64,000 nt of DNA from contig OX336343.1 in assembly GCA_946902875.1 (NCBI GenBank), positions 7,181,754-7,245,753 of the forward strand, given 5' to 3'. A model generated the notes under the pieces. That model saw only the letters and a list, made by a program, of their open reading frames with translations. It did not search any database and was not told the DNA's origin. Positions within the stretch are counted from its first letter, which is position 1. Every line of letters starts with the position of its first letter. This stretch comes from Nematopogon swammerdamellus (taxonomy: Eukaryota > Arthropoda > Insecta > Lepidoptera > Adelidae). Shown here piece by piece: positions 1-64,000 of the stretch. The position numbers were made by a program, and so were the translations under genes.

Positions 1-218
1 CGATCGAGGTCGATCCCAAGAGGCTTTTAGGTCGATCGCTGGAAATATGTAGAGCAAGACTGCAGCAGTGACTCGTAGAAACGTCGAAAAATTCATAATA
101 TTTGATGTGACTAACATTTTCCGGGTGGTGTCGTCTTCCACAAGGACCGCAATAGTAACAAATAATATAAAGGATGTAATAAGCATTGCTTTCAAGTCAA
201 ACAAAAATTACTACAAAT

Positions 219-220
<2 letters not shown>

Positions 221-256
<36 letters not shown>
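221..256. repeat. Poly-T tract (36 T)
   Basis: An uninterrupted run of 36 T residues. It may be the poly-A tail of a minus-strand retroelement, but no recognisable element body follows it on the right. Length is unreliable in any sequencing technology. Confidence 0.9.
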
Positions 257-258
<2 letters not shown>

Positions 259-1084
259 TTATCAACGAAAACCTTTGGTACTTGTCGATCTCACAACCTT
301 TAATTTTTTGTAGGTAGATCTTCATAGAACAAAGTATGGGCACCACTGACATATAGAATAACCCCCTTATGTCAGTTAAAAATATTACGGGGGCAACTGC
401 AACACCATGTATATTTAAATATTTATATGGATCTATTGGAAAGAACACAACAAATTATTTGAGTCAAAAATGATGTAATTGCGAAGTAATAAAGAAATTC
501 AACCACATTACATTATAGTTAAACAATCCTTTTCGTTCGACGAGGGAATACGTGGATAATATGTAAAAACAGTATTTTTGACTAATAAAACAAGACACAA
601 TTTGTACGAATCAAGTAAATGAAGCCTAAATGTAAACTAAAATAACTAAATCTTATAACTAAACATAAAACTAAATAAAAACAAACTTTAAGTAAACTTC
701 AAATATTTAAAAATATTCCTCTATCATCAGGAGCTCCTTATTGCTCCAACAAAAAAATTAAAACTAATTAGAAAATCAATACCTATAAAATAATCGGATT
801 GGCCGGTGATTGACTCAGTTTTTTTCCATGATGTGTTGCGCGATAAGATAACAGACATCTTCACGTCACTGTGAATGCGTCTCAACTTGGCTCAGCACTT
901 ATGTGGAGGTACTTTGTTATAAGTTAAGCGGTCTATTGTGTGAAACGAGTCTACAATTTCTACATTGTTATCTTTGTAGCTGAAGCCGTCTGTATATTTG
1001 TGATAATTTTATTGTATGCTTTTCTTTAAAGACGCTTTAACTTTCTCTATAAGTGAATAAATATCACTTCATTTGTTAGATAAT

Positions 1085-1200
1085 AACAAAGTTGGACGTT
1101 CAAATCAAATAAAATCTAATCTTATCCATTTATTTGCACACATTATTATACAATATTATCAACCAACATTAAAATCGTGATCTTGAGGCATCGTCATTTT
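1085..1200 (-). mobile_element. LINE 3' end fragment (copy 1)
   Basis: Read on the minus strand this gives GACGATGCCTCAAGATCACG, then TTTTAAT, then AATAAATGG and a tail based on TTTTATTTGATTTG. The same ordered words occur on the plus strand at 7084-7167. Two copies in opposite orientation sharing a terminal microsatellite tail are what 5'-truncated non-LTR retrotransposons leave behind. Clade cannot be told from the 3' UTR alone. Confidence 0.6.
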
Positions 1201-1497
1201 TTATTGGAAAATTTTAAATAATAAATAAATTACATTCCCATTAAATAGTCTGATGGTCACAGTATCAATACTTTTCACATTTCACTTAATTGCTTCTTCC
1301 TAATTTACTATGTAAAAATATTCAAATAATTTTCCTTGCAGCCAGGTATTTTGCAATTTTAAATGTTATAATATGTTCTTACTTTTGTTTCGTAACTCTT
1401 TTTGTAGTTTATTAAAAATATTAATTATGTTAAATACCTACCAAACACTTTTTTAATGTCTATATTATGTATGACTTTTCTGTATAATTTTGTCCTT

Positions 1498-1710
1498 TTT
1501 TTTTTTTTTTAGATCACAAATGTGAGTTTCTTTATTGAACACACAACATTAACAAAAATAATTAAATCTAGACCTAAAAATAACTAAATTAACTATAAAA
1601 ATAAATCTAACTATAAATAAAAATAGTCGTCCATAGAGACCATAGGCATGTTCCCCATGACGGAAGCGGCGTTCCCCCTCTGGATCGCCAGGGTATTTTG
1701 TCCTTTTGTA
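1498..1710 (-). mobile_element. LINE 3' UTR fragment with poly-A tail
   Basis: Begins with a 12-T tract. On the minus strand the end reads as a TTCAATAAAGAAACTC-type polyadenylation region followed by poly-A. The inner part carries CTGGATCGCCAGG, also present at 48098-48112 in another minus-strand LINE 3' end. The A-rich middle resembles 34612-34760. Probably a Jockey-group 3' UTR; the clade is inference. Confidence 0.55.
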
Positions 1711-2231
1711 TGGTTGAGTAATTATGATCATAAAGCACTTATGCTCACCAGGATAATTTTTATATACCAAGCTGCACTTTGCACATGGATGTCGTACATT
1801 GTCAGAAATTAAAAAGTTTTAATAGCGGTGTGCTGTGTGGAGTAATTTTTCTGATGGTTTTTTTCTGCAGTCTGAACACTCTGACGGCTTCCCTCAAGGC
1901 ACCCCAAAACTCTATTCCATAAATCATTATAGAGTAAAAGTATCCGAAGTATACACTAGACAGTATCCCTCAATTTTGTTTTTTGTTTGACAATGCTTTT
2001 AAACTGTAACAAGCTTTATTTAGTTGATTGCATAATTTTTCTATAGGTTTCCCCCAGCGTAGGTTAGAGTCTAGCGTGAAGCCCAGAAACACTGTAGATG
2101 ATGAAAAAAAAAGTCGTTGTATTTTATAAATAAATCATCCCCCGCTTCGGTCTCTCGATTAGTAATACTAAAGTTAAATAATGTATTTCATTAAATATAA
2201 AAAAATATTGTGCTTAAGTTTTATTGTTGTT

Positions 2232-2405
2232 ATTTTTTATGGAACTGACACGATTGGCTACATCACCTAAAACATCCGTGTTGTCAGCCCATAACACCTT
2301 GGTGAAGTAAGTGCCATGTCAGTGGTTCTTTTCGATCAAGCTGGCTACACTGAATTCAACGAAAAACACCATATATTTACATAGCCATTTCATTACTGAA
2401 CCTTC
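2232..2405 (-). mobile_element. SINE-A copy 1 (3' body only)
   Basis: Starts with T8 (the poly-A tail in reverse) followed by ATGGAACTGACACGATTGGC and the collinear SINE-A body words (GGCTACATCACC, CAGCCCATAACACC, GTGCCATGTCAGTG, GGCTACACTGAA). It is truncated before the core and head, as expected for 5' truncation on retroposition. Diverged relative to the copy at 62742-63120. Confidence 0.8.
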
Positions 2406-2739
2406 CCTCGTGAAGCCGTCTGTTTACAATTTCTAAAAATATAAATTCCATTGTTTAATAAAAAGTGAGCAAATATGCTTTCAATATTCCAAACTATATT
2501 TAATATACATATATCCAATACAGCATCTCACCTGCGACTCCTTTCATGCTTGCAACACTTTAGCAGCCTCCACGACTCAGTGCTTCACAACCTGTTCACA
2601 ACTTGGTCATCAACTTTCTTCGTTCCTTCAAAAAGTTTCCAGATCGACTTTCCCGCCACAGGCACTGTGAAACGTCATTTCGTATCTAGTTTATAGAACA
2701 TTTCGCACTTGAAAAGTCCGTCCATCGTCCTCCGTAGGA

Positions 2740-3035
2740 GTTGAAGTGACTTCGCGCGCTTTCGCGCTAAGCTCGTTGGGCGGCTCTGGGCGGGCGCGCG
2801 GTGCGTCCGCCGCGACGCTCCACTCGCGGCACACTGGGCGGGCGGCGCGCGGCGGTCGCGCGGCGCCCGAAGGCTGCGTCTATCAGTCGTCGTACTTTTC
2901 ACCACATTCCCGCCGCCGCCGCACCTCTGCGCCCTACCGCAACCATTTCCTCGCGGCGGTGACGTGCCGACTGCTTACTCGTGGGTCCCATTTTTGACAT
3001 TGAAAATGTCTTTTCGATCGCTTCAGTATATTCCC
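2740..3035. promoter_or_regulatory. CpG-rich block ending in a motif shared with 19168-19198
   Basis: About 250 bases of very CpG-dense DNA (2750-2960) in an AT-rich background. Open frames on both strands are composition artefacts rich in Arg, Ala and Pro. The block ends with TTTTTGACATTGAAAATGTC then TTTTCG at about 2990-3020; the CpG-rich block at 19 kb ends in the same motif. This could be a promoter or first exon, or the conserved end of an unrecognised mobile element. The shared flank favours the second. Confidence 0.4.
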
Positions 3036-4392
3036 CGATTTCCAGCGAGAGTTCGAACTCGCCCTAGTGTCGTGAGTTTTAAGGCTACGTGAATATTTAG
3101 CGTTTCAGATGACGCGTATCGACGAGGGCTACAAGATGGTGAAAAAAGAAATTTAAAAAGTTCGATAGTTTTTTAAAACAACGAAAAAAAACGCTTAAAA
3201 ATATCCGTTTTAAGGGGTTTAAAAAGGACACTTTTAAACATATTTCTAAATATATATTTTAAACTTCTATATATTTATATTGTAGATTGACTCAATATAT
3301 GGGGATGTTTTTTTTATTTTTTTTAAAAAGTCTTAGTCTTAACGTCTTATTTCGTCTGACATCTTATTTCGTTATGCGTCTGTATACGCGAATATATATT
3401 AATTGTACAAATGTCTTTTATTATAACATGTTTTATCATGACTATGATTTATTACCCTACCCTTGTATAATAGGTATGCACGCTTTTTAGAGGTCGTATC
3501 ACTTGCGTATCAAATTTTTTTTTATATTTCTGCAAACAAATGGTCTTACTCAAGTTTCAAGTTAAGTCAAACTACAGGTACCCTTCGCGGTCATTTCGGT
3601 GACAGATTCGAGATTTTTTATATATTATAGTTTTCAGTTAATTGTCTATTATGTAATGGTATTTTTGCTGTTGAATAAATAAATTCATCTCTCAGTACAC
3701 TTATTCATAACAATGAACATTTAGGAATACTTTAAGCAGTATTTACTGCGTGAAAATCATTATTCTGTGAGCAATTCGAACAACATCACAAATTCCTTTT
3801 GTTTTAAATTCCGCGGCGATAAGGAATAATAAAGCTCGTCGCGAAGGGAGGCCGATAAGAAAATAAAAAGGGTTCCGTTGAGAGCTTTCATTCAATTCAG
3901 CTTTTCCTCCACTCCGCCGCTTACAATTTATGATTATCTGACGCCTCCACCCCCTTCCGCGCCATCCCTCCGCCCCCGACAGTCTTCGCGGCACCCCCAC
4001 CCTCACAGCCACCCCCGGCCGCTGCTGACACGGTCGCTTTTTAATAACCAGCATGGATTACCTACCTACACCCTAATAGTATATTCCTTTTCCTGTATTA
4101 ACTCTGATGGCAAGCCATAGCGAATTTGATATTACTTACAGATTGGAATTTACATTTTGTGAATAAAAGTTTGTACATATATGGATACGTGATGGAAGAA
4201 TCTTAATTATTGTGAAATTGTAAGAATGCATTTTATAATAGCTTTGCTGCTAAATAAATGCATAACAAGTCGTTATAGTACTGTTCTTTTTTTTGTTTTT
4301 ATATTTATAAATTTTTTTAGGTTTGCATTTAAATTTTTAAGATAGTTTAAGATTATTGGTTTAATATAAAAGTTTTATATGTTCAACTCAGC
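3036..4392. other. AT-rich DNA with one C-rich patch
   Basis: No gene recognised. A C-rich patch at 3940-4025 (repeated CACCCCC and CCGCC words) stands out. The word GTTGAATAAATAAATTC at about 3672 resembles a LINE 3' terminus but nothing upstream supports an element. Confidence 0.5.
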
Positions 4393-4482
4393 ATATGTCA
4401 GTCATTCAGCGTGTATACAACCACTGCTGGACATAAGCCTCTCTAATTTTCCTCCACTCCTCCCGACCTCGTCAGATGGCTA
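4393..4482 (-). pseudogene. RTE-type LINE ORF, extreme C-terminus
   Basis: Minus-strand translation gives EEWRKIREAYVQQW and a stop shortly after, matching the terminal segment of the RTE fragments at 35592-36095 and 33785-33870. The copy is severely 5'-truncated. The stop is followed by TGAATGACTGAC, a decayed form of the (TGAC)n tail seen in the other copies. Non-functional. Confidence 0.7.
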
Positions 4483-5210
4483 CTATAGCAATACGTACAC
4501 TGCAGATGTCAGCCTTGTGCCACACCTCGTTCCTGGCCTAACAGTGACAATAATGTTCAATGAAAAATTAAGACGTTTGAGTTTTAATAGTACTCAGTAC
4601 AGCCCAGCTACATATTTATTTTATTATGTAGTAAACCCATAGAAATTTAAAATCAACGCAAATATGATTTATTCCCATCATTATACATTTTCTTAAAAAA
4701 AATATCTACAAAGACCAAACCACGGACACAGCCAGCTAGTTCGAAAACAATAAAAAAAACCACATCATCGATACATTGTTTGGTTCGTAAATGCAAACTC
4801 AAAATAATTTCCAATATGATTTTCATTAAACGCCTCCGTTTTCTTACCAAAACACCTTGCCTACAATATCGGCGCGCCTACAGATCGCTGAGCAGAGATA
4901 GGGCTGTATAAACAGAGACAGAAGGCGCGACCTCCTCGCGGCGCAGATAAGAGACGTCTGACTAAGTGAGTGAAGCACCTCGGCCTTCCGGCGCGGCTGC
5001 ACCGGAAATGATACGGCCCGCGCCGACAACGTCTATTTCCTCTAGCGCCCTTTCCCGTCTACTCCGCGCCGCGACTATCCTGGCGCACGCTCGGCCGCTC
5101 GCCGGCATCCGAGTCTGTTACTTTCAGATTTCTTTATGGAACTAACACACATGATGTAAATATAATAAGCATTAAATTATATTGTTATTAGCAATGTTTT
5201 GGCTTTTTAT
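4483..5210. other. Unassigned DNA with a CpG-rich block (4865-5115)
   Basis: No gene recognised. At 4865-5115 the sequence becomes markedly CpG-rich, with GGCGCGCC and CGCGGCGC words, between AT-rich flanks. Open frames there lack family motifs. One of about a dozen such blocks in the window; an unmethylated promoter-like island or an old mobile-element end are both possible. Confidence 0.4.
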
Positions 5211-5424
5211 TTAATTATTACTATATAATATACAAAAACACAAAATATTTCGGCCCTTTATGGGCCGTCGTCAGTTGATTAATTATAATATATGATCATA
5301 AAAAATAATAATAAATACGTATAATCTATGTTCAGATCATATATTATAATTAATCAACTGACGACGGCCCATAAAGGGCCGAAATATTTTGTGTTTTTGT
5401 ATATTATAATATAGTAATAATTAA
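5211..5424. mobile_element. Foldback MITE, near-perfect 77-90-bp arms
   Basis: Left arm 5211-5297 and right arm 5335-5424 are near-perfect reverse complements around a 37-base loop. Both arms contain TTTCGGCCCTTTATGGGCCG and TCAGTTGATTAATTATAATA. No coding capacity. The near identity of the arms indicates a recent insertion or gene conversion between arms. The outer edges are AT-rich, so the target duplication cannot be resolved by eye. Confidence 0.8.
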
Positions 5425-5824
5425 GTAAATATAATAACACGCGCAATGAAAATTACATTATAAAAAACGAGTTGAGTACTTAGTGCATCGATGAAAAGGT
5501 CTTTGAAAGCCTGGATTACTATTAATAAAAAAAAATATTAGGTGAAGAGTTATAGGAAGAAATGTGTTAATTTTCCTCTGAGGATGATCTGAGGCGATTA
5601 ATCTAGAACGTAAAGTGCAATAAATCTAAAAAAATCCTAAAGTAGCCGAATTAGTGCTTACCGCATGAAAAATATTGTGAAGTATATATCTTAAACGGTA
5701 AACCGCACGCGCACTCGCCTTGCATGCAAAAAGGGAATGGCTACGGAACCCTCTGCCATAAAAAAGGCTTGTATTAGATAAATGCTAAGCCGACAAAAAG
5801 ATAAAAATTAGTCCCCGACCAGGA
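5425..5824. other. Unassigned AT-rich DNA
   Basis: No coding, RNA or repeat structure recognised. Confidence 0.5.
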
Positions 5825-5955
5825 TTTTACCCTACGTCTGACACGGTTGGCTACATCGTCTACTACACCAGTGATGTCAGCACAACACACCTTGTTTCTG
5901 TCCGAACTAGATGCCGTATCAGTGTTTTTATTCGGTGGCACCTGATACACTGAAC
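5825..5955 (-). mobile_element. SINE-A copy 2 (diverged 3' body)
   Basis: Contains TCTGACACGGTTGGCTACAT, a degraded GATGTCAGCACAACACACC and AACTAGATGCCGTATCAGTG in SINE-A order. Truncated at both ends and more diverged than neighbouring copies, so an older insertion. Confidence 0.65.
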
Positions 5956-6186
5956 TAGTCATCTGGGTTTTGACCCTCTGCGCGAAAGGGTGGCGTCTTG
6001 ATTTTAGTAATAAAACAATTTTTGCCGGACGATTTTAACCTCCTTTCAAATGTGTATATTTCCATTCACCCCAATCGAGCGCATTATGAACATTTGAATA
6101 TTCTCTATATATCTATGATATTCGATGTGTCAAAGCAACAGCAAACGCGCCATATAACAGGCCATCGCCGCCGATAGAACCTTTAT

Positions 6187-6441
6187 TTTTTTTTATGGAA
6201 ACTGACACAGTTGGCTACATCACCTACATCATCCATGATGTCAGCCCATAACACCGGGTGAACTTGGTGCCATGTCAGTGCTTCCCCCTTTGATCGTGCC
6301 GGCTACACTGAACTGGTCGGAAAACACAAACTATTTACATAGCCGTTTGACCGACGTTTCATTCAGTGCGGTGGTACCAACCCGGGCGGGTTAAACCCTA
6401 CCACCAAGTAAGATTAGGAGGGAAGGGACATACAGTTTACA
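6187..6441 (-). mobile_element. SINE-A copy 3 (body and core)
   Basis: T-rich end then ATGGAAACTGACACAGTTGG, the 3' hairpin region (GGCTACATCACC... GATGTCAGCCC), and the core with GGTGGTACCAACCCGGGC and CTACCACCAAGTAAG. It breaks off at AGGGACATACAG, so the tRNA/5S head is missing. Confidence 0.85.
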
Positions 6442-6899
6442 GGACCTACGTAAATACCTTTATTGTACAAACAAGCCATTTTCTCTAGCACGTAGTTTAG
6501 ATAAATAAATGTTCCTTTATATTCCACAGTAGAGATGCGTCACGCGACGGCAGCGTAGTGTACCGCTCGGGCGTGATAACGGACCGTGCGGTGGTGCCGC
6601 CCCGGGTACCCTCCCTCCCCACACCACCGCTCGTTCAGGTTCCTACTGCGCGGTGCGTGGCGTCGTCTGTTGTACATGTCACATTTGACAACTTGTGTCT
6701 TGGCACTACGTGCGTAGATGTAGGTATACATTTGTGTACCGCTTTCTGTGTCTCCCGCTCCGGTCGCGTTAAAATTGAACTTAAAAGCGTGAACGATCAG
6801 TTCAAAACCATTTGGCATATGGTAAAAATATTTGCATCGACTAAATAGTTCCGCCACTCACCTAGCAGTTGTTATATCCCAAAGTTATTCCGTTAGAAA
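6442..6899. other. Unassigned DNA with CpG-rich patch (6535-6640)
   Basis: Overlapping open frames of 96 and 105 codons occur on opposite strands (6558-6848 plus, 6540-6857 minus) across a GC-rich patch. Neither has a recognisable motif; open frames on both strands are typical of stop-poor GC-rich DNA. Confidence 0.35.
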
Positions 6900-7167
6900 A
6901 TGCCTAGACGCATTAAGTATTATCTTTTGCCAATATTTTATTTGAGTGCAATAAATATATTATTCAATACTTTCCTATTCAAGATATATCTCTACAAAAA
7001 AAAACCTAATAATAATGATCCAAAATTTCATCAGTCTGAAGTGTTTAATGGAGTTGCTAATGTTTTCATTTTCGTGTATAATGACGATGCCTCAAGATCA
7101 CGATTTTAATTGTTTGATAATGTGTGCTAATAAATGGATTTGATTTTATTTGATTTGATTTGATTTA
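6900..7167 (+). mobile_element. LINE 3' end fragment (copy 2)
   Basis: Plus-strand partner of 1085-1200: GACGATGCCTCAAGATCACG, TTTTAATTG, GTGTGCTAATAAATGG, then a tail of repeated TTTGATTTGAT units. The 5' limit is uncertain. Confidence 0.6.
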
Positions 7168-7997
7168 CTAGGGTATTATTTATAATTTTTTAAATAGGAT
7201 GATATTTAATTAATGCAATATAAATTTGTTTTTCATTCGTTTATTTGTCGTAATAAGAACAAATTGAACTAGTAATTTTAATCAAAGAAATCTTTACTTA
7301 TATATAGTTATATAGTTTTTTTTCTACAGTGACCCCGTGTGATATGTATGAATGTGTGTGTGTATGTATGTATGTAGTATGGAAAGCCGAGGTGTACCTA
7401 CAGAATACCCTGAACACCAAATCTAATGCCGATTTTCCCCAACCCCTATCACTCAGATCCTCACATCCTACTGCTCGCTTGCACCATCAAGTCACCAAGT
7501 TGATAATCACTTGAACAGACGGACAAAGCAACCCCGAAAAAGACGTCAACAAATTAAGTAACAAGAAATTCAATCACTATTGAAAATTATCTTAATCACT
7601 GAATCGTACAAGTAATTTGCTGCTCTATTAGGCGTCAATTTTCTAACTATCTCTGCGGTGTCTTCAACTTTTGTCTTTCCGTCCCTTTCAATTTTCAACT
7701 TGTCTCGAGAGTACACATTTAAAACAATGCCACAACAGCTACCTCAAAATGAAATTTATCAGATTTTGGGCTAAGACGAAAACTCACACTAGACTAACTT
7801 TAAAACTTTCTCGATCCTCTCTTGGGCGGTAAAAGATAGTGACAAGCAAATATTTGACAAAGCTTCGAAAAAAGCCCAAAGGCGAAGTTTCCGAAGCGGT
7901 GTTAGTTGTAAATGAACTTCACGGCCTCTGAGACTAGAAGTATGGCATGATTTTCTCTCAGAACTTCGGTAGATGCACGCGCTATCATTTTCCTTCG
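7168..7997. repeat. Unassigned DNA with (TGTA/TATG)n microsatellite at 7347-7376
   Basis: A TGTGTG run passes into TATGTATGTATG. The remainder of the interval has no recognised gene or repeat. Confidence 0.5.
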
Positions 7998-8235
7998 TTT
8001 TTTTTTATGGAAACTGACACGGTTGGCTACATCACCTACAACATCCGTGATGTCAAGCCCATAACACCGGGTGAACTTGGTGCCACGTCAGTGCTTCCCT
8101 TCGGTCGTGCCGGCTACACTGAACTGGACGGAAAACACAAACTATTTACATAGCCGTTTCGACCGACCTTTCATTCAGTGCGGTGGTACCAAACCGGGCG
8201 GGTTCAACCCAACCACCTAGTAATATAAGAAGGGA
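7998..8235 (-). mobile_element. SINE-A copy 4 (body and core)
   Basis: T9 tail, ATGGAAACTGACACGGTTGG, complete 3' hairpin segment, CGGTCGTGCCGGCTACACTG, and core up to CACCTAGTAATATAAGAAGG. Truncated before the head. It abuts a different repeat fragment at 8244. Confidence 0.9.
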
Positions 8236-8243
8236 GTCATATT

Positions 8244-8300
8244 CCTTAGTCGCCTTTTACGACACACACGGGGAGAGATGCAGTGGGGCTATTCTTTTAA
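8244..8300. repeat. Fragment of an unnamed interspersed repeat
   Basis: The string TAGTCGCCTTTTACGACAC followed by GGGGAGAGATGCAGTGGGG and TATTCTTTT resembles, from memory, a repeat end common in moth and butterfly genomes. No second copy was found here, so the call rests on recognition only. Confidence 0.35.
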
Positions 8301-8621
8301 AGTACTCATCGTCTCATCACTTAACTGAAGGTAATCTTAAACATTAATAAACATACATACAAACATACAATGTTGCGATGTGAATGTAATTAGTTATGTG
8401 ATGAGGACTCGACATAGTGACAGAAGTGAAGGCAGCAACTCCGCCCACACTGAGCGATCACTGTGCCGCCGCGCCGCGGCCGGTCACCCAACTGTGCCCA
8501 ACGACAGCGTTCGTGAAGACGGAGCTAAATTCTGTTAAAGCCGCCAATCAATTCATAATCTACGTCTATTCGAGTTCATATTTTACGTTACACACGATTA
8601 ATTGTATGCTTTAAATTAGAG
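8301..8621. other. Unassigned DNA with GC-rich patch (8405-8520)
   Basis: GC-rich patch containing CTCCGCCCACACTGAGCG, similar to CTCCGCCCACAGTGGGGCG at about 14440 in another GC-rich block. No coding family recognised. Confidence 0.35.
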
Positions 8622-8747
8622 CGTCAGCCTCAGTGGTGCTTTGGATCGACGTCCGACTTGGATGGGTCCGTACGACCGTTGAGGCTGGCCGTGGTCCGTT
8701 TTCCACGTACAACTTCAGGTTCCTCCCCTTATTTTACTGGGTGGTCC
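8622..8747 (+). mobile_element. SINE-A copy 5 (diverged head)
   Basis: Starts GTCAGCCTCAGTGGTGC, then GACTTGGATGGGT and GACCGTTGAGGCTGGCCGTG, then TTCCACGTACAACTTCAGG. This is the SINE-A head without the 3' body. The 5S-like part has lost its upstream half. Old copy. Confidence 0.7.
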
Positions 8748-9056
8748 GATTGCTACAAAGTAGCATTAACGCACATTCGCCACAGAGCAATAAAATTGAG
8801 GTATTAAATTATTTCACTCCTTCCGTGTTATTAGAAGATAAACAATCTAAGAAGACATACATACATATGTACATACCACACGCTGTATACCAACAATCGG
8901 GGCAGGCAGAGCAATCGGTGCTGTGCTGCAAGTACTCCAGCAAATTACAGCACAACACCGACAGCCCCGTTTAGCAAAGTATTCGTACAAGATAAATATC
9001 AAGCAGCAAGTAAGGCACGAAGACCAATCTGCTGCACGACTCGGTGGAAGGCATAC
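8748..9056. other. Unassigned DNA
   Basis: Contains CATACATACATATGTACATA; otherwise no recognisable gene or repeat. Confidence 0.4.
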
Positions 9057-9486
9057 TCTAAAGGCTACGTCACACGCAGCGAGTACTAGCTGCGAGTTCG
9101 CTCGCAGCGAGTGAAATCGCTGTGTGTGACAACCTACTCGCGGCGACTACAATCCACTCGCTGCGAGTAAAAAAGCTGCGAGTAGAATTGAACATGTTCA
9201 AATATACTCGCGGCGAGTGCGCTACTCGCCGCGAATGAAACCTACGCGCGAGTCGTGGGACAAGCACTCGCTGCTAGTCGCCATTCGCGCACCGGGCCGC
9301 TCCCGTCGTGACGTGTCGACGGACGACATTTTCCCGCGGTTTAAGCCAATCGACTGTAGAAACTCGCGCGGCGCACGCGAGTCTACTCGCTACATGTGAC
9401 TGTAATAGCGAGCTCACTCGCTGCGAGCAAACTAGCAGCGAATAGATCGCAGCGAGCAAACTCGCTTCGTGTGACTTAGCCTTTAG
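9057..9486. mobile_element. TIR MITE with clustered CTCGC/GCGAG motifs
   Basis: Ends are inverted repeats: left TCTAAAGGCTACGTCACACG, and the right end read in reverse gives TCTAAAGGCTAAGTCACACG. Inside, the self-complementary theme CTCGC-N-GCGAG recurs many times (for example CTCGCAGCGAG, ACTCGCGGCGAGT, ACTCGCCGCGAA) toward both ends, like subterminal transposase-binding repeats. No open frame encodes a transposase, so it is non-autonomous. The superfamily cannot be assigned by eye because the target duplication is ambiguous within the palindromic edges. Confidence 0.75.
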
Positions 9487-9844
9487 AAAACTGTTTACTG
9501 CAAGTGTTTTCTTTACTGTTCTTTCTTGTCTAGCTAATAGAATGGGCGTTAACAAAATATTTATAACGAATAACGAAACGATAAAAATAAACTAAAACTT
9601 AAACATTACGTAATATTTGTGCGACGTCCGAGACGGAGAGCGCGGGAGAAGGAAATAAGAGAGAGATAGAGAGAGCGGATATTAATGCGGCGTCTTCCGT
9701 TCGACTTCGTTATCTCTAACTTGATGTCATTAAGAAAACGTTTTCTTTTAAATTGTTCGTTATTGATTAACTGGATGCTGCCTTTCATTATAATTGTCCG
9801 TAAAAATCCTAGTCTATGTAAAGGTTCAGGTAAACAATAAATTT
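9487..9844. other. Unassigned DNA
   Basis: No recognised gene. A short GAGA-rich stretch lies near 9655-9675. Confidence 0.4.
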
Positions 9845-10335
9845 CTTGAAGAAAGTAACTAAGGGCGAGGCCGAAGGCCGAACTATACTAAACGATATTA
9901 AAGATGTAATGGCGCGGCCCGAGGGCGGAAGAAGGTTTATCGTTTACCTGAATGCAGCTCGGCCTTCGCCCTCGCCCTTAGTTACTAACATTCATCAAGA
10001 AAGAATATTGTATACCTGAACGCAATTCGACCTTCGGCCATGCCTATAGTACATACTTACTTTCTTCGAGAGGGTATATCGTTTTCTTGAATGCAGCTCG
10101 GCCTTCGGCCTCGCCCATAGTTGCTTGCTTTGATCAAGAAGGTTTATCGTCTTCCAGAATACAGCTCGGCCTTTGGTCTCGCCTTTAGTTACATGCTTTC
10201 TTCGAAAATGTTTATTGCCTTTCTAACGCATCTCGGCCTTCGGCCTCGTCCTTTGTTACTTACTTTCTTCGAGAAGGTTTATCGTCTTCTTCGAGAATAA
10301 CGCTCGGCCTTCGACCTCGCTCTTAGTTTTCTTCA
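9845..10335. repeat. Array of the GGCCGAAGGCC repeat, mostly inverted
   Basis: One forward unit (AAGTAACTAAGGGCGAGGCC, GAAGGCCGA) at 9850-9890 is followed by about six units in the opposite orientation (GCAGCTCGGCCTTCGGCCTC, GCCCTTAGTTACTTACTTTC, TTCGAGAAGG) to 10335. The unit is about 67 bases and is the same as in the Helitron-embedded array at 39360-41130. The central GGCCGAAGGCC is itself self-complementary. The forward/inverted arrangement makes the region a large potential foldback. Confidence 0.85.
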
Positions 10336-10636
10336 AGAAGGTTTATTATCTTCCATCCTGTATCTATACTAGAAGCGAGCACGCACAAACATCGGGGTGT
10401 GAAGATTATGTTTGCACGATGCACAGGAAACGATTTGAAACTTACCCTACACGAAACCGGAGTAAATATACAGCTCTTTGTTTCCCGCCCCCGCGCAATC
10501 CTGGCTCTCGTCGAGAGGATTTCACTCAATATTTTAGCAGGCAGTCGGGCGTTTGCAGTCGCCACGGTTGCTGGCTGCAGCATTCATATCAGTTAGGTTT
10601 TTAATACCATCTCAGGTTAAACTAACTTTTATGTAG
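10336..10636. other. Unassigned DNA
   Basis: Open frames overlap on both strands at 10323-10604 without recognisable domains. TATCTATACTAGAAGC near 10362 resembles a Helitron 5' terminus, but no matching 3' end was found. Confidence 0.35.
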
Positions 10637-10769
10637 GACCTAGAGAGATGATATTAGAATTACTATTCAGTTACTATTGAGAACCTAGAGAGATGATATT
10701 AGAATTACTATTCAGTTACTATTGAGAACCTAGAGATATGATATTAGAATTACTATTCAGTTACTATTT
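10637..10769. repeat. 45-bp minisatellite, left part (about 3 copies)
   Basis: Tandem copies of a 45-base unit containing GAACCTAGAGAGATGATATT and AGAATTACTATTCAGTTACT. The array is interrupted by a LINE insertion and resumes at 11864. Confidence 0.95.
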
Positions 10770-11863
10770 ATTTATTTAAATGTTTAAAGCTCACAGGAGC
10801 TGTACATTCACTCTTTACATAAATTTAATTAAAGTGTTATAATAACAATACAAACACATGATTACATATCTTATTACATACCTACATTGATTTTAAAAAT
10901 TTTAACAATATAATTATTTAAACATTTCTTTCATTCTTATTACTTAATACAAACTATAATTACAATTAACAACTACAAATTACAATTAAAATTATTAAAA
11001 AATTCTTCTAAATTATAAAAAGGCCGACTGAGTAAATAAATTTTCAATTCTTTTTGAAATTCTACAATTGTATTGCAATTCTTAATATTATCATTTAAGT
11101 TATTATATAATTTGATCGGTAAATAATTCGGTGAATTTTTGAACAGCGCACATTTAGGACCTGGTGGCCGAATATTATCTTTATTTCGCAAGTTATATCC
11201 AAACTCCCTAACAGTGTCGAATTGATCTTTGTTTTTATAAACTCCAATGCAAGTTACATATATATACAGTGATATAATAGTCATTATTTTTAAATTGACA
11301 AATAAAGGTCGACAAGTGTCATCATATTTTGCATCAGAAATAACTCTTATTGGTTTTTTTTGTAATATTAGAATGCTATGTTTTACATTGGCGTTATTGC
11401 CCCAGACTTCAAGTCCATACCGAAGAATGGATTCAATATAACTGAAGTATACTGTTCTAAGTGTGCTTTGATTAATGTCGTGTCTAATGGATCTAATTGC
11501 ATAGCAAGCTCTCGATAATTTATTCTCAATTTTTTCTATTTGTGCATGAAAAGACATTAATGAATCAAATGTTATACCTAGAAAATCAACAGTTTCACAT
11601 CTAAGTAGTTCTAAATTATTAGTGTCTGGTTCTACATATTGTTTATATTTTTTAAAAATAATATATTTTGACTTGTTCTTATTCAGCATTAAATTATTAC
11701 ATGTGAACCATCTTCCAAGTTCTTTTATACATAATTCTAGTTTATCAGTTAATTTATCTTTGTCATTTGAGACAACAATACCGCTCGTATCATCTGCAAA
11801 TAGGTATACATCATTAGACACATTATTTGCCAAATCATTAATAAATATTAAAAATAACAGTGG
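10770..11863 (-). mobile_element. 5'-truncated non-LTR retrotransposon in the 45-bp minisatellite
   Basis: The 3' end on the minus strand is at 10770 with an AATAAATA-type tail, and the 5' truncation point is at about 11863 inside the reverse transcriptase domain. Both junctions lie in the same minisatellite unit: left flank GTTACTATT, right flank TATTGAGAACC, so the target duplication is at most a few bases. The insertion postdates amplification of the array. The ORF is described separately. Confidence 0.9.
10973..11863 (-). pseudogene. LINE reverse transcriptase, C-terminal half (CR1/Jockey group)
   Basis: The fragment encodes the second half of a non-LTR retrotransposon reverse transcriptase, the enzyme that copies element RNA into DNA at a nicked target. 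The open frame runs from the truncation point at about 11863 to a stop near 10973, about 290 residues. It starts with the conserved PLLFLIFINDL segment just before the first methionine. The catalytic FADDT motif (two Asp residues) follows within about 15 residues of that methionine. Next come WFTCNNLMLNKNKSKYIIF (thumb-side RT motif), FLGITFD, and the C-terminal SILRYGLEVWGN and LQKKPIRVI segments typical of CR1/L2/Jockey-group elements. The N-terminal endonuclease and finger/palm motifs are absent, so it cannot be active. The uninterrupted frame points to recent insertion. Clade is family knowledge, not tested. Confidence 0.93.
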
Positions 11864-12257
11864 TATTGAGAACCTATAGATATGATATTATAATTACTAT
11901 TCAGTTACTATTGAGAACCTAGAGAGATGATATTAGAATTACTATGCAGTTACTATTGAGAACCTAGACACATGATATTAGAATTACTATTCAGTTACTA
12001 TTGAGAACCTAGAGAAATGATATTAGAATTACTATTCAGTTACTATTGAGAACCTATAGATATGATATTAGAATTACTATTCAGTTACTATTGAGAACCT
12101 AGAGAGATGATATTAGAATTACTATGCAGTTACTATTGAGAACCTAGAGAGATGATATTACAATTACTATGCAGTTACTATTGAGAACCTAGACATATGA
12201 TATTAGAATTACTATTCAGTTACTATTGATAACCTAGAGAAATGATATTAGAATTAC
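11864..12257. repeat. 45-bp minisatellite, right part (about 8-9 copies)
   Basis: Continuation of the array at 10637-10769. Variants carry CCTATAGATATG, CCTAGACACATG or CCTAGAGAAATG at the same position, and some have ATGCAGTTACT in place of ATTCAGTTACT. Variant units recur in a pattern, suggesting block duplication. Confidence 0.95.
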
Positions 12258-14014
12258 GCATCTGCGTCTTGCGTCTGTCAAAATGAACGACGCTAGTGCG
12301 ACCACTACTATTTTAGCGCGCTAAATCTCTTTGATGTACCGTCATCCGTTCGATAACTGGGAGGCAGCCCGAACATCCGTGATGATAGCCCCGATAATGG
12401 TTGGTCGGGTATGCGTGTATAGTGTCATTGTGCGAAGCCTCGTGCCGATAGACGCAGGTGCAGTCCCAACAACTATTACAACAACCATATTGCAACACGC
12501 AACCAAAGGAATCCATCTTCTTGGAACCATTTAGAGACGTGACATCCACTACATTACAACCTCAGAACTGATCTGAGATTACAACACTATAGACTACTTA
12601 AAATATGTACATACTAGAAAACCTTTTATCTATGAACATTTAAATCCTTTAAAGCATTTCAGCACTCTAAAGTTAAAGCAGCTTCCGGAACTACTAAGAA
12701 GTTAAACATCTAATTACATCGAAAACATCAACTGAAACATTTAAAACATCCAGAGAGCGACATGAACGTTGATTCCACATTCCGGCGCCGAGCCTTGAGC
12801 CCCAGCTTATAACATTTGAATAAGAAAAGAGGCACTCCCGCTCTGAGGGCCATTAAGGTAAGTAGGCGTGCGTGGACTCCGCGCCCGTATGTCGTTGTAC
12901 CTACAACACATAAATCCTTTAATGGCCTGGGGCGTTCCCTAACAATTTACGGTATCCCTGCAGTTATTGCACGGCCTGAAACTACGTTCATCGTCCACTC
13001 GGCTTGCGACCAGTTAGTAGAGAAGCGGCATACAGTCAGTTGTAGCACGAACCCAGATGAAATAGTTACCGTTCGAAGTAGACACATCATTTTATTGTTG
13101 AACTTTCAACTGTGCCATACAGGCATTCGTAAGGCTCGCTATAAATTCCAATAAAATTCTAAATAAATTTATTACATAAAAAAATAGTTAAATTACGTAC
13201 GGAGATGAGACATTTAAGCCCGCGGGCTGAGTGGGATGTGGGCTGAGTTGACCAATGATTCGAGAATACGTGTTCTTCTTACTCAAGTTACTCAAAAAAC
13301 AAAACATAATGTTTTTTATTAATTGTAAGTCTGGGTCAGAATAAACCTATCTGTGCCGATAATTTATTGTGGCGTAACCTAAAATTCGGTCTAATGTTGA
13401 AATTATTTCACATGTTAATCATGGACTGAAAAATATTCCAACAACATACTCAAAACTTTTACAATGATTTACATAATTAATTGTCCATTTAACTAAGCCT
13501 TAGGTCTGCATGTTCACTATGTATTTGTTTGTATGTATGGAACTACTAAACTATATACCGACATCTGCCTTGTAAGTAATTTTCACTAGACTGAAATACA
13601 GAATGCTTCGAAGCAATAATTTTTTTTACATTAAATATTATAAAAATAAACATTATTATCCTCACATCCTCTTCAAAAAATCCTCTTTATTTGCTAGTCT
13701 TAAGTGATTTTTATAGCAGCGATTTTGAACCCTTACCGCCACATTTACATCAGCGATGTTAAGGAATTTAGGTATCCACCCCATATACTTAGCCTTTATT
13801 TTGTTTTCAAAGTATATAGGTCCTTTTAATAGGAATACTTAGAACCTTAGCCACATATGGCAACTTCAGCCACTTACCATCACGTGTAACGACGTCATTA
13901 TTATCGTGCTTCCTATTTTCATAAGAAATATGAAAAGTAAATATTAAATAATATATAATTTTCACATCTTGTATTTGCTCGAGAGTAGCATTCATTTGCA
14001 CAATTCCACACCTA
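12258..14014. other. Unassigned; moderately complex DNA then AT-rich DNA
   Basis: 12258-13160 is less AT-rich than its surroundings and carries open frames on both strands (12313-12549 minus, 12816-13154 plus, 112 codons) without recognisable motifs. It could be a fragment of an unrecognised transposon or a host exon. 13161-14014 is AT-rich with nothing recognised. Confidence 0.3.
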
Positions 14015-14090
14015 AAGATTTCCTGTAAGAAATCTCTTCAAGAGATAAGTCCACCTTAGTACGTTATGTACCTGTATTAATAGTAGAAGA
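14015..14090 (+). mobile_element. LINE 3' end fragment (shared with 60 kb)
   Basis: Contains AAATCTCTTCAAGAGATAAG followed by TCCACCTTAGTACGTTATGT, collinear with AATCTCTGTAAGGAATAAGT and CCACCTTTGCACC at 60400-60445. Such a 3' UTR is familiar from insect non-LTR elements; the call is tentative. Confidence 0.45.
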
Positions 14091-15397
14091 TAATAATAGC
14101 CTAGGTAATAGGAAGTAAAAAATAGTTTATATTTTATTCTTATAAACACAAAAAATAACATACAATCAAATAATAATATCTTAGTAATCTTAGTAATCAT
14201 AATATAAATTTACTATAGGTAACTACATTTTTTTTTATAATTTTTTTTTTTTTTTTTTGCCAGATGATGTGGTGTTCCTTGGTGGAGGGAGACTATATCG
14301 GTTGCAGCAGCCGAAGAACATATCGTTACTAAGTGCTTTCAACGACTTCAACGGCATCTGTTAAGGTCCTGTCATATCGGCCGCAGTAGGTATTCGAGGG
14401 GGTGAAGCAGGGGTAGAGAATGCGAGGGGAAGGGAAGAGACTCCGCCCACAGTGGGGCGCTTCGCGCGCGCGGCCACGTGGCGCCGCTGCTAGTAGCGCA
14501 GCAGGTGATACTTCAACTGTTACCAACATTGCATGTTCCAAAACAAGCGAATGTCGCTTGTCGATCGATAAATTGCCGCAACGGCTCAAAACTATGGAGG
14601 TGGCTTTTTACTTGTTATTATTAATTTTTATTATCCATTTATTCACACGTTTCTTTTTATATAAATTTTACATTTAAAACATTAAAACCTAAAATTAATA
14701 TAAAAATAAACGGAGTTTCCACCACCGGAAATTAATTTCTTAATGTTTTTATTAATTTCTTTATTAAAAACATTTATTGCAATTTTTTTCGTTTATTTGT
14801 GAAATAAAATCTATGGACGATGAGTGAATTGTTTTATAAAAATTTAAAGCGCATTTGTCAATTTTTGTCGAGTTCAGACGTGTCATATCACTTGCAACAA
14901 ACATCACCTAAAATTTGTGTGCTTAAAATTAAGATTCTTAAATAATTCGTTCACTCCTGTCTTTCTTTCTCAAAATGACAACAATGACAGGAATAACTAA
15001 ATTTTAGCTTTAGTAGTGTCTACTAGAAATAAAGTCAATAGGTTACTAACATTAAAAAAAAACACAGACCAAGTAGAGTCGAACCCGCAAACCGAGGGTT
15101 CCGCACAAATACGATGGGGGGCGTGGCTTTGCAGTGGGGAGGTTTGCTAGCAAATTGCTAGTAAGCTTATTGCGTAGACCAAGTTAAAATAGGAATTTTA
15201 GTGTTTTGCTGTACGCGTAGTTTATTTAGTTTACTTTAAAAAAATAAAGGAACAGATTTTCCATACAACATTTAATTTTTAAATTTTCATGCAAAATGGA
15301 AACTTAACTTTTTTTTAACCACAAAAACATTGATTTTGATTATACATGTATGCAAAAACCACACGGGCTGCCTCGACATGGTCTCTATTAAGTTACG
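14091..15397. other. Unassigned DNA with GC-rich patch (14400-14600)
   Basis: 14400-14600 is GC-rich (CGCGCGCGCGGCCACGTGGC) with overlapping open frames on both strands and no domain. 15060-15110 carries GACCAAGTAGAGTCGAAC and CCGAGGGTTCCG, reminiscent of the dispersed repeat at 37628-37928. The rest is AT-rich. Confidence 0.35.
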
Positions 15398-15451
15398 GTT
15401 AATTTATAGAAGGTGCGGAGCGTAGTGACGAATCTTCTATAAATTAACCCT
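15398..15451. repeat. Short foldback
   Basis: GGTTAATTTATAGAAG and CTTCTATAAATTAACC are exact inverted arms around about 20 bases. The same theme appears as a palindrome at 61524-61548. Confidence 0.75.
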
Positions 15452-15924
15452 TATAATTTTTTTAAACCACCAAACTGGGTATAAAAATAATTAACATTCC
15501 TCACCCCCGGCCATCACCTCCCACTTCAAAGCCACACACACAATGTAAATTAAGTTCATCTCAAGATTAATTTTATGATACATAAATATATTACAAACAA
15601 ACTTAATTTTGCGGTCAACTTAAATAATAATTTCTCACTAACTATTTAAACGAGACCAGTTTTTCATACTTTTGTATTCCTCCCTTTAAAGTTTTTGAAC
15701 CACTTTGTCATAAAAGCAAGTAAATATTACATTCAAAATCTGTAAGAAGCAAACAAGAACCAACCAAGAAAGAATCACATAAATTTCTTGTGCACGTAAA
15801 GTCCTTTTGCACAAATTGCAGATCAGGTCATCCTTGGAGTACGGCTTGCACCTGTGGGATGGCTCTGACAAATATCAGCTTTTAAAAGGGAAATTGTTTG
15901 AAAACAGGAATTTGTTAAAAAGGA

Positions 15925-16400
15925 TTGTGTCGCGCTTTCAATAAAAAAAAAGCGAGTGGGCTGTGTAGGAGACACGGCCGCAGATTCTTTAATTTAAGAT
16001 CTCATCGATGTGGTGGTGGGCACACGATTAGTTTGGGAGCAGTAGTTTTCGAAAAAAAAAATCCTATCGAGGCCTATCATTTCCTCCAGCGGATGAGTAG
16101 TCGTGGATCAGTAGTATAATTTTATTAGAGCAATTAAATGTAAGTTAAAAATATTTTACAAGCTTTTATTTAACTTTCCCTGTATGTTGGTTTGTTAGTA
16201 TGTGCGGGTCAATTCTTGGAAGCCAAATTAGAACCACTTCCTCTTATCCTACGAAGTTGAAATTTAAAACAAGGCAATGTTATGTAAGAAAAAGAAACAA
16301 AAAAAATATATAAAAAAAAAATTTTATCTCGTCGAGGCCTATCATTTTCTCCAGCGGATGAGTAGTCGTGGATCAGTAGTTTCCGAAATATGCCCTCTCA
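15925..16400. repeat. Dispersed repeat with a duplicated 55-base segment
   Basis: The segment GAGGCCTATCATTTCCTCCA, GCGGATGAGTAGTCGTGG, ATCAGTAGT occurs at about 16068-16115 and again at about 16328-16380 with near identity. The downstream part (16400-16700) carries CTGACCAGTAGTTCAGGAG, a phrase common in insect repeats. The element type is unknown. Confidence 0.5.
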
Positions 16401-17799
16401 AACACTTTTCCTTTTTTATTCTGAAACGGCTGAACCAATTTTGAAAAAAAATACAACTATTTCAAAAAGAGCAATTTTTTTCTATGTAAAGAAACAATTT
16501 GCAAGTCGATCTGACCAGTAGTTCAGGAGTTATAAGCATTTATTGATTTTCTAAGCCTTCTTTCTAAGAGCCATATTTATAGAAGGGCTTCATGTACGAC
16601 TCTCGGGTATGTCAACTTAGCAAGTCGGATATGCCTCACCTTCCTGTAACTCTTATAGTTTCGAGATATAAGTCGCCAAAAGTACATAATTTTCGTGACG
16701 CAACTTTTTTGTAAAAAACCGGCTGCAGGATAAAGACGTTTCATCAAATTCACGCCAAAAACAAAGAAAACTCAAAAATAAATCTATAAATAAAAATCAT
16801 GTTTAGGGGTTCTGGTATTTTGTTGAATTTATTGTAGCTTTTCAAATTGCCATCTAATATAGTGAAACAATAAAAATATATTATTATAAAATAATTCTTT
16901 TGGGAATCCATCGTGTTTGTGTTTCCGTTTTCAAAGGTGTGACGTAAAAAAATATAATTTTAAAGAAGCCATCTCCACTTTATCCTAATCGCACGCACGC
17001 ATTTGGCCCTACACTGTGTATCAATTGTCAGAATTAGGCGGAAAAAAATATGGAATGAAACAATGGATTGTTTGTCTAAATAGGACGAATAAAACCATAA
17101 TATTGAAGAACATTCAGGTTGATACCGCTTTTCTCGCCCATAGTAGGGGGGAGGCAATGCCCATTCAATACACAATTAAATATCAACTTTCCATACAGGC
17201 AAATTGACGTAAAAGATGAAAAGTAAGAGTAACCCAAAAACTTACTTTGAAATAAAAAAAACTATTCCATATATTTTATTATGATAGGCACTGACATTTT
17301 TTATAACAAAAATCGGATTTATTCTCGATTTCGAGAGTGGCGTCATAGTAATGTATAAAGAAAGTACTCAGTTATGTAATTGGAATATTGGAACGAAGTT
17401 CCTTATAGCGGCTTGCGCGGTAATGCGAACTGTCAGAAAACGCGGCTGTTACGACCATCTGGTCCTGTGGAAGGCGAGAAAACGACATGCTTTGCAAACA
17501 AAGGAAACTGTACTTTCTTTCCAACGTGTAAGAGCTATCTTAATGTCCCGGCTGTTACGACGATCTATATAAAAGGCGAGAAAATGACATTGCTTTGAAA
17601 AAAAAATAATTTAGAAAGTGCCAGTAATTTTTGTAGATCAGGAAATTGACATTATATCAGCCTTCATCTCTATTTATTCTTCATTGAATAAATGTCGTAA
17701 TGCCAGCCGCAACAATACCTTTATATTCAATGAAGTACCTACTACACTACACTAAGGTAATGCACAGAGAAACATAACATATGAATTAATTAACTATAA
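16401..17799. other. Unassigned AT-rich DNA
   Basis: No gene or clear repeat apart from the repeat-like text at 16400-16700. Open frames at 17016-17207 and 17351-17598 lack motifs. A GGTCCTGTGGAAGGCGAGAA-type phrase is partly repeated within 17440-17590. Confidence 0.4.
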
Positions 17800-17886
17800 G
17801 CCCAAGCCCATGTGTATAATGATCTGTATTACTGATGTGAAGAGGAAATAAACGTTATTCTATTCTATTCTATTCTTCTATTCTAT
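17800..17886 (+). mobile_element. LINE 3' end with (TTCTA)n tail
   Basis: Ends GAGGAAATAAACGTTATTC then TATTC repeats. A minus-strand counterpart with the same TATTC tail and TGCAATAAAG signal is at 54105-54160. Confidence 0.5.
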
Positions 17887-18384
17887 GTACATATCTGCTA
17901 ATATCGACTAGCAACAACACTTTTACATAGGTTTGCACTTATTTAATTCTCATTAAAATAAATCAAATATATACCTAACTAAGTAAAATACTGCACTAAA
18001 AGTAAAAAATGTTAAATAATAAACATGTGATCAAATCAAATGAAGTAAAGAAACTGTTAGCTGACGTCGCACCAATGCAATTGGGGAAAACAGACAGACA
18101 AACACTTCCAAAAAATGCTTGCAGATGATATCTCAGTTGTACTGAAAAACAATGACATAGGTAAACTAAGAGAATCTTTTATATATAACTGGCGCGCCTT
18201 AATTGAATGAAAAGAAAAAGATAAGCCCAGGAATGAATAGGTGAGATGCCGGGAAACATCAACATTTGTAACCTGTTTTTCGTTACGGATAATTTAGTTG
18301 CGATTTTGACGCGACATTGAAAGCATCTCAGTTGAAGTGTAGTTATTATTGAAAGGCATTGTTTTGTGATTCTGCAACCTGTGG

Positions 18385-18681
18385 TATATAAGGTCTTTCA
18401 AAATTAGTCAATAGTACGCTAAAGGGGGGGGGGGGGGGGGGCAAATTTTTTTTTTATGTAAAATGTAAAAAAAATTATTCTTAATGGTTTCATTTTCATT
18501 CCAGGAACAAAAAAGATAGAATAGAAAGAATTAGATTTTTTTTACCTACTTACACGTAGGTCCGACAGGGTTATAAAATCAATGCCCTAGGTCCAAAATT
18601 TTTTATATAGGTTTTACTCCCTATATGATACAGAACCCCCCCCTTAGCGTACTATTAACTAATTTTAAAAGACCTTATATA
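18385..18681. mobile_element. TIR MITE 'TATAAGGTC', copy 1, with a G18 run
   Basis: Left end TATATAAGGTCTTTCAAAAT, TAGTCAATAGTACGCTAA and right end TTAGCGTACTATTAACTAAT, TTTAAAAGACCTTATATA are inverted repeats of about 40 bases. The arms run into a G18 homopolymer (18424-18441) on the left and a C run on the right, so the homopolymer is part of the inverted repeat. The same terminal sequence bounds 45930-46194. TA or TATA flanks suggest a TA target, as for Tc1/mariner relatives (inference). No coding capacity. Confidence 0.85.
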
Positions 18682-19009
18682 TTTATTTTAAAAATATTTT
18701 GTTTTGATTTTTGTAGCTTGTTTAAGTAACAATAATCATGCAAATTTGAACTTAACCAAATATTGAAAATAAAAAAATATTATGAATGTATAGCGGGATA
18801 TTTGAATGCAATCTCCGCGAGGTGCCGTCTACATTTTAATATGGGCTTATTGTGCAATTAATATTGTAAGCAAAAAATCAGCTACCAAGTCTTGCCAAAA
18901 ACACCATTTCAATAGATTTTCTTCTCATAACTCATTCATCTGTAATCAATCATGATCAAATGAAGGAAATATAATACCGTCATGGAAAAAAAAATTATAG
19001 TAATTTTCA
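18682..19009. other. Unassigned AT-rich DNA
   Basis: Nothing recognised. Confidence 0.4.
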
Positions 19010-19200
19010 GTTGCTACGTTGGTTGACCCACTGTGCGCCGCGCTGCTCCGTCGCGGCCGCCAGCCCGCCGCGCCGACCGCTGCTCCGCGCCCGGACCGGC
19101 GGCGGCCGATCCGCCGCCCCGCGCGCCGCCCGCGCCGCGCCGCCGCCGCTCGGCTCAGGAGATTTTGACATTGAAAATGTCTTTTCGTTCGTTCCTATAG
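19010..19200. promoter_or_regulatory. CpG-rich block with the shared TTGACATTGAAAATGTC motif
   Basis: Extremely CpG-dense between 19020 and 19165, ending in GATTTTGACATTGAAAATGT and CTTTTCGTTCG at 19160-19195. The block at 2740-3035 has the same end. Open frames on both strands are composition effects. Confidence 0.4.
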
Positions 19201-19227
19201 ACCCCACGAAAAAGTGCGATCCCCTTA

Positions 19228-19616
19228 TTTTTTTTTTAATGTAATTTATGGGTGGCTGAGTCGGAGGGGTCAAAGCGCATGCTCCGACCAGCCAATATCA
19301 CCTCCGAGAAGGTAGGTGCCATACCGGAGACTTCCCTGGATTGCTGGCTATACTGGACTAGAGGAGAACACACTCGAGGCTGCTATGCGGCCATCTTACA
19401 TCCAGTACGGTGGTACCAACCCAGTCGGCTACAATTTGAGCCTACCACCTAGTAAGGCGCAAGGGAAGGGACCGGTTCCGAACGGTGAAGCAGCAGGTGT
19501 AGGTATGCTCGTAAATTTTTTCGTCAGAAAAAACTCATTGGTACACGCCGGCTGGATTCGAACCTGGGACCTCTCGCATGAGAAGCCGATGCCCAAACCA
19601 CTCGGCCACCCGCCGC
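19228..19616 (-). mobile_element. SINE-B, full length; tRNA head, body shared with SINE-A
   Basis: On the minus strand the element starts at about 19616 with GGCGGGTGGCCGAGTGGTTT (A box), an anticodon-like region, and CCCAGGTTCGAATCCAGCC (B box). This is a class II, Leu/Ser-like tRNA head. After CGTGTACCAATGAG the body continues with GGTCCCTTCCCTTGCGCC, TTACTAGGTGGTAGGC, TTGGTACCACCG, TATGGCACCTACCTTCTCGG and GATATTGGCTGG, ending in an A-rich tail at 19228-19238. From the GGTCCCTTCCC core onward it aligns with SINE-A, whose head is unrelated. Mobilised by LINE enzymes in trans; transcribed by RNA polymerase III if active (family knowledge). Confidence 0.85.
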
Positions 19617-19639
19617 TAATATATATCTCTCGGAGAGTT

Positions 19640-19985
19640 GTGAAGATATGATATATCCAACGAGCCCAAATATGGTGGATTTATCATGTGTAGTTTAGGA
19701 GTTCCTATGGCTTCCTTCCGGCTCCATCATCAGGACCTTGGAAATAACATATGACTAGAGTAATTGCGAAGACAAATCCAACGAGCCCACACACGGTCGA
19801 TTTATCATGTGTGGTTTAGGAGTTCCTATGGCTTCATTCCGGCTCCATCATCAGGATCCTGGACATTATATATGACAAGAGTACTTACGAAGATAAATCC
19901 AACGAGCCCAAACACGATGGGCTTATCATGTGTAGTTTAGGAGTTCCTATGGCTTCCTTCCGGCTCCATCATCAGAACCCAACTA
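19640..19985. repeat. 121-bp tandem repeat, about 2.8 copies
   Basis: The units start at CCAACGAGCCCA (about 19657, 19778 and 19899), a 121-base period. They contain TTATCATGTGTAGTTTAGGA, GTTCCTATGGCTTCCTTCCG and GCTCCATCATCAGGA. A single inverted partial copy lies at 44003-44068. Confidence 0.9.
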
Positions 19986-21183
19986 ATCTTTTCCTTATCC
20001 CGACTTTCTCGTGTCGCTCAGCGACAATATTTTTTCGAATTCCGTAGATTCATTTTCAGTGTGCTCGATAGTCGTGTAAGACACGAAATCTGTGAATTTT
20101 TTTGGGAAAGGGGGCTCGACTTCCGATGTGTTTCTTTCAGGGACAGTGCTCCCCCCCTCCCCCAACATATTCACTGCTCCCCCTCACCCGGAGAAAATGG
20201 ATCAAAAAGTGGTACCTTGTCACATGAAGCAGTAGTAAGGGGGCGTATGTGTGCAGCAAGCGAGTGAGTGTGACAAAGTTGCAGGAACAGATAAAAACAT
20301 TTCTTTATAAAAAAAATATCCGAAAGTAGAAGTCTCCGTGGAAAATTAGTTTTTGCTAATAGCTCCTTAGACCCTCGCCCACCAGTATCAGCTACCAGAA
20401 ATCTTCTAATAATGCCGCGATATACTAAATCATACCCTAATTCGCTGACGTACCGTCTTGCTTTGTTTCCCATAGCTGTAGTGCTTTAGTAGGTACGATG
20501 TTGCGTAAATTATTTCGAGTGGATCGTCACGAGCGCGCGCGTCCTCTCACTTCGAGCTTCTGGGGGTGACTGGGGCGTGTCGGGCGACCGGCAACTCCGG
20601 CAAGATAGCGAGACGCCGCTTTCGTAGGTTGGAGTAGGATAAAGCGCAGTCACGCTGCTCGGAATATTTAGCGTAAGCGACAATTTGATTTTTATTTTTT
20701 TATTCCAAAACTACGAATCTAAACAAAAAAATAAAAAGCCTTCAATCTAGATATTCATTAAACGAATAAAATATATTTTTTCCAAAGCCCTGATTTGGTC
20801 ACGTTGCCTTAAATACGTTTTTAAAACGAAATTCAGAACCATGTTCATGATTTTTTTCTATCGAGCGAAGTTAATCAAATCGTGTTTTCAAAAAGCCTTC
20901 GATCTGCGCTGATAGATGAAGTTTAACATATATTAAAACTGAATCTGTCAGGTAAGTAATATTGCCGGCATTCTTCTTGAAATTCGAGTCAGACGCAGTC
21001 TAACATCACCTTAAGAAACTTCCAACGCAACTTACGAGTAGTTTCTCGTCTTTCTTTCTTTTGGAGTTGAAACTTTTTCTTCCCTTAGATATTGGTTTCT
21101 CGATTTATTTCACGACCAAGCAAACTACTGTGTAAGTAACCTATACAGTTGCTTACAAGATGCCAACTTTGAAAATTAAAAGA
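19986..21183. other. Unassigned DNA
   Basis: 20510-20640 is moderately GC-rich (GAGCGCGCGCGTCCTCTC). No gene recognised; open frames at 20061-20267 and 20171-20473 overlap on opposite strands without motifs. Confidence 0.4.
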
Positions 21184-21545
21184 CAAATCCTCGGTAGCTC
21201 AGTGTTGTGGTCGGTCGACTGTTGTTAAGCACACCTGGGCGCAGTCAGTACTTGGAAGGTTAACCGCTCGACCCTTGGAGGCTGGCCGTGGTTCGAATTC
21301 CACGTAAAACTGTAGGTCCCTTCCCTTCTTGCCTTACTATTATAGGTGGTAGGGTTTATCCCGCCCGTGTTGTTACCACCGCACTGAATAAAACGTCGGT
21401 CGAAACGGCTATGTAAATAGGTAGTTCGTGTTTTCCGTAATGAAGGGTAACACTGACATGGCACCTAGATCACCCGGGGTTATGGGCTGACATCACGGAT
21501 GTTGTAGGTGATCTGGCCAACCGTGTCAGTTTCCATAAAAAAAAA
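21184..21545 (+). mobile_element. SINE-A copy 6 (near full length)
   Basis: Head TCCTCGGTAGCTCAGTG (A box), then GTTGTTAAGCACACCTGGGC and GCAGTCAGTACTTGGAAGG (5S-like), then CGTGGTTCGAATTCCACG (B-box hairpin). The core follows (GGTCCCTTCCCTTCTTGCC, AGGTGGTAGGG, TTGTTACCACCGCACTG), then the 3' hairpin GGGCTGACATCACGGATG, TTGTAGGTGATCTGGCC, ending GTGTCAGTTTCCATAAAAAA. A short deletion removes part of CCAGTTCAGTGTAGCCGGC. One of three near-complete copies. Confidence 0.93.
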
Positions 21546-22400
21546 CCAACAAATTTGTTTTTATTAAAATCAAGATAACCGCTCATCTGTCAAAAAACAA
21601 AAGATTTCTGTCGTCATTACGGTATCACCGTGAACTTTGCGAAGCACCTATCACCCATCAAGACGCGATTAGTTGGGTAATTCATTGCTAATTAGTTAGC
21701 GCAATTATGATTTGTTAGTCTATTATAATTATATTGTTTTTTTTTGCTTCGCTAAATTATGTGAAGTTAGCTAAACAGCCGCCTTAAAATTGATTTCAGA
21801 AAAAAAATACCAAATTATAGAGCAAGTAAGTCAAAATTGCGGTAACTAATTAACAACTAATTCGCAATAAATTACCCACCTAATATCGTTTTGATTGGCG
21901 ATAGATGCTTTTCCAAGTTCACGGTGATCATTACGGTTCACGTGCATTTTCTTACTGCATTTGATATTCACACTTTAAGCTCGCGTCTAGTTCATGTACG
22001 CCACAAAAGTAACATTGACTGCAATTTTATATTTCCTCCTTTAAATTTATTAACTAGAAAAAAACGCCACAGTTCGTGTTCCTTTCTCGCGCGAGAATCC
22101 CCAACCATATTCCGAGCCATTCACACCTGGTTCAGTTTCTGAAACCATTCGCCACTATTTCTTCGTCAAAGAAAGTTCCCGTCATAATTCTCCCGCAGCG
22201 CCGCGCGGCGCGGCGGACGGGGCACGAACTATAAATTAGCTAGCACGTTAAGGTAATTTAATATACTTACTGCTGGCAGTGAGTTGCTCTCTAGTTCTGC
22301 TACCAATTAGGTACACCCGACCCGCGAGCGCTAGGTCGACAGCTACAACAACTTACATAATTGACTAACACAACACATATTTATTTTTTATTATAATCAA
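21546..22400. other. Unassigned DNA
   Basis: A minor GC patch lies at 22195-22220. No gene, RNA or repeat recognised. Confidence 0.4.
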
Positions 22401-22770
22401 TCAATACTAATAATAAATCTGTAAGGGATGGTAATGGAGTAAGTTACTTTGTTTTATGAAATATTGCGTTTGTAGACTCTATGTATGACACTAAAACTAA
22501 ATTGATGATTTTTATAAATCTTTTCTGTATGTACGTAAGTATGTATGTATGTATGTTCCTGCATAACTCTTAACGATCATCCGAATTCGATGAAACTTAG
22601 TACAAGGACATTTAACTATACGGGACACAGGATAGGCTAAATAAAATTCAGTTCCGGTTACGCTAGGAGGAGGCTCTCATAAAAACCGAATTGTTCCGTG
22701 CACCGAAATAAAGGTACGGTAGCGGGCTTACTTACTTTCTTCTTTTAGCAAAGCCGCAAGCAAAAGCTAG
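22401..22770 (+). mobile_element. Helitron, non-autonomous (Lep1-like), both termini intact
   Basis: Begins TCAATACTAATAATAAATCT directly after an A and ends GCCGCAAGCAAAAGCTAG directly before a T. That matches the Helitron signature: 5' TC, 3' CTAG, insertion between A and T, no target duplication. A hairpin-forming AAGCCGCAAGC segment precedes the CTAG. The interior carries TATGTATGTATG microsatellite and GATGAAACTTAGTACAAGGA. 370 bp, no coding capacity; autonomous relatives encode Rep/helicase proteins (family knowledge). Confidence 0.85.
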
Positions 22771-23499
22771 TCATTAATCAGAACCAGTGATGTAACCTAA
22801 AGCACATATTTATACCTGATTTAAGGAAAAAAGTTGACATTAGCCGGATCGAACTTTTACGCACTTTCATTGTATAGGTAAGTGCGTATGTTTGTACAAT
22901 TTGTAAGTCCTAAACTACTTGACCGATTTCAATAATTCTTCAATATCATAATTTTAAATTATTACAGTAATCGGACTTTAGGTCAACAATCATAGATCGA
23001 AATCCCCACCAGCGCTACACTGTACGGTCGTCGTCGCAATCAGCGCCCTCTGTCGGCGAGGCGGGGCATCGGCACACCACCACAGTTCGTATTCTACCGG
23101 AGCGTAGTCATGTGAGATGTCTCTTTGATCATTTGCTTTGCCGGGCTCGCTGGAAACGAGCTTCGAAGTGAGCAATTAATTATCTTGGTTAAAATGATTG
23201 CTCGACTTCAGTCGTAAGGAGGAAAACAAGAGAAACATTTAATTAGGTACATGCGACGTGGGCGGGCCCACGTCGCATTCATACATCGGAACAATAACAT
23301 TTAAAATTATAGATGTATTCGTGGTACTTAGTCATATTCATTTGCTAGCTACCAGAGCACACTCTTACACAAATAACTATATTATAACAATACACAGTGC
23401 GAGCATGTGCACACTTGACAAGGTTCTAACTAATGTCAAGTCTTTATTTTGTACTGCGGAATAATAATATGACAAGAAAAGAAAGCGAGTTAATAAAAA
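22771..23499. repeat. Unassigned DNA with Helitron-like text and a 13-bp-arm hairpin (23251-23278)
   Basis: 22880-22950 has CTAAACTACTTGACCGATTT, the phrase found inside Lep1-type elements. ATGCGACGTGGGC (23251-23263) pairs exactly with GCCCACGTCGCAT (23266-23278) across two bases. No gene recognised. Confidence 0.5.
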
Positions 23500-23700
23500 C
23501 GTTTAAAAATATTTACCCACTCCACAATATTTATGTGTATCTGAATCTCCAATAAAATAACTTCAAATATTTCTTCACTAGATAGATTGCATAGCCGAAA
23601 ATGAAGAGAAAAAATACGTCCCGACCAGGATTCGAACCTGGAACTCCGTCTTGAGCCGCCAACGCGTTACCAATTCCGCCATCGGGTCGATGCCGCATTA
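23500..23700 (-). mobile_element. tRNA-derived SINE or tRNA pseudogene
   Basis: Minus strand 23688-23618 looks like a tRNA: GACCCGA pairs with TCGGGAC (6 of 7), D arm GCGGAATTGGTAACGC, T arm CCAGGTTCGAATCCTGG with a perfect 5-bp stem. The region between D and T arms (GTTGGCGGCTCAAGACGGAG) contains a CTCAAGA loop-like sequence but no anticodon stem. Downstream on the minus strand, TTCTCTTCATTTTCG and TAGTGAAGAAATAT recur on the plus strand at 23788-23830, so it carries a repeated body. I read it as a SINE head rather than a working tRNA-Leu gene. Confidence 0.6.
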
Positions 23701-24039
23701 CCTCAAAATTTTTGAGCAGTTGCATCTTCTATTACTAGGTATGATGCAATCTACTGCGTTTAGTCAACTTCCGTTCATTCAATTTGATTCTCTTCATTTT
23801 CGACTTTTCATCCATTTAGTGAAGAAATATAAAGTACATACTTAGTACTCACATATAAAAAATAAAATAACTTCAAATATTCAACTCAATTTCTGCAAAA
23901 GAAGTTATTTCATAACTTGTATTATTTTTGAAACAGTTAACACGTTGATGGCAAAGCTTTAGCAGTTTTATAAATATTTATAGGCATTGTAAATTGTGCT
24001 TTCTCCTGAACCTTTATTTTTCCTTTTCGGCCTTCTATC

Positions 24040-24660
24040 TAATAAAAAAAAATTGATTGTCTGTAAAGTCGGTTTACGGACGATAGTTTTACGTGATGAC
24101 GTCATAAAGTATATAAAGTGCGAAGTCAGATACAAAATCAGTTTATAATACTTTATCGTGCTTAGAAGTTTAATTCTTAAATCGCAAATGTGAGTACTTT
24201 AAAAACTAATAATATTAATTATTAATATAAACTTTTAATTTACGCCATCTACATATCAAAGCGCATACTACAACGTTGCAACGCCTACCTAACTGCGAAT
24301 CAAGTAAACTACCGCTGAAGTATTTCATTTACTATATTGACGCTAGATGTCGCTCCAAAAGACTCAACGCCATGAAATCTTCACCTACTAGTGACCGAAT
24401 TCGCTTCGCTAGTGCATGATAGATTTAGCCGGGTGGTTAAGACGTCTGGTCGGTCACACAATATTGGTGGCAGGGACCGCGGGTTCGAGGCTCGAAAAAG
24501 ACGGACAAATATATTTTGTATTTCCTACTCTCCTTATATGCCTCTCTATCGCTTGTTACGCGCTCTCGCTTGCACACACAGGTTCAGATGGAACGTGACA
24601 CTTTTTCCTGTGTGCAGCCGGGGTTCATCAATTTATAAGACGTGACGTCATCACGTCAAA
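24040..24660 (+). mobile_element. Composite repeat 'X', copy 1, with internal tRNA-like unit
   Basis: Left end GTAAAGTCGGTTTACGGACG, ATAGTTTTACGTGATGACG; right part TGCCTCTCTATCGCTTGTTA, CGCGCTCTCGCTTGCAC, GGTTCAGATGGAACGTGAC, TTCATCAATTTATAAGACG, TGACGTCATCACGTCAAAA. The same words occur in the same relative order on the minus strand at 32850-32530. Here only, a tRNA-like unit is present at about 24418-24495: TAGCCGGGTGGTTAAGACG as A box and CGGGTTCGAGGC as B box. Type unknown; perhaps a SINE inserted in, or fused with, another element. Confidence 0.65.
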
Positions 24661-25561
24661 ATGCATAGCTACGTAAATGCTTAGTAATCCAATCCAAAAT
24701 CCAAATCAACCTCACCCACACTGACATATAAACGCCTTTTAGGTTACATAGCAGACTAATGTTAGAAGATAAATAATAGTTGGATATCAATGATATTTTA
24801 GGAAAGATAGGTTATCTATATGACATTCTGTGCTCACACATGGCACGTCCTTGAAAAGTTGAGAGGAAGAACTATAAAGTGATGCGCCGACTCGAATAGT
24901 CTTATTCCAATTATTAGAATTAGTGCAGAATCTCATTACACACGGCGGCATTTTCGATATGTTAGCGGCTCGTGGTTAGCGGTCCGAACGCGTGCGTAGT
25001 TGGTGGGCGACTAACTTCAGACAGAACTGTGGTCTTTTATTATCTATTTAATGTGCAGCTTGGGAGCTCAGATAACTTATCTACCTCCTTTTAACTGATA
25101 ATATCATTGTTGGATATGGTGATAATTGTATGTTGACATTGTCTTCATATTTTTGGTCAAAGCTTTGCACCTCGTGAAAAAATTTCAACTCTATACCATC
25201 CCAACACACAATAACGCTTCTTTTTAAATAATTGCTACGACCACCGCGACACCTAGCTATGTACAGTCGCCCCTCCTACCCCATTTCGTGCCACTAACTA
25301 CCCCAACCCCACCCCACACCGCCCCGCACCCCGCACCGCCCCCAGCTCAGCATTTTGCTGATTGCGGGTAGGTCGCGCTTTTAGTACTACTGGCACTTGT
25401 GTGGCCGCAGACTGCCTCCGCCGCGCCGCCGTATCCGTTACGTCGGTGCCATAATATACGAGTACCTGTTTCATTAATTTTGACGTGGAATCACAACTTA
25501 CCCAAATGGTACAAGGTGGGATGCATGTAAGCTAAAATATGACGTCATCAACACGAAACAT
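24661..25561. other. Unassigned DNA with C-rich block (25230-25450)
   Basis: 25255-25345 is C-rich (CCCACACCGCCCCGCACCCC), followed by a CpG-rich stretch (CTCCGCCGCGCCGCCG). No coding region recognised. Confidence 0.4.
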
Positions 25562-25672
25562 GTTTTTTTTTATGGAAACTGACACGATTGGCTACATCGC
25601 CTACAACATCCGTGATGAACTATGTACCCATGCCCATAACACCGGGTGGACTATGTACCGGGAAAATGGTAA
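25562..25672 (-). mobile_element. SINE-A copy 7 (3' end only)
   Basis: T9 then ATGGAAACTGACACGATTGG, GCTACATCGCCTACAACATC, CGTGATG, with an inserted duplicate-like ACTATGTACC, then CATAACACCGGGTGGACTA. Strongly truncated. Confidence 0.8.
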
Positions 25673-26099
25673 ATACTCAGTTCCCAAGTAACGCACATAC
25701 AATAAACACATAAATATCAGCAAAATGAGGAAGGTGGCGCAAATACAACAATAATACAGCAATAAAAAATATTATTGGCAGGAACGGTGAGTCATTCATC
25801 AAAGTTAGACGTTTTTTTTTCAATTCGTTTCTAGAGTAACCATGACAACCAGATTTGTTTATATGTTTAGACATTAATGCCACAGATTACCAATATATAT
25901 TAATGCAGCGCAGCGTGACAAGACAACAGACACCATTTTATTGTTGTAATAGTAGAAATGTATTAGGTATTTTCCCATGACAGCGCTCTTCTAGTCAGTT
26001 TGCACAACTAGGTCCCACCACGACCACAACACTGCAATTAGCACTTCAAGGAGTCATCTCTACTTGATAAAACTCTACACTGACTGACTGATAGACAAC
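25673..26099. other. Unassigned DNA
   Basis: No gene or repeat recognised. Confidence 0.4.
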
Positions 26100-26397
26100 G
26101 CACAGTCTAAACCGGTGGGTCTACTAGATACATGACATTTTGCACAGGAGTTCCTTATATTATAGCCTACATCGTGATTATAGCGTAGGGAGCACTAACA
26201 AAGGATTTTTGGAAATTAATCGCCTAAGAGGAAGAAGAAAGAAGAGAAGGCGGAAGTGAGGAAATTATAGAGGGAAGGAAGTAGGTGGGAATCAGGGAGG
26301 TAGGAATTTAGGGAGGGAAGGAGAGAGAGAGAGATGCGTCGACACAAATTAAGCATAACCTACAATGCCGCGAGGGAAGCCGCGGGCAAAGAGCTAG
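26100..26397 (+). mobile_element. Helitron 3' part (Lep1-like), 5' end not found
   Basis: Ends GGGAAGCCGCGGGCAAAGAG, CTAG at 26394-26397, followed by T: the Helitron 3' signature with CCGCGG hairpin core. A long purine-only tract (about 26226-26335, GGAAGAAGAAAGAAGAGAAG and GGAGAGAGAGAGAG) lies inside. The left boundary given is approximate. Confidence 0.65.
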
Positions 26398-27464
26398 TGT
26401 TAATAGAAACAATTATCGGTGCACTACACATTCGCAACAAAACGCAACGCTAAAAATTATCACCACATAATTCGAAATTCGAATTAACAACGTAGAGAAG
26501 AGGCAAGACATAGTTTTGACATATAAATAACTGGCGCCGTAATGTCATTCGTGCAATTCACAATTTAACAGCACAGTACTTTCGTATACCATAATTTAAC
26601 CGTCAAATGTCAAAGTTAGTGGCGCCAACCACACGTGGTTTCGCGCACTTGATCTAGGAGTGGAGGTGTGATGCGAGGCGACGCGACAGTGCAACTCTCT
26701 TTGTTCTCACATTACCTTTTCTTTTAGCTTTGACTTAGATATTCATGGCTTGCACAATGCGCGGAGTTTTGCGCAACCCTAATGGCTGGTATTCGAGGAG
26801 GCACTCCGCCTGTCTCCACGGCTTAATTGGTTAGGTAGGGCTTGTCAAAGGAGTAGAGATTCTTGGAACTTGTCTAGAATTAATCCTTGTCTTGACTTTG
26901 CATTTTCGAATATTAATTAATCGGTTTAACCGCTTTAACTTTAACTTTTTTTTTATTTCATTTGAATGAAAACTATTAATTATTTGAAGGAAGGACGAGG
27001 GAAGTTTATAAAAGTGCAGAGAACTAAATAGTTCAAATGAACAAATTAATTAAAAGTACAGATCTAGTAGAGGCAGTGAATATAGCGGCTCGAATGTCGG
27101 CCGAATTCCTCCAGTAGAGCGATTCCTGTATAAGTAGATAACTTTATCGGGAGTACGAACGGGGCATTGTTTTCCCAAAGTAAATCGGAGGCTCTATCGC
27201 TCGGAAACTATTCGGAAGCTGTATGAGCCACAAAGGAATGTTATCCCAGTTTCACAATGTTTCCAACTTATTATATCGAGGAATCGCTTACGCACAATAT
27301 TAGGTAGGTATAGTTGTTGCATCTCAAAATGGCACGTGAGCTTTATTTCGAGGGCGTGTACTGAAGTGAGAACTTGATTTATTTACATAAAAATATAATA
27401 TTGAAGATAGTACTATAATTTATAACCTGGACAAGTCCTGAAGCTACCTTCGTTGATGTTAGGT
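26398..27464. other. Unassigned DNA
   Basis: No gene or repeat recognised across about 1 kb of mixed composition. Confidence 0.4.
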
Positions 27465-27562
27465 GCACAATCATCATCATCATCAGCCTGTATCGGTGCA
27501 CTGCTGGAAATAGGCCTCTCCCAAGACACGCTAGCACACGCGGTCTTCCGCGTGTGCTGGCC
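27465..27562 (-). pseudogene. RTE-type LINE ORF, extreme C-terminus
   Basis: Minus-strand translation reads LGEAYFQQCTDTG then a stop, the end of an RTE-like ORF (compare EAYVQQW in other copies). It is followed by a (GAT)n tail, seen on the plus strand as ATCATCATCATCATC. The related but distinct fragment at 49540-49880 has a similar ATC-rich end, so these two form a second RTE subfamily. Confidence 0.65.
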
Positions 27563-27651
27563 ACTTAGACATAATTATGTAAATATATTAGCAAGTACTC
27601 ATAATTATGGTATATAATAATATCTCCACAAATTGTGAACACGGAACATTT

Positions 27652-27900
27652 TAGATCATTGCTTCGCCTACATAACCGCTGTTGTGTCGTGCGGCAAAAA
27701 TATGGAATGGTCTTCGGGTGAGTGTGTTCTCTACACCACCTACAACCTGGGGATCTTCAACAGGCGTGTCAATAAAATCGACGACAACCTTTTTGTCCGC
27801 CGTGTGGCTGGCATGGCACCTCACTAAACTTGGTCTTGCAAGGAGTGGTGTTATTGCCTTTGTCTGATTATCTTATGGACTCCTGGACTCGGCCACCGTG
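27652..27900 (+). pseudogene. LINE ORF C-terminal fragment, frameshifted
   Basis: Translating in two frames recovers AKIWNGL and then TTYNLGIFNRRVNK, followed in that frame by VRRVAGMAPH. This matches the WNxLP...YNLxxFKxxV signature at the C-terminus of many insect non-LTR retrotransposons. The same signature occurs intact at 35065-35300. The frame change near 27730 shows decay. Confidence 0.6.
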
Positions 27901-28040
27901 CCAGTTTTCTTATAAAAAAACATAAATAGCTCAAACTTACATACGCACACAATGTCATATTAATTGGAAGGGATGCGTCCGTTCGAATAATTATTATTCT
28001 AATCGGAACTGTTAAACACACTTCGCTATTCTACGTTTTA

Positions 28041-28280
28041 ACTCCGCATACATACATACATACATACATAGCGTCACGCCTGTTTCCCGGTGGGGTAGGC
28101 AGAGACAACGGATCTCCACGTGCCACGATCCTGACACACCTCTGCCGCCTCTTCCACTCCCATAATATTCTTCATGCATGCTCGTCGGTTACGGGTACTA
28201 CGCACTTGCCCCTTTTTGAGCACATGCCCGATCTGGTCCAGGTAAGTACGTCTAGGGCGACCCTTCCCGACTCCGCATAC
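28041..28280 (-). mobile_element. LINE 3' fragment with perfect 11-bp target site duplication
   Basis: ACTCCGCATAC occurs at 28041-28051 and 28270-28280, exactly bounding the insert. The minus-strand insert encodes [20 protein letters not shown], then STRNRRACMKNIMGVEEAAE and VCQDRGTWRSVVSAYPTGKQ, a LINE C-terminus. It ends in a (TACA)n-type tail, CATACATACATA on the plus strand. The same family is at 30350-30745. The short 5'-truncated insert with microsatellite tail and clean duplication is direct evidence of target-primed reverse transcription. Clade not determined. Confidence 0.88.
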
Positions 28281-28283
28281 AGT

Positions 28284-28344
28284 TAATTTTGTGATATTTT
28301 TTATGATGGAAAATTATTTCCATCATAAAAAACATCACAAAATT
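28284..28344. repeat. Hairpin, 28-base arms, directly beside the LINE duplication
   Basis: AATTTTGTGATATTTTTTAT, GATGGAAA and TTTCCATCATAAAAAACATC, ACAAAATT are inverted with one mismatch around four bases. Could be a tiny MITE or a chance foldback of AT-rich DNA; the arm length favours the former. Confidence 0.7.
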
Positions 28345-28724
28345 ATTGTTATAGCCGCTATGCCCCAAGCGATTGCACAAAAGCGTTGGCGGACAGAATG
28401 CACTCAAACTTCTTTACGCTCTCGGTTTTAATGAGCATTCATGTGGAGCAGTTTTGCGGAGGCATAGGCGTGGGGCAAAGGAGAGAGGGTTGAGAGATCT
28501 CGATGGGCTGGGGATGACTGGGAGCGTCTAGACGTAATTTCCTTGTTTCCGGCCCGCCCTATGCTGGGTTTAAGCGTCTGATTTGATATTCATAAAGCGG
28601 CGGCAAGAGGCGATGGCTACGGTACCGGTCGACCGAACTGTGGGATACTTGACTTGCTGAATGCTCACAAATTTCTTTCACTCGATTCGACACTCAATCT
28701 TAGTACTTAAGAGCATTTTTAGGG
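28345..28724. other. Unassigned DNA
   Basis: No gene or repeat recognised. Confidence 0.4.
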
Positions 28725-29235
28725 TTCCATACCTCAAAAGAGGAAAAAAGGAACCCTTATAGGATCACTTTTGTGTCTGTCTGTCTGTCCGTCTGGCACA
28801 GCCTATTTTCTTCGAATGTACTGGACCAAAAAAGTTGAATTTCAGTACAAATATAGAGTTTGATGACCTAATCACGGACGAATAGCGCAAATGAACGAAT
28901 TTAGATTTTGGGGGTAAGTTTTGGGGACAAATTAGAAAGTTAAAAAAAGTAATTTTAAGTGCATCATGTGGAATATCGTTTAAAAGGGCTAGTTATAAGG
29001 AATACAAATATTTTTTTTATAATTTTAAAATGCATAGTTTAAAAGCTATATGTATAGAAAATATTCAAAAATCGAGCAGTCCCAGCCTCTTATCTCCGAA
29101 ACTAATGAATCAAATTTTTCGAAAAAATATGCAATACAGGGCCTCTCTTATAGTTTACAGGACATCCTAAGCGAAAATCCTACATCTTAAAGTTCTCACG
29201 GAAAACGGTGTGGTACGGAACCCCTTTCCACGAGA
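28725..29235. mobile_element. Dispersed repeat bounded by inverted GGGTTCC ends
   Basis: Left end GGGTTCCATACCTC, followed by GGAACCCTTATAGGATCACT and a TGTCTGTCTGTCTG stretch; right end GGTGTGGTACGGAACCCC. Fragments with the same GGGTTCCGTA...TGTCTGTC theme are at 37628-37928, 44386-44577 and 54640-54860. A widespread insect repeat by recognition; I cannot name its class. Confidence 0.55.
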
Positions 29236-29257
29236 GTTCGACTCGCTTGACCGCTCT

Positions 29258-29446
29258 TTATTTTATGGAACCTGCCTTGTCTTGTACATCATTTACTACG
29301 CCCGTTTTGTCAGCCCATAACACATTGGTTAACTAGGTGCCACGTCAATGCTTCCCTTTGGTCGTGCCGGCTGCACTGAACCGAACGGAAAACACGAACT
29401 ATTTGTATAGCCTCTTTGACCAACCCTTCATTCAGTGCTGTGGTAG
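29258..29446 (-). mobile_element. SINE-A copy 8 (diverged 3' body)
   Basis: TTTTATGGAACCTGCC, TTTTGTCAGCCCATAACAC, AACTAGGTGCCACGTCAATG, GGTCGTGCCGGCTGCACTG and CCTTCATTCAGTGCTGTGGT in SINE-A order; the core and head are missing. Confidence 0.8.
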
Positions 29447-30349
29447 TATGTACGAGTTTGCGTGATTATAGGAAAATTCACTATATCTCACTCTGAGCTT
29501 ACCAATTATACGATACCAATCCTACCTTGATACCTGATAATCCTACCAGTTAAATTTCAGAATATAAAAAGCCTTATTTAACCAACACCAAATGCAACGG
29601 TTCTTCCACCGAGTCATACAGCAGGTGGGTCTTCGTGCCTTACTTGCTGTTTGATAGTTATCTTGTCTTTGCTAAATGTAACTTTGCTAAACGTAGAGGT
29701 CGGTATTGTGCTGTATTTACAAGAGTACTAGCAGCACAACAACCATGACTCTGCTCACCCCGATTGTCGGGATACAGCGTGTGGTATAATATGTATAGTG
29801 GTAAACTATCTTCAAAGTCTCTTCGAGGAAGAAACCGGTCGGTACGCGCCAACGGGCATCGAACTCATGCCTGTTACAATGATATAGAGCCTTTACCGCC
29901 TTACCACAAAGTGTTTAGTTGGTAAGAGAAGGTCTGACTGAGAGGCTTCCCGCGAGTGAAACGTCTACAAGTGAAGAGGTGTAGAAGTGTGCGCGCTCAC
30001 TCCGGGCGGCGTTTACGGCGAGCGGCGACGCAGCTGTAAATAAACTCTGACTTTCACACACAAGTGCCACTTGGCAGCTCTCGGAGCCTTCTTCCGGTCG
30101 CCGCCCGGCTGCCTGCGCTCTACCTCCCGCGCCCGCCTTGGCGGCTCTCTCCACCGCCCGCCCTGCGGAGCTTCCCCGCCCCACCCGCCCTAGCGATACT
30201 GCCACGGTTCTTTCCCTAACCTTAGACAGGGTAGATTTCATACACCCTCTCATAATAAAAGCTATGTATTTATGGTATTCCGCTAAAGATTTCTGCGGTG
30301 GGTTTTGCTTGAATATTATGAAGTATAGATTGAGAAATACTTAGTATAG
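29447..30349. other. Unassigned DNA with CpG-rich block (29990-30195)
   Basis: The block has GCGGCGTTTACGGCGAGCGG and CGCCCGCCTTGGCGGC. A 112-codon minus-strand frame (29915-30253) is Ala/Arg-rich and lacks a domain. Nothing else recognised. Confidence 0.4.
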
Positions 30350-30745
30350 TGTGAGAGCGCTGTGGTCTGAAAGAAGATATAGTGACAAGGATTGAGAAAG
30401 GAATGCTTCCGTGGTTCGGTCATGTTGGAAGAATGGATGATAAGAGACTAACGAAAGAAATTTATGGGGCAAATGTGAGTGGAAGATTCGGGATGGGTCG
30501 CCCTAGACGCACGTACCTTGACCAGATCGGGCATGTGCTCAAAAAGGGTCAAGTGCTTAGGTAGTACCCGTAAACGACGAGCATGCATGAAGAACATTAT
30601 AAGAGTGGAAGAGGCGGCAGAGGTATGTCAGGATCGTGGCACGTGGAGATCCGTTGTCTCTGCCTTTTGTTGTCTCCGCCTGTTTCCCACCGGGAAGGGC
30701 CGTAGACCCTCTACGCTGTAAACCACCTATGTCGTCACGCACAAG
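30350..30745 (+). pseudogene. LINE ORF C-terminal fragment (same family as 28041-28280)
   Basis: Plus-strand frames give [60 protein letters not shown], then after a frameshift near 30555 [20 protein letters not shown] and QDRGTWRSVVSAF. The WFGHxxRMD and GRPR...Y motifs and the terminal DRxxWRSxVSA segment mark the C-terminus of a non-LTR retrotransposon polyprotein, downstream of reverse transcriptase. The upstream RT is absent, so the copy is 5'-truncated as well as frameshifted. More of the ORF is kept than in the 28-kb copy. Confidence 0.85.
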
Positions 30746-30866
30746 ACAGCCTGACTAATCCGTGTACTTAATTTTAAAACTTAATTTTAAGCGGTAGACT
30801 TTACGGTGTAGACTATCTACGTCGTATATCCTCTACGCCGTAAACCCTCTACGCCGTAGACGCTCT
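30700..30866. repeat. Degenerate CTCTACGCCGTAAAC repeats
   Basis: Phrases such as ACCCTCTACGCTGTAAACC, TCCTCTACGCCGTAAACCC and CTCTACGCCGTAGACGCTC recur irregularly with a roughly 16-base theme. It starts at the 3' end of the LINE fragment, so it may be the degenerate LINE tail. Confidence 0.6.
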
Positions 30867-31329
30867 AGAAATTAAATCTTTCAATACGTACTTTGTACAA
30901 TGTAAATATATTCTAAGCGTTGCAACCCTTCTATGACATAATCTTCTAACCTACACCATAGGCTGTCTAACTAACTAAACATGTGCATTTTACAGTGAGT
31001 TCGTGAGTACGTGAGTTTGGGTCCCGTCCCGGCTAAATAGTGACCGCACTCGACAACCCCTCGGCGTCACCGAAGGGCTTCTATGTACGTTGGTGCTACG
31101 CACAGACGGACGGTTAGCACGAGTGTCCCGAATGGTCCATTGTGCGCGTGCATTGTGTACGGGCACCACTCAGTTGTGCGTAGACAGAGCAGAGTCTGTA
31201 TGAAGAGGCGAGTAAGGTAATATGTCAATATTGAGGATTTATTTGCTGTCTCTCTCCCTTTCTCTCTTCTCTGTCTCTCTAAGTCGTACAAAAGTGACAA
31301 CTGCAGCCTCATTACCTATAATTATTATA
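30867..31329. other. Unassigned DNA
   Basis: No gene or repeat recognised. Confidence 0.4.
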
Positions 31330-31440
31330 TTCGTAACCATCGCATACGACCGAATGTCCATAGGCGTCGTTAGACACCTTATGGGTGGCCCGGTGCCACA
31401 TGTCGCGCTTTCAATAAACAACATTATTTTATAAGCAATG
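31330..31440 (+). mobile_element. Repeat 'Y' 3' end, copy 1
   Basis: CGCATACGACCGAATGTCCA, TAGGCGTCGTTAG, TTATGGGTGGCCCGGTGCCA, CATGTCGCGCTTTCAATAAA. Collinear with 36775-36870 and 63370-63475, plus an inverted fragment at 34050-34105. The AATAAA-like end suggests a retroelement 3' terminus. Confidence 0.65.
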
Positions 31441-32339
31441 AAGGCGACTTTGGCGACGTGCATGATTTTTCTAATTTATGCAATTATAATATTTTTAAAC
31501 GCCGTTAATTTGTGGCAAAAACAAATTTAATTCAAAATTTTTGACGCCTCTTTATATTTTACGTAAGTAAAGTATACCCTATAAAAAAATATATTCACAG
31601 AGCTCATGGATTACATGACCTTCGGGTACATTGAAAATGACTTTTAGGGTGTATTGAAATATAAGAGATATGTCAATTAAGAAAAAATTACAATATTCAA
31701 ATTCTAAATTTTCAAGAAAACCATTTTTCGCGTAGAGCAAAATTAAAAAAATCATAACTCCCAAATTTTTCACTTTTTTTCAAAAAATCTAAAATCGATC
31801 CCCAGATATTGAGTCAACCTACAATATAAAGTTTAAAATATACAGTTAAATAATAAAAAAAGTTAGATGACATTTTGCTCTACGGTGAACTTTTTTTTCC
31901 ATACAAAACTAAATAAAATATATTCCCCTTCATCTCCGCTCACCACGAAGTAATATACTAGGTTCGACCGGACCAAGATCGGTTCACTGCATAGATGGAA
32001 GTTAAGAATTGAATCGTGTTTCCAGCATAAGGCAGATACCACCACCTTCGGCTAAAATGTAGCTGACGGTAGAAATGTATAGGAAATGTCGCATTAACCG
32101 GCAGACAACTGTTAGTCTATGCTCGATGCTGTGCTTGGTGGAGGAAACGGCCATTAGTCGATATTCATGGAGGCTCACTGTAGCGCACAGAATTGAACGA
32201 ATTCAATTCATTCAATTCTGGATGAGTGAATGAGAAGGAATTCGATGCGCATTATTTCAACTGACCCAATTGATCGCTGATTTGATTCGATGCGCGTTCT
32301 CGCCACATTGCCCCGGCTCACCCGCAGACTATATGAGTA
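31441..32339. other. Unassigned DNA
   Basis: AT-rich to 31900, then mixed. A small palindrome-like GAATTGAACGAATTCAATTC lies near 32192. No gene recognised. Confidence 0.4.
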
Positions 32340-32850
32340 GGTTAGACGAAAAAAAAAAACGGCCAAGTGAGAGTCGTACTCGCACACTGAGGTTTCCGTA
32401 CCACCACGTAATTGGCCGGTGTTTATTATACAATGTTATACTTTAGAGTTTGCACTATAATCACAACAAGTTTGACGCTTGTATGTATTGCCAGTATTGC
32501 GATAGAGCAAACACAAAAAAACGTTCAAAAATACGCCTTCATTTTTGACGTGATAACGTCTTATAAATTGATGAACACCGGCTGCACGCACGAATATCAC
32601 GTCACGTTCCATCTGAGCCTTTGTGTGCAAGCGAGAGCGCGTAACAAGCGATAGAGAGGCACAATCGGCCAAAGCGTCGGGTTGTAAAAGTACCAGGGCC
32701 GCAGAAACTAAAACGAGGTTACTCGTACCATAATATCTGGCCGGTCGGAAAATATTTCAAATTTAGAATATTCATGAAACAAGGGTTGTATGACGTTATC
32801 ACGTAAAACTATCGTCCGTAAACCGACTTTACAGACAACCAATTTTTTAT
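32340..32850 (-). mobile_element. Composite repeat 'X', copy 2, without the tRNA-like unit
   Basis: In reverse, 32850-32530 carries GTAAAGTCGGTTTACGGACG, ATAGTTTTACGTGATAACG, CCCTTGTTTCATGAATATTC, TCCGACCGGCCAG, TGCCTCTCTATCGCTTGTTA and TTCATCAATTTATAAGACG. Copy 1 at 24 kb has the same outer parts but a tRNA-like unit in the middle; 43863-43940 is a third, short piece. 32347-32400 (CGGCCAAGTGAGAGTCGTAC) belongs to the type of repeat at 37628. Confidence 0.65.
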
Positions 32851-33109
32851 TATTATTACTGAGGATATCCGCCATAATAACACATATTCTGATAAGAATA
32901 GTATGCTCTTTACATGGCCGTTCCAGCCTACTCCTCCGTGAGCTCAACTCAACCAACCCCACGGAGATAGTTCACTTGTTTTATGACTAGAGTGAATTTT
33001 GTGAATGATTTAAATAACCATATTGCAGTATGCTATTGGTTGATTATGATTACTCAATGACATCCAGAGATTGTTCAATGGGGAAGAATTTGAAAAATAT
33101 TGCTTACTG
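32851..33109. other. Unassigned DNA
   Basis: Nothing recognised. Confidence 0.4.
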
Positions 33110-33232
33110 TCTGGCTGTTTGTCTCTCTGTCTGTTTGTCCTTCCGACCGTCACCCTTCCGTCTATCCGTCCGTCTGTCCGTCCATCCGTCCGTCTGTCCG
33201 TACTGCTAACTGTCTGTCTCTCTGTCTGCACA
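33110..33232. repeat. Imperfect (TGTC/CGTC)n microsatellite
   Basis: Runs of CTGTCTGTCC, CCGTCCGTCTGTCCGTCC and CTGTCTCTCTGTCTG. Open frames through it are artefacts. Confidence 0.9.
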
Positions 33233-33300
33233 TGTGTTATTTATTATAGCGGATATGCCAACAAATAATAAAAAAACCTGGAGGTCAAGTAAAGCGAGTC

Positions 33301-33508
33301 GGCCCATCGATGAACTAGGTGCCATATCAATGTTACCTTTTTGTCATGCCGGCTACACTAAACTGGAAACGCTAAACGGCCTTCACGTAAGAAGGGAAGG
33401 GATCTACATTTTTACGTGGAATCCAAACCACGGTAAGCCTCAACAGTTGAACTGTCACCCATCCTGTAACCGCGCGATCGTTCGCACCACTGAGCTATCG
33501 AGGCTGAC
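33301..33508 (-). mobile_element. SINE-A copy 9 (head retained, core partly deleted)
   Basis: Shows AACTAGGTGCCATATCAATG and CATGCCGGCTACACTAAACT, then jumps to GAAGGGAAGGGATCTACA, TTTTACGTGGAATCCAAACC (B box), TGTCACCCATCCTGTAACCG (5S-like) and CACCACTGAGCTATCGAGGC (A box) before TGAC. An internal deletion removed most of the core. Confidence 0.85.
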
Positions 33509-33784
33509 GGCTATAAATACTCGTAGTTTTGTTATTTTAGTACCCTGACTTTATATTCTCAAAGAGCACACTTGCTTGCAGAATTTACAGCTGTCACCTC
33601 GACTATGCGATAGGTATCTGAGCGTTATTGCAGGTTACACAGATGAAATTCGTACTGTCCGGTAAAATCCCGCTCGAATGGGGAATACTCGCCCGCGCGG
33701 AAAGCAAAGACTAGGTGGGCTTTGATGTGCCAATTTTTTTTCCCGAATTTTTATTCCATTAACTCTGTTACAGGGTTGCATTAT

Positions 33785-33870
33785 TTACAGTGAGTCAGTC
33801 AGCTTGTAAGCGTCCACTGCTGGACATACGCCTCTCCGGTTTTCCTCCAGTCCTCACGGTCTTTTACATA
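33785..33870 (-). pseudogene. RTE-type LINE ORF, extreme C-terminus
   Basis: Minus-strand DREDWRKTGEAYVQQWTLTS then a stop and a GACTGACTCACTG tail. Same family as 35592-36095 and 4393-4482. Strongly 5'-truncated. Confidence 0.8.
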
Positions 33871-34611
33871 TTGAAAAAATTGAAACCTTGTGGAATGATG
33901 TGCTAAAAATGTAACAATTACATAAATACAAGAAAATTATTGTAATAAAAACCTAACTACAAGTTAATTACTTATATTAAACGTTACCGAATGGCAATTC
34001 ACTCCAGCTCCAAAAATAATCCAATTCCACAAATCAACGTTTGCCACGGACATTGGGTCGCACGCGGGGGTTGCGAATGCCATGCCGGCCTGACAGGTGC
34101 CTATTCACTTGAAGAACCCGATACTGTACTTGGGAAAAATGAAAGTTATTTACACATCAAATATTTCCTCAAGCGTCTGCCCCGCCTGACAAAGAAAAGC
34201 GCCAAGCACCATCACCCCATTAGCACACTGGACAGCAAGAGGTGACGCTGGTAATAATTTCAGAGTGAAAAATTCAGGAATAAAAAATTGTCTACTATGC
34301 GTACAGTGTATTATCCACACTGTGATAAGCCTGTACATCGCTGAAGCGTAGCGATTGAATGCTGATTGTACAGGTTTTCATTGTATCCGTACAAATAAGC
34401 CGGATCAATGCAAATTGTAGCGGGATGGTATTCACATGATCGAACATCGGAACTGTGATGACGCGGCAAATTATATTACGCTTCTCGCTTTTGCTGTTTA
34501 TGCGATATTAAAGCTTATTTTTGACTGATCGACAAGATTGTCTTAATTAATGTTTTTCGGTCGTGCAAAAGGCGAATTGGTACTATTGCTACTAAAATAT
34601 ATAAATATTTT
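33871..34611. repeat. Unassigned DNA with inverted repeat 'Y' fragment (34050-34105)
   Basis: GCGGGGGTTGCGAATGCCAT, GCCGGCCTGACAGGTGCC is the reverse complement of the start of the copy at 36775. The rest has no recognisable feature. Confidence 0.6.
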
Positions 34612-34760
34612 TTTTTTATTTATAATTATCCTTTATTAATATAAATTTCACAGTAATAAATTAAAATTATTAAATAAACTTAAACTACCTATCAAATAAA
34701 ATAAAAAACTATAACTAAAAACTACTAAAAACTAACTACAAAATAAAATATAAACCTATA
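34612..34760 (-). mobile_element. LINE 3' UTR-like fragment
   Basis: T-rich start (poly-A tail on the minus strand), then CCTTTATTAATATAAATTTC and a stretch of AAACTA/AACTAAC words, resembling 1498-1710 and 47937-48120. No ORF part. Confidence 0.4.
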
Positions 34761-34929
34761 ATATTAGTATGTTATGCTGGTATTAAAACCGATAATAAAT
34801 CAAAGAGTTTTATAGGAATACGCTGGATTCCGATTAAGTTTAATTCAGCAAATTGTACGTACTCGTAGTAAAAAAATGACTCCTATCTAACACACATTAT
34901 ACATGTGATCGTATACTTTGCCATATATT

Positions 34930-35045
34930 GCAATAACGCACCCACGCACCCTCACCCACTCACTCACATACCCTCACCCTCATACACACAATCTCACCAT
35001 CACACACATGATCATATTAATCACACATACACACATACACACACA
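34930..35045. repeat. CA-rich microsatellite region
   Basis: Irregular (CA)n, CACCC and ACACATAC runs. Read-through produces a His/Thr-rich peptide with no meaning. Confidence 0.85.
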
Positions 35046-35064
35046 CCGATACCGAAAACTTTCT

Positions 35065-35340
35065 CCTCCTCCTCCTGTTCGCCTTCGCCAAACCCGCCAT
35101 ACTCTCGCGGAACACCCCTTTGTAGTCGACAGAAGAGTTCTTCGAACTGCACGATTCTCTAAATCGTTCTTATCCCGCACTGCAAAGGTGTGGAACGGGC
35201 TCCCAGGAAATATCTTTCCCCACTCCTACAATCAACGGATTCCCCAGTAAAATTAGTCCACCTCCAAGCCGGCCTGGCACCTTCTCGGCGGTGAAATTGG
35301 CTGCGCCTGAGGCTGCGACTTCGAGAGCCACCCAATTCGG
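35065..35340 (+). pseudogene. LINE ORF C-terminal fragment
   Basis: In frame to about 35250 the translation is RLRQTRHTLAEHPFVVDRRV, LRTARFSKSFLSRTAKVWNG, LPGNIFPHSYN; the frame then breaks and stops. The FxxSFLxRTAxxWNxLP...FPxxYN pattern is the C-terminal signature of Jockey-group-type elements and matches the fragment at 27652-27900. The 3' UTR (GGCACCTTCTCGGCGGTGAA) follows. It sits just after a CA-rich tract that may mark the truncation point. Confidence 0.75.
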
Positions 35341-35581
35341 AAGCTATAAAAAAAATTACATTTTTATATTTATCATACTAATAAATTACATTTCACATAA
35401 TTAAATTTTACATTGAATACAACCGAAAAAAGGGGATCGAAGCGTCACATCACAGACGCTTGTCCATTGTGTCGATCCGAGCAAAAAAAAATCAACTTTC
35501 CTAAGGGAACATGTTATGTACTCTAGTTATGTACTTCAGTCGCTATATGTTGTTCTTGTACCGTGTTTCTTTTTATCCATA

Positions 35582-36100
35582 AGTCAGTCAGTCAGCGTGT
35601 AAGCATCCACTGCTGGACATACGCCTCTCCAATTTTCCTCCAGTCCTCCCGGCCTTCAGCGGTACGGAACCACTGCTTTCCGCCGACGTACTTGATGTCG
35701 TCGTCCCACCTGGCGGGTGGTCTTCCCACACTCCGTTTTCCTGTCCACGGCAGCCAGTGTAGGACACGGGTACTCCAACGGTCGTCGTCTCTTCGGCTGA
35801 CGTCCCCAGCCCATTGCCACTTGAGCTTAGCCACCCGGTATCCAATATCGACTACTTTGGTGGCGGCTATCACAACACCGACCGTCAGCGTCCACGTTTC
35901 ACACCCGTACGTCATAACCGGGAGGACACACTGGTCATATATACGGTTTTTTTTAATTTTGCGGAAGGTCAGACCTAAGGTAAGACCTAATTTTAACTTT
36001 CCGAAGGCAGCCCAACCGAGTTGAATTCGTCTCTCGACCTCCTTTAGCAGACCTTGTCTACCAAGCCGCAGAATTTGACCGATATATTTATCCATAAATT
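35582..36100 (-). pseudogene. RTE-clade LINE ORF, C-terminal part, internally deleted
   Basis: About 168 codons open on the minus strand. It starts YIGQILRLGRQGLLKEVERR, IQLGWAAFGKL and DQCVLPVMTYGCETWTLT, the end of the reverse transcriptase domain. It then passes directly to VVDIGYRVAKLKWQWAGDVS, RRDDDRWSTRVLHWLPWTGK, RSVGRPPARWDDDIK and AEGREDWRKIGEAYVQQW, the conserved RTE C-terminal tail. Between WTLT and VVDI some 30-40 residues usually present are missing without loss of frame. The 3' end carries a (TGAC)n-type tail (AAGTCAGTCAGTCAG on the plus strand), an RTE hallmark. The endonuclease and catalytic RT motifs are absent, so it cannot be autonomous. Confidence 0.92.
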
Positions 36101-36410
36101 ATTTGAATATTTTAATTTTAAATGGTAATGCACACGACCGTACACTATTAAGTATTATGTGACCGAGCATTGGAGCTGTGATGACGAATAATAAATAAAA
36201 AAATGCATACGTGTCGCGGGGTCGCAATCAAAATCTCCAGTTGAATGATTTACTTCAATTAAATTTGTTACTGCAGTGTGCTGACCTTAGTTTAAATCTC
36301 ACTGGCTCAGTAGCAAAGGGAACAATTCAATCGTAAAATTGTAGCCGCGAGCGATCCGCAGTCGCTCCCCTGCACCCAACGCTTCCCCTGTACAGTATAC
36401 ATACGTACCT

Positions 36411-36540
36411 GCAGGTCTATTCTTGTAAATCCTGACAGCGGAATCAGCGCTGTTGTGGCGCTGAGAGCCACTTACCAAAGCGGCTCTCAGCGCCACATCA
36501 GCGCTGATTCCGCTGTCAGAATTTACAAGAATAGACCTGC
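36411..36540. repeat. Foldback 1: 59-base arms, 12-base loop
   Basis: 36411-36469 and 36482-36540 are reverse complements with only a few mismatches; both include GGCTCTCAGCGCCACA and GCGCTGATTCCGCTGTCAG in one orientation or the other. GC-rich for the window. Probably a MITE or a recently duplicated inverted segment; no coding role. Confidence 0.9.
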
Positions 36541-36560
36541 TGTACTAGTGTGTACCGTAC

Positions 36561-36718
36561 GCGGCAGTAAATAATGAACATCGAGCTTTTGAAGAAGACA
36601 TTCCGGTTGTAGAGCGTCGTCCCTGTCGCACAGAGACGTGCGAGTTCGCGCGACAGGGACGACGCTCTACAACCGGATTCTCTCTCTCTAAAGCTCGATG
36701 TTCATTATTTACTGCCGC
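36561..36718. repeat. Foldback 2: two-part 57-base arms, adjacent to foldback 1
   Basis: GCGGCAGTAAATAATGAACA, TCGAGCTTTT pairs with AAAGCTCGATGTTCATTATT, TACTGCCGC. After an unpaired bulge, CCGGTTGTAGAGCGTCGTCC, CTGTCGC pairs with GCGACAGGGACGACGCTCTA, CAACCGG. The loop is about 20 bases. Separated from foldback 1 by 20 bases containing GTGTACCGTAC; GCTGTAC follows both right arms, so the two may have a common origin. Confidence 0.9.
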
Positions 36719-36774
36719 GTGCTGTACTTCAATGCAATTATTTCATTGGATAAATTCAATGCCAGTAAAAATAT

Positions 36775-36870
36775 TACCTGTCAGGCCAGCATGGCATTCG
36801 CAACCCCCGCGTACGACCGAATGTCCATGGGCGTTGTTAGAAACTTTATGGGTGGCTCACTTATAAAATA
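36775..36870 (+). mobile_element. Repeat 'Y' 3' end, copy 2
   Basis: CTGTCAGGCCAGCATGGCAT, TCGCAACCCCCGCGTACGAC, CGAATGTCCATGGGCGTTGT and TTATGGGTGGCTC, then AAAATAAAAAAA. Near identical to 63370-63475 in its central part. Confidence 0.7.
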
Positions 36871-36969
36871 AAAAAAGCAGTGACAGAAACAGGGATTATT
36901 GACAAATACGTCTCATTTCTTGTGATTAATCCTTAATCGACTACATTTAACATAGCCTCTAATTAATTG

Positions 36970-37230
36970 AGTGTAATTAATTGTGGCATTGGGCTGGGCA
37001 CGTCAGCCGAAGAGACGACGACCGTTGGAGTAAACGTGTCCTGCACTGGCGGCCGTGGACAGTAAAACGGAGTGTGGGAAGACCACCCACCAGGTGGGAC
37101 GACGACATCAAGTAGGTATGTCGGCGGAAAGCAGTGGTTCCGTAGCGCTGAAGGCCGGGAGGACTGGAGGAAAATTGGAGTGGCGTCCACCAGTGAACGC
37201 ATACACGCTGACTGACTGACTGACTCACTG
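36970..37230 (+). pseudogene. RTE-clade LINE ORF, C-terminal fragment with stops
   Basis: Plus-strand translation gives WAGHVSRRDDDRWSKRVLHW, RPWTVKRSVGRPPTRWDDDI, K, then a stop and frame change. The remaining nucleotides still match the family down to the GACTGACTGACTGACTCAC tail. Same family as 35582-36100 but opposite orientation. Decayed. Confidence 0.85.
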
Positions 37231-37627
37231 AATTAAATCGCCCGCACCTCAGTCGCAAATCGCACAAAATATACTGGTGAATTCTATTCGCGAACGTATC
37301 ATTGACAATATATCACCTGGCCGATCATTGCATCGGCTGCGGCGGCGGTTGTATAGCTACCTAGAGAATGCAACGGAATGCATGTGAATGGAATCGATCA
37401 GTGCAACGGAGCGTAGTCTAATGCGACGCGATAGAGTGCAAGCGCAATCGCTATGACACATCTAGCCACAGAGAACCTACCACAGACACGGCGTCGTCCT
37501 CAGTCAGTCATTGCATACTTTTTATCTTGCTCCCAGTATTTGTTCGGATTGATTCAGGTGAACATATGTAGAATCGTCGGATTATAGTTTTTTGCCTTAA
37601 AGTGAGACAGCATCATGCGGTACTGCA
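37231..37627. other. Unassigned DNA
   Basis: No gene or repeat recognised. Confidence 0.4.
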
Positions 37628-37928
37628 TATAAAAACCCGGCCAAGAGCGAGTCGGACTAGCGCACCGAGGTAACGCAACAAAAAAAATTCTTCGTTGAAA
37701 CACTTTTCTTGTATGGGGAACGCCCCTTAATTTTTTATTTTTTTTTACTTTTTCAATTTTTTCATCATTTGTTGTTACGTCCATAATAACACATATTCTG
37801 TGAAAATTTCAACCGGTTAGCTATATTACGGATCCAAAGATGCAGCCATCGGACGGACAGACAGATAGATCGACAGACAGACGGCGTACGCTTAGTAATA
37901 GGTTTCCGTACGGGATACGGAAACCTAA
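37628..37928 (+). mobile_element. Dispersed repeat 'GGCCAAGAGCGAGTCGG...GTTTCCGTA'
   Basis: Starts ACCCGGCCAAGAGCGAGTCG, GACTAGCGCACCGAGG, continues with AACACATATTCTGTGAAAAT, TTCAACCGGTTAGC, GGACGGACAGACAGATAGAT and ends TAGGTTTCCGTACGGG, TACGGAAACC. By recognition a very common insect interspersed repeat; a partial relative starts at 32347 and another near 15060. Non-coding. Confidence 0.6.
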
Positions 37929-39013
37929 AAATACATGGTGCGTCAAAATATTATTTGTATGACAGCGCGACAGCGGCGCTGCAGGGCGCGGCAAGCTATT
38001 CGTATGGACAATTTTGTGCCGCCGCATAGTGCGGCAGCATCTTTATTAGTTAGCTTTTCAACTTTGTGCTCTTTCCTTTCACCTCCACGACAAGTTAATG
38101 CATCTTCTATCCTTTCAGATTCTTTGAATGTCGGTCTGTGTGTCCGGCAACAGGACAAGGCGTACCGGAAGAGCGGATTAGATTCCATCTCTCGTTTGCA
38201 TTTAGTAAATCACAGCCCGTCTAATTCAACCATTTGACCGGCACCGCGGGCTGCATTGCAGCGATAAATTTCTTTCTCTACATTTTCGGCTCAACGGTTT
38301 ATTTCTATGACGTGGTCGTTGTCGTTTGACAAACAAACCCATTATTGCTGAAAAATTCTGGACTAATACGCCTGAACTAAAAACAAAGATAAAAAAATTA
38401 TTATTATTAAATTAAATGAAATGAAATGTTTATTTATATTTCATAAGTAGGTAGGTTTGCAACATACACTTAACAGAACAGTTATACCTAATAACTAATA
38501 ACATACCTAATAATTACATAGGAAAAATATTATTAGTAGGATACTGAGCCGAGACGACCCAATATCGCTTATTTTAAACCCAGCCTTCAGAATATTCTAT
38601 TTAACAGCTGTAATATAAAATTTTATTAAATGAAGATTGTTCTTTGATTTTGGCCAGAATAATTTTCTGTAAAATCTCCTTAAATCTACTTCATTTATGG
38701 ATACACTAGCGAACGGCTTTATTATGAATTAATGCAAGCTGTCCTAGTTAGTTAGTTAGTTACAGGACACGGATGTCGGGTTGGAGGAGATATTTTATAT
38801 TCTTTAGGCATGTATGAATATATTTTAAATTTTTAATATTAGTTATAAAGCGAATTGTATAATATATTTGTCGATATTGTTAGTATATTAAACTATTTTT
38901 TTAAGGCAATGTGACCGTGTTAGTTATGTTGGTCGTTGTCTCGTTCGTTATAAATTTCTAAAATACTTTGTGAACTTAATAAATAGGAATATAAAATATA
39001 TAATATCTATATA
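37929..39013. other. Unassigned DNA
   Basis: 38405-38500 (AAATGAAATGAAATGTTTAT and following) looks like a minus-strand LINE tail, weakly. The remainder is AT-rich and unrecognised. Confidence 0.35.
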
Positions 39014-39359
39014 TCTATACATATAATAATATAATAAAATCGTTAAATTAATAATCTCTCTTTGTCTGTACGCACATCACGCAAAAACCACTGAACGGAA
39101 TTTGACGAAACTTTGTATAGTGACAGAGTATATCACGGATTAACATAATAAACAAAAAAATATAATAAAAATTAAAATTATTATAAAATTTAAATGACAA
39201 GTTGACAACGGAGAACTGTCATCTCGACGTGAGCTGGCCGGTGACAAAATTTTGATAAATAAAAAATAAAAAAAATTGAAGTCGAATGTCGCTGTCATTG
39301 GTGCAATTTATATTTCTGTTGCCCGCGGCTTCGCTAGCGTGAAATTCGTATTAAAAAAA

Positions 39360-40250
39360 AAGTAAGTAACTAAAGGCGGAGCCGAAGGCGGATCTGCGCT
39401 CACGTAAACGATATTCTTTCTCGATGAAAGTAACTAAGGGCGAGGCGGAAGTCGGAGCTGACTTCAGGAAGAAAAAAAACCATTCTTTCTTGAATGAAGT
39501 AAGTAACTATGGGCAGGCCGCAGGCCGAGCTGCGTTCAGGAAGAAGCTAAACCATCTTGAGGAAAGTAAGTAACTAAGGCGAGGCCGAAGGCCGAGCTAC
39601 GTTCTGATAAATAATAAACCATCTCGGAGAAAGCGAGTAACTAGGGCGAGGCCGAAGGCCGAGCTGCGTTTAGGAAGAAGCTGAACCATCTTGAAGAAAG
39701 TAAGTAACTAAGGCGAGGCCGAAGGCCGAGCTACATTCTTATAAATAATAAACCATATCGAAGAAAGCAATTAACTAAGGGCGAGGCCGAAGGGCGAGCT
39801 GCGTTCAGAAAGAAGCTAAACCATATTGAAGAAAGTAAGTAACTAAGGCGAGGCCGAAGGCCGAGCTTCGTTCTGATAAATAATAAACCATCTCGAAGAA
39901 AGGAAGTAACTAAGGGCAAGGCCGAGGGCCGAGCTGCGTTCAGGAAAAAGCTAAACCATCTTGAAGAAAGTGAGTAACTAAGGCGAGGCCGAAGGCCGAG
40001 CTACATTCTGATAAATAATAAAACATCTTGAAGAAAGCAAGTAAATAAGGGCGAGGCCGAAGGCCGAGCTGCATTCGGGAAGAAGCTAAACCATCTCGAA
40101 GAAAGCAAGTAACTAAGGGCTAGGCCGAAGGCCGAGCTGCGTTCAGGAAGAAGGTAAACCTTCTTGAAGAAAGTAAGTAACTAAGGCGAGGCCGAAGGCC
40201 GAGCTGCGATCTGGATGAAGCTAAACCATCTCGAATAAAGTAGGTAACTA
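39360..40250. repeat. Forward array of the approx. 67-bp GGCCGAAGGCC unit (about 13 copies)
   Basis: Each unit has GTAACTAAGGGCGAGGCC, GAAGGCCGAGCTGCGTTC, AGGAAGAAGCTAAACCATC and TTGAAGAAAGTAA. Two unit subtypes partly alternate: one with GCTGCGTTCAGGAAGAAGC, the other with GCTACGTTCTGATAAATAAT. This implies amplification of a dimer of about 135 bases. Confidence 0.92.
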
Positions 40251-40254
40251 AGCG

Positions 40255-40790
40255 ATTCCACGCTTCTGACGGCAAACATACCGTGCATCCTAAAACCTTG
40301 CGGTTATTCCCGGCTGGATGGCAAGAGGCCCGATGGTATCACCTTAGTTCCATGGGCCAAGGGTAGGTCTTTGATGTGGGACGCCATTTGTGTTCTCACA
40401 TTGGCTCCAAGTCACGTTCGGGCATCTTCAAGACCGGCCGGCGCGGCCGAGGCCTGGGCGGACAGCCTCAAACGCCATAAATATTATAGATATATAATTC
40501 AAGATTTCGAATTTGTTGCGTTTGCGGTTGAAACCCTCGGTCCGTGGAGCAGTCATTGAAGCCAAAAGCTTCTTGAAGAGGCTTGGGTCTCTGCTGGTGG
40601 ACGCAACTGGTGTCCCGCAATCAAGGGCCTACTTCATTCAAACGGTAAGCTTTGCCATCCAGCGGGGTAATGCCGCAAGTGTTCTAGGAACATTTGAAAA
40701 CGCCCCTTTTATGATAGTTATTTTAATGTTTGTTAGGTAGGTTTTAATTATTTAGTTATTAATATTACTTTTTTATATTTTTATTAAATA
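40255..40790 (+). pseudogene. Non-LTR retrotransposon ORF C-terminus, frameshifted, inside the array
   Basis: Translation from 40311 reads RLDGKRPDGITLVPWAKGRS, LMWDAICVLTLAPSHVRASS, RPAGAAEAWADSLKRHKYYR and FVAFAVETLGPW. After a frame change near 40545 it continues EAKSFLKRLGSLLVDATGVP, QSRAYFIQTVSFAIQRGNAA and SVLGTF. The MWDATCVDTLAPSHL...AVETLGPW...AIQRGNAASxLGT pattern is, from memory, the C-terminus of a widespread class of animal non-LTR retrotransposon polyproteins lying after reverse transcriptase. The catalytic domains are absent. It separates forward and inverted halves of the repeat array, so it was either inserted there or served as the spacer when the array was inverted. Confidence 0.8.
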
Positions 40791-40799
40791 AATAGATGG

Positions 40800-41130
40800 A
40801 GTAAACGATATTATATGCTATCGAAGAAAGGAAGTCATTTAAGGCGAGGCCCGAAGGCAGAAGAGGGTTTTTGGTTTACCTGAACGCAGCTCGGCCTTCG
40901 GCCTCGCCCTTAGTTACTTACTTTCTTCGAGAAGGTTTATCGTCTTCCTGAACGCAGCTCGGCCTTCGGCCTCGCCCTTAGTTACTTACTTTCTTCGTGA
41001 AGGTTTATTGTCTTCAAGGATGCAGCTGGGCCTTCGGCCTCGCCGTTAGTTGCTTACTTTATTTGAGAAGATTTATCGTTTACCTGAACGCAGCTCGGCC
41101 TTCGGCCTCGCCCTTAGTTACTTAGATTCT
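40800..41130. repeat. Inverted array of the GGCCGAAGGCC unit (about 4-5 copies)
   Basis: Units read CTGAACGCAGCTCGGCCTTC, GGCCTCGCCCTTAGTTACTT, ACTTTCTTCGAGAAGGTTTA, the reverse complement of the array at 39360-40250. Confidence 0.92.
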
Positions 41131-41178
41131 TCTTTGAAATACGAATTTCACGCGAGCGAAGCCGCGGGCAACAGCTAG

Positions 41179-43239
41179 TTATTAAAATAAATTTCAAAAA
41201 GACAACAGTGATTAACTTACAAGCATCGTACATAAGGAGTGAATAAAATAAAATATTTATCTTTTTAGCGAAGACATGAACAGCGCTCGCAGCTCGCAGC
41301 CACGAGACGACTAAACGGTGCAGCTTCCTTATCGGCGTCCGCCTCGCTCGTGAACTCGAGAGTACTCCGTACCGCATAACACACGAGCTAGGTACTTCCT
41401 CAGTCATCAGGATAGGCCTTGTGAACTTCGATGAAGTCTTGAGCAGAGTTTTAAATCTTACACATTCGTTGTTTTTTATTTTTTTATTATAAGATAAACT
41501 AGAAAATTACAGAGTTTTATTTAAATTGTTTAGCCGTTTATTTTAATGTACATAATTTTAATTTAACAATTAAATTGAATAAGAATTAGAAAGAGGAAGA
41601 AAAAATAGGGCAAAATATTTAAATCTTCATTTACTATACATTCATGAACATTGGGCTACATAAATTACTTTTTAGTCCCGCACCGGCACTCATAACAATA
41701 TTTATTTAAATAAATATATATTACTGGATACAATATAAATAAATATTATTGGGCTATATAATTGACTCTGTTTTAGCTATCAAAAAAAACATATTATTAA
41801 TTATACAACAAAAATGTGGCTAAGGTTGTATGTTTTTGTTAACTTCAAGAAATTACTTCCTTAATATGCCCACCCTTGAAACAAATAGAGTGGCATGATT
41901 ATTATATTTCATTGACACGATTTTCATAAAATATTTATATTTCATTTATTAAAATTTATAATTTTTTAAGTTACTTCAATTTCATTAACCGAGCACGGAG
42001 TTACGCCCCGCAAAAACTTACGAGCTGAATCATGACCAGCTAGTTCGTAAATCCATCGTTACACCGGCAAAAGCCCCAACCGGGATTTCGTGCCCTATTT
42101 CCCGACCACTAGTCTCAGTACCGGGCTGCCGGAGCGGAGAGTTTCCGGCTTATTTGGTGCTAAATATAACGTACTATCGTCGTATCGACTTCGCACCACC
42201 ACTTTATAGAGATTTCACCGCGCCGCCGTACCCGCGCGCCGCCTCCGCAACTCTAGGATGTCGTCCATCGCACATCCGACACTCGTATCGAGAAGTTTCT
42301 TTTGCGGATTGTGGCGCAGTATGTAGCTGACTGCGACTTTGGAGTTTGGAGAAGTCAAATATTAAAATCGATAGATAGGGCATAGTCTAACATGGCGCAC
42401 TACAGACAATGTCACCAATGAAAGGGCCGCATGCGGCTACTTCGCATCAGTCGCAGTTCCACGCGCGTGTTGAGAGGTCGTTTCACGGAATGGAACGGAA
42501 CGCGTCGATGCGCAAGTGCAGAGCGTTAGCGTTTTTGTTAACATGAGGCAGCTTTTGATGCTATTTTTGATGACTACTGTACATGAAGTCACACGCACAC
42601 CGTTATGTCTAATCGGTGACGAACTCTTGAGCACTTTGCCCGATCTATCAGTTTAAATCTTTAGAAGTTTATTTCTTTTATATCTAGCGATGAAACGGAT
42701 GGATGTGTTTTTGTGTAAAGAAATGAGGAAAATAAGGTGAATATTTACGTCGTCGTCGAAAGTGATGTTTGGTAAATATAGTTAGAAGGATTTACAAGAG
42801 TCAAAAGAATGGCAAGTATTTTCCTGTAAAAGGTAGTGCGGCGGTACAGGCGGAGGCACAAAATATGTTGGCATGCAACATTGCTCCTGTAGGAAAGTGT
42901 TGTCTTAAAGAATATTATTTTCTTTTAAATATTGTATCTAAAAGAGGTGTTGAAAGTTATTTCTTTCAATCTCCAGCCAGCTTGAAAGTTCGAAAGCAGG
43001 AGTAGAACTCGATGCCCCATGTCCACTGAATGTCTTAAGGAATGGCAGTCCACCGTAGACAAATATTTTTTATGATCGAAGCAGTCCACTTCATAACAAC
43101 ATTGTTGACATTTTCCAGAAAATTTATTCAGTCACACGCTGACTGCAACACTCTTGGGTGATGCGAGGGGGAGGGCTATGAAAGTTATACTCCACCCCCT
43201 CTACCAAACCACTTTTCTTCAATATGAAGTCGCATTCGC
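41179..43239. other. Unassigned DNA with CpG-rich patch (42100-42320)
   Basis: AT-rich from 41460 to 42000; a GC-rich patch follows (ACCGCGCCGCCGTACCCGCG). Open frames at 41114-41407, 42437-42634 and 42769-43005 have no family motif. I see no gene. Confidence 0.4.
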
Positions 43240-43500
43240 ACTTACTTTTTAACCGACTTCCAAAAAAGGAGGAGGTTCTCAATTCGTCTGTATGTTTTTT
43301 TTTTTTTTTTTTATTTTTATTTTTATTTTTTTTATTTTTATTTTTTTGTATGTTTGTAACACGATTTCTCCGTCAATTGAGGGCCGATTTAGAAAATTCT
43401 TTTTTTGTTAGTTAGGTCATACTTCCGAGGTGGTCCCATTTCAATTTTATCGAAATTGGTTCAGTGGTTTTCGAAAAATCAGCATAATACTATGGTGTGT
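43240..43500 (+). mobile_element. Dispersed repeat 'Z' (ACCGACTTCC...GGAGGAGGTTCTCAATTCG)
   Basis: TTTTTAACCGACTTCCAAAA, AAGGAGGAGGTTCTCAATTC, G, then a T-rich (TTTTTA)n stretch at 43287-43348, GTAACACGATTTCTCCGTCA and GGTGGTCCCATTTCAATTTT. Other pieces are at 44090-44200, 48585-48700, 43745-43790 and both ends of the foldback at 45041-45422. A common insect repeat by recognition; class not stated. Confidence 0.7.
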
Positions 43501-44577
43501 GGTTACCTTCAGCAAAACTTGTGATGTGGTCGTTTTCGGCAATTTTCAGTTTGATAAATTAGTATGGTGTGTGGTTACCTTCAGCAAAACATTTGTGATG
43601 TGGACTTATTCAGCAATTTGCAGTCTGACACATATGGCGAATAATTCTGTACCACTTCAATCGATTTCGATTATTCGATTTCGATTATTCTTTTTTATGT
43701 AATATTACTAAAAAGAATGAAATAAAAACTGTTTTAAAAAATATTAAACCGATTTCCAAAAAACAAAAAAAAAAAAACTAAAAAGTATTAAATACCTAAT
43801 ATTTTGAAATTTTCTCTGTCCTGTTGAAATACATGAATCGATATACTAGTGATACATATTCGGACCCTTGTTTCATGAATATTCTAAATTTGAAATTTTT
43901 TTATCTTTTCCGACCGGCGTTTAATTTATTATGGTACCTGGCCAGTACCTACTGTACCGAGTACCATCGAGCTGGTTTGATGATGGAGACAGAAGGTGGC
44001 CATAGGAACTCCTAAACTACACATGATAAACCCATCGTGTTTGGGCTCGTTGCATTTGTCTTCACGAGAAATTTACTTTAGACCTAAAAGATTCTCAATT
44101 CGACGGTATGTTTTCTTTTTTTGGATGTTTGTTACGCGATTACTCCGTCAATTGTGGGCCGATTTTGAAAATTCTTTTTTTTTTTATTTGAAAGGGGATA
44201 ACCCTGAGGTTTTTGAAGTGAAAACTTCTTTAGCGGCTCTTGGCACTTTTTTAGGTGGGTAAAAATGTATAACTCGCGACATCGCGTCAGCGTCATTTTT
44301 AAAATGAAACCTTAAGTCATTGCGTTAAGGGTTAAGTTAGAGTGGCACGGGATCTGCCGGCACTCCCGGAGTGCAACTGTTAAGTAGGGTTCCGTAACAC
44401 GTTTATGTCTGTCCATTCTACTAAGTTCTGCAAAATGAATGTAGGGTTCCGTAACATATGCATGTCTATCCGTTCTACTAAATTTTACAATTTTCAACCA
44501 AGGTCCTCCGACGGTTATTTTATAATAAAAGTAGGCTTCCGTAACACGTTTATGTCTGTCCATTCTACTAAGTTCTG
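43501..44577. repeat. Mosaic of dispersed repeat fragments
   Basis: Includes a directly repeated GTGTGTGGTTACCTTCAGCA phrase (43496 and 43569), a piece of repeat X (43863-43940), an inverted piece of the 121-bp repeat (44003-44068), a second repeat Z copy (44090-44200), and three copies of GTAACACGTTTATGTCTGTC or a variant, each followed by a TTCTACTAA-type phrase (44394-44577). No gene. Confidence 0.6.
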
Positions 44578-44924
44578 CAACATCACCTACAACGTCCGTG
44601 ATGTCAGCCCATAACACCAGTGCCATGTCAGTGCTTCCCCCTTTGATCGTGCTGACTACACTGAACTGGTCGGAAAACACAAACTATTTACATAGCCGTT
44701 TCGACCGACGTTTAATTCAGTGCGGTGGTACCAACCCGGGAAGGTTAAACCCTACCACCAAGTAAAATTACGAGGGAAGGGACTTACAGTTTTACGAGGA
44801 ATCCGAACCTTGGTCAGCCTCCAACGGTCAGCGGTCACCCATCTAAGCACTGACCGCACCCAGCGTTGCTTAAAATTCAATAGCGACAGTTGACTGTCTG
44901 CACCACTGAGCTATCGAAGCTGAC
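44578..44924 (-). mobile_element. SINE-A copy 10 (near full length, lacks tail)
   Basis: Starts inside the 3' hairpin (CATCACCTACAACGTCCGTG) after a repeat junction. It runs through the core (GGTGGTACCAACCCGGGA), the B box (GAATCCGAACC), the 5S-like part (GGTCACCCATCTAAGCACTG, ACCGCACCCAGCGTTGCTTA) and the A box (CACCACTGAGCTATCG), ending TGAC at 44924. Confidence 0.93.
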
Positions 44925-45040
44925 GTGGTCCTATTTTAATTGGGTCAAGATCGGATTGGAAAGCGAGGCGGAATCGCGAGGCCGAAGGCCGAGCGATTCC
45001 GCCGAGTACATTAATAGCAAAAAATTACTAAAAAAAACTG
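44925..45040. repeat. Palindromic GCGAGGCCGAAGGCCGAGCG piece
   Basis: GGCGGAATCGCGAGGCCGAA, GGCCGAGCGATTCCGCC at about 44966-45003 is an inverted repeat around the same GGCCGAAGGCC core as the arrays at 10 and 40 kb. Confidence 0.7.
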
Positions 45041-45422
45041 TGAAATAAAAAAAAAGTTTTAAAAAACATAAAACCGACTTCCTAAAAAAAGTAAAACTAA
45101 AAAACTATTTAAAATAAAAATATAAAAACCGCCTTCAAAAATATATGAAATAAAAACCTAAAAAAAAAAACGAACCCTAGAGTTGAAGGCGGTGCTAAAG
45201 CAAGCAAAATGATGCATGAAAGAAAACATGAGCGGATGATAATATCCTTTGTGATTTGTGTAGCCTTTTTAGCACCGCCTTCAACTCTAGGGTTCGTTTT
45301 TTTTTTTAGGTTTTTATTTCATATATTTTTGAAGGCGGTTTTTATATTTTTATTTTAAATAGTTTTTTAGTTTTACTTTTTTTAGGAAGTCGGTTTTATG
45401 TTTTTTAAAACTTTTTTTTTTC
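45041..45422. mobile_element. Large foldback, about 155-base arms
   Basis: 45041-45199 and 45268-45422 are near-perfect inverted arms around a 68-base loop. Both hold ACCGACTTCC (outer) and GAACCCTAGAGTTGAAGGCG, GTGCTAAA (inner). The outer ends match the terminus of repeat Z, so the foldback seems built from two head-to-head repeat Z ends. Confidence 0.92.
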
Positions 45423-45784
45423 ATTTAAATTTTTAGTTGTTTTTTTTTTCAACCGTTTAAAAATATAGCTTGAATAAAAATAAACTAGTACATTATTCAA
45501 AACTGGTAATAACGGTTTTGAGACTATAACACGCGTTAAAATGTTTCTTGCGATTTTATTCAGCAGCAGTTCTTGAAAAGTCACTGGTAAAAACATAATT
45601 TTTCCATCTGTTTTGTTTAGTATTTTGTGTATTAGTCAGTGACATTTTTAATTAGCTTTGTTTTTTGTTTATATTATGTTAGTTAAGAATTTATGTAACG
45701 CTGTTGATTTCATAAAAATTAAATAAATAAACTTTAAGAAAAAAAATACTAGTTCTTATTATGAGGCTCCGAATGCATTATTTA

Positions 45785-46402
45785 TAACTTTTACCCGCGG
45801 CTTCGCTTTAATAGCAAATACGATTTAAATGCAAATATGATAATAAACTATCGCTTCCCTTATATCCTCTCTCCCCCCTCCCTTACCCTCTTTACAGGCC
45901 TTACACTTTTTCCATAGAAAGCACTCATATATAAGGTCTTTCAATAGTAGGTAACGATACGCTAAGGGGTGTATGTGTATCAGATACTGATCACGTGCCC
46001 ATACCAATTTTTTTTACGATATAAAAACAAACCTGCTAATTAAGGTGAAATACGCGCACTTCACGTATTAAATTTGAGGAGTGAGTAGGTTTTTTATATC
46101 GTAAAAAAATTGGTATGGGAACGTGATCAGTATCTGATACACATACAGTATACACCCCTTAGCGTATCGTTACCTACTAATGAAAGACCTTATAAGAAAC
46201 GCATTCGCTTTACCGTTTTTTCGCCGACTTACGTTGCAAAATTGGTCTCCACGCTTTTATTTTAACGCAATAATATATAGTCTATGTCCGTTCTGAAGGT
46301 CCATTGGTGAAAGAATTTTTAAAATCGGATGATTAGTTTCGGAGATTACCTCCTTTATCCAAACTTACAAACATTACCTCTTTATAATATTATTAGTTTA
46401 GA
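45785..46402 (-). mobile_element. Helitron (Lep1-like), minus strand, split by a MITE
   Basis: The 5' end on the minus strand is TCTAAACTAATAATATTATA, AAGAGG (46402 downward), preceded by A. The 3' end is AGCGAAGCCGCGGGTAAAAG with the CTAG decayed. The body includes AATCGGATGATTAGTTTCGG (plus-strand spelling). A TIR element at 45930-46194 interrupts it. Confidence 0.75.
45930..46194. mobile_element. TIR MITE 'TATAAGGTC', copy 2, nested in the Helitron
   Basis: Arms of about 100 bases: ATAAGGTCTTTCAATAGTAG, GTAACGATACGCTAAGGGGT, GTATCAGATACTGATCACGT, CCCATACCAATTTTTTTTAC and their reverse complement. The right arm has a 6-base insertion near GTATACTGTATG. The terminus is the same as at 18385-18681, but the internal loop is unrelated. 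Flanks are TATA-rich. Confidence 0.92.
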
Positions 46403-47555
46403 TCACCTCGTGCTCCGAGCTCGACATACGCTGATTACTTCGTCAGTTTTATCGCAACAGATTCAAATCCCATCGGCGACCTATTTATCGCCAGTTCCGG
46501 CTCACACGCCCTCCGTCCGCCATTTTGCATCAGTCCTAATAGATTTTATAGCCCGGGAGCCGAGTCCGGTGGCTCACTAAAAGCGGATCCGTGTTCCGCT
46601 CGGGCGAAATATTTAACACTCCATCTGGGGCCTCGCTCGCGCACGCCTTCGACTTGTGTTTTTTTTTCAGTGGCGGCACTATAGTGCTCTAGTGCGGTAC
46701 AGCGATACGATGCGACGACGAGACGTGCCGTACGTGCAGACGTGCTATTATAGCTTTCGCGAATACAGCGCGATCACTTCTTTATTGTTTACTAGTTTTT
46801 GGTTCGCGGCTTCGTACGTGTGTTTAGAGTCTATTCGCTGTGGATATTATATTAATATCAGATGGGATAACAGGTTAAGTCAGACAGACAACGGACACCA
46901 TTTGAATTGCATTATAGTTGAAATTATTTGAATATACCTACGTTTTAAATTGCTCAACACGCTTATTCCGAGGGTGAAACCCAAAAAGCCCTTGAGCAAA
47001 ACAGAACCAAAGTACATACCAAAATCAAATGAAATTAATTTTATTGCACACAGAATGAATAGTTACAGTAGGTACAGTATACAAATTATTGTAAATATGT
47101 GGAACAGTATTTTGTTTTATTTCTAAATAGCGAAATAGTGTGAATTTAATTACTTCTTTTGTTTTTATTTATTTTGAAAGTCACGTACAGTGCGGCTAAC
47201 TTTAACTCTCTGCACTATCTTTTAAGTTTATATACATACTTATTCACAAGAAGTGTATGTATAGATAACTACTAGAGTTTAGTACTGCAGCAGAGTGCGC
47301 GATGAAGTTGGTTTGTTTAGTGCTCTTTATGAGTGTCTAGCGACCGCAGCCTGCCGCATCCTCCGCCCCCGCATCCTTCGCCCCCGCATCCTCCGCCCCC
47401 GCATCCTCCGCCCCCGCACAACCCGGCTACTCTGGCTGGGCGGGCGGGGTCCGCCCCCGCGCAGAGTGCTATGGGAGTTGCAGCGCGACCGCGTGTGCTT
47501 TATGGCTTTTAGGTTTCGCACCTCCGAAGTGCTGCGGATTTACTAAGGGGACTTT
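46403..47555. other. Unassigned DNA with CpG-rich blocks and a 15-bp minisatellite
   Basis: 46490-46830 and 47330-47480 are GC-rich. At 47356-47418 a 15-base unit (GCATCCTCCGCCCCC) is repeated about four times. Frames at 46656-46931 and 47295-47546 have no recognised domain; the second is Arg/Pro-rich because of the repeat. 47020-47060 resembles a minus-strand LINE tail (TTTTATTGCACACAG). A first exon or promoter cannot be excluded. Confidence 0.35.
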
Positions 47556-47906
47556 ATGCGTTCGGCAGTTCGGGATACTTTTACGTTATTGAACCTAAAT
47601 ATAGTTTATTGGTCTGCCAGTAAGGGTGTCATTCTGGAAGGAATGTTACCATTGGATAAGGAGAGCTTACAAAGAATTAATCTGCGGAAAATATCTGTAG
47701 ACAATAAGAGAACGTGGAGGCGCGGTAAGAACTACCCACAGGAACTACCAGGTAACAGCAACACCTGGAGTCGACTTCATGCACGGAGTACCAACGTGGA
47801 TGTTTTATTAAAATTCATTTTTCGGATAAATTCAATAAATCATAGAAAGAAAAAAAATTACCAGTCCCCAAACATATACGTTACGTTAAGGTACAAAAAT
47901 ATATAA
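47556..47906 (+). other. Unrecognised 116-codon open frame
   Basis: Starts MRSAVRDTF and includes GVILEGMLPLDKESLQRINL. I recognise no domain, signal peptide or membrane segment. It follows a GC-rich block, and its end is AT-rich and basic. It may be chance, an exon, or part of an unrecognised element; the lack of any repeat copy in the window leaves this open. Confidence 0.15.
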
Positions 47907-47936
47907 AGACTTAAATTTAAAGAAAATTTATATTTT

Positions 47937-48120
47937 ATTTAATCAATCAATCAATTATACATCAAACAAATTAATACTAGATTAACTTACAAAAACTTAA
48001 AATTAAAATTACTTTTGAAAATATTATGACTAAAAATTTAAAATATATACCTGCATACATGCTAATGTATGCCTAAAGAATATAAAATATTCCCGCGCTG
48101 GATCGCCAGGCTGACTCTCT
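47937..48120 (-). mobile_element. LINE 3' end with (AATC)n tail
   Basis: AATCAATCAATCAAT at the left is the tail; inward lie AAACTTAAAATTAAAATTAC-type text and GCTGGATCGCCAGGCTGACT, matching CTGGATCGCCAGG at 1680. Confidence 0.55.
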
Positions 48121-49074
48121 GCCTGACGTATTCCCCAGCACGTTGATCCTTAGATTTTTCAATGATTTTTTTGCATAAGATGCCAACAAATTTCTTAATT
48201 GGAAATAAATTTAAATAATTTATGTATGTATAGTTCCTTTGCTTTATGCCTCAATAAAACAATGTCATAGACCTGATCTGAAGCATAGACATACATACAT
48301 ACATACATACATACATGCATACACTCACAAGATTATCCTCCTTTTTGCTTCGCTCAGTTGGATAATTAACTGATGACAATCTGGGCCCGTCTCAGCATGT
48401 GGTATAGGTGCACAAGGCGACCTATACTTAGCGTTGTTTTTCCGATAGGCCCAGATTGTAAGCAATAATAACACACTAACTATGAACATAGGAAATTTAA
48501 ACAAAATGACGTGAAGCCAATCCATTCATTGCCGTAAATCCACAGGCATCATTAACTTATAATTTGAATATGTATGTATTTATATTTTTAATCGACTTCA
48601 AAAAAAGGAGGAGGTTCTCAATTCGACTGTATTTTTTTTATGTTTGTTACCTCAGAACTTTCGAGTGGGTGAACCGATTTTGAAAATTCTTTTTATACTA
48701 CTGTTCCTTCTTTTGTACTGCATTGTCCGCCCTTACACATTCTAAAGGTTAGTTAGTAAAGAATGCTTTTTATAACCCTTTTAAACAATGGTGTACAAAA
48801 AATCATATCTTAATTTAATTTAATTTCAACTTACCGTCGAGAGTCAAGCCGTCACCGGATGATGCTGAGTATTTCCGCAGATTCAATAGTGCTTACGTAC
48901 GAACATACAAACACACTGCAATGCAACCCCTCACGCGACCGTGTCGCTACTGCCCCCGCAGTATCCGCCCGAGGGAAAATAATGAATGTGCGTTCACACT
49001 CGAACTGTGCTGCGAACTAATGTCACTAGTGCCCACTCGCGACAATATAAACAGCGCCTAATCGCTTTTGGCTC
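48121..49074. repeat. Unassigned DNA with (ACAT)n at 48288-48315 and a repeat Z piece (48585-48700)
   Basis: Repeat Z piece: TCGACTTCAAAAAAAGGAGG, AGGTTCTCAATTCGACTG. No gene recognised in the rest. Confidence 0.6.
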
Positions 49075-49339
49075 TACCTTTGTTGACCGCACGTAATAAA
49101 TATAAATATAAGTATCTGGATCTGCAGCACGAGGTTACCAAAATGTGGCCCGTCGACTCGACGATCGTTGTGCCCATTGTCGTTTCGGCGCATGGGCTGA
49201 TAGCGAAGAGTCTCGGCGACCACCTTAAGAGGCTCTCGCTGAGTGGTTGGGTCAAGGGCCAGATCCAGAAGGCAGCCCTGCTCGACACTGCACGCATCGT
49301 CCGGAGGTTCCTCTCTTTGGGACCCGTCCATCGGTAGCT
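49075..49339 (+). pseudogene. Non-LTR retrotransposon ORF, C-terminal segment
   Basis: In frame to a stop at about 49337: NKYKYKYLDLQHEVTKMWPV, DSTIVVPIVVSAHGLIAKSL, GDHLKRLSLSGWVKGQIQKA, ALLDTARIVRRFLSL. The KYxDLxxExxxMW...VVPIVxxAxGxIxKxL...QKxALLxTAxIxRxxLS pattern is, from memory, a conserved C-terminal region of animal non-LTR retrotransposon polyproteins. It is followed by a 3' UTR ending in AATAAAGAG and an (ATAG)n stretch near 49490. Upstream RT sequence is absent: a 5'-truncated copy, but this part has no stop. Confidence 0.8.
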
Positions 49340-49539
49340 TGGGTCCGCCCCGCCGCCGGTGGTGTAAACCCCATTTGTTTTATAATAATTTTATGTATAA
49401 TTTTTGTATATTTTAGGTTTATTTATGTAAAATTATTGTAAATAGATGTGTAAATAAAGAGATAACATGTAAAATGCATAGATATGTTTTAGATAGATAG
49501 ATAGACATTCACACCACCAAACAATAACAAACAATGATA

Positions 49540-49880
49540 CATGATCATCATCAACATCATCAGTCCGTATCGGTCCACTGCTGGACGCAGGCCTCTCCCA
49601 AGTTACTCCACCACACGCGGTCTTCCGCTCTTCTCATCCATATCCACTCCCGGCCACTTTTTTTAGGTCGTCTGTCCACCAAGAGGGAGGGCGTCCCATG
49701 CTTCGTTTGCTTGTACGTGGCCTTCATTCGAGCACCTGTCTACCCTTTGTCGGATCTGCGACAGATGTGCCCAGCCCACTGCCACTTCAGCTTGCTCATT
49801 TTCTGAACAGTGTCGACTACCTTGATTCTTTGTCGTATTTCGTAATTACGCATTTTATCGATTAATGAAACGCCGGGCAT
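49540..49880 (-). pseudogene. RTE-type LINE ORF, C-terminal fragment (second subfamily)
   Basis: Minus strand gives QKMSKLKWQWAGHICRR, then frameshifted remnants equivalent to the GRP..RW stretch, then EDRVWWSNLGEACVQQWTDTD and an ATC-rich tail (ATCATCATCAACATCATC on plus). Homologous in layout to 35582-36100 but with a different tail; the tail matches 27465-27562. Confidence 0.8.
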
Positions 49881-50397
49881 TGCTTTATCCGATGAAGAAA
49901 ACATACTGAAGAACAATAAAATTATAGAAATATAATTATACTATAATTTTTGTTTGATATAATGTTTATACTCCACTTATTGATTACCAATATACTGTAA
50001 CTCTCTCTCTTTCTTATTATCTTTCCTATATCTATAACTCTTTCACTGCATTTGATAACTCGTGCGTGAAAATCGTTCCTATGTTTTATATGTAGTTAGA
50101 CTATCTTCTTCGCTTACAGCGCTCGTCCAGATAGGTTGCGTGGCATGTAGCGGCACTCTGGCGGCGGGGGCGGAGCACGGGAGGGCGGGCGCCCGCACGA
50201 TGCGGCTGAGGCGGCGGCGTGGTGCTGGGGCGGAAGCGAGCGCAGCGCTGCACTGACCGAGAGCGAACCGGAAACGGATACGTTCCGACTCGTTATCCGC
50301 CGAGAACAGCTTCCGGCGAGCAGAACGAGCCGCCGCGCCGATTGTGAACAGAGCCTCCCCCCCCCCCCCCCCCCCCCTCGTCCTCCCCTACTGTCCC
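49881..50397. repeat. GC-rich block (50130-50350) and C21 homopolymer (50357-50377)
   Basis: GCGGCGGGGGCGGAGCACGG and similar words, then 21 consecutive C. No protein motif in the open frame 50062-50256. Confidence 0.6.
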
Positions 50398-50722
50398 CTA
50401 CACCCCTGCCGGCGGAGGTGTGAGGGGCGCAGGGGGACCGGCGGCGTCCGCAGTGCCGCTGCTTAACAAATTACTATTTGTCGCTTCCGTGTACATTTGT
50501 CGGAAGTTGCAGTTCGAAATAACATTTACACTGCAGCGGGCATCCACCTGCAGAACCTCCTGGACAATGCTCCCTCCTTCCTCATATTGACTACTCAAGG
50601 GCCGTCGCATTTTACCTAATTCTTGCTTTCTCTCATTTCTGCTGGTCCTCGAGATGACAACTTCCATATTTTGAACCTGAGCTGAAGTGCAAGGCAGCTT
50701 TTGCTTATTATTTCTTGTACCT
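50398..50722 (-). other. Coding-like open frame of about 107 codons, unrecognised
   Basis: Minus-strand frame open from just after a TAA near 50720 to a stop at 50398, with an internal Met at 50667 (MEVVISRTSRNERKQELGKM). Amino-acid use is balanced and hydrophilic, unlike the Arg/Ala/Pro artefacts elsewhere (for example YEEGGSIVQEVLQVD and YTEATNSNLLSSGTAD). It ends in a Pro-rich tail. No domain, signal peptide or membrane span recognised. It could be a host exon or an ORF1 piece of a transposon. Confidence 0.25.
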
Positions 50723-52419
50723 TATTTATTTTGAAAATACAGTGTATAATCCTAGCTATGATGGCGCGAGGCCCGCAGTCACGTCATGTGTCCACCTCGC
50801 GCGTCGGGATAGAAGAGAGGAGGCCCACCCGGTCTATGCAGGTTAATGTTGATCCTCGCGTCGAGTGCTCGCTTGAATATTTCAATATCTCGGCACCGGT
50901 CGCATCGCGTCGTCTCACGCCGTGTCACGCCGTGTCACGCCACGTCATGAGATGTCGAAGCACGTCGCACCCACCACAGAATACCGAGCGACAGTGCTGA
51001 GCACTTTTGAAATTACGAAATTAACACTGGCAAAACTACATTTCTATAACTACGAGTATTTTTAGTCTACCATGAATATTAATATAATTTGTATTTGCCT
51101 TACGGTGCGTTGGAATTCGCGGTCACTTTGGCCAGTGTTCTTGTCAACCGCAGCGCAGCCAGGCACTCGCCCTGAGGATGGACTACATTTCTATGTTGCT
51201 TATTGTTCATTGAGAATTATAATGCCAGTAGGACTGCAATCGCACTAGTCACAATTTTTTTTGTTCTATCCGGTTCGATTACACCCACGAAGAAGAACCG
51301 GTAAGATATTTCGCAGGGGTTTTTTTCATACATATTATTACATGTGTTTCGCAATGCTTTGCTTCGCGGTAGAATATGCTCTAACTATCCTGAGATGTGC
51401 CAGAAAACTCCATAAGAAATCATTTATTCCTTTTAGACTTATAAGGGAACATATAATCTTCGATGGCGCATAGGCCGTTACGGGTTAGAGTAAAATGTTG
51501 GTTGATGACTTAAAGCCGCACAAGAGGGTCGACAAAGGAAAACATTCAACTTGCCAACATTGCAACACATGCAGTCGTTTCAAAACGTTGCATAAAACCC
51601 CACACATTTCCTGACTTTACAGAAAAAACTCCTCCCATACCCAGTTCGACCAGCCAGCAGCGCACCGGATGATAAGTTTCGCGACGACAACGGTGAAGTG
51701 AATTTCTGGAAAGTTCTAGTTCGAAAAAGTTCCCTCCGCAATATATAAGTCGGGCATTAGTTGCTACCAAATCGGATCCAGAAGTTAAAACTGGTCGATT
51801 TTTTTTTCTATTTTGCATAGTTACGGTTAAGTACATTTTATACGTAGGTACTTACTTCATAGTAAGTTGGCACGGTAAATTGAAGTGTTAAGTTTCAGGC
51901 CCTAGGGGTGTATTTTGAACAAAAGTGTAGTTGTTTACACGATTTTAAAGAATCATGAAATGTTGCAGGTACAAGGAATACATTATTATTTTCAATTACT
52001 ACCAAAAGATAAATTAAATTTATTTTTTAAGTTAGTTTATTTCCTAAGTTAGTTTATATAATTTTTAGATTAGTTAATTATTTTATAACAATGTTAATTT
52101 GAATTGAATAAACTATTTACCTGATTATTAAAAAAAAAAAAATTACTACCCATAGATATTACACCTGACATGACATCGTCCAACGATCACGGCATGTTAT
52201 ACACCTTACTACAAAGTATATTTAATGTATGTGTAAGAAACATAACACTAAAAGATATTACAATTTACAAGTAAAAAAAACCGAATAACATAAAATATAA
52301 ACCTATTATATCAAACTAACAAACTATCTACTATCTTTTAAAAATTTCGGTGTCCATTAAACGAGATAGAAAATCTCAACCATGGACACTGACGAAGGCA
52401 CCCATAACGTTCGCAGCGT
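50723..52419. other. Unassigned DNA
   Basis: 50905-50955 has repeated GTCACGCCGT words. 51261-51310 (CCGGTTCGATTACACCCACG, AAGAAGAACCG) is matched in reverse at about 55395-55425, a small dispersed repeat. No gene recognised; AT-rich from 51840. Confidence 0.4.
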
Positions 52420-52450
52420 CCCCCCCCCCCCCCCCCCCCCTTTTTTTTTT
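52420..52450. repeat. C21-T10 homopolymer tract
   Basis: Twenty-one C directly followed by ten T. Length is unreliable. Confidence 0.9.
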
Positions 52451-52510
52451 AAATATATTACTTACCTATTATACCAGACGCAGATGTAGGTAATATCTGA
52501 TCGTGTAGTA

Positions 52511-52544
52511 AGCTCGTCACAGTGTAGCTACACTGTGACGAGCT
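52511..52544. repeat. Perfect 34-bp palindrome, no spacer
   Basis: AGCTCGTCACAGTGTAG is followed immediately by its exact reverse complement. A dyad of two 17-base arms without a loop is rare by chance. It could be a cruciform, a dimeric protein site, or the fused ends of a deleted foldback element. Confidence 0.95.
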
Positions 52545-53540
52545 GTGTGGTGCTATCAGTGTGTAGTTAGTGCATCCACACCGTCGTCGTTGCGCTATCA
52601 CTATCGCTGATCACCAGAGCGAGCCGGGGCGGCGCGGCGGGGGAGGCAGGGGCGCGGCGCGGCGGGCTCTGTGATCTCGTACACGGCTCGCTCGACAATG
52701 TTGATCGTTGTAGGCTAAGCGATGTGCGGTACCGTATTACGTCATTTAAGTTCTACATTTAAAAGAAGTTACGTGCGTTATTTCTTCAACACATCGAAAG
52801 ACAACGTATATTTTTGCCGTGCGGCACAGGATCACAATTTCAATATGTACAAGCTATTACTGAAACTAATAAAGTGAATAATCTATAACGCCGCACCGAC
52901 CGACCGACCGATCGACGCGCCGGCGAAGGAGCATCGTCGATTCTATGTTCGCTTATTGATATTGATTTTATTTTTGAAATGAAGCTTCTTAACGCACGTT
53001 TGGTATGGGGACCAAGCTCAGAAAAAGTATAACGTCACGAAAGTACGAACGGAAGTTGCAACGCTCTAAAAATAAATTAATAATTGAATTTTAAATACAA
53101 ACCGTAAGAAACTCCGCTTCAGTCGAGTTGCCCACGACACCTAATATTTTTTTGACTAATTTAAATCTACTCACTCAATTCCCATGAGGTTTTGCTGTCA
53201 TTTTCTACACAGCTAAGGGTGGCTATAGGACATTTTCCACTGCGAAACGAAGGACAAAAACGTACTCTGTTTTAGGGCCGCTAAACTTGTCCATGTAAAT
53301 GGCAAAGCGACTAAAGAAAGAAGAAAGAAAGGAAACTAAGTCGTCCACGCCAGAGTTGACTCCCACTCGGCTACAAGAGCCTACCACCTGCCACGAACTA
53401 TTCTTATTCGCCTGCATATACTTCTCCCACATCCCAAAGGTTGGTTAGTATAGAATGCCTCACGGCATTAAGCTCACCTATTGTGCCTATTTTGTATAAA
53501 TTGGTGTTCAATAAATAATATATACATACATATACATATA
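52545..53540. other. Unassigned DNA with GC-rich block (52610-52700)
   Basis: CGGGGCGGCGCGGCGGGGGA and neighbouring words; no ORF motif. A short GACCGACCGACCGA stretch lies at about 52897. Nothing else recognised. Confidence 0.4.
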
Positions 53541-53710
53541 CCTAGTGCGGGACAAGGGAATGAACCAACAGTTTTACCCCGGTTCCGAACGGTGAAGCAG
53601 CATGTAGGTGTGCACTTAAATTTTTCCGTCAGAAAAAAACACATTGGTACACGCCGTCCGAATTCGCACCTCGGACCTCTCGCAAGAGAAGCCGCCGCCG
53701 CCCAAACACT
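53541..53710 (-). mobile_element. SINE-B copy 2 (head and proximal body)
   Basis: On the minus strand: GTGTTTGGGCGGCGGCGGCT (decayed A-box side), GCGAGAGGTCCGAGGTGCGA (decayed B box), CGTGTACCAATGTG, CTGACGGAAAAATTTAAGTG, CTGCTTCACCGTTCGGAACC, collinear with 19616-19460. The shared body with SINE-A is truncated. Confidence 0.85.
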
Positions 53711-54104
53711 ATAATACATGAACGTACCATGCCCGATACGGGAATGTACCTGGTAGGAGCATGGTAGGGAATATTATTATGCAACCAACTGTACTGTGCC
53801 TATGTATTTTGTAAGCATTATGCACAAACAATGTATAACTATACATTATGAGAGTACGGAGTGGAACGTGAAGCGATGTCACAATAGGGTGTGTGAGGAG
53901 GGGAGGGAAGGGGGGCGTGTTCACGGCTCGTGACGAGTAAATTAATATTCGTAACTTCTGGCATTACTTATGCAATTCGTTTTGACAAGCATTCTGTGGG
54001 CATGTACTTAGGGGGGCAGAGGTGGGCCGTGTTGTTTTGTTTATATGCTTTCCCTGTACAGTGAAGTCAATTAATGCCGCTAAAGAATACATTTTTAAAA
54101 ATAG
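53711..54104. other. Unassigned DNA
   Basis: No gene recognised. Confidence 0.4.
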
Positions 54105-54160
54105 AATAGAATAGATTCTTTATTGCACACAGTTACATATTAAATTATTTCTCATGTAAT
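54105..54160 (-). mobile_element. LINE 3' end with (TATTC)n tail
   Basis: AATAGAATAGAATAGATTCT, TTATTGCACACAG: a minus-strand terminus equal in style to 17800-17886. Confidence 0.5.
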
Positions 54161-55504
54161 GGTGTGCAATTTAAATAAATTGTTACACACAAGAAAACAA
54201 AAAAACATATACTCATCACTAGTAGTGATTTCTTCAAGTCAACCTTCAGGTGGACGAGGAGTTAGTGAAACAAAAATAGAAGCAAGTGTGTGCAGACAAT
54301 ATATTATTTCATTATTATTAGAAATCGGTGCAGTTTATTATTGTGTATAATTGCTATATACTTATCTATAATTTTTCACATGTAACCATCTACGTAATCA
54401 TAGGTACAACTATATGTAGGTAAGCACATAAGGCAATTAAGCACTGGACAAAAGCTTCTAAATTGGAGAAGTCCAGGGATTAAAACAAATAAAAAATAAA
54501 TTATACATTTTCGATTGTGGCGTCTAACCCAAAAGTAAACAAAACACAGCTCTGTTTTTATTTTGCTTCATATTTCATTCAACAGGCCTTGTTTACATTT
54601 AATCTCCGAAAAGCTCAATTTGTCATTTTGCTATTTTTTTTTTTGTGCTCCGTACTAAAGTAATTGGAAAAAGGTGTTACGTTAAGGCCTCACTTCTATG
54701 TCTGTCCGTCCGTCGCGCGTCGGTCTGTGCTGTGTGTCACAAACTCCCAGAGCCGACAGGAAGAAGCTACACAGTTGAGTTTGACATAGTTGCACCTGGT
54801 TATCTATCACCCAATGTTGTGGTTTAAATGCAGATAAATAATAATTCCAGAAATAATTATGGCTAAATGTGAACTCAATTAATACGTTACGAACGATTTA
54901 AATATTTTAATCCCATCGAATGATGTGTCTCATAAAAGCTAGTGATCTATAGGAAACCATTACTTACATAAATATATTTTTTAATTTGATAAAATTTCTT
55001 TAAGAAAAAAAAACAAAAAGCCATTGCTTAAATTGAAAAATTATTTCTTGTCCCACCTTAATTATTCCTAAAATATCGAAAAAATTATATCATAAGTTCC
55101 AGCGAGATTGATAAAAAAATCTTGTGTAAATGAAATATAACCACTGGTCTAAAGTTTAGATGAACCTTTCTTATACATTACTTCCGAAAAACATGTCATC
55201 CGACCAAAGGAGCTTATAAGCTCTTTTCAAATTGAATGATGCCTGTGTTATATGGCTCACCTTATAGTCTTATGATGACCGATACGCGAGTGAGGGGAAT
55301 CAGCACATTCATATATTATCTAGTCTTGTCTAGTCACTAAAGTACTTGTAAAAATATGTATAAAAAAAAATACCCTGCGAAGTTTCTTGTCGGTTTTTCT
55401 TCGTGGGTGTAAACCAACCGGATATAACAAATTGTGACAAGTTCGAGTGCAATCTAACTGCCATATGAATGATCAATAAACAATACAACAATACAATACA
55501 ATAC
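54161..55504. other. Unassigned DNA with a dispersed-repeat piece (54640-54860)
   Basis: 54640-54860 contains TATGTCTGTCCGTCCGTC, CACAAACTCCCAGAGCCGAC and AGTTGAGTTTGACATAG, typical of the repeats with TGTCTGTC cores. Otherwise AT-rich, no gene. Confidence 0.45.
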
Positions 55505-55825
55505 ATACCTTCATAATATGTACATTCACATACAAAGAGTGCATTAAAATATGTAAATACACAATATGTACATTCACATACAAAGTGTGCATTAAAATAT
55601 ATAAATACACATGTACCTTCACATACAAAGTGTGCATTAAAATATATAAATACACATGTACCTTCACATACAAAGTGTGCATTAAAATATATAAATATAC
55701 AATATGTACATTCACATACAAAGAGTGCATTAAAATATGTAAATACACAATATGTACATTCACATACAAAGTGTGCATTAAAATATATAAATACACATGT
55801 ACCTTCACATACAAAGTCTGCACTA
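55505..55825. repeat. Minisatellite, 45-49-bp unit, about 7 copies
   Basis: Units contain TTCACATACAAAG, GTGCATTAAAATATATAAAT and ACACATGTACC or ACACAATATGTACA. Two length variants alternate in blocks, implying secondary duplication of several units. A 175-codon minus-strand open frame is a by-product of the in-frame repeat and not a credible protein. Confidence 0.95.
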
Positions 55826-56181
55826 GATTGAAGTACCAAATCACAGAAATAAATCAAACGGAGCGGAAGCTAATAGAAGCGGGGTGGAGTGTGCAGGGGT
55901 TAGGGGGGACGGGGGGAGTGAGTCCCATTCCCGGAGCCAACTTGTCCTCTCGTTGTCGCGTCGAGTCCATACAATAATGAGAGCAGTCGTGACACGTTGC
56001 GTTTTCTTTTGTTGGTTCCTCGGCTCGGAGCAGAGCACTATTTCACTAGAGAAAGCGTTCAGTTTCTTCGCTATTGTCTGAGTTGTTTTTGCTGAGTGAT
56101 TATTTACTTATTTCGCTGGCTTAGACGCAATCTTGCAATCAAATTACGAGTCATGAAAATGTCTACGCCTGAAATTAATTT
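55826..56181. other. Unassigned DNA
   Basis: GC-richer at 55870-55960. No gene recognised. Confidence 0.4.
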
Positions 56182-56533
56182 GTCAGCCTCGGTAGCTCAG
56201 TAGTGCGGTCGCTCGTCTGTCGGTCGTGATCAGTACTTGGATGGGTGACCGCTCGACCGTTGGAGGCTGACCGTGATTCGGTTTATGTGTAAAACTGTAG
56301 GTCGCATCCCTTATTACCTTACTAGGTTTAACCCGCCCGGGTTGGTACCACCGCACTGAATTTAAGGTCTGTTGAAACGACTATGTAGGTAAATAGTTTG
56401 TGTTATTCGTCCAGTTCAGTGTTAATTATGTAGCCGGCACAACCGAAAGTAACCACTGACATGGCACCTAGTTCACCAAGGTGTATGTAGTAGGTGATGT
56501 AGCCAAAAGTGTCAGCTTTCATTTAAAAAAAAA
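56182..56533 (+). mobile_element. SINE-A copy 11 (full length)
   Basis: GTCAGCCTCGGTAGCTCAGT (A box), TGATCAGTACTTGGATGGGT, GACCGCTCGACCG (5S-like, upstream half lost), TTGGAGGCTGACCGTGATTC, core TACCTTACTAGGTTTAACCC, GGGTTGGTACCACCGCACTG, then CACTGACATGGCACCTAGTT, a shortened hairpin and GTGTCAGCTTTCATTT with an A tail. About 7% or more diverged from other copies by eye (rough). Confidence 0.92.
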
Positions 56534-57103
56534 CAACACCGATTACTCTATAAGGTATGTATTTATGTATGTAAGTTATTGTAATAAGAATTTAAATGCG
56601 CCCGACCTTACGAGACATCGAGGTGCATACGAGACATTAGCAGGCGTGTGGTGTGTCCGATGCTTGCTCTTGTGCTGAATGCTTCCTCTGTTCTCGCATA
56701 AGACGGCTCTTCACGTCCGGTCCCGCTCGACGTTGCCTCGCTCGCGCGTCCTGTTCAGCTGACGCTTTTGTTTCAATGTCCCATAATGTCTGACACCGCC
56801 TACACTTGCCCCCGCTTACACGGCGCAGCGCAACCTCTGCGATCACGTCTGCAGGCGTAACTTAAAATAATAGAAGAGTTATTCGCAGCCCCCCCTTCTA
56901 AACCGAATGCTTTTGGGCGTCGACGGCTCAACAATCCATGCTGACGGCGCCAAGTGTCTCGCGTATCAATAAAAAAATAAATAAAAAATAATCAAGCAGG
57001 TAAAAAGTCATGTGACTTCATTCTCATCATCATCATGTTCGGCATAAGATGGTACATGTATCCGTTGTATGTCGCGCATGTGGAATCGCGATTAGTCCGT
57101 ATT
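56534..57103. other. Unassigned DNA
   Basis: Moderately GC-rich at 56640-56850. No gene recognised. Confidence 0.4.
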
Positions 57104-59510
57104 TTTGGATCAGTCGGCCCACACGACCCAAGAGAATTACTCACATGACACCTAGTTCCGACAGGACATAGGCGTATTTGGCTAACATCACGTGTGCAGT
57201 AATTAATGTAATTGGCTAACATCACGTGCGCAGTAACTGATGTATTTGGGTAACATCACGTGCGCAGTAAGTGATGTTTTTGGCTAACATCTCGTGTGCA
57301 TTATGTGATGTAATTGACTAATATCACGTGCGCAGTAAGTGATGTAATTGGCTAATATCACGTGTCCAGTAAATGTTGTAATTGGTTAACATCAAGTGTG
57401 CAGTAAGTGATGTAATTGGCTAACATCAAGTGTGCATTGTGTGATGTAATTTGCTAATATCACGTGTCCAGTAAATGTTGTAATTGGCTAACATCAAGTG
57501 TGCATTGTGTGATGTAATTTGCTAATATCACGTGTCCAGTAAATGTTGTAATTGGCTAACATCAAGTGTGCATTGTGTGATATAATTTGCTAATATCACG
57601 TGTCCAGTAAATGTTGTAATTGGCTAACATCAAATGTGCATTGTGTGATGTAATTTGCTTATATCACGTGCGCAGTAAGTGATGTAATTGGTTAATATCA
57701 CGTGCGCAGTAAGTGATGTAATTGGCTAATATCACGTGTGCATTATGTGATGTAATTGGATAATATCACGTGACCAGTAAATGTTGTAATTAACTAACAT
57801 CAAGTGTGCAGTAAGTGATGTAATTGGGTAACATCGCGTGTGCATTATGTGATGTAATTGGTTAATATCATGTGCGCAGTAAGTGATGTAATTGGCTAAT
57901 ATCACGTGTGCATTATGTGATGTAATTGGATAATATCACATGTCCAGTAAATGTTGTAATTGGCTAACATCAAGTGCGCAGTAAGTAATGTAATTGGCTA
58001 ATATCACGTGTGCATTATGTGATGTAATTGACTAATATCACGTGCGCAGTAAGTGATGTAATTGGCTAATATCACGTGTCCAGTAAATGTTGTAATTGGC
58101 TAACATCAAGTGTGCAGTAAGTGATGTAATTGGCTAACATCAAGTGTGCATTGTGTGATGTAATTTGCTAATATCACGTGTCCAGTAAATGTTGTAATTG
58201 GCTAACATCGCGTGTGCATTATGTTATGTAATTGACTAATATCACGTGCGCAGTAAGTGATGTAATTGGCTAATATCACGTGTCCAGTAAATGTTGTAAT
58301 TGGCTAACATCAAGTGTGCAGTAAGTGATGTAATTGGCTAACATCAAGTGTGCATTGTGTGATGTAATTTGCTAATATCACGTGTCCAGTAAATGTTGTA
58401 ATTGGGTAACATCGCGTGTGCATTATGTGATGTAATTGGTTAATATCACGTGCGCAGTAAGTGATGTAATTGGCTAATATCACGTGTGCATTATGTGATG
58501 TAATTGGATAATATCACGTGACCAGTAAATGTTGTAATTACCTAACATCAAGTGTGCAGTAAGTGATGTAATTGGGTAACATCGCGTGTGCATTATGTGA
58601 TGTAATTGGTTAATATCATGTGCGCAGTAAGTGATGTAATTGGCTAATATCACGTGTGCATTATGTGATGTAATTGGATAATATCACATGTCCAGTAAAT
58701 GTTGTAATTGGCTAACATCAAGTGCGCAGTAAGTAATGTAATTGGCTAATATCACGTGTGCATTATGTGATGTAATTGGATAATATCACGTGTCCAGTAA
58801 ATGTTGTAATTGGCTAACATCAAGTGCGCAGTAAGTGATGTAATTGGCTAATATCACGTGCGCAGTAAGTGATGTAATTGGCTAATATCACGTATGCATT
58901 ATGTGATGTTATTGGATAATATCACGTGTCCAGTAAATGTTGTAATTGGCTAACATCAAGTGTGCAGTAAGTGATGTAATTGGATAATATCACGTGTCCA
59001 GTAAATGTTGTAATTGGCTAACATCAAGTGCGCAGTAAGTGATGTAATTGGCTAATATCACGTGCGCAGTAAGTGATGTAATTGGCTAATATCACGTATG
59101 CATTATGTGATGTTATTGGATAATATCACGTGTCCAGTAAATGTTGTAATTGGCTAACATCAAGTGTGCAGTAAGTGATGTAATTGGCTAATATCACGTG
59201 TCCAGTAAATGTTGTAATTGGCTAACATCAAGCGTGCAGTAAGTGATGTAATTGGCTAATATCACGTGTCCAGTAAATGTTGTAATTGGCTAACATCAAG
59301 TGTGCAGTAAGTGATGTAATTGGCTAATATCACGTGTCCAGTAAATGTTGTAATTGGCTAACATCAAGTGTGCAGTAAGTGATGTAATTGGCTAATATCA
59401 CGTGTCCAGTAAATGTTGTAATTGGCTAACATCAAGCGTGCAGTAAGTGATGTAATTGGCTAACATCAAGTGTGCAAGTTTTATTTAGGGAACGCTTCAA
59501 TTTAGCAACA
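57104..59510 (+). mobile_element. SINE-A copy 12 with its 3' hairpin expanded into a satellite
   Basis: Upstream flank 57104-57178 aligns with the SINE-A 3' body: ATCAGTCGGCCCACACGACC, CACATGACACCTAGTTCC, GGACATAGG. It leads straight into GGCTAACATCACG, the start of the array, at the position where SINE-A has GGCTGACATCACG. After the last unit (about 59465) the text GTGTGCAAGTTTTATTTA resembles the SINE end GTGTCAGTTTCCATAAAA. The array therefore lies in place within a SINE-A copy. SINE copies do not normally contain more than one hairpin unit. Confidence 0.7.
57179..59480. repeat. 34-bp satellite, about 67 monomers, higher-order structure
   Basis: Monomer: GGCTAACATCACGTGTGCAG, TAAGTGATGTAATT. 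Each preserves inverted arms ACATCAC and GTGATGT in its best copies. Variants alternate: AATATCACGTGTCCAGTAAA with TGTTGTAATT, and TAACATCAAGTGTGCAGTAA with GTGATGTAATT. A long block at about 57770-58030 recurs at about 58519-58770, shifted by 748 bases (22 monomers). Many monomers include CACGTG, and nearly all include ATTGG. Confidence 0.97.
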
Positions 59511-60018
59511 TCAATATTGAAGATTCAACATTTGTGTGCACTTGGCGACAATAACAAATCTATCCTTTTGGATTCTCTGTCCGCAAGATATGATAGAGGA
59601 CGACAGCGGAAGGCGAAAAGATAAATCAGAGGCGCTCCATCTCCCGGTCTCACTCGCGATATTTTTGTACAAAACGACAGTTGAGTATCGTTTTAAGGTG
59701 GAGTGGCTACGAGAAGGAGACGTCGTCGTGCGGTGAGAGGTGGTATTTGGACTTGTGAAATATCGCTATAGGTCGTATGCTTAAAGAAATTATGTAATTA
59801 TCATGGTTTGATGACTTTCACACAAAGGCTTAATACAGATTTCTCTGTTTCTTTATCTTGCTTTCTTGTGCACACATTTTTATTGGGCTCACTTTGGTGC
59901 GGTTGGGTTCAGTTGGATTTGGTTATATTGGTTTGGTTTTCGTTGGGTTCGATTGGGTTATCAACCCAATCGAACGACATGAATGACATGACTTAAATAC
60001 TTCCATACAAATGTAATT
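59511..60018. other. Unassigned DNA
   Basis: Open frame 59536-59736 has no motif. GGTTGGGTTCAGTTGGATTT-type GT-rich text at 59895-59970. No gene recognised. Confidence 0.4.
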
Positions 60019-60119
60019 GGTGCACTGACGTGGCACCAGGTTCATCCGGTGTTATGGGCTGACATCAGGGATGTTGTAGTTGATGTAGCCAACCGTGTCA
60101 GTTTCCATAAAAAAAAAAA
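60019..60119 (+). mobile_element. SINE-A copy 13 (3' end only)
   Basis: TGCACTGACGTGGCACCAGG, TTCATCCGGTGTTATGGGCT, GACATCAGGGATGTTGTAGT, TGATGTAGCC, AACCGTGTCAGTTTCCATAA and an A tail. Preserves the single 34-nt hairpin. Confidence 0.9.
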
Positions 60120-61243
60120 TTGTGAAAACGTAAAAAAAACTTTTGTTTCATACCTGGATGGACAACTAGGTCCAACTAGGTCAAGATGTATGTATATTTA
60201 TTAGTATATATTCTATATATTGAGTAATGTATATGTATTAACTCAAGTATGGTTTTTATTTAACTAGCGTGTATTATTATTAAGTATTCTTATTATTATT
60301 TAATCTTCAATTCTCACGCTCAGCTCTTATGCTACTACCTACTTACATTCCACTAAGTTTATTAATCGAATCTCAAAAATCAAAAGGTTCACTGTAATAA
60401 ATCTCTGTAAGGAATAAGTCCACCTTTGCACCTTATGTACATTTTCAAATGTACTTATTACTGTTGAATGTTTATTGGACCAATAAATGATTTTCTATCT
60501 ATCTTCAAATATCTGTCCATAGTTGTATGTAAGCACTATTTATTATAGGTTCCATCCCTCCCTTTAGTCTTCCCGGCTTCACTGAACTTTCGATTGAATT
60601 CCGTTGATCAGTGATCAGATGAGCCATCTAACAAAACAATCAACCTAGCATGTTGCTCGCACATCTCTGCTTAACTTGCTTCTCCCTATTGTTCGTACGA
60701 CGCATCTCCAAAGGATACGCGTCATCAACGCGGTCGTCGCACCCAAACAAACCTTTTTTTTTTTTTGTTTATGACGTGGAGTGTAACAGAGCAACATTGA
60801 AGGAAAACTGTTGAGATGTTCGGAACAAATCTGCGGACACATTATCCATAGTTACCTAGTATACAGAGCATTATTATTATAATTTTTTTTCCAGTGACAT
60901 GTATCTCGGATATTTTAGAAACATTAAAAATGTTAAGTTACGCATAATTATAAGATTAATTTTTTTCATGAAAATATTTATTGTATTTCATTCAATGCGC
61001 TCAATGTAATGGTGTGATGTGATGTGAGCATAGTTAGATCTTATAACATAAATATAGTTATTTTAAAGTGTTTTATGATGAATGGTATTTGTAATATTAT
61101 TTTTTTTATTGTAATTTTATTAATAAATTGCTTATTAAATTGGTATATCTGTTGTAGGTAGGTAGGTATAGGCTAGTATTTTATTTTTATTATATAATTT
61201 TTGGCAAGATGGTGGTCGAATAGAAAATGTATTTAGTTGCTAT
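60120..61243. mobile_element. AT-rich DNA with a LINE 3' end (60395-60515)
   Basis: 60395-60515 ends GACCAATAAATGATTTTC, TATCTATC: plus-strand LINE terminus with (TATC)n tail, sharing internal text with 14015-14090. A 12-T tract is at 60752-60766. The remainder is unassigned. Confidence 0.45.
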
Positions 61244-61796
61244 GTTATGGACCAAGTGATTAATGCGGGCATTATATATAATGCCTGGGCATTATGAATA
61301 ATGACAAGTCAAATCGGGCCAAGTGATGAATTGTTAGCTAAACTTCATTATGAATACTGCTACGCTATCGTCGGGCAATTTGATAATTTGGCTACATTCG
61401 GCAAGGCGCGGGCGCGGGCGCGGGGATAGAACATGTCTATGTTTATTGGACCTAGTTCGTAGGTATGAGGTTGACAGGAAAGAGGTATGGGTGAATGTTT
61501 TGGTGGTTTAAAAAAAATAACCAGGGTTAATTTATAGAATTAACCCTAACCTAATGTTGAGGCGGCGCAGGTTTTGACATGAGGGCTATTCGTAGGTTTC
61601 ATTGTCGGACATTAAAATAATCTTAAATAAAACACGTATTTTTATTATCCTGCCCAATACGAGATAGACATTATTCATAATGCCCGGGCAATTTAATTAT
61701 TTCAACAGTTATTATCATATTGCCCAGCCATATTGGGCATTATTCAATATGCCCGGGCATTTTGCATAATGCCCAATTAATCACTTAGTCCATAAC
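61244..61796. mobile_element. TIR MITE rich in GGGCATTATTCATAATGCCC-like dyads
   Basis: Terminal inverted repeats GTTATGGACCAAGTGATTAA (left) and GTTATGGACTAAGTGATTAA (right end in reverse). Subterminal self-complementary themes such as GGGCATTATATATAATGCC, ATTATTCATAATGCCCGGGC and AATGCCCGGGCATT recur near both ends. An inner palindrome AGGGTTAATT-TATAG-AATTAACCCT is at 61524-61548. No transposase frame. Confidence 0.8.
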
Positions 61797-62469
61797 AACT
61801 ATATTCGAAAAATTTTATTTAAGAAATCTATTATTAGCTAATTTGACACTGTTCGATAGTTTATTATAACTTGATATATGTTGCTGTTGATTTCTTTAAC
61901 AAATAGATAAATAAATAAAATAAATAAATAAATAGTGGTTACTTCTTACTTTCAGTGTACGTTCAGACAGGGGAAGTATCTCTATGGCCACGAGGTACAA
62001 ATTTTCGGTGCAAATTCACACAATGCTATTGTTGTCCAAGCAGCGCAGCGGCGAGCGACATTGCGCGCTCCGGAGGTAATAATCTGCGGTATGTGTAGGC
62101 ATGATATTTACGGCTAAGCTCGGCCAGGCGACCGAAATTTGAAGGCTCTATAATCGTATTATGCAAGGCTGGGAGGTAAAATCATAAGCAAAATGAAGAT
62201 GGGACGATGTAGTATTAGGGCTCGGGATCTTATCGGAATTACGAAATGAGCGTCATTATCATAATTTGGAAAAAACATTTTAAAAATATTTTAATTGATA
62301 TTGCTAGTGGCCGCTAAACATAAATAAATGAAGCTGTTATTTTTGCATTATAATTTTTATTGCTTTTTATTATCACGTTTTCATCATATAATATTTACAT
62401 TAATTCTTTATATATAATTAAATATTAAAAATTTACAAAATTTATATATACACACAAAAACAAACACGG
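61797..62469. repeat. AT-rich DNA with (AAAT)n at 61902-61934
   Basis: AAATAAATAAAATAAATAAA-type microsatellite, likely a LINE tail. No gene recognised. Confidence 0.45.
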
Positions 62470-62741
62470 CATTACCGCCGGCGGCGGCAGGAGGCAGGCC
62501 CCCAAGCGCGTCGGCGGCGCCGGCGGGTGCAGGCCGTGGCTACGGAGCTCCCCGAGACGACGCGAGGCAAGCTACGAGCGATTGGTGGTCGACTAGACTC
62601 GTAGTCCAGCACGCGTTTTATTATTATTATAAAAACCTTTTCGCACTACTTCGCCTCATACGCCCATGTCGTAGCAGTGCTACGAACACCCCGTCTGCTC
62701 TTGTCGTAGCACTGCTACGCGGCGTAGCGTACGAACTAGCC
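62470..62741. promoter_or_regulatory. CpG-rich block and two CGTAGCA-N-TGCTACG hairpins
   Basis: 62470-62600 is strongly CpG-rich (CCGCCGGCGGCGGCAGG). Then CGTAGCAGTGCTACG at 62670-62684 and CGTAGCACTGCTACG at 62705-62719 are near-perfect short dyads 35 bases apart, followed by GGCGTAGCGTACGAAC. They may be the end of an unrecognised DNA transposon. No ORF motif. Confidence 0.35.
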
Positions 62742-63120
62742 TTTTTTTTCATGAAAACTGACATGGTTTGGCTACATCACCTACAACATCCGTGATGTCA
62801 GCCCATAATACCGGGTGAACTAGGTGCCATGTCAGTGCTTCCCTTCGGCCGTGCCGTCTACACTGAACTGGACGGAAAACACCAACTATTCACATAGCCG
62901 TTTCGACCAAAGTTTCATTCAGTGGGGTGGTAACAACCCGGGCGGGATAAGCCCTACCACCTAGTAAGGTAAGAAGGGAAGGGACCCACAGTTTTACGTG
63001 GAATCCGAACCACGGTCAGCCGCCATCGGTCGAGCGGTCACCCATCCAAGTACTGACCGCGCTCAGGGTTGCTTAACAACAGTCGACCGACCGCAGCACC
63101 ACTGAGCTACCAAGGCTGAC
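62742..63120 (-). mobile_element. SINE-A reference copy (full length): chimeric tRNA/5S head
   Basis: On the minus strand from 63120: GTCAGCCTTGGTAGCTCAGT, GGT (tRNA-like A box, 63112-63099). Next GTTAAGCAACCCTGAGCGCG, GTCAGTACTTGGATGGGTGA, CCGC (63077-63034) closely follows the 5S rRNA internal control region (A box, intermediate element, C box). Then CGTGGTTCGGATTCCACG (B box in a perfect hairpin), the core (GGTCCCTTCCCTTCTTACC, TTACTAGGTGGTAGGG, TTACCACC), the CAGTTCAGTGTAGACGGCAC region, the 34-nt hairpin GGGCTGACATCACGGATGTT, GTAGGTGATGTAGCC, and ATGTCAGTTTTCATGAAAAA. GTCAGCC at the 5' end is complementary to GGCTGAC just before the B box, enclosing the 5S part. Non-coding. Confidence 0.93.
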
Positions 63121-63369
63121 AAAAAATCCTACGCCCCACAAATGATTGGCTAGCATTATATCATGTGGTATCTTCGTTAGCTATGCAATACCTTAAAATG
63201 TTGGCTTTAATTGAATATTAAAAAAATTAAAGCAACCTTTAAAATGTTCGTAATTCATACGTACACCGCTGTTGTATGAACCAAAAGATACGAGTAGGCT
63301 TAACTCTGGAACGCTCTACCGGCCCACATATTTCCCCCCAAGTATAGAGTCGGGTCCTTCAAGATGAGG
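63121..63369. other. Unassigned DNA
   Basis: Nothing recognised. Confidence 0.4.
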
Positions 63370-63475
63370 TCGGCATGGCATTCGCAACCCCCGCGTACGA
63401 CCGGATGTCCATGGGCGTCGTTAGCCACCATTATGGGTGGCTCGGTGCCACAAGTCGCGCTTTATATAAAAAAAA
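63370..63475 (+). mobile_element. Repeat 'Y' 3' end, copy 3
   Basis: GTCGGCATGGCATTCGCAAC, CCCCGCGTACGACCGGATGT, CCATGGGCGTCGTTAGCCAC, TTATGGGTGGCTCGGTGCCA, CAAGTCGCGC, then an A-rich end. Best preserved copy. Confidence 0.7.
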
Positions 63476-64000
63476 GCTTATAGACATTTACTGTAATGAA
63501 GATGTTGAAAATGTTATTAGCACTGCTGAGTTGTTATATTGTCTAATGGCCGTTGTCAACACCTCCGGTTAAGTCTCGTTCAACGCTTATTTGTCGGTTA
63601 AGTGACATGTCACGTACATGTGACAGGAGCGGACTGGGTATAGCTACATTTTAGCCTGAGATGCTGAAATCGGACGTACGTATGAAACCGTGGTTTGAAA
63701 CAATTTCTAATTTAATTCTAAACTTGAGCCCATACTTGCACGAATATCCGATCTAGGTCCGGCCCTCGGGGAAATTAAACTTCTTCGAGAAGATGCATGT
63801 GACTTTTTAAGCCGAACATCTTCGACATCATCTTCAAGAGGGTAAGAATTCCACAATAGAACTCCCAATCGGACGGCGGCATGGATACGGATTTCAATCA
63901 TGCCAAATACTGTACCGTGTGGGGCCGGTACTGTACCGTGTGGGGCCGGTACTGTACCGTGTGGGGTCGGTAATACAAAATAATAGCCTAACTGCATCTC
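63476..64000. repeat. Unassigned DNA with a 21-bp x3 repeat (63910-63972)
   Basis: CTGTACCGTGTGGGGCCGGT plus A is repeated three times. On the minus strand an open frame (63997-63707) reads the repeat as PAPHGTV and continues FGMIEIRIHAAVRLGVLLWN. The 21-base period keeps frame, but no domain is recognised and no start is credible. Confidence 0.5.

What the first reader, a model, noticed from the sequence alone, without database searches (positions are those of the whole stretch)
57104..59510. A 34-bp satellite that appears to have grown from the 3' hairpin of a SINE
Seen: the SINE-A 3' body contains one 34-nt imperfect hairpin (GGCTGACATCACGGATGTTG, TAGGTGATGTAGCC). The satellite monomer (GGCTAACATCACGTGTGCAG, TAAGTGATGTAATT) is also 34 nt and matches it at about two thirds of positions without gaps, including both hairpin arms. 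The array is preceded by 75 bases that align to the SINE body directly upstream of the hairpin and is followed by text resembling the SINE end. Inference: replication slippage or unequal exchange expanded a single hairpin to about 67 copies within one SINE insertion. Satellites born from SINEs or MITEs are known in principle, but birth from exactly one structural unit of a SINE is unusual.
Basis: partly seen in the sequence, partly recalled or inferred. Interest (0 to 1): 0.85.

Follow-up and report, generated by a model that had tools for sequence, protein, structure and literature searches.

The report
Minisatellite born inside a SINE
A run of 67 copies of a 34-base repeat grew out of one short piece near the end of an old mobile element (a SINE), and other copies of the same element in this genome show smaller versions of the same growth, a clear case of something already known from other animals.

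Summary
The array is real: 67 full 34-bp monomers without an indel (57180-59457) plus a 19-bp stub. The DNA upstream (57082-57179) and monomer 1 form one continuous SINE-A fragment, 100 columns without a gap, 51.4 bits. Two claims fail: the downstream flank is single-copy DNA without SINE signal, and the unit is not strictly one structural hairpin (1 of 67 monomers keeps all 7 arm pairs; L094 has another period). Best reading: local duplication of the hairpin segment in an old SINE copy, then block-wise growth in place, with the SINE's 3' end lost. Tandem repeats born from SINEs are known (Alu, squamate SINEs), so this is a new, well-resolved member of a known kind. My census used only hairpin patterns and one genome.

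The parts
57082..57179 (+). SINE-A body (older subfamily) directly upstream of the array
   Evidence: Young profile 57082-57210, old profile 57111-57209; profile of 7 window copies 57088-57209, E=1.9e-8; 100 columns without a gap, 51.4 bits
57180..57315 (+). Monomers 1-4: the SINE-side edge, each 2 or 3 bases from its nearest other monomer
   Evidence: monomer 1 is colinear with the SINE hairpin
57316..59457 (+). Monomers 5-67: 56 of 63 have an identical partner, 5 a one-off partner, 2 a two-off partner; multi-monomer block duplications
   Evidence: blocks 16-25 and 38-47 differ at 1 of 340 bases, 48-54 and 54-60 (sharing monomer 54) at 1 of 238, 26-30 and 32-36 at 0 of 170
59458..59476 (+). 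19-bp stub of monomer 68 where the array breaks off
   Evidence: Exact match to 11 earlier places in the array, then unrelated sequence
59477..59640 (.). Downstream flank: no SINE signal, single-copy
56366..56535 (+). Separate young SINE-A copy upstream, with its own tail
   Evidence: Young profile 106.8 bits; alignment
60018..60119 (+). Separate SINE-A copy downstream, lacking its 5' part, one normal hairpin
   Evidence: Young profile 60022-60119, 106.1 bits; alignment

Best explanation
The array grew inside an old copy of a high-copy SINE. The segment of about 34 bp that carries the 3' hairpin was duplicated once, by slippage or unequal exchange, and further exchange then copied blocks of several monomers until there were 67. 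The SINE's 3' end was lost or decayed, so the array breaks off inside a monomer against single-copy DNA. Shown: SINE body and first monomer are one continuous piece; the monomer is homologous to the SINE hairpin segment; block duplications; three other SINE copies with 3, 5 and 6 units. Inferred: the first duplication step and its cause, and the loss of the 3' end. The confidence is for SINE origin and growth in place; it does not cover how the very first duplication arose, on which the first and third rivals differ.
For: Continuity of SINE body and monomer 1: 51.4 bits without a gap from a profile that did not contain the array; E=1.9e-8 from 7 window copies; shuffle control. Monomer-hairpin homology. 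Other tandem copies: L043 and L049, L094, each with repeated same-strand profile hits. Separate expansions: array monomers are 0.849 identical to each other but 0.704 to L043 units and 0.691 to L049 units. L114, a relative of the flank, has one unit. Growth in place. The array matches only this locus genome-wide (the tool warns that common words are skipped).
Against: No SINE end follows the array, so the SINE is shown on one side only. Flanking direct repeats at a 34-base shift do not stand out where the units join. Array monomers are on average only 0.671 identical to the older hairpin consensus. The 19 copies of the older profile were chosen by eye after I had seen the flank.
Confidence: 0.85

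Rival explanations
1. The first few tandem units were made on the RNA or cDNA side: a SINE transcript, or template switching by the LINE reverse transcriptase during insertion, delivered a copy that already held several units, and DNA exchange only enlarged it later.
For: L043 begins at its first hairpin and holds 5 units, a tail and an A-run, as a 5'-truncated insertion would. L049 holds 3 units between body and tail.
Against: No two of the four loci share a unit set; units are more alike within a locus than between loci (L094 not included there). No convincing target-site duplication for L043: the best candidate is 8 bases and lies 23 bases beyond the A-run.
Confidence: 0.25
2. The array is an unrelated satellite that a SINE fragment happens to abut.
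For: The downstream side has no SINE sequence. Monomer identity to the hairpin is only about two thirds.
Against: The SINE alignment runs without a gap through the junction into monomer 1 in register. 40 profile hits on the array against 0 of 200 permuted arrays. Three other SINE copies hold tandem units of the same segment.
Confidence: 0.03
3. The ancestral SINE had several hairpins, and single-hairpin copies are contractions.
For: Some older copies carry TGATGTAAT just before the hairpin, which looks like the end of a further unit.
Against: Those copies were picked by patterns that ask for that sequence. At 12 other SINE-A places in the window each profile gives at most one hit. Two strict tandem patterns found only two further tandem loci, L043 and L094, against 63,008 places matching a looser SINE-A pattern; the strict patterns miss diverged copies.
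Confidence: 0.1

Closest known systems
Minisatellites derived from human Alu elements (Jurka and Gentles 2006; Ahmed and Liang 2012, PMC3389668)
   Same: A short part of a SINE becomes a tandem array in place. PMC3389668 reports 17 repeats of 52 bp from an AluJo, and in 5 chosen arrays units that match each other better than the rest of the genome (passages read).
   Different: Other SINE and host; here 67 units of 34 bp over a hairpin segment, and flanking direct repeats were not shown. Jurka and Gentles was not read, only seen as cited in PMC3389668 and PMC9659126.
SINE-derived satellites (sSats) of squamate reptiles (PMC10702118)
   Same: Tandem repeats from portions of SINEs, few to hundreds of units, SINE sequence at the ends, mostly independent origins (parts 1 and 4 of 5 and passages read).
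   Different: Their units are about 70 to 290 nt and favour subtelomeric places; here 34 or about 31 bp, and the window array lies near 7.24 Mb of a 24.56-Mb contig.
HaSE3, PxSE4 and PxSE5, 5S rRNA-derived SINEs of Lepidoptera (PMC3272025, PMC8010984; passages read)
   Same: The SINE-A copy with its hairpin at 62770 carries a 5S-like promoter stretch (by eye, from recall).
   Different: PxSE4 has a (TGA)n tail and PxSE5 (ATGT)n; HaSE3 shares its 3' end with HaRTE1.1, which ends in TGA repeats. SINE-A ends in an A-run. 'Tandem' and 'hairpin' have 0 occurrences in both main texts.

Membership tests
SINE-derived tandem repeat (Alu minisatellite / sSat kind) | Monomer homologous to a part of a SINE of the same genome | tested here: met
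SINE-derived tandem repeat (Alu minisatellite / sSat kind) | SINE sequence next to the array on the 5' side | tested here: met
SINE-derived tandem repeat (Alu minisatellite / sSat kind) | SINE sequence next to the array on the 3' side | tested here: not met
   for the window array; a SINE tail is seen after the units in L043 and L049
SINE-derived tandem repeat (Alu minisatellite / sSat kind) | Similar expansions at other copies of the SINE | tested here: met
   L043, L049, L094
SINE-derived tandem repeat (Alu minisatellite / sSat kind) | Short direct repeats flanking the expanded segment | tested here: inconclusive
   at shift 34 the best 9-base match is 6 of 9 in the older consensus (other shifts reach 7), and 7 of 9 in the young one, tied for best but not at the unit junction; no shuffle control was run
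Squamate sSat in the strict sense | Unit of about 70 to 290 nt | tested here: not met
   34 bp here, about 31 bp in L094
Squamate sSat in the strict sense | Subtelomeric preference | tested here: inconclusive
   The one long array lies near 7.24 of 24.56 Mb of C11; one locus cannot show a preference
5S rRNA-derived SINE | 5S head with boxes A, IE, C | tested here: inconclusive
   Stretch at 63034-63076 minus strand seen by eye, motif recalled; no 5S hit by Rfam in 62700-63250

The most novel reading that the evidence does not exclude
The 3' hairpin segment of this SINE family is a recurrent seed of minisatellites: the same short segment has been expanded independently at four or more copies, with two different periods (34 and about 31 bp), so that a SINE family scattered over a genome works as a reservoir of pre-placed satellite starters.
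Probability: 0.45. Interest if true: 0.5.

Novelty: new member of a known kind. Interest (0 to 1): 0.4.

Why it matters
How satellites start is usually inferred from finished arrays. Here one genome holds single-unit copies, copies with 3, 5 and 6 units and one with 67, all in the same SINE family, so first steps and later growth can be compared directly. It also suggests that the period is not fixed by the hairpin.

Tried and rejected
Rejected: a SINE end after the array. Not supported: a hairpin kept intact in the array (all 7 Watson-Crick arm pairs in 1 of 67, six in 39, five in 7, four in 20). Not shown: slippage on direct repeats 34 bases apart (two consensuses, no shuffles; the young one ties for best at shift 34, but not at the unit junction). 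Not useful: protein search with the reverse-transcriptase ORF at 10976-11887 to name the host (56 hits, no organism names); Rfam on the window (1 tRNA) and on 62700-63250.

Ascertainment: I searched only with hairpin patterns, so I cannot say whether other parts of the SINE expand as often. Of 67 loci fetched by place (16, 40, 7, 3), 65 give a SINE profile hit and 2 do not (L042, L058); 30 of the 67 had gone into the profiles. Three show tandem hairpin hits on one strand: L043, L049, L094. L061 has a second hairpin in a neighbouring SINE fragment 69 bases on, and L078 a possible 22-bp partial repeat, by eye. L052 and L053 are not in that count: flank of the window array and a wider cut of L043. 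The 40 loci came from the first 100 listed of 63,008 matches; I left out most rows of the TTATG type. The older profile uses 19 and the young one 11 of those 40, chosen by eye; 10 were left out.

Full report
What is there. The window is G000:C11:7181754-7245753 of a 699-Mb, 39-contig genome, not named; from recall of the SINE type I think it a moth or butterfly, but no call shows this. TRF places a tandem array at 57174-59476 with a 68-bp dimer period and no indels. Read in 34-bp register from 57180 it holds 67 full monomers of 28 types, then a 19-bp stub.

The SINE. SINE-A occurs at 12 further places in the window by profile. A loose pattern over the sequence before and into the hairpin, 3 mismatches allowed, matches 63,008 places in the genome, control 57, a rough measure of copy number. 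Two groups are visible: young copies (…GGTGTTATGGGCTGACATCACGGATGTTGTAGGTGATGTAGCCAACCGTGTCAG…) and older ones (…CACCTAGTTCCGACAGGAACATGATGTAATGGGCTGACATCACGGGTGTAGCAGGTGATGTAGCC…). The pre-hairpin letters of the older consensus are biased by the pattern that picked those copies.

The 5' junction. A profile of 7 window copies, array not used, hits 57088-57209 at E=1.9e-8. A profile of 19 older copies aligns 100 columns without a gap across the junction at 51.4 bits, against 45.3 for the young profile; the 19 were chosen by eye from 40 loci after I had seen the flank, so the 7-copy profile is the cleaner test. The flank without any monomer scores 20.3 bits, the best of 1000 shuffles 8.0. A search with the flank plus 61 bases of array gave 40 matches: 37 at the query or in this array, and 3 elsewhere that cover only the body. 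Those three were fetched: L112 has the body and a deletion over the hairpin start, L113 breaks off after the body, and L114 runs on through one unit to a tail-like end. None of the three has an array.

The 3' junction. The array stops inside a monomer. 59477-59640 aligns to seven SINE references no better than shuffles, gives no profile hit, and 59458-59900 finds only itself in the genome. The SINE end was lost, or has decayed beyond recognition.

Growth inside the array. Monomers 1-4, next to the SINE body, are 2 or 3 bases from their nearest other monomer; of the other 63, 56 have an identical partner, 5 differ by one base and 2 by two. Blocks 16-25 and 38-47 differ at 1 of 340 bases, 48-54 and 54-60 at 1 of 238, 26-30 and 32-36 at 0 of 170. 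This is what unequal exchange or similar block copying within the array would leave. The array DNA has no match elsewhere in the genome (the tool warns that common words are skipped).

Other tandem copies. The junction pattern TGATGTANNNNGSTNAYATCA has 41 exact matches, control 0: 25 in this array, 16 elsewhere. Of the 16, fetched, two are tandem: L043, 5 units of 34 bp, then the SINE tail and an A-run; and L049, SINE body, units of 34, 34 and 42 bp, then the start of the SINE tail. A stricter pattern over loop and junction, 3 mismatches, has 7 matches, control 0: 4 in L043, 1 in L048 (not tandem) and 2 at a new place, L094: a SINE body, six units of about 31 bp and an A-run. A pattern for the 31-bp junction has 11 matches, control 0: 4 in L094 and 7 elsewhere, none of the 7 tandem; L095, L098, L099 and L101 among them look like internal deletions in the same part of the SINE. 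The two strict patterns found neither the window array nor L049, so they miss diverged copies and the true number of tandem loci is open. Re-scanning the 67 fetched loci with both profiles confirmed repeated same-strand hairpin hits in L043, L049 and L094; L061 has a second hairpin in a neighbouring SINE fragment.

Independence and the hairpin. Units are more alike within a locus (array 0.849, L043 0.897, L049 0.824 from one pair) than between loci (array to L043 0.704, array to L049 0.691, L043 to L049 0.753), so these expansions look separate; L094, with another period, was not in that comparison. The SINE consensus hairpins have 7 of 7 arm pairs; in the array 1 of 67 monomers keeps seven, 39 six, 7 five and 20 four, Watson-Crick pairs only. 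L094's unit is three bases short in or beside the right arm. So the copied segment includes the hairpin, but the unit's ends seem set by where the duplication joined. A role of the hairpin in starting it is possible and not shown. Direct repeats 34 bases apart exist (TGGTGTA and TGATGTA, the first with a letter I set), but other shifts do as well in the older consensus, and in the young one the best match at 34, tied for first, lies elsewhere.

What is known. A review and a genome survey list minisatellites from Alu and other SINEs (PMC9659126 and PMC3389668; passages read), including 17 units of 52 bp in an AluJo. A 2023 paper describes SINE-derived satellites in squamates with units of about 70 to 290 nt and says it is uncertain whether they are restricted to squamates (PMC10702118; parts 1 and 4 of 5 and passages read). 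Five answered library searches listed no title or abstract start that describes a satellite grown from an insect SINE. I did not open most of those papers, among them a grasshopper study of transposable elements and satellites (PMC7754599), so this is a weak negative.

Verdict. The case is a new member of a known kind with unusually complete intermediates in one genome; the claims about the 3' side and about one exact structural unit do not stand.

Noticed in passing
window 39428-40252, 40879-41132 and 9929-10328: Tandem arrays with the same 67- or 68-bp unit family (GCTCGGCCTTCGGCCTCGCC or its complement); the first two are in opposite orientation about 630 bases apart (by eye).
   Followed up: no
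window 10638-10768 and 11864-12257: The same 45-bp tandem unit occurs in two arrays about 1.1 kb apart, on either side of a reverse-transcriptase-like ORF at 10973-11887.
   Followed up: no
window 63000-63112, minus strand (SINE copy with hairpin at 62770): The SINE head looks like a 5S rRNA promoter stretch (63034-63076) set between tRNA-like A and B boxes (63099-63112, 63000-63011); motifs recalled, coordinates; Rfam gave no 5S hit.
   Followed up: partly
L095, L098, L099, L101: SINE-A copies with apparent internal deletions that join the body to the pre-hairpin stretch, so this part of the SINE also shrinks. L099 and L101 share flanks on two contigs, one of them only 21 kb long.
   Followed up: partly
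L036, L046, L047: Three places share the same SINE and 3' flank (two about 3 kb apart on C22, one on C1), so this SINE may sit inside a larger repeated element.
   Followed up: no
L078 (C29:6273370-6273820): A possible 22-bp partial tandem repeat of the hairpin's left half, seen by eye.
   Followed up: no
L049 and L055: Hairpin end reads TGATGTAATGTAGCC instead of TGATGTAGCC, a small local repeat where the units end.
   Followed up: no
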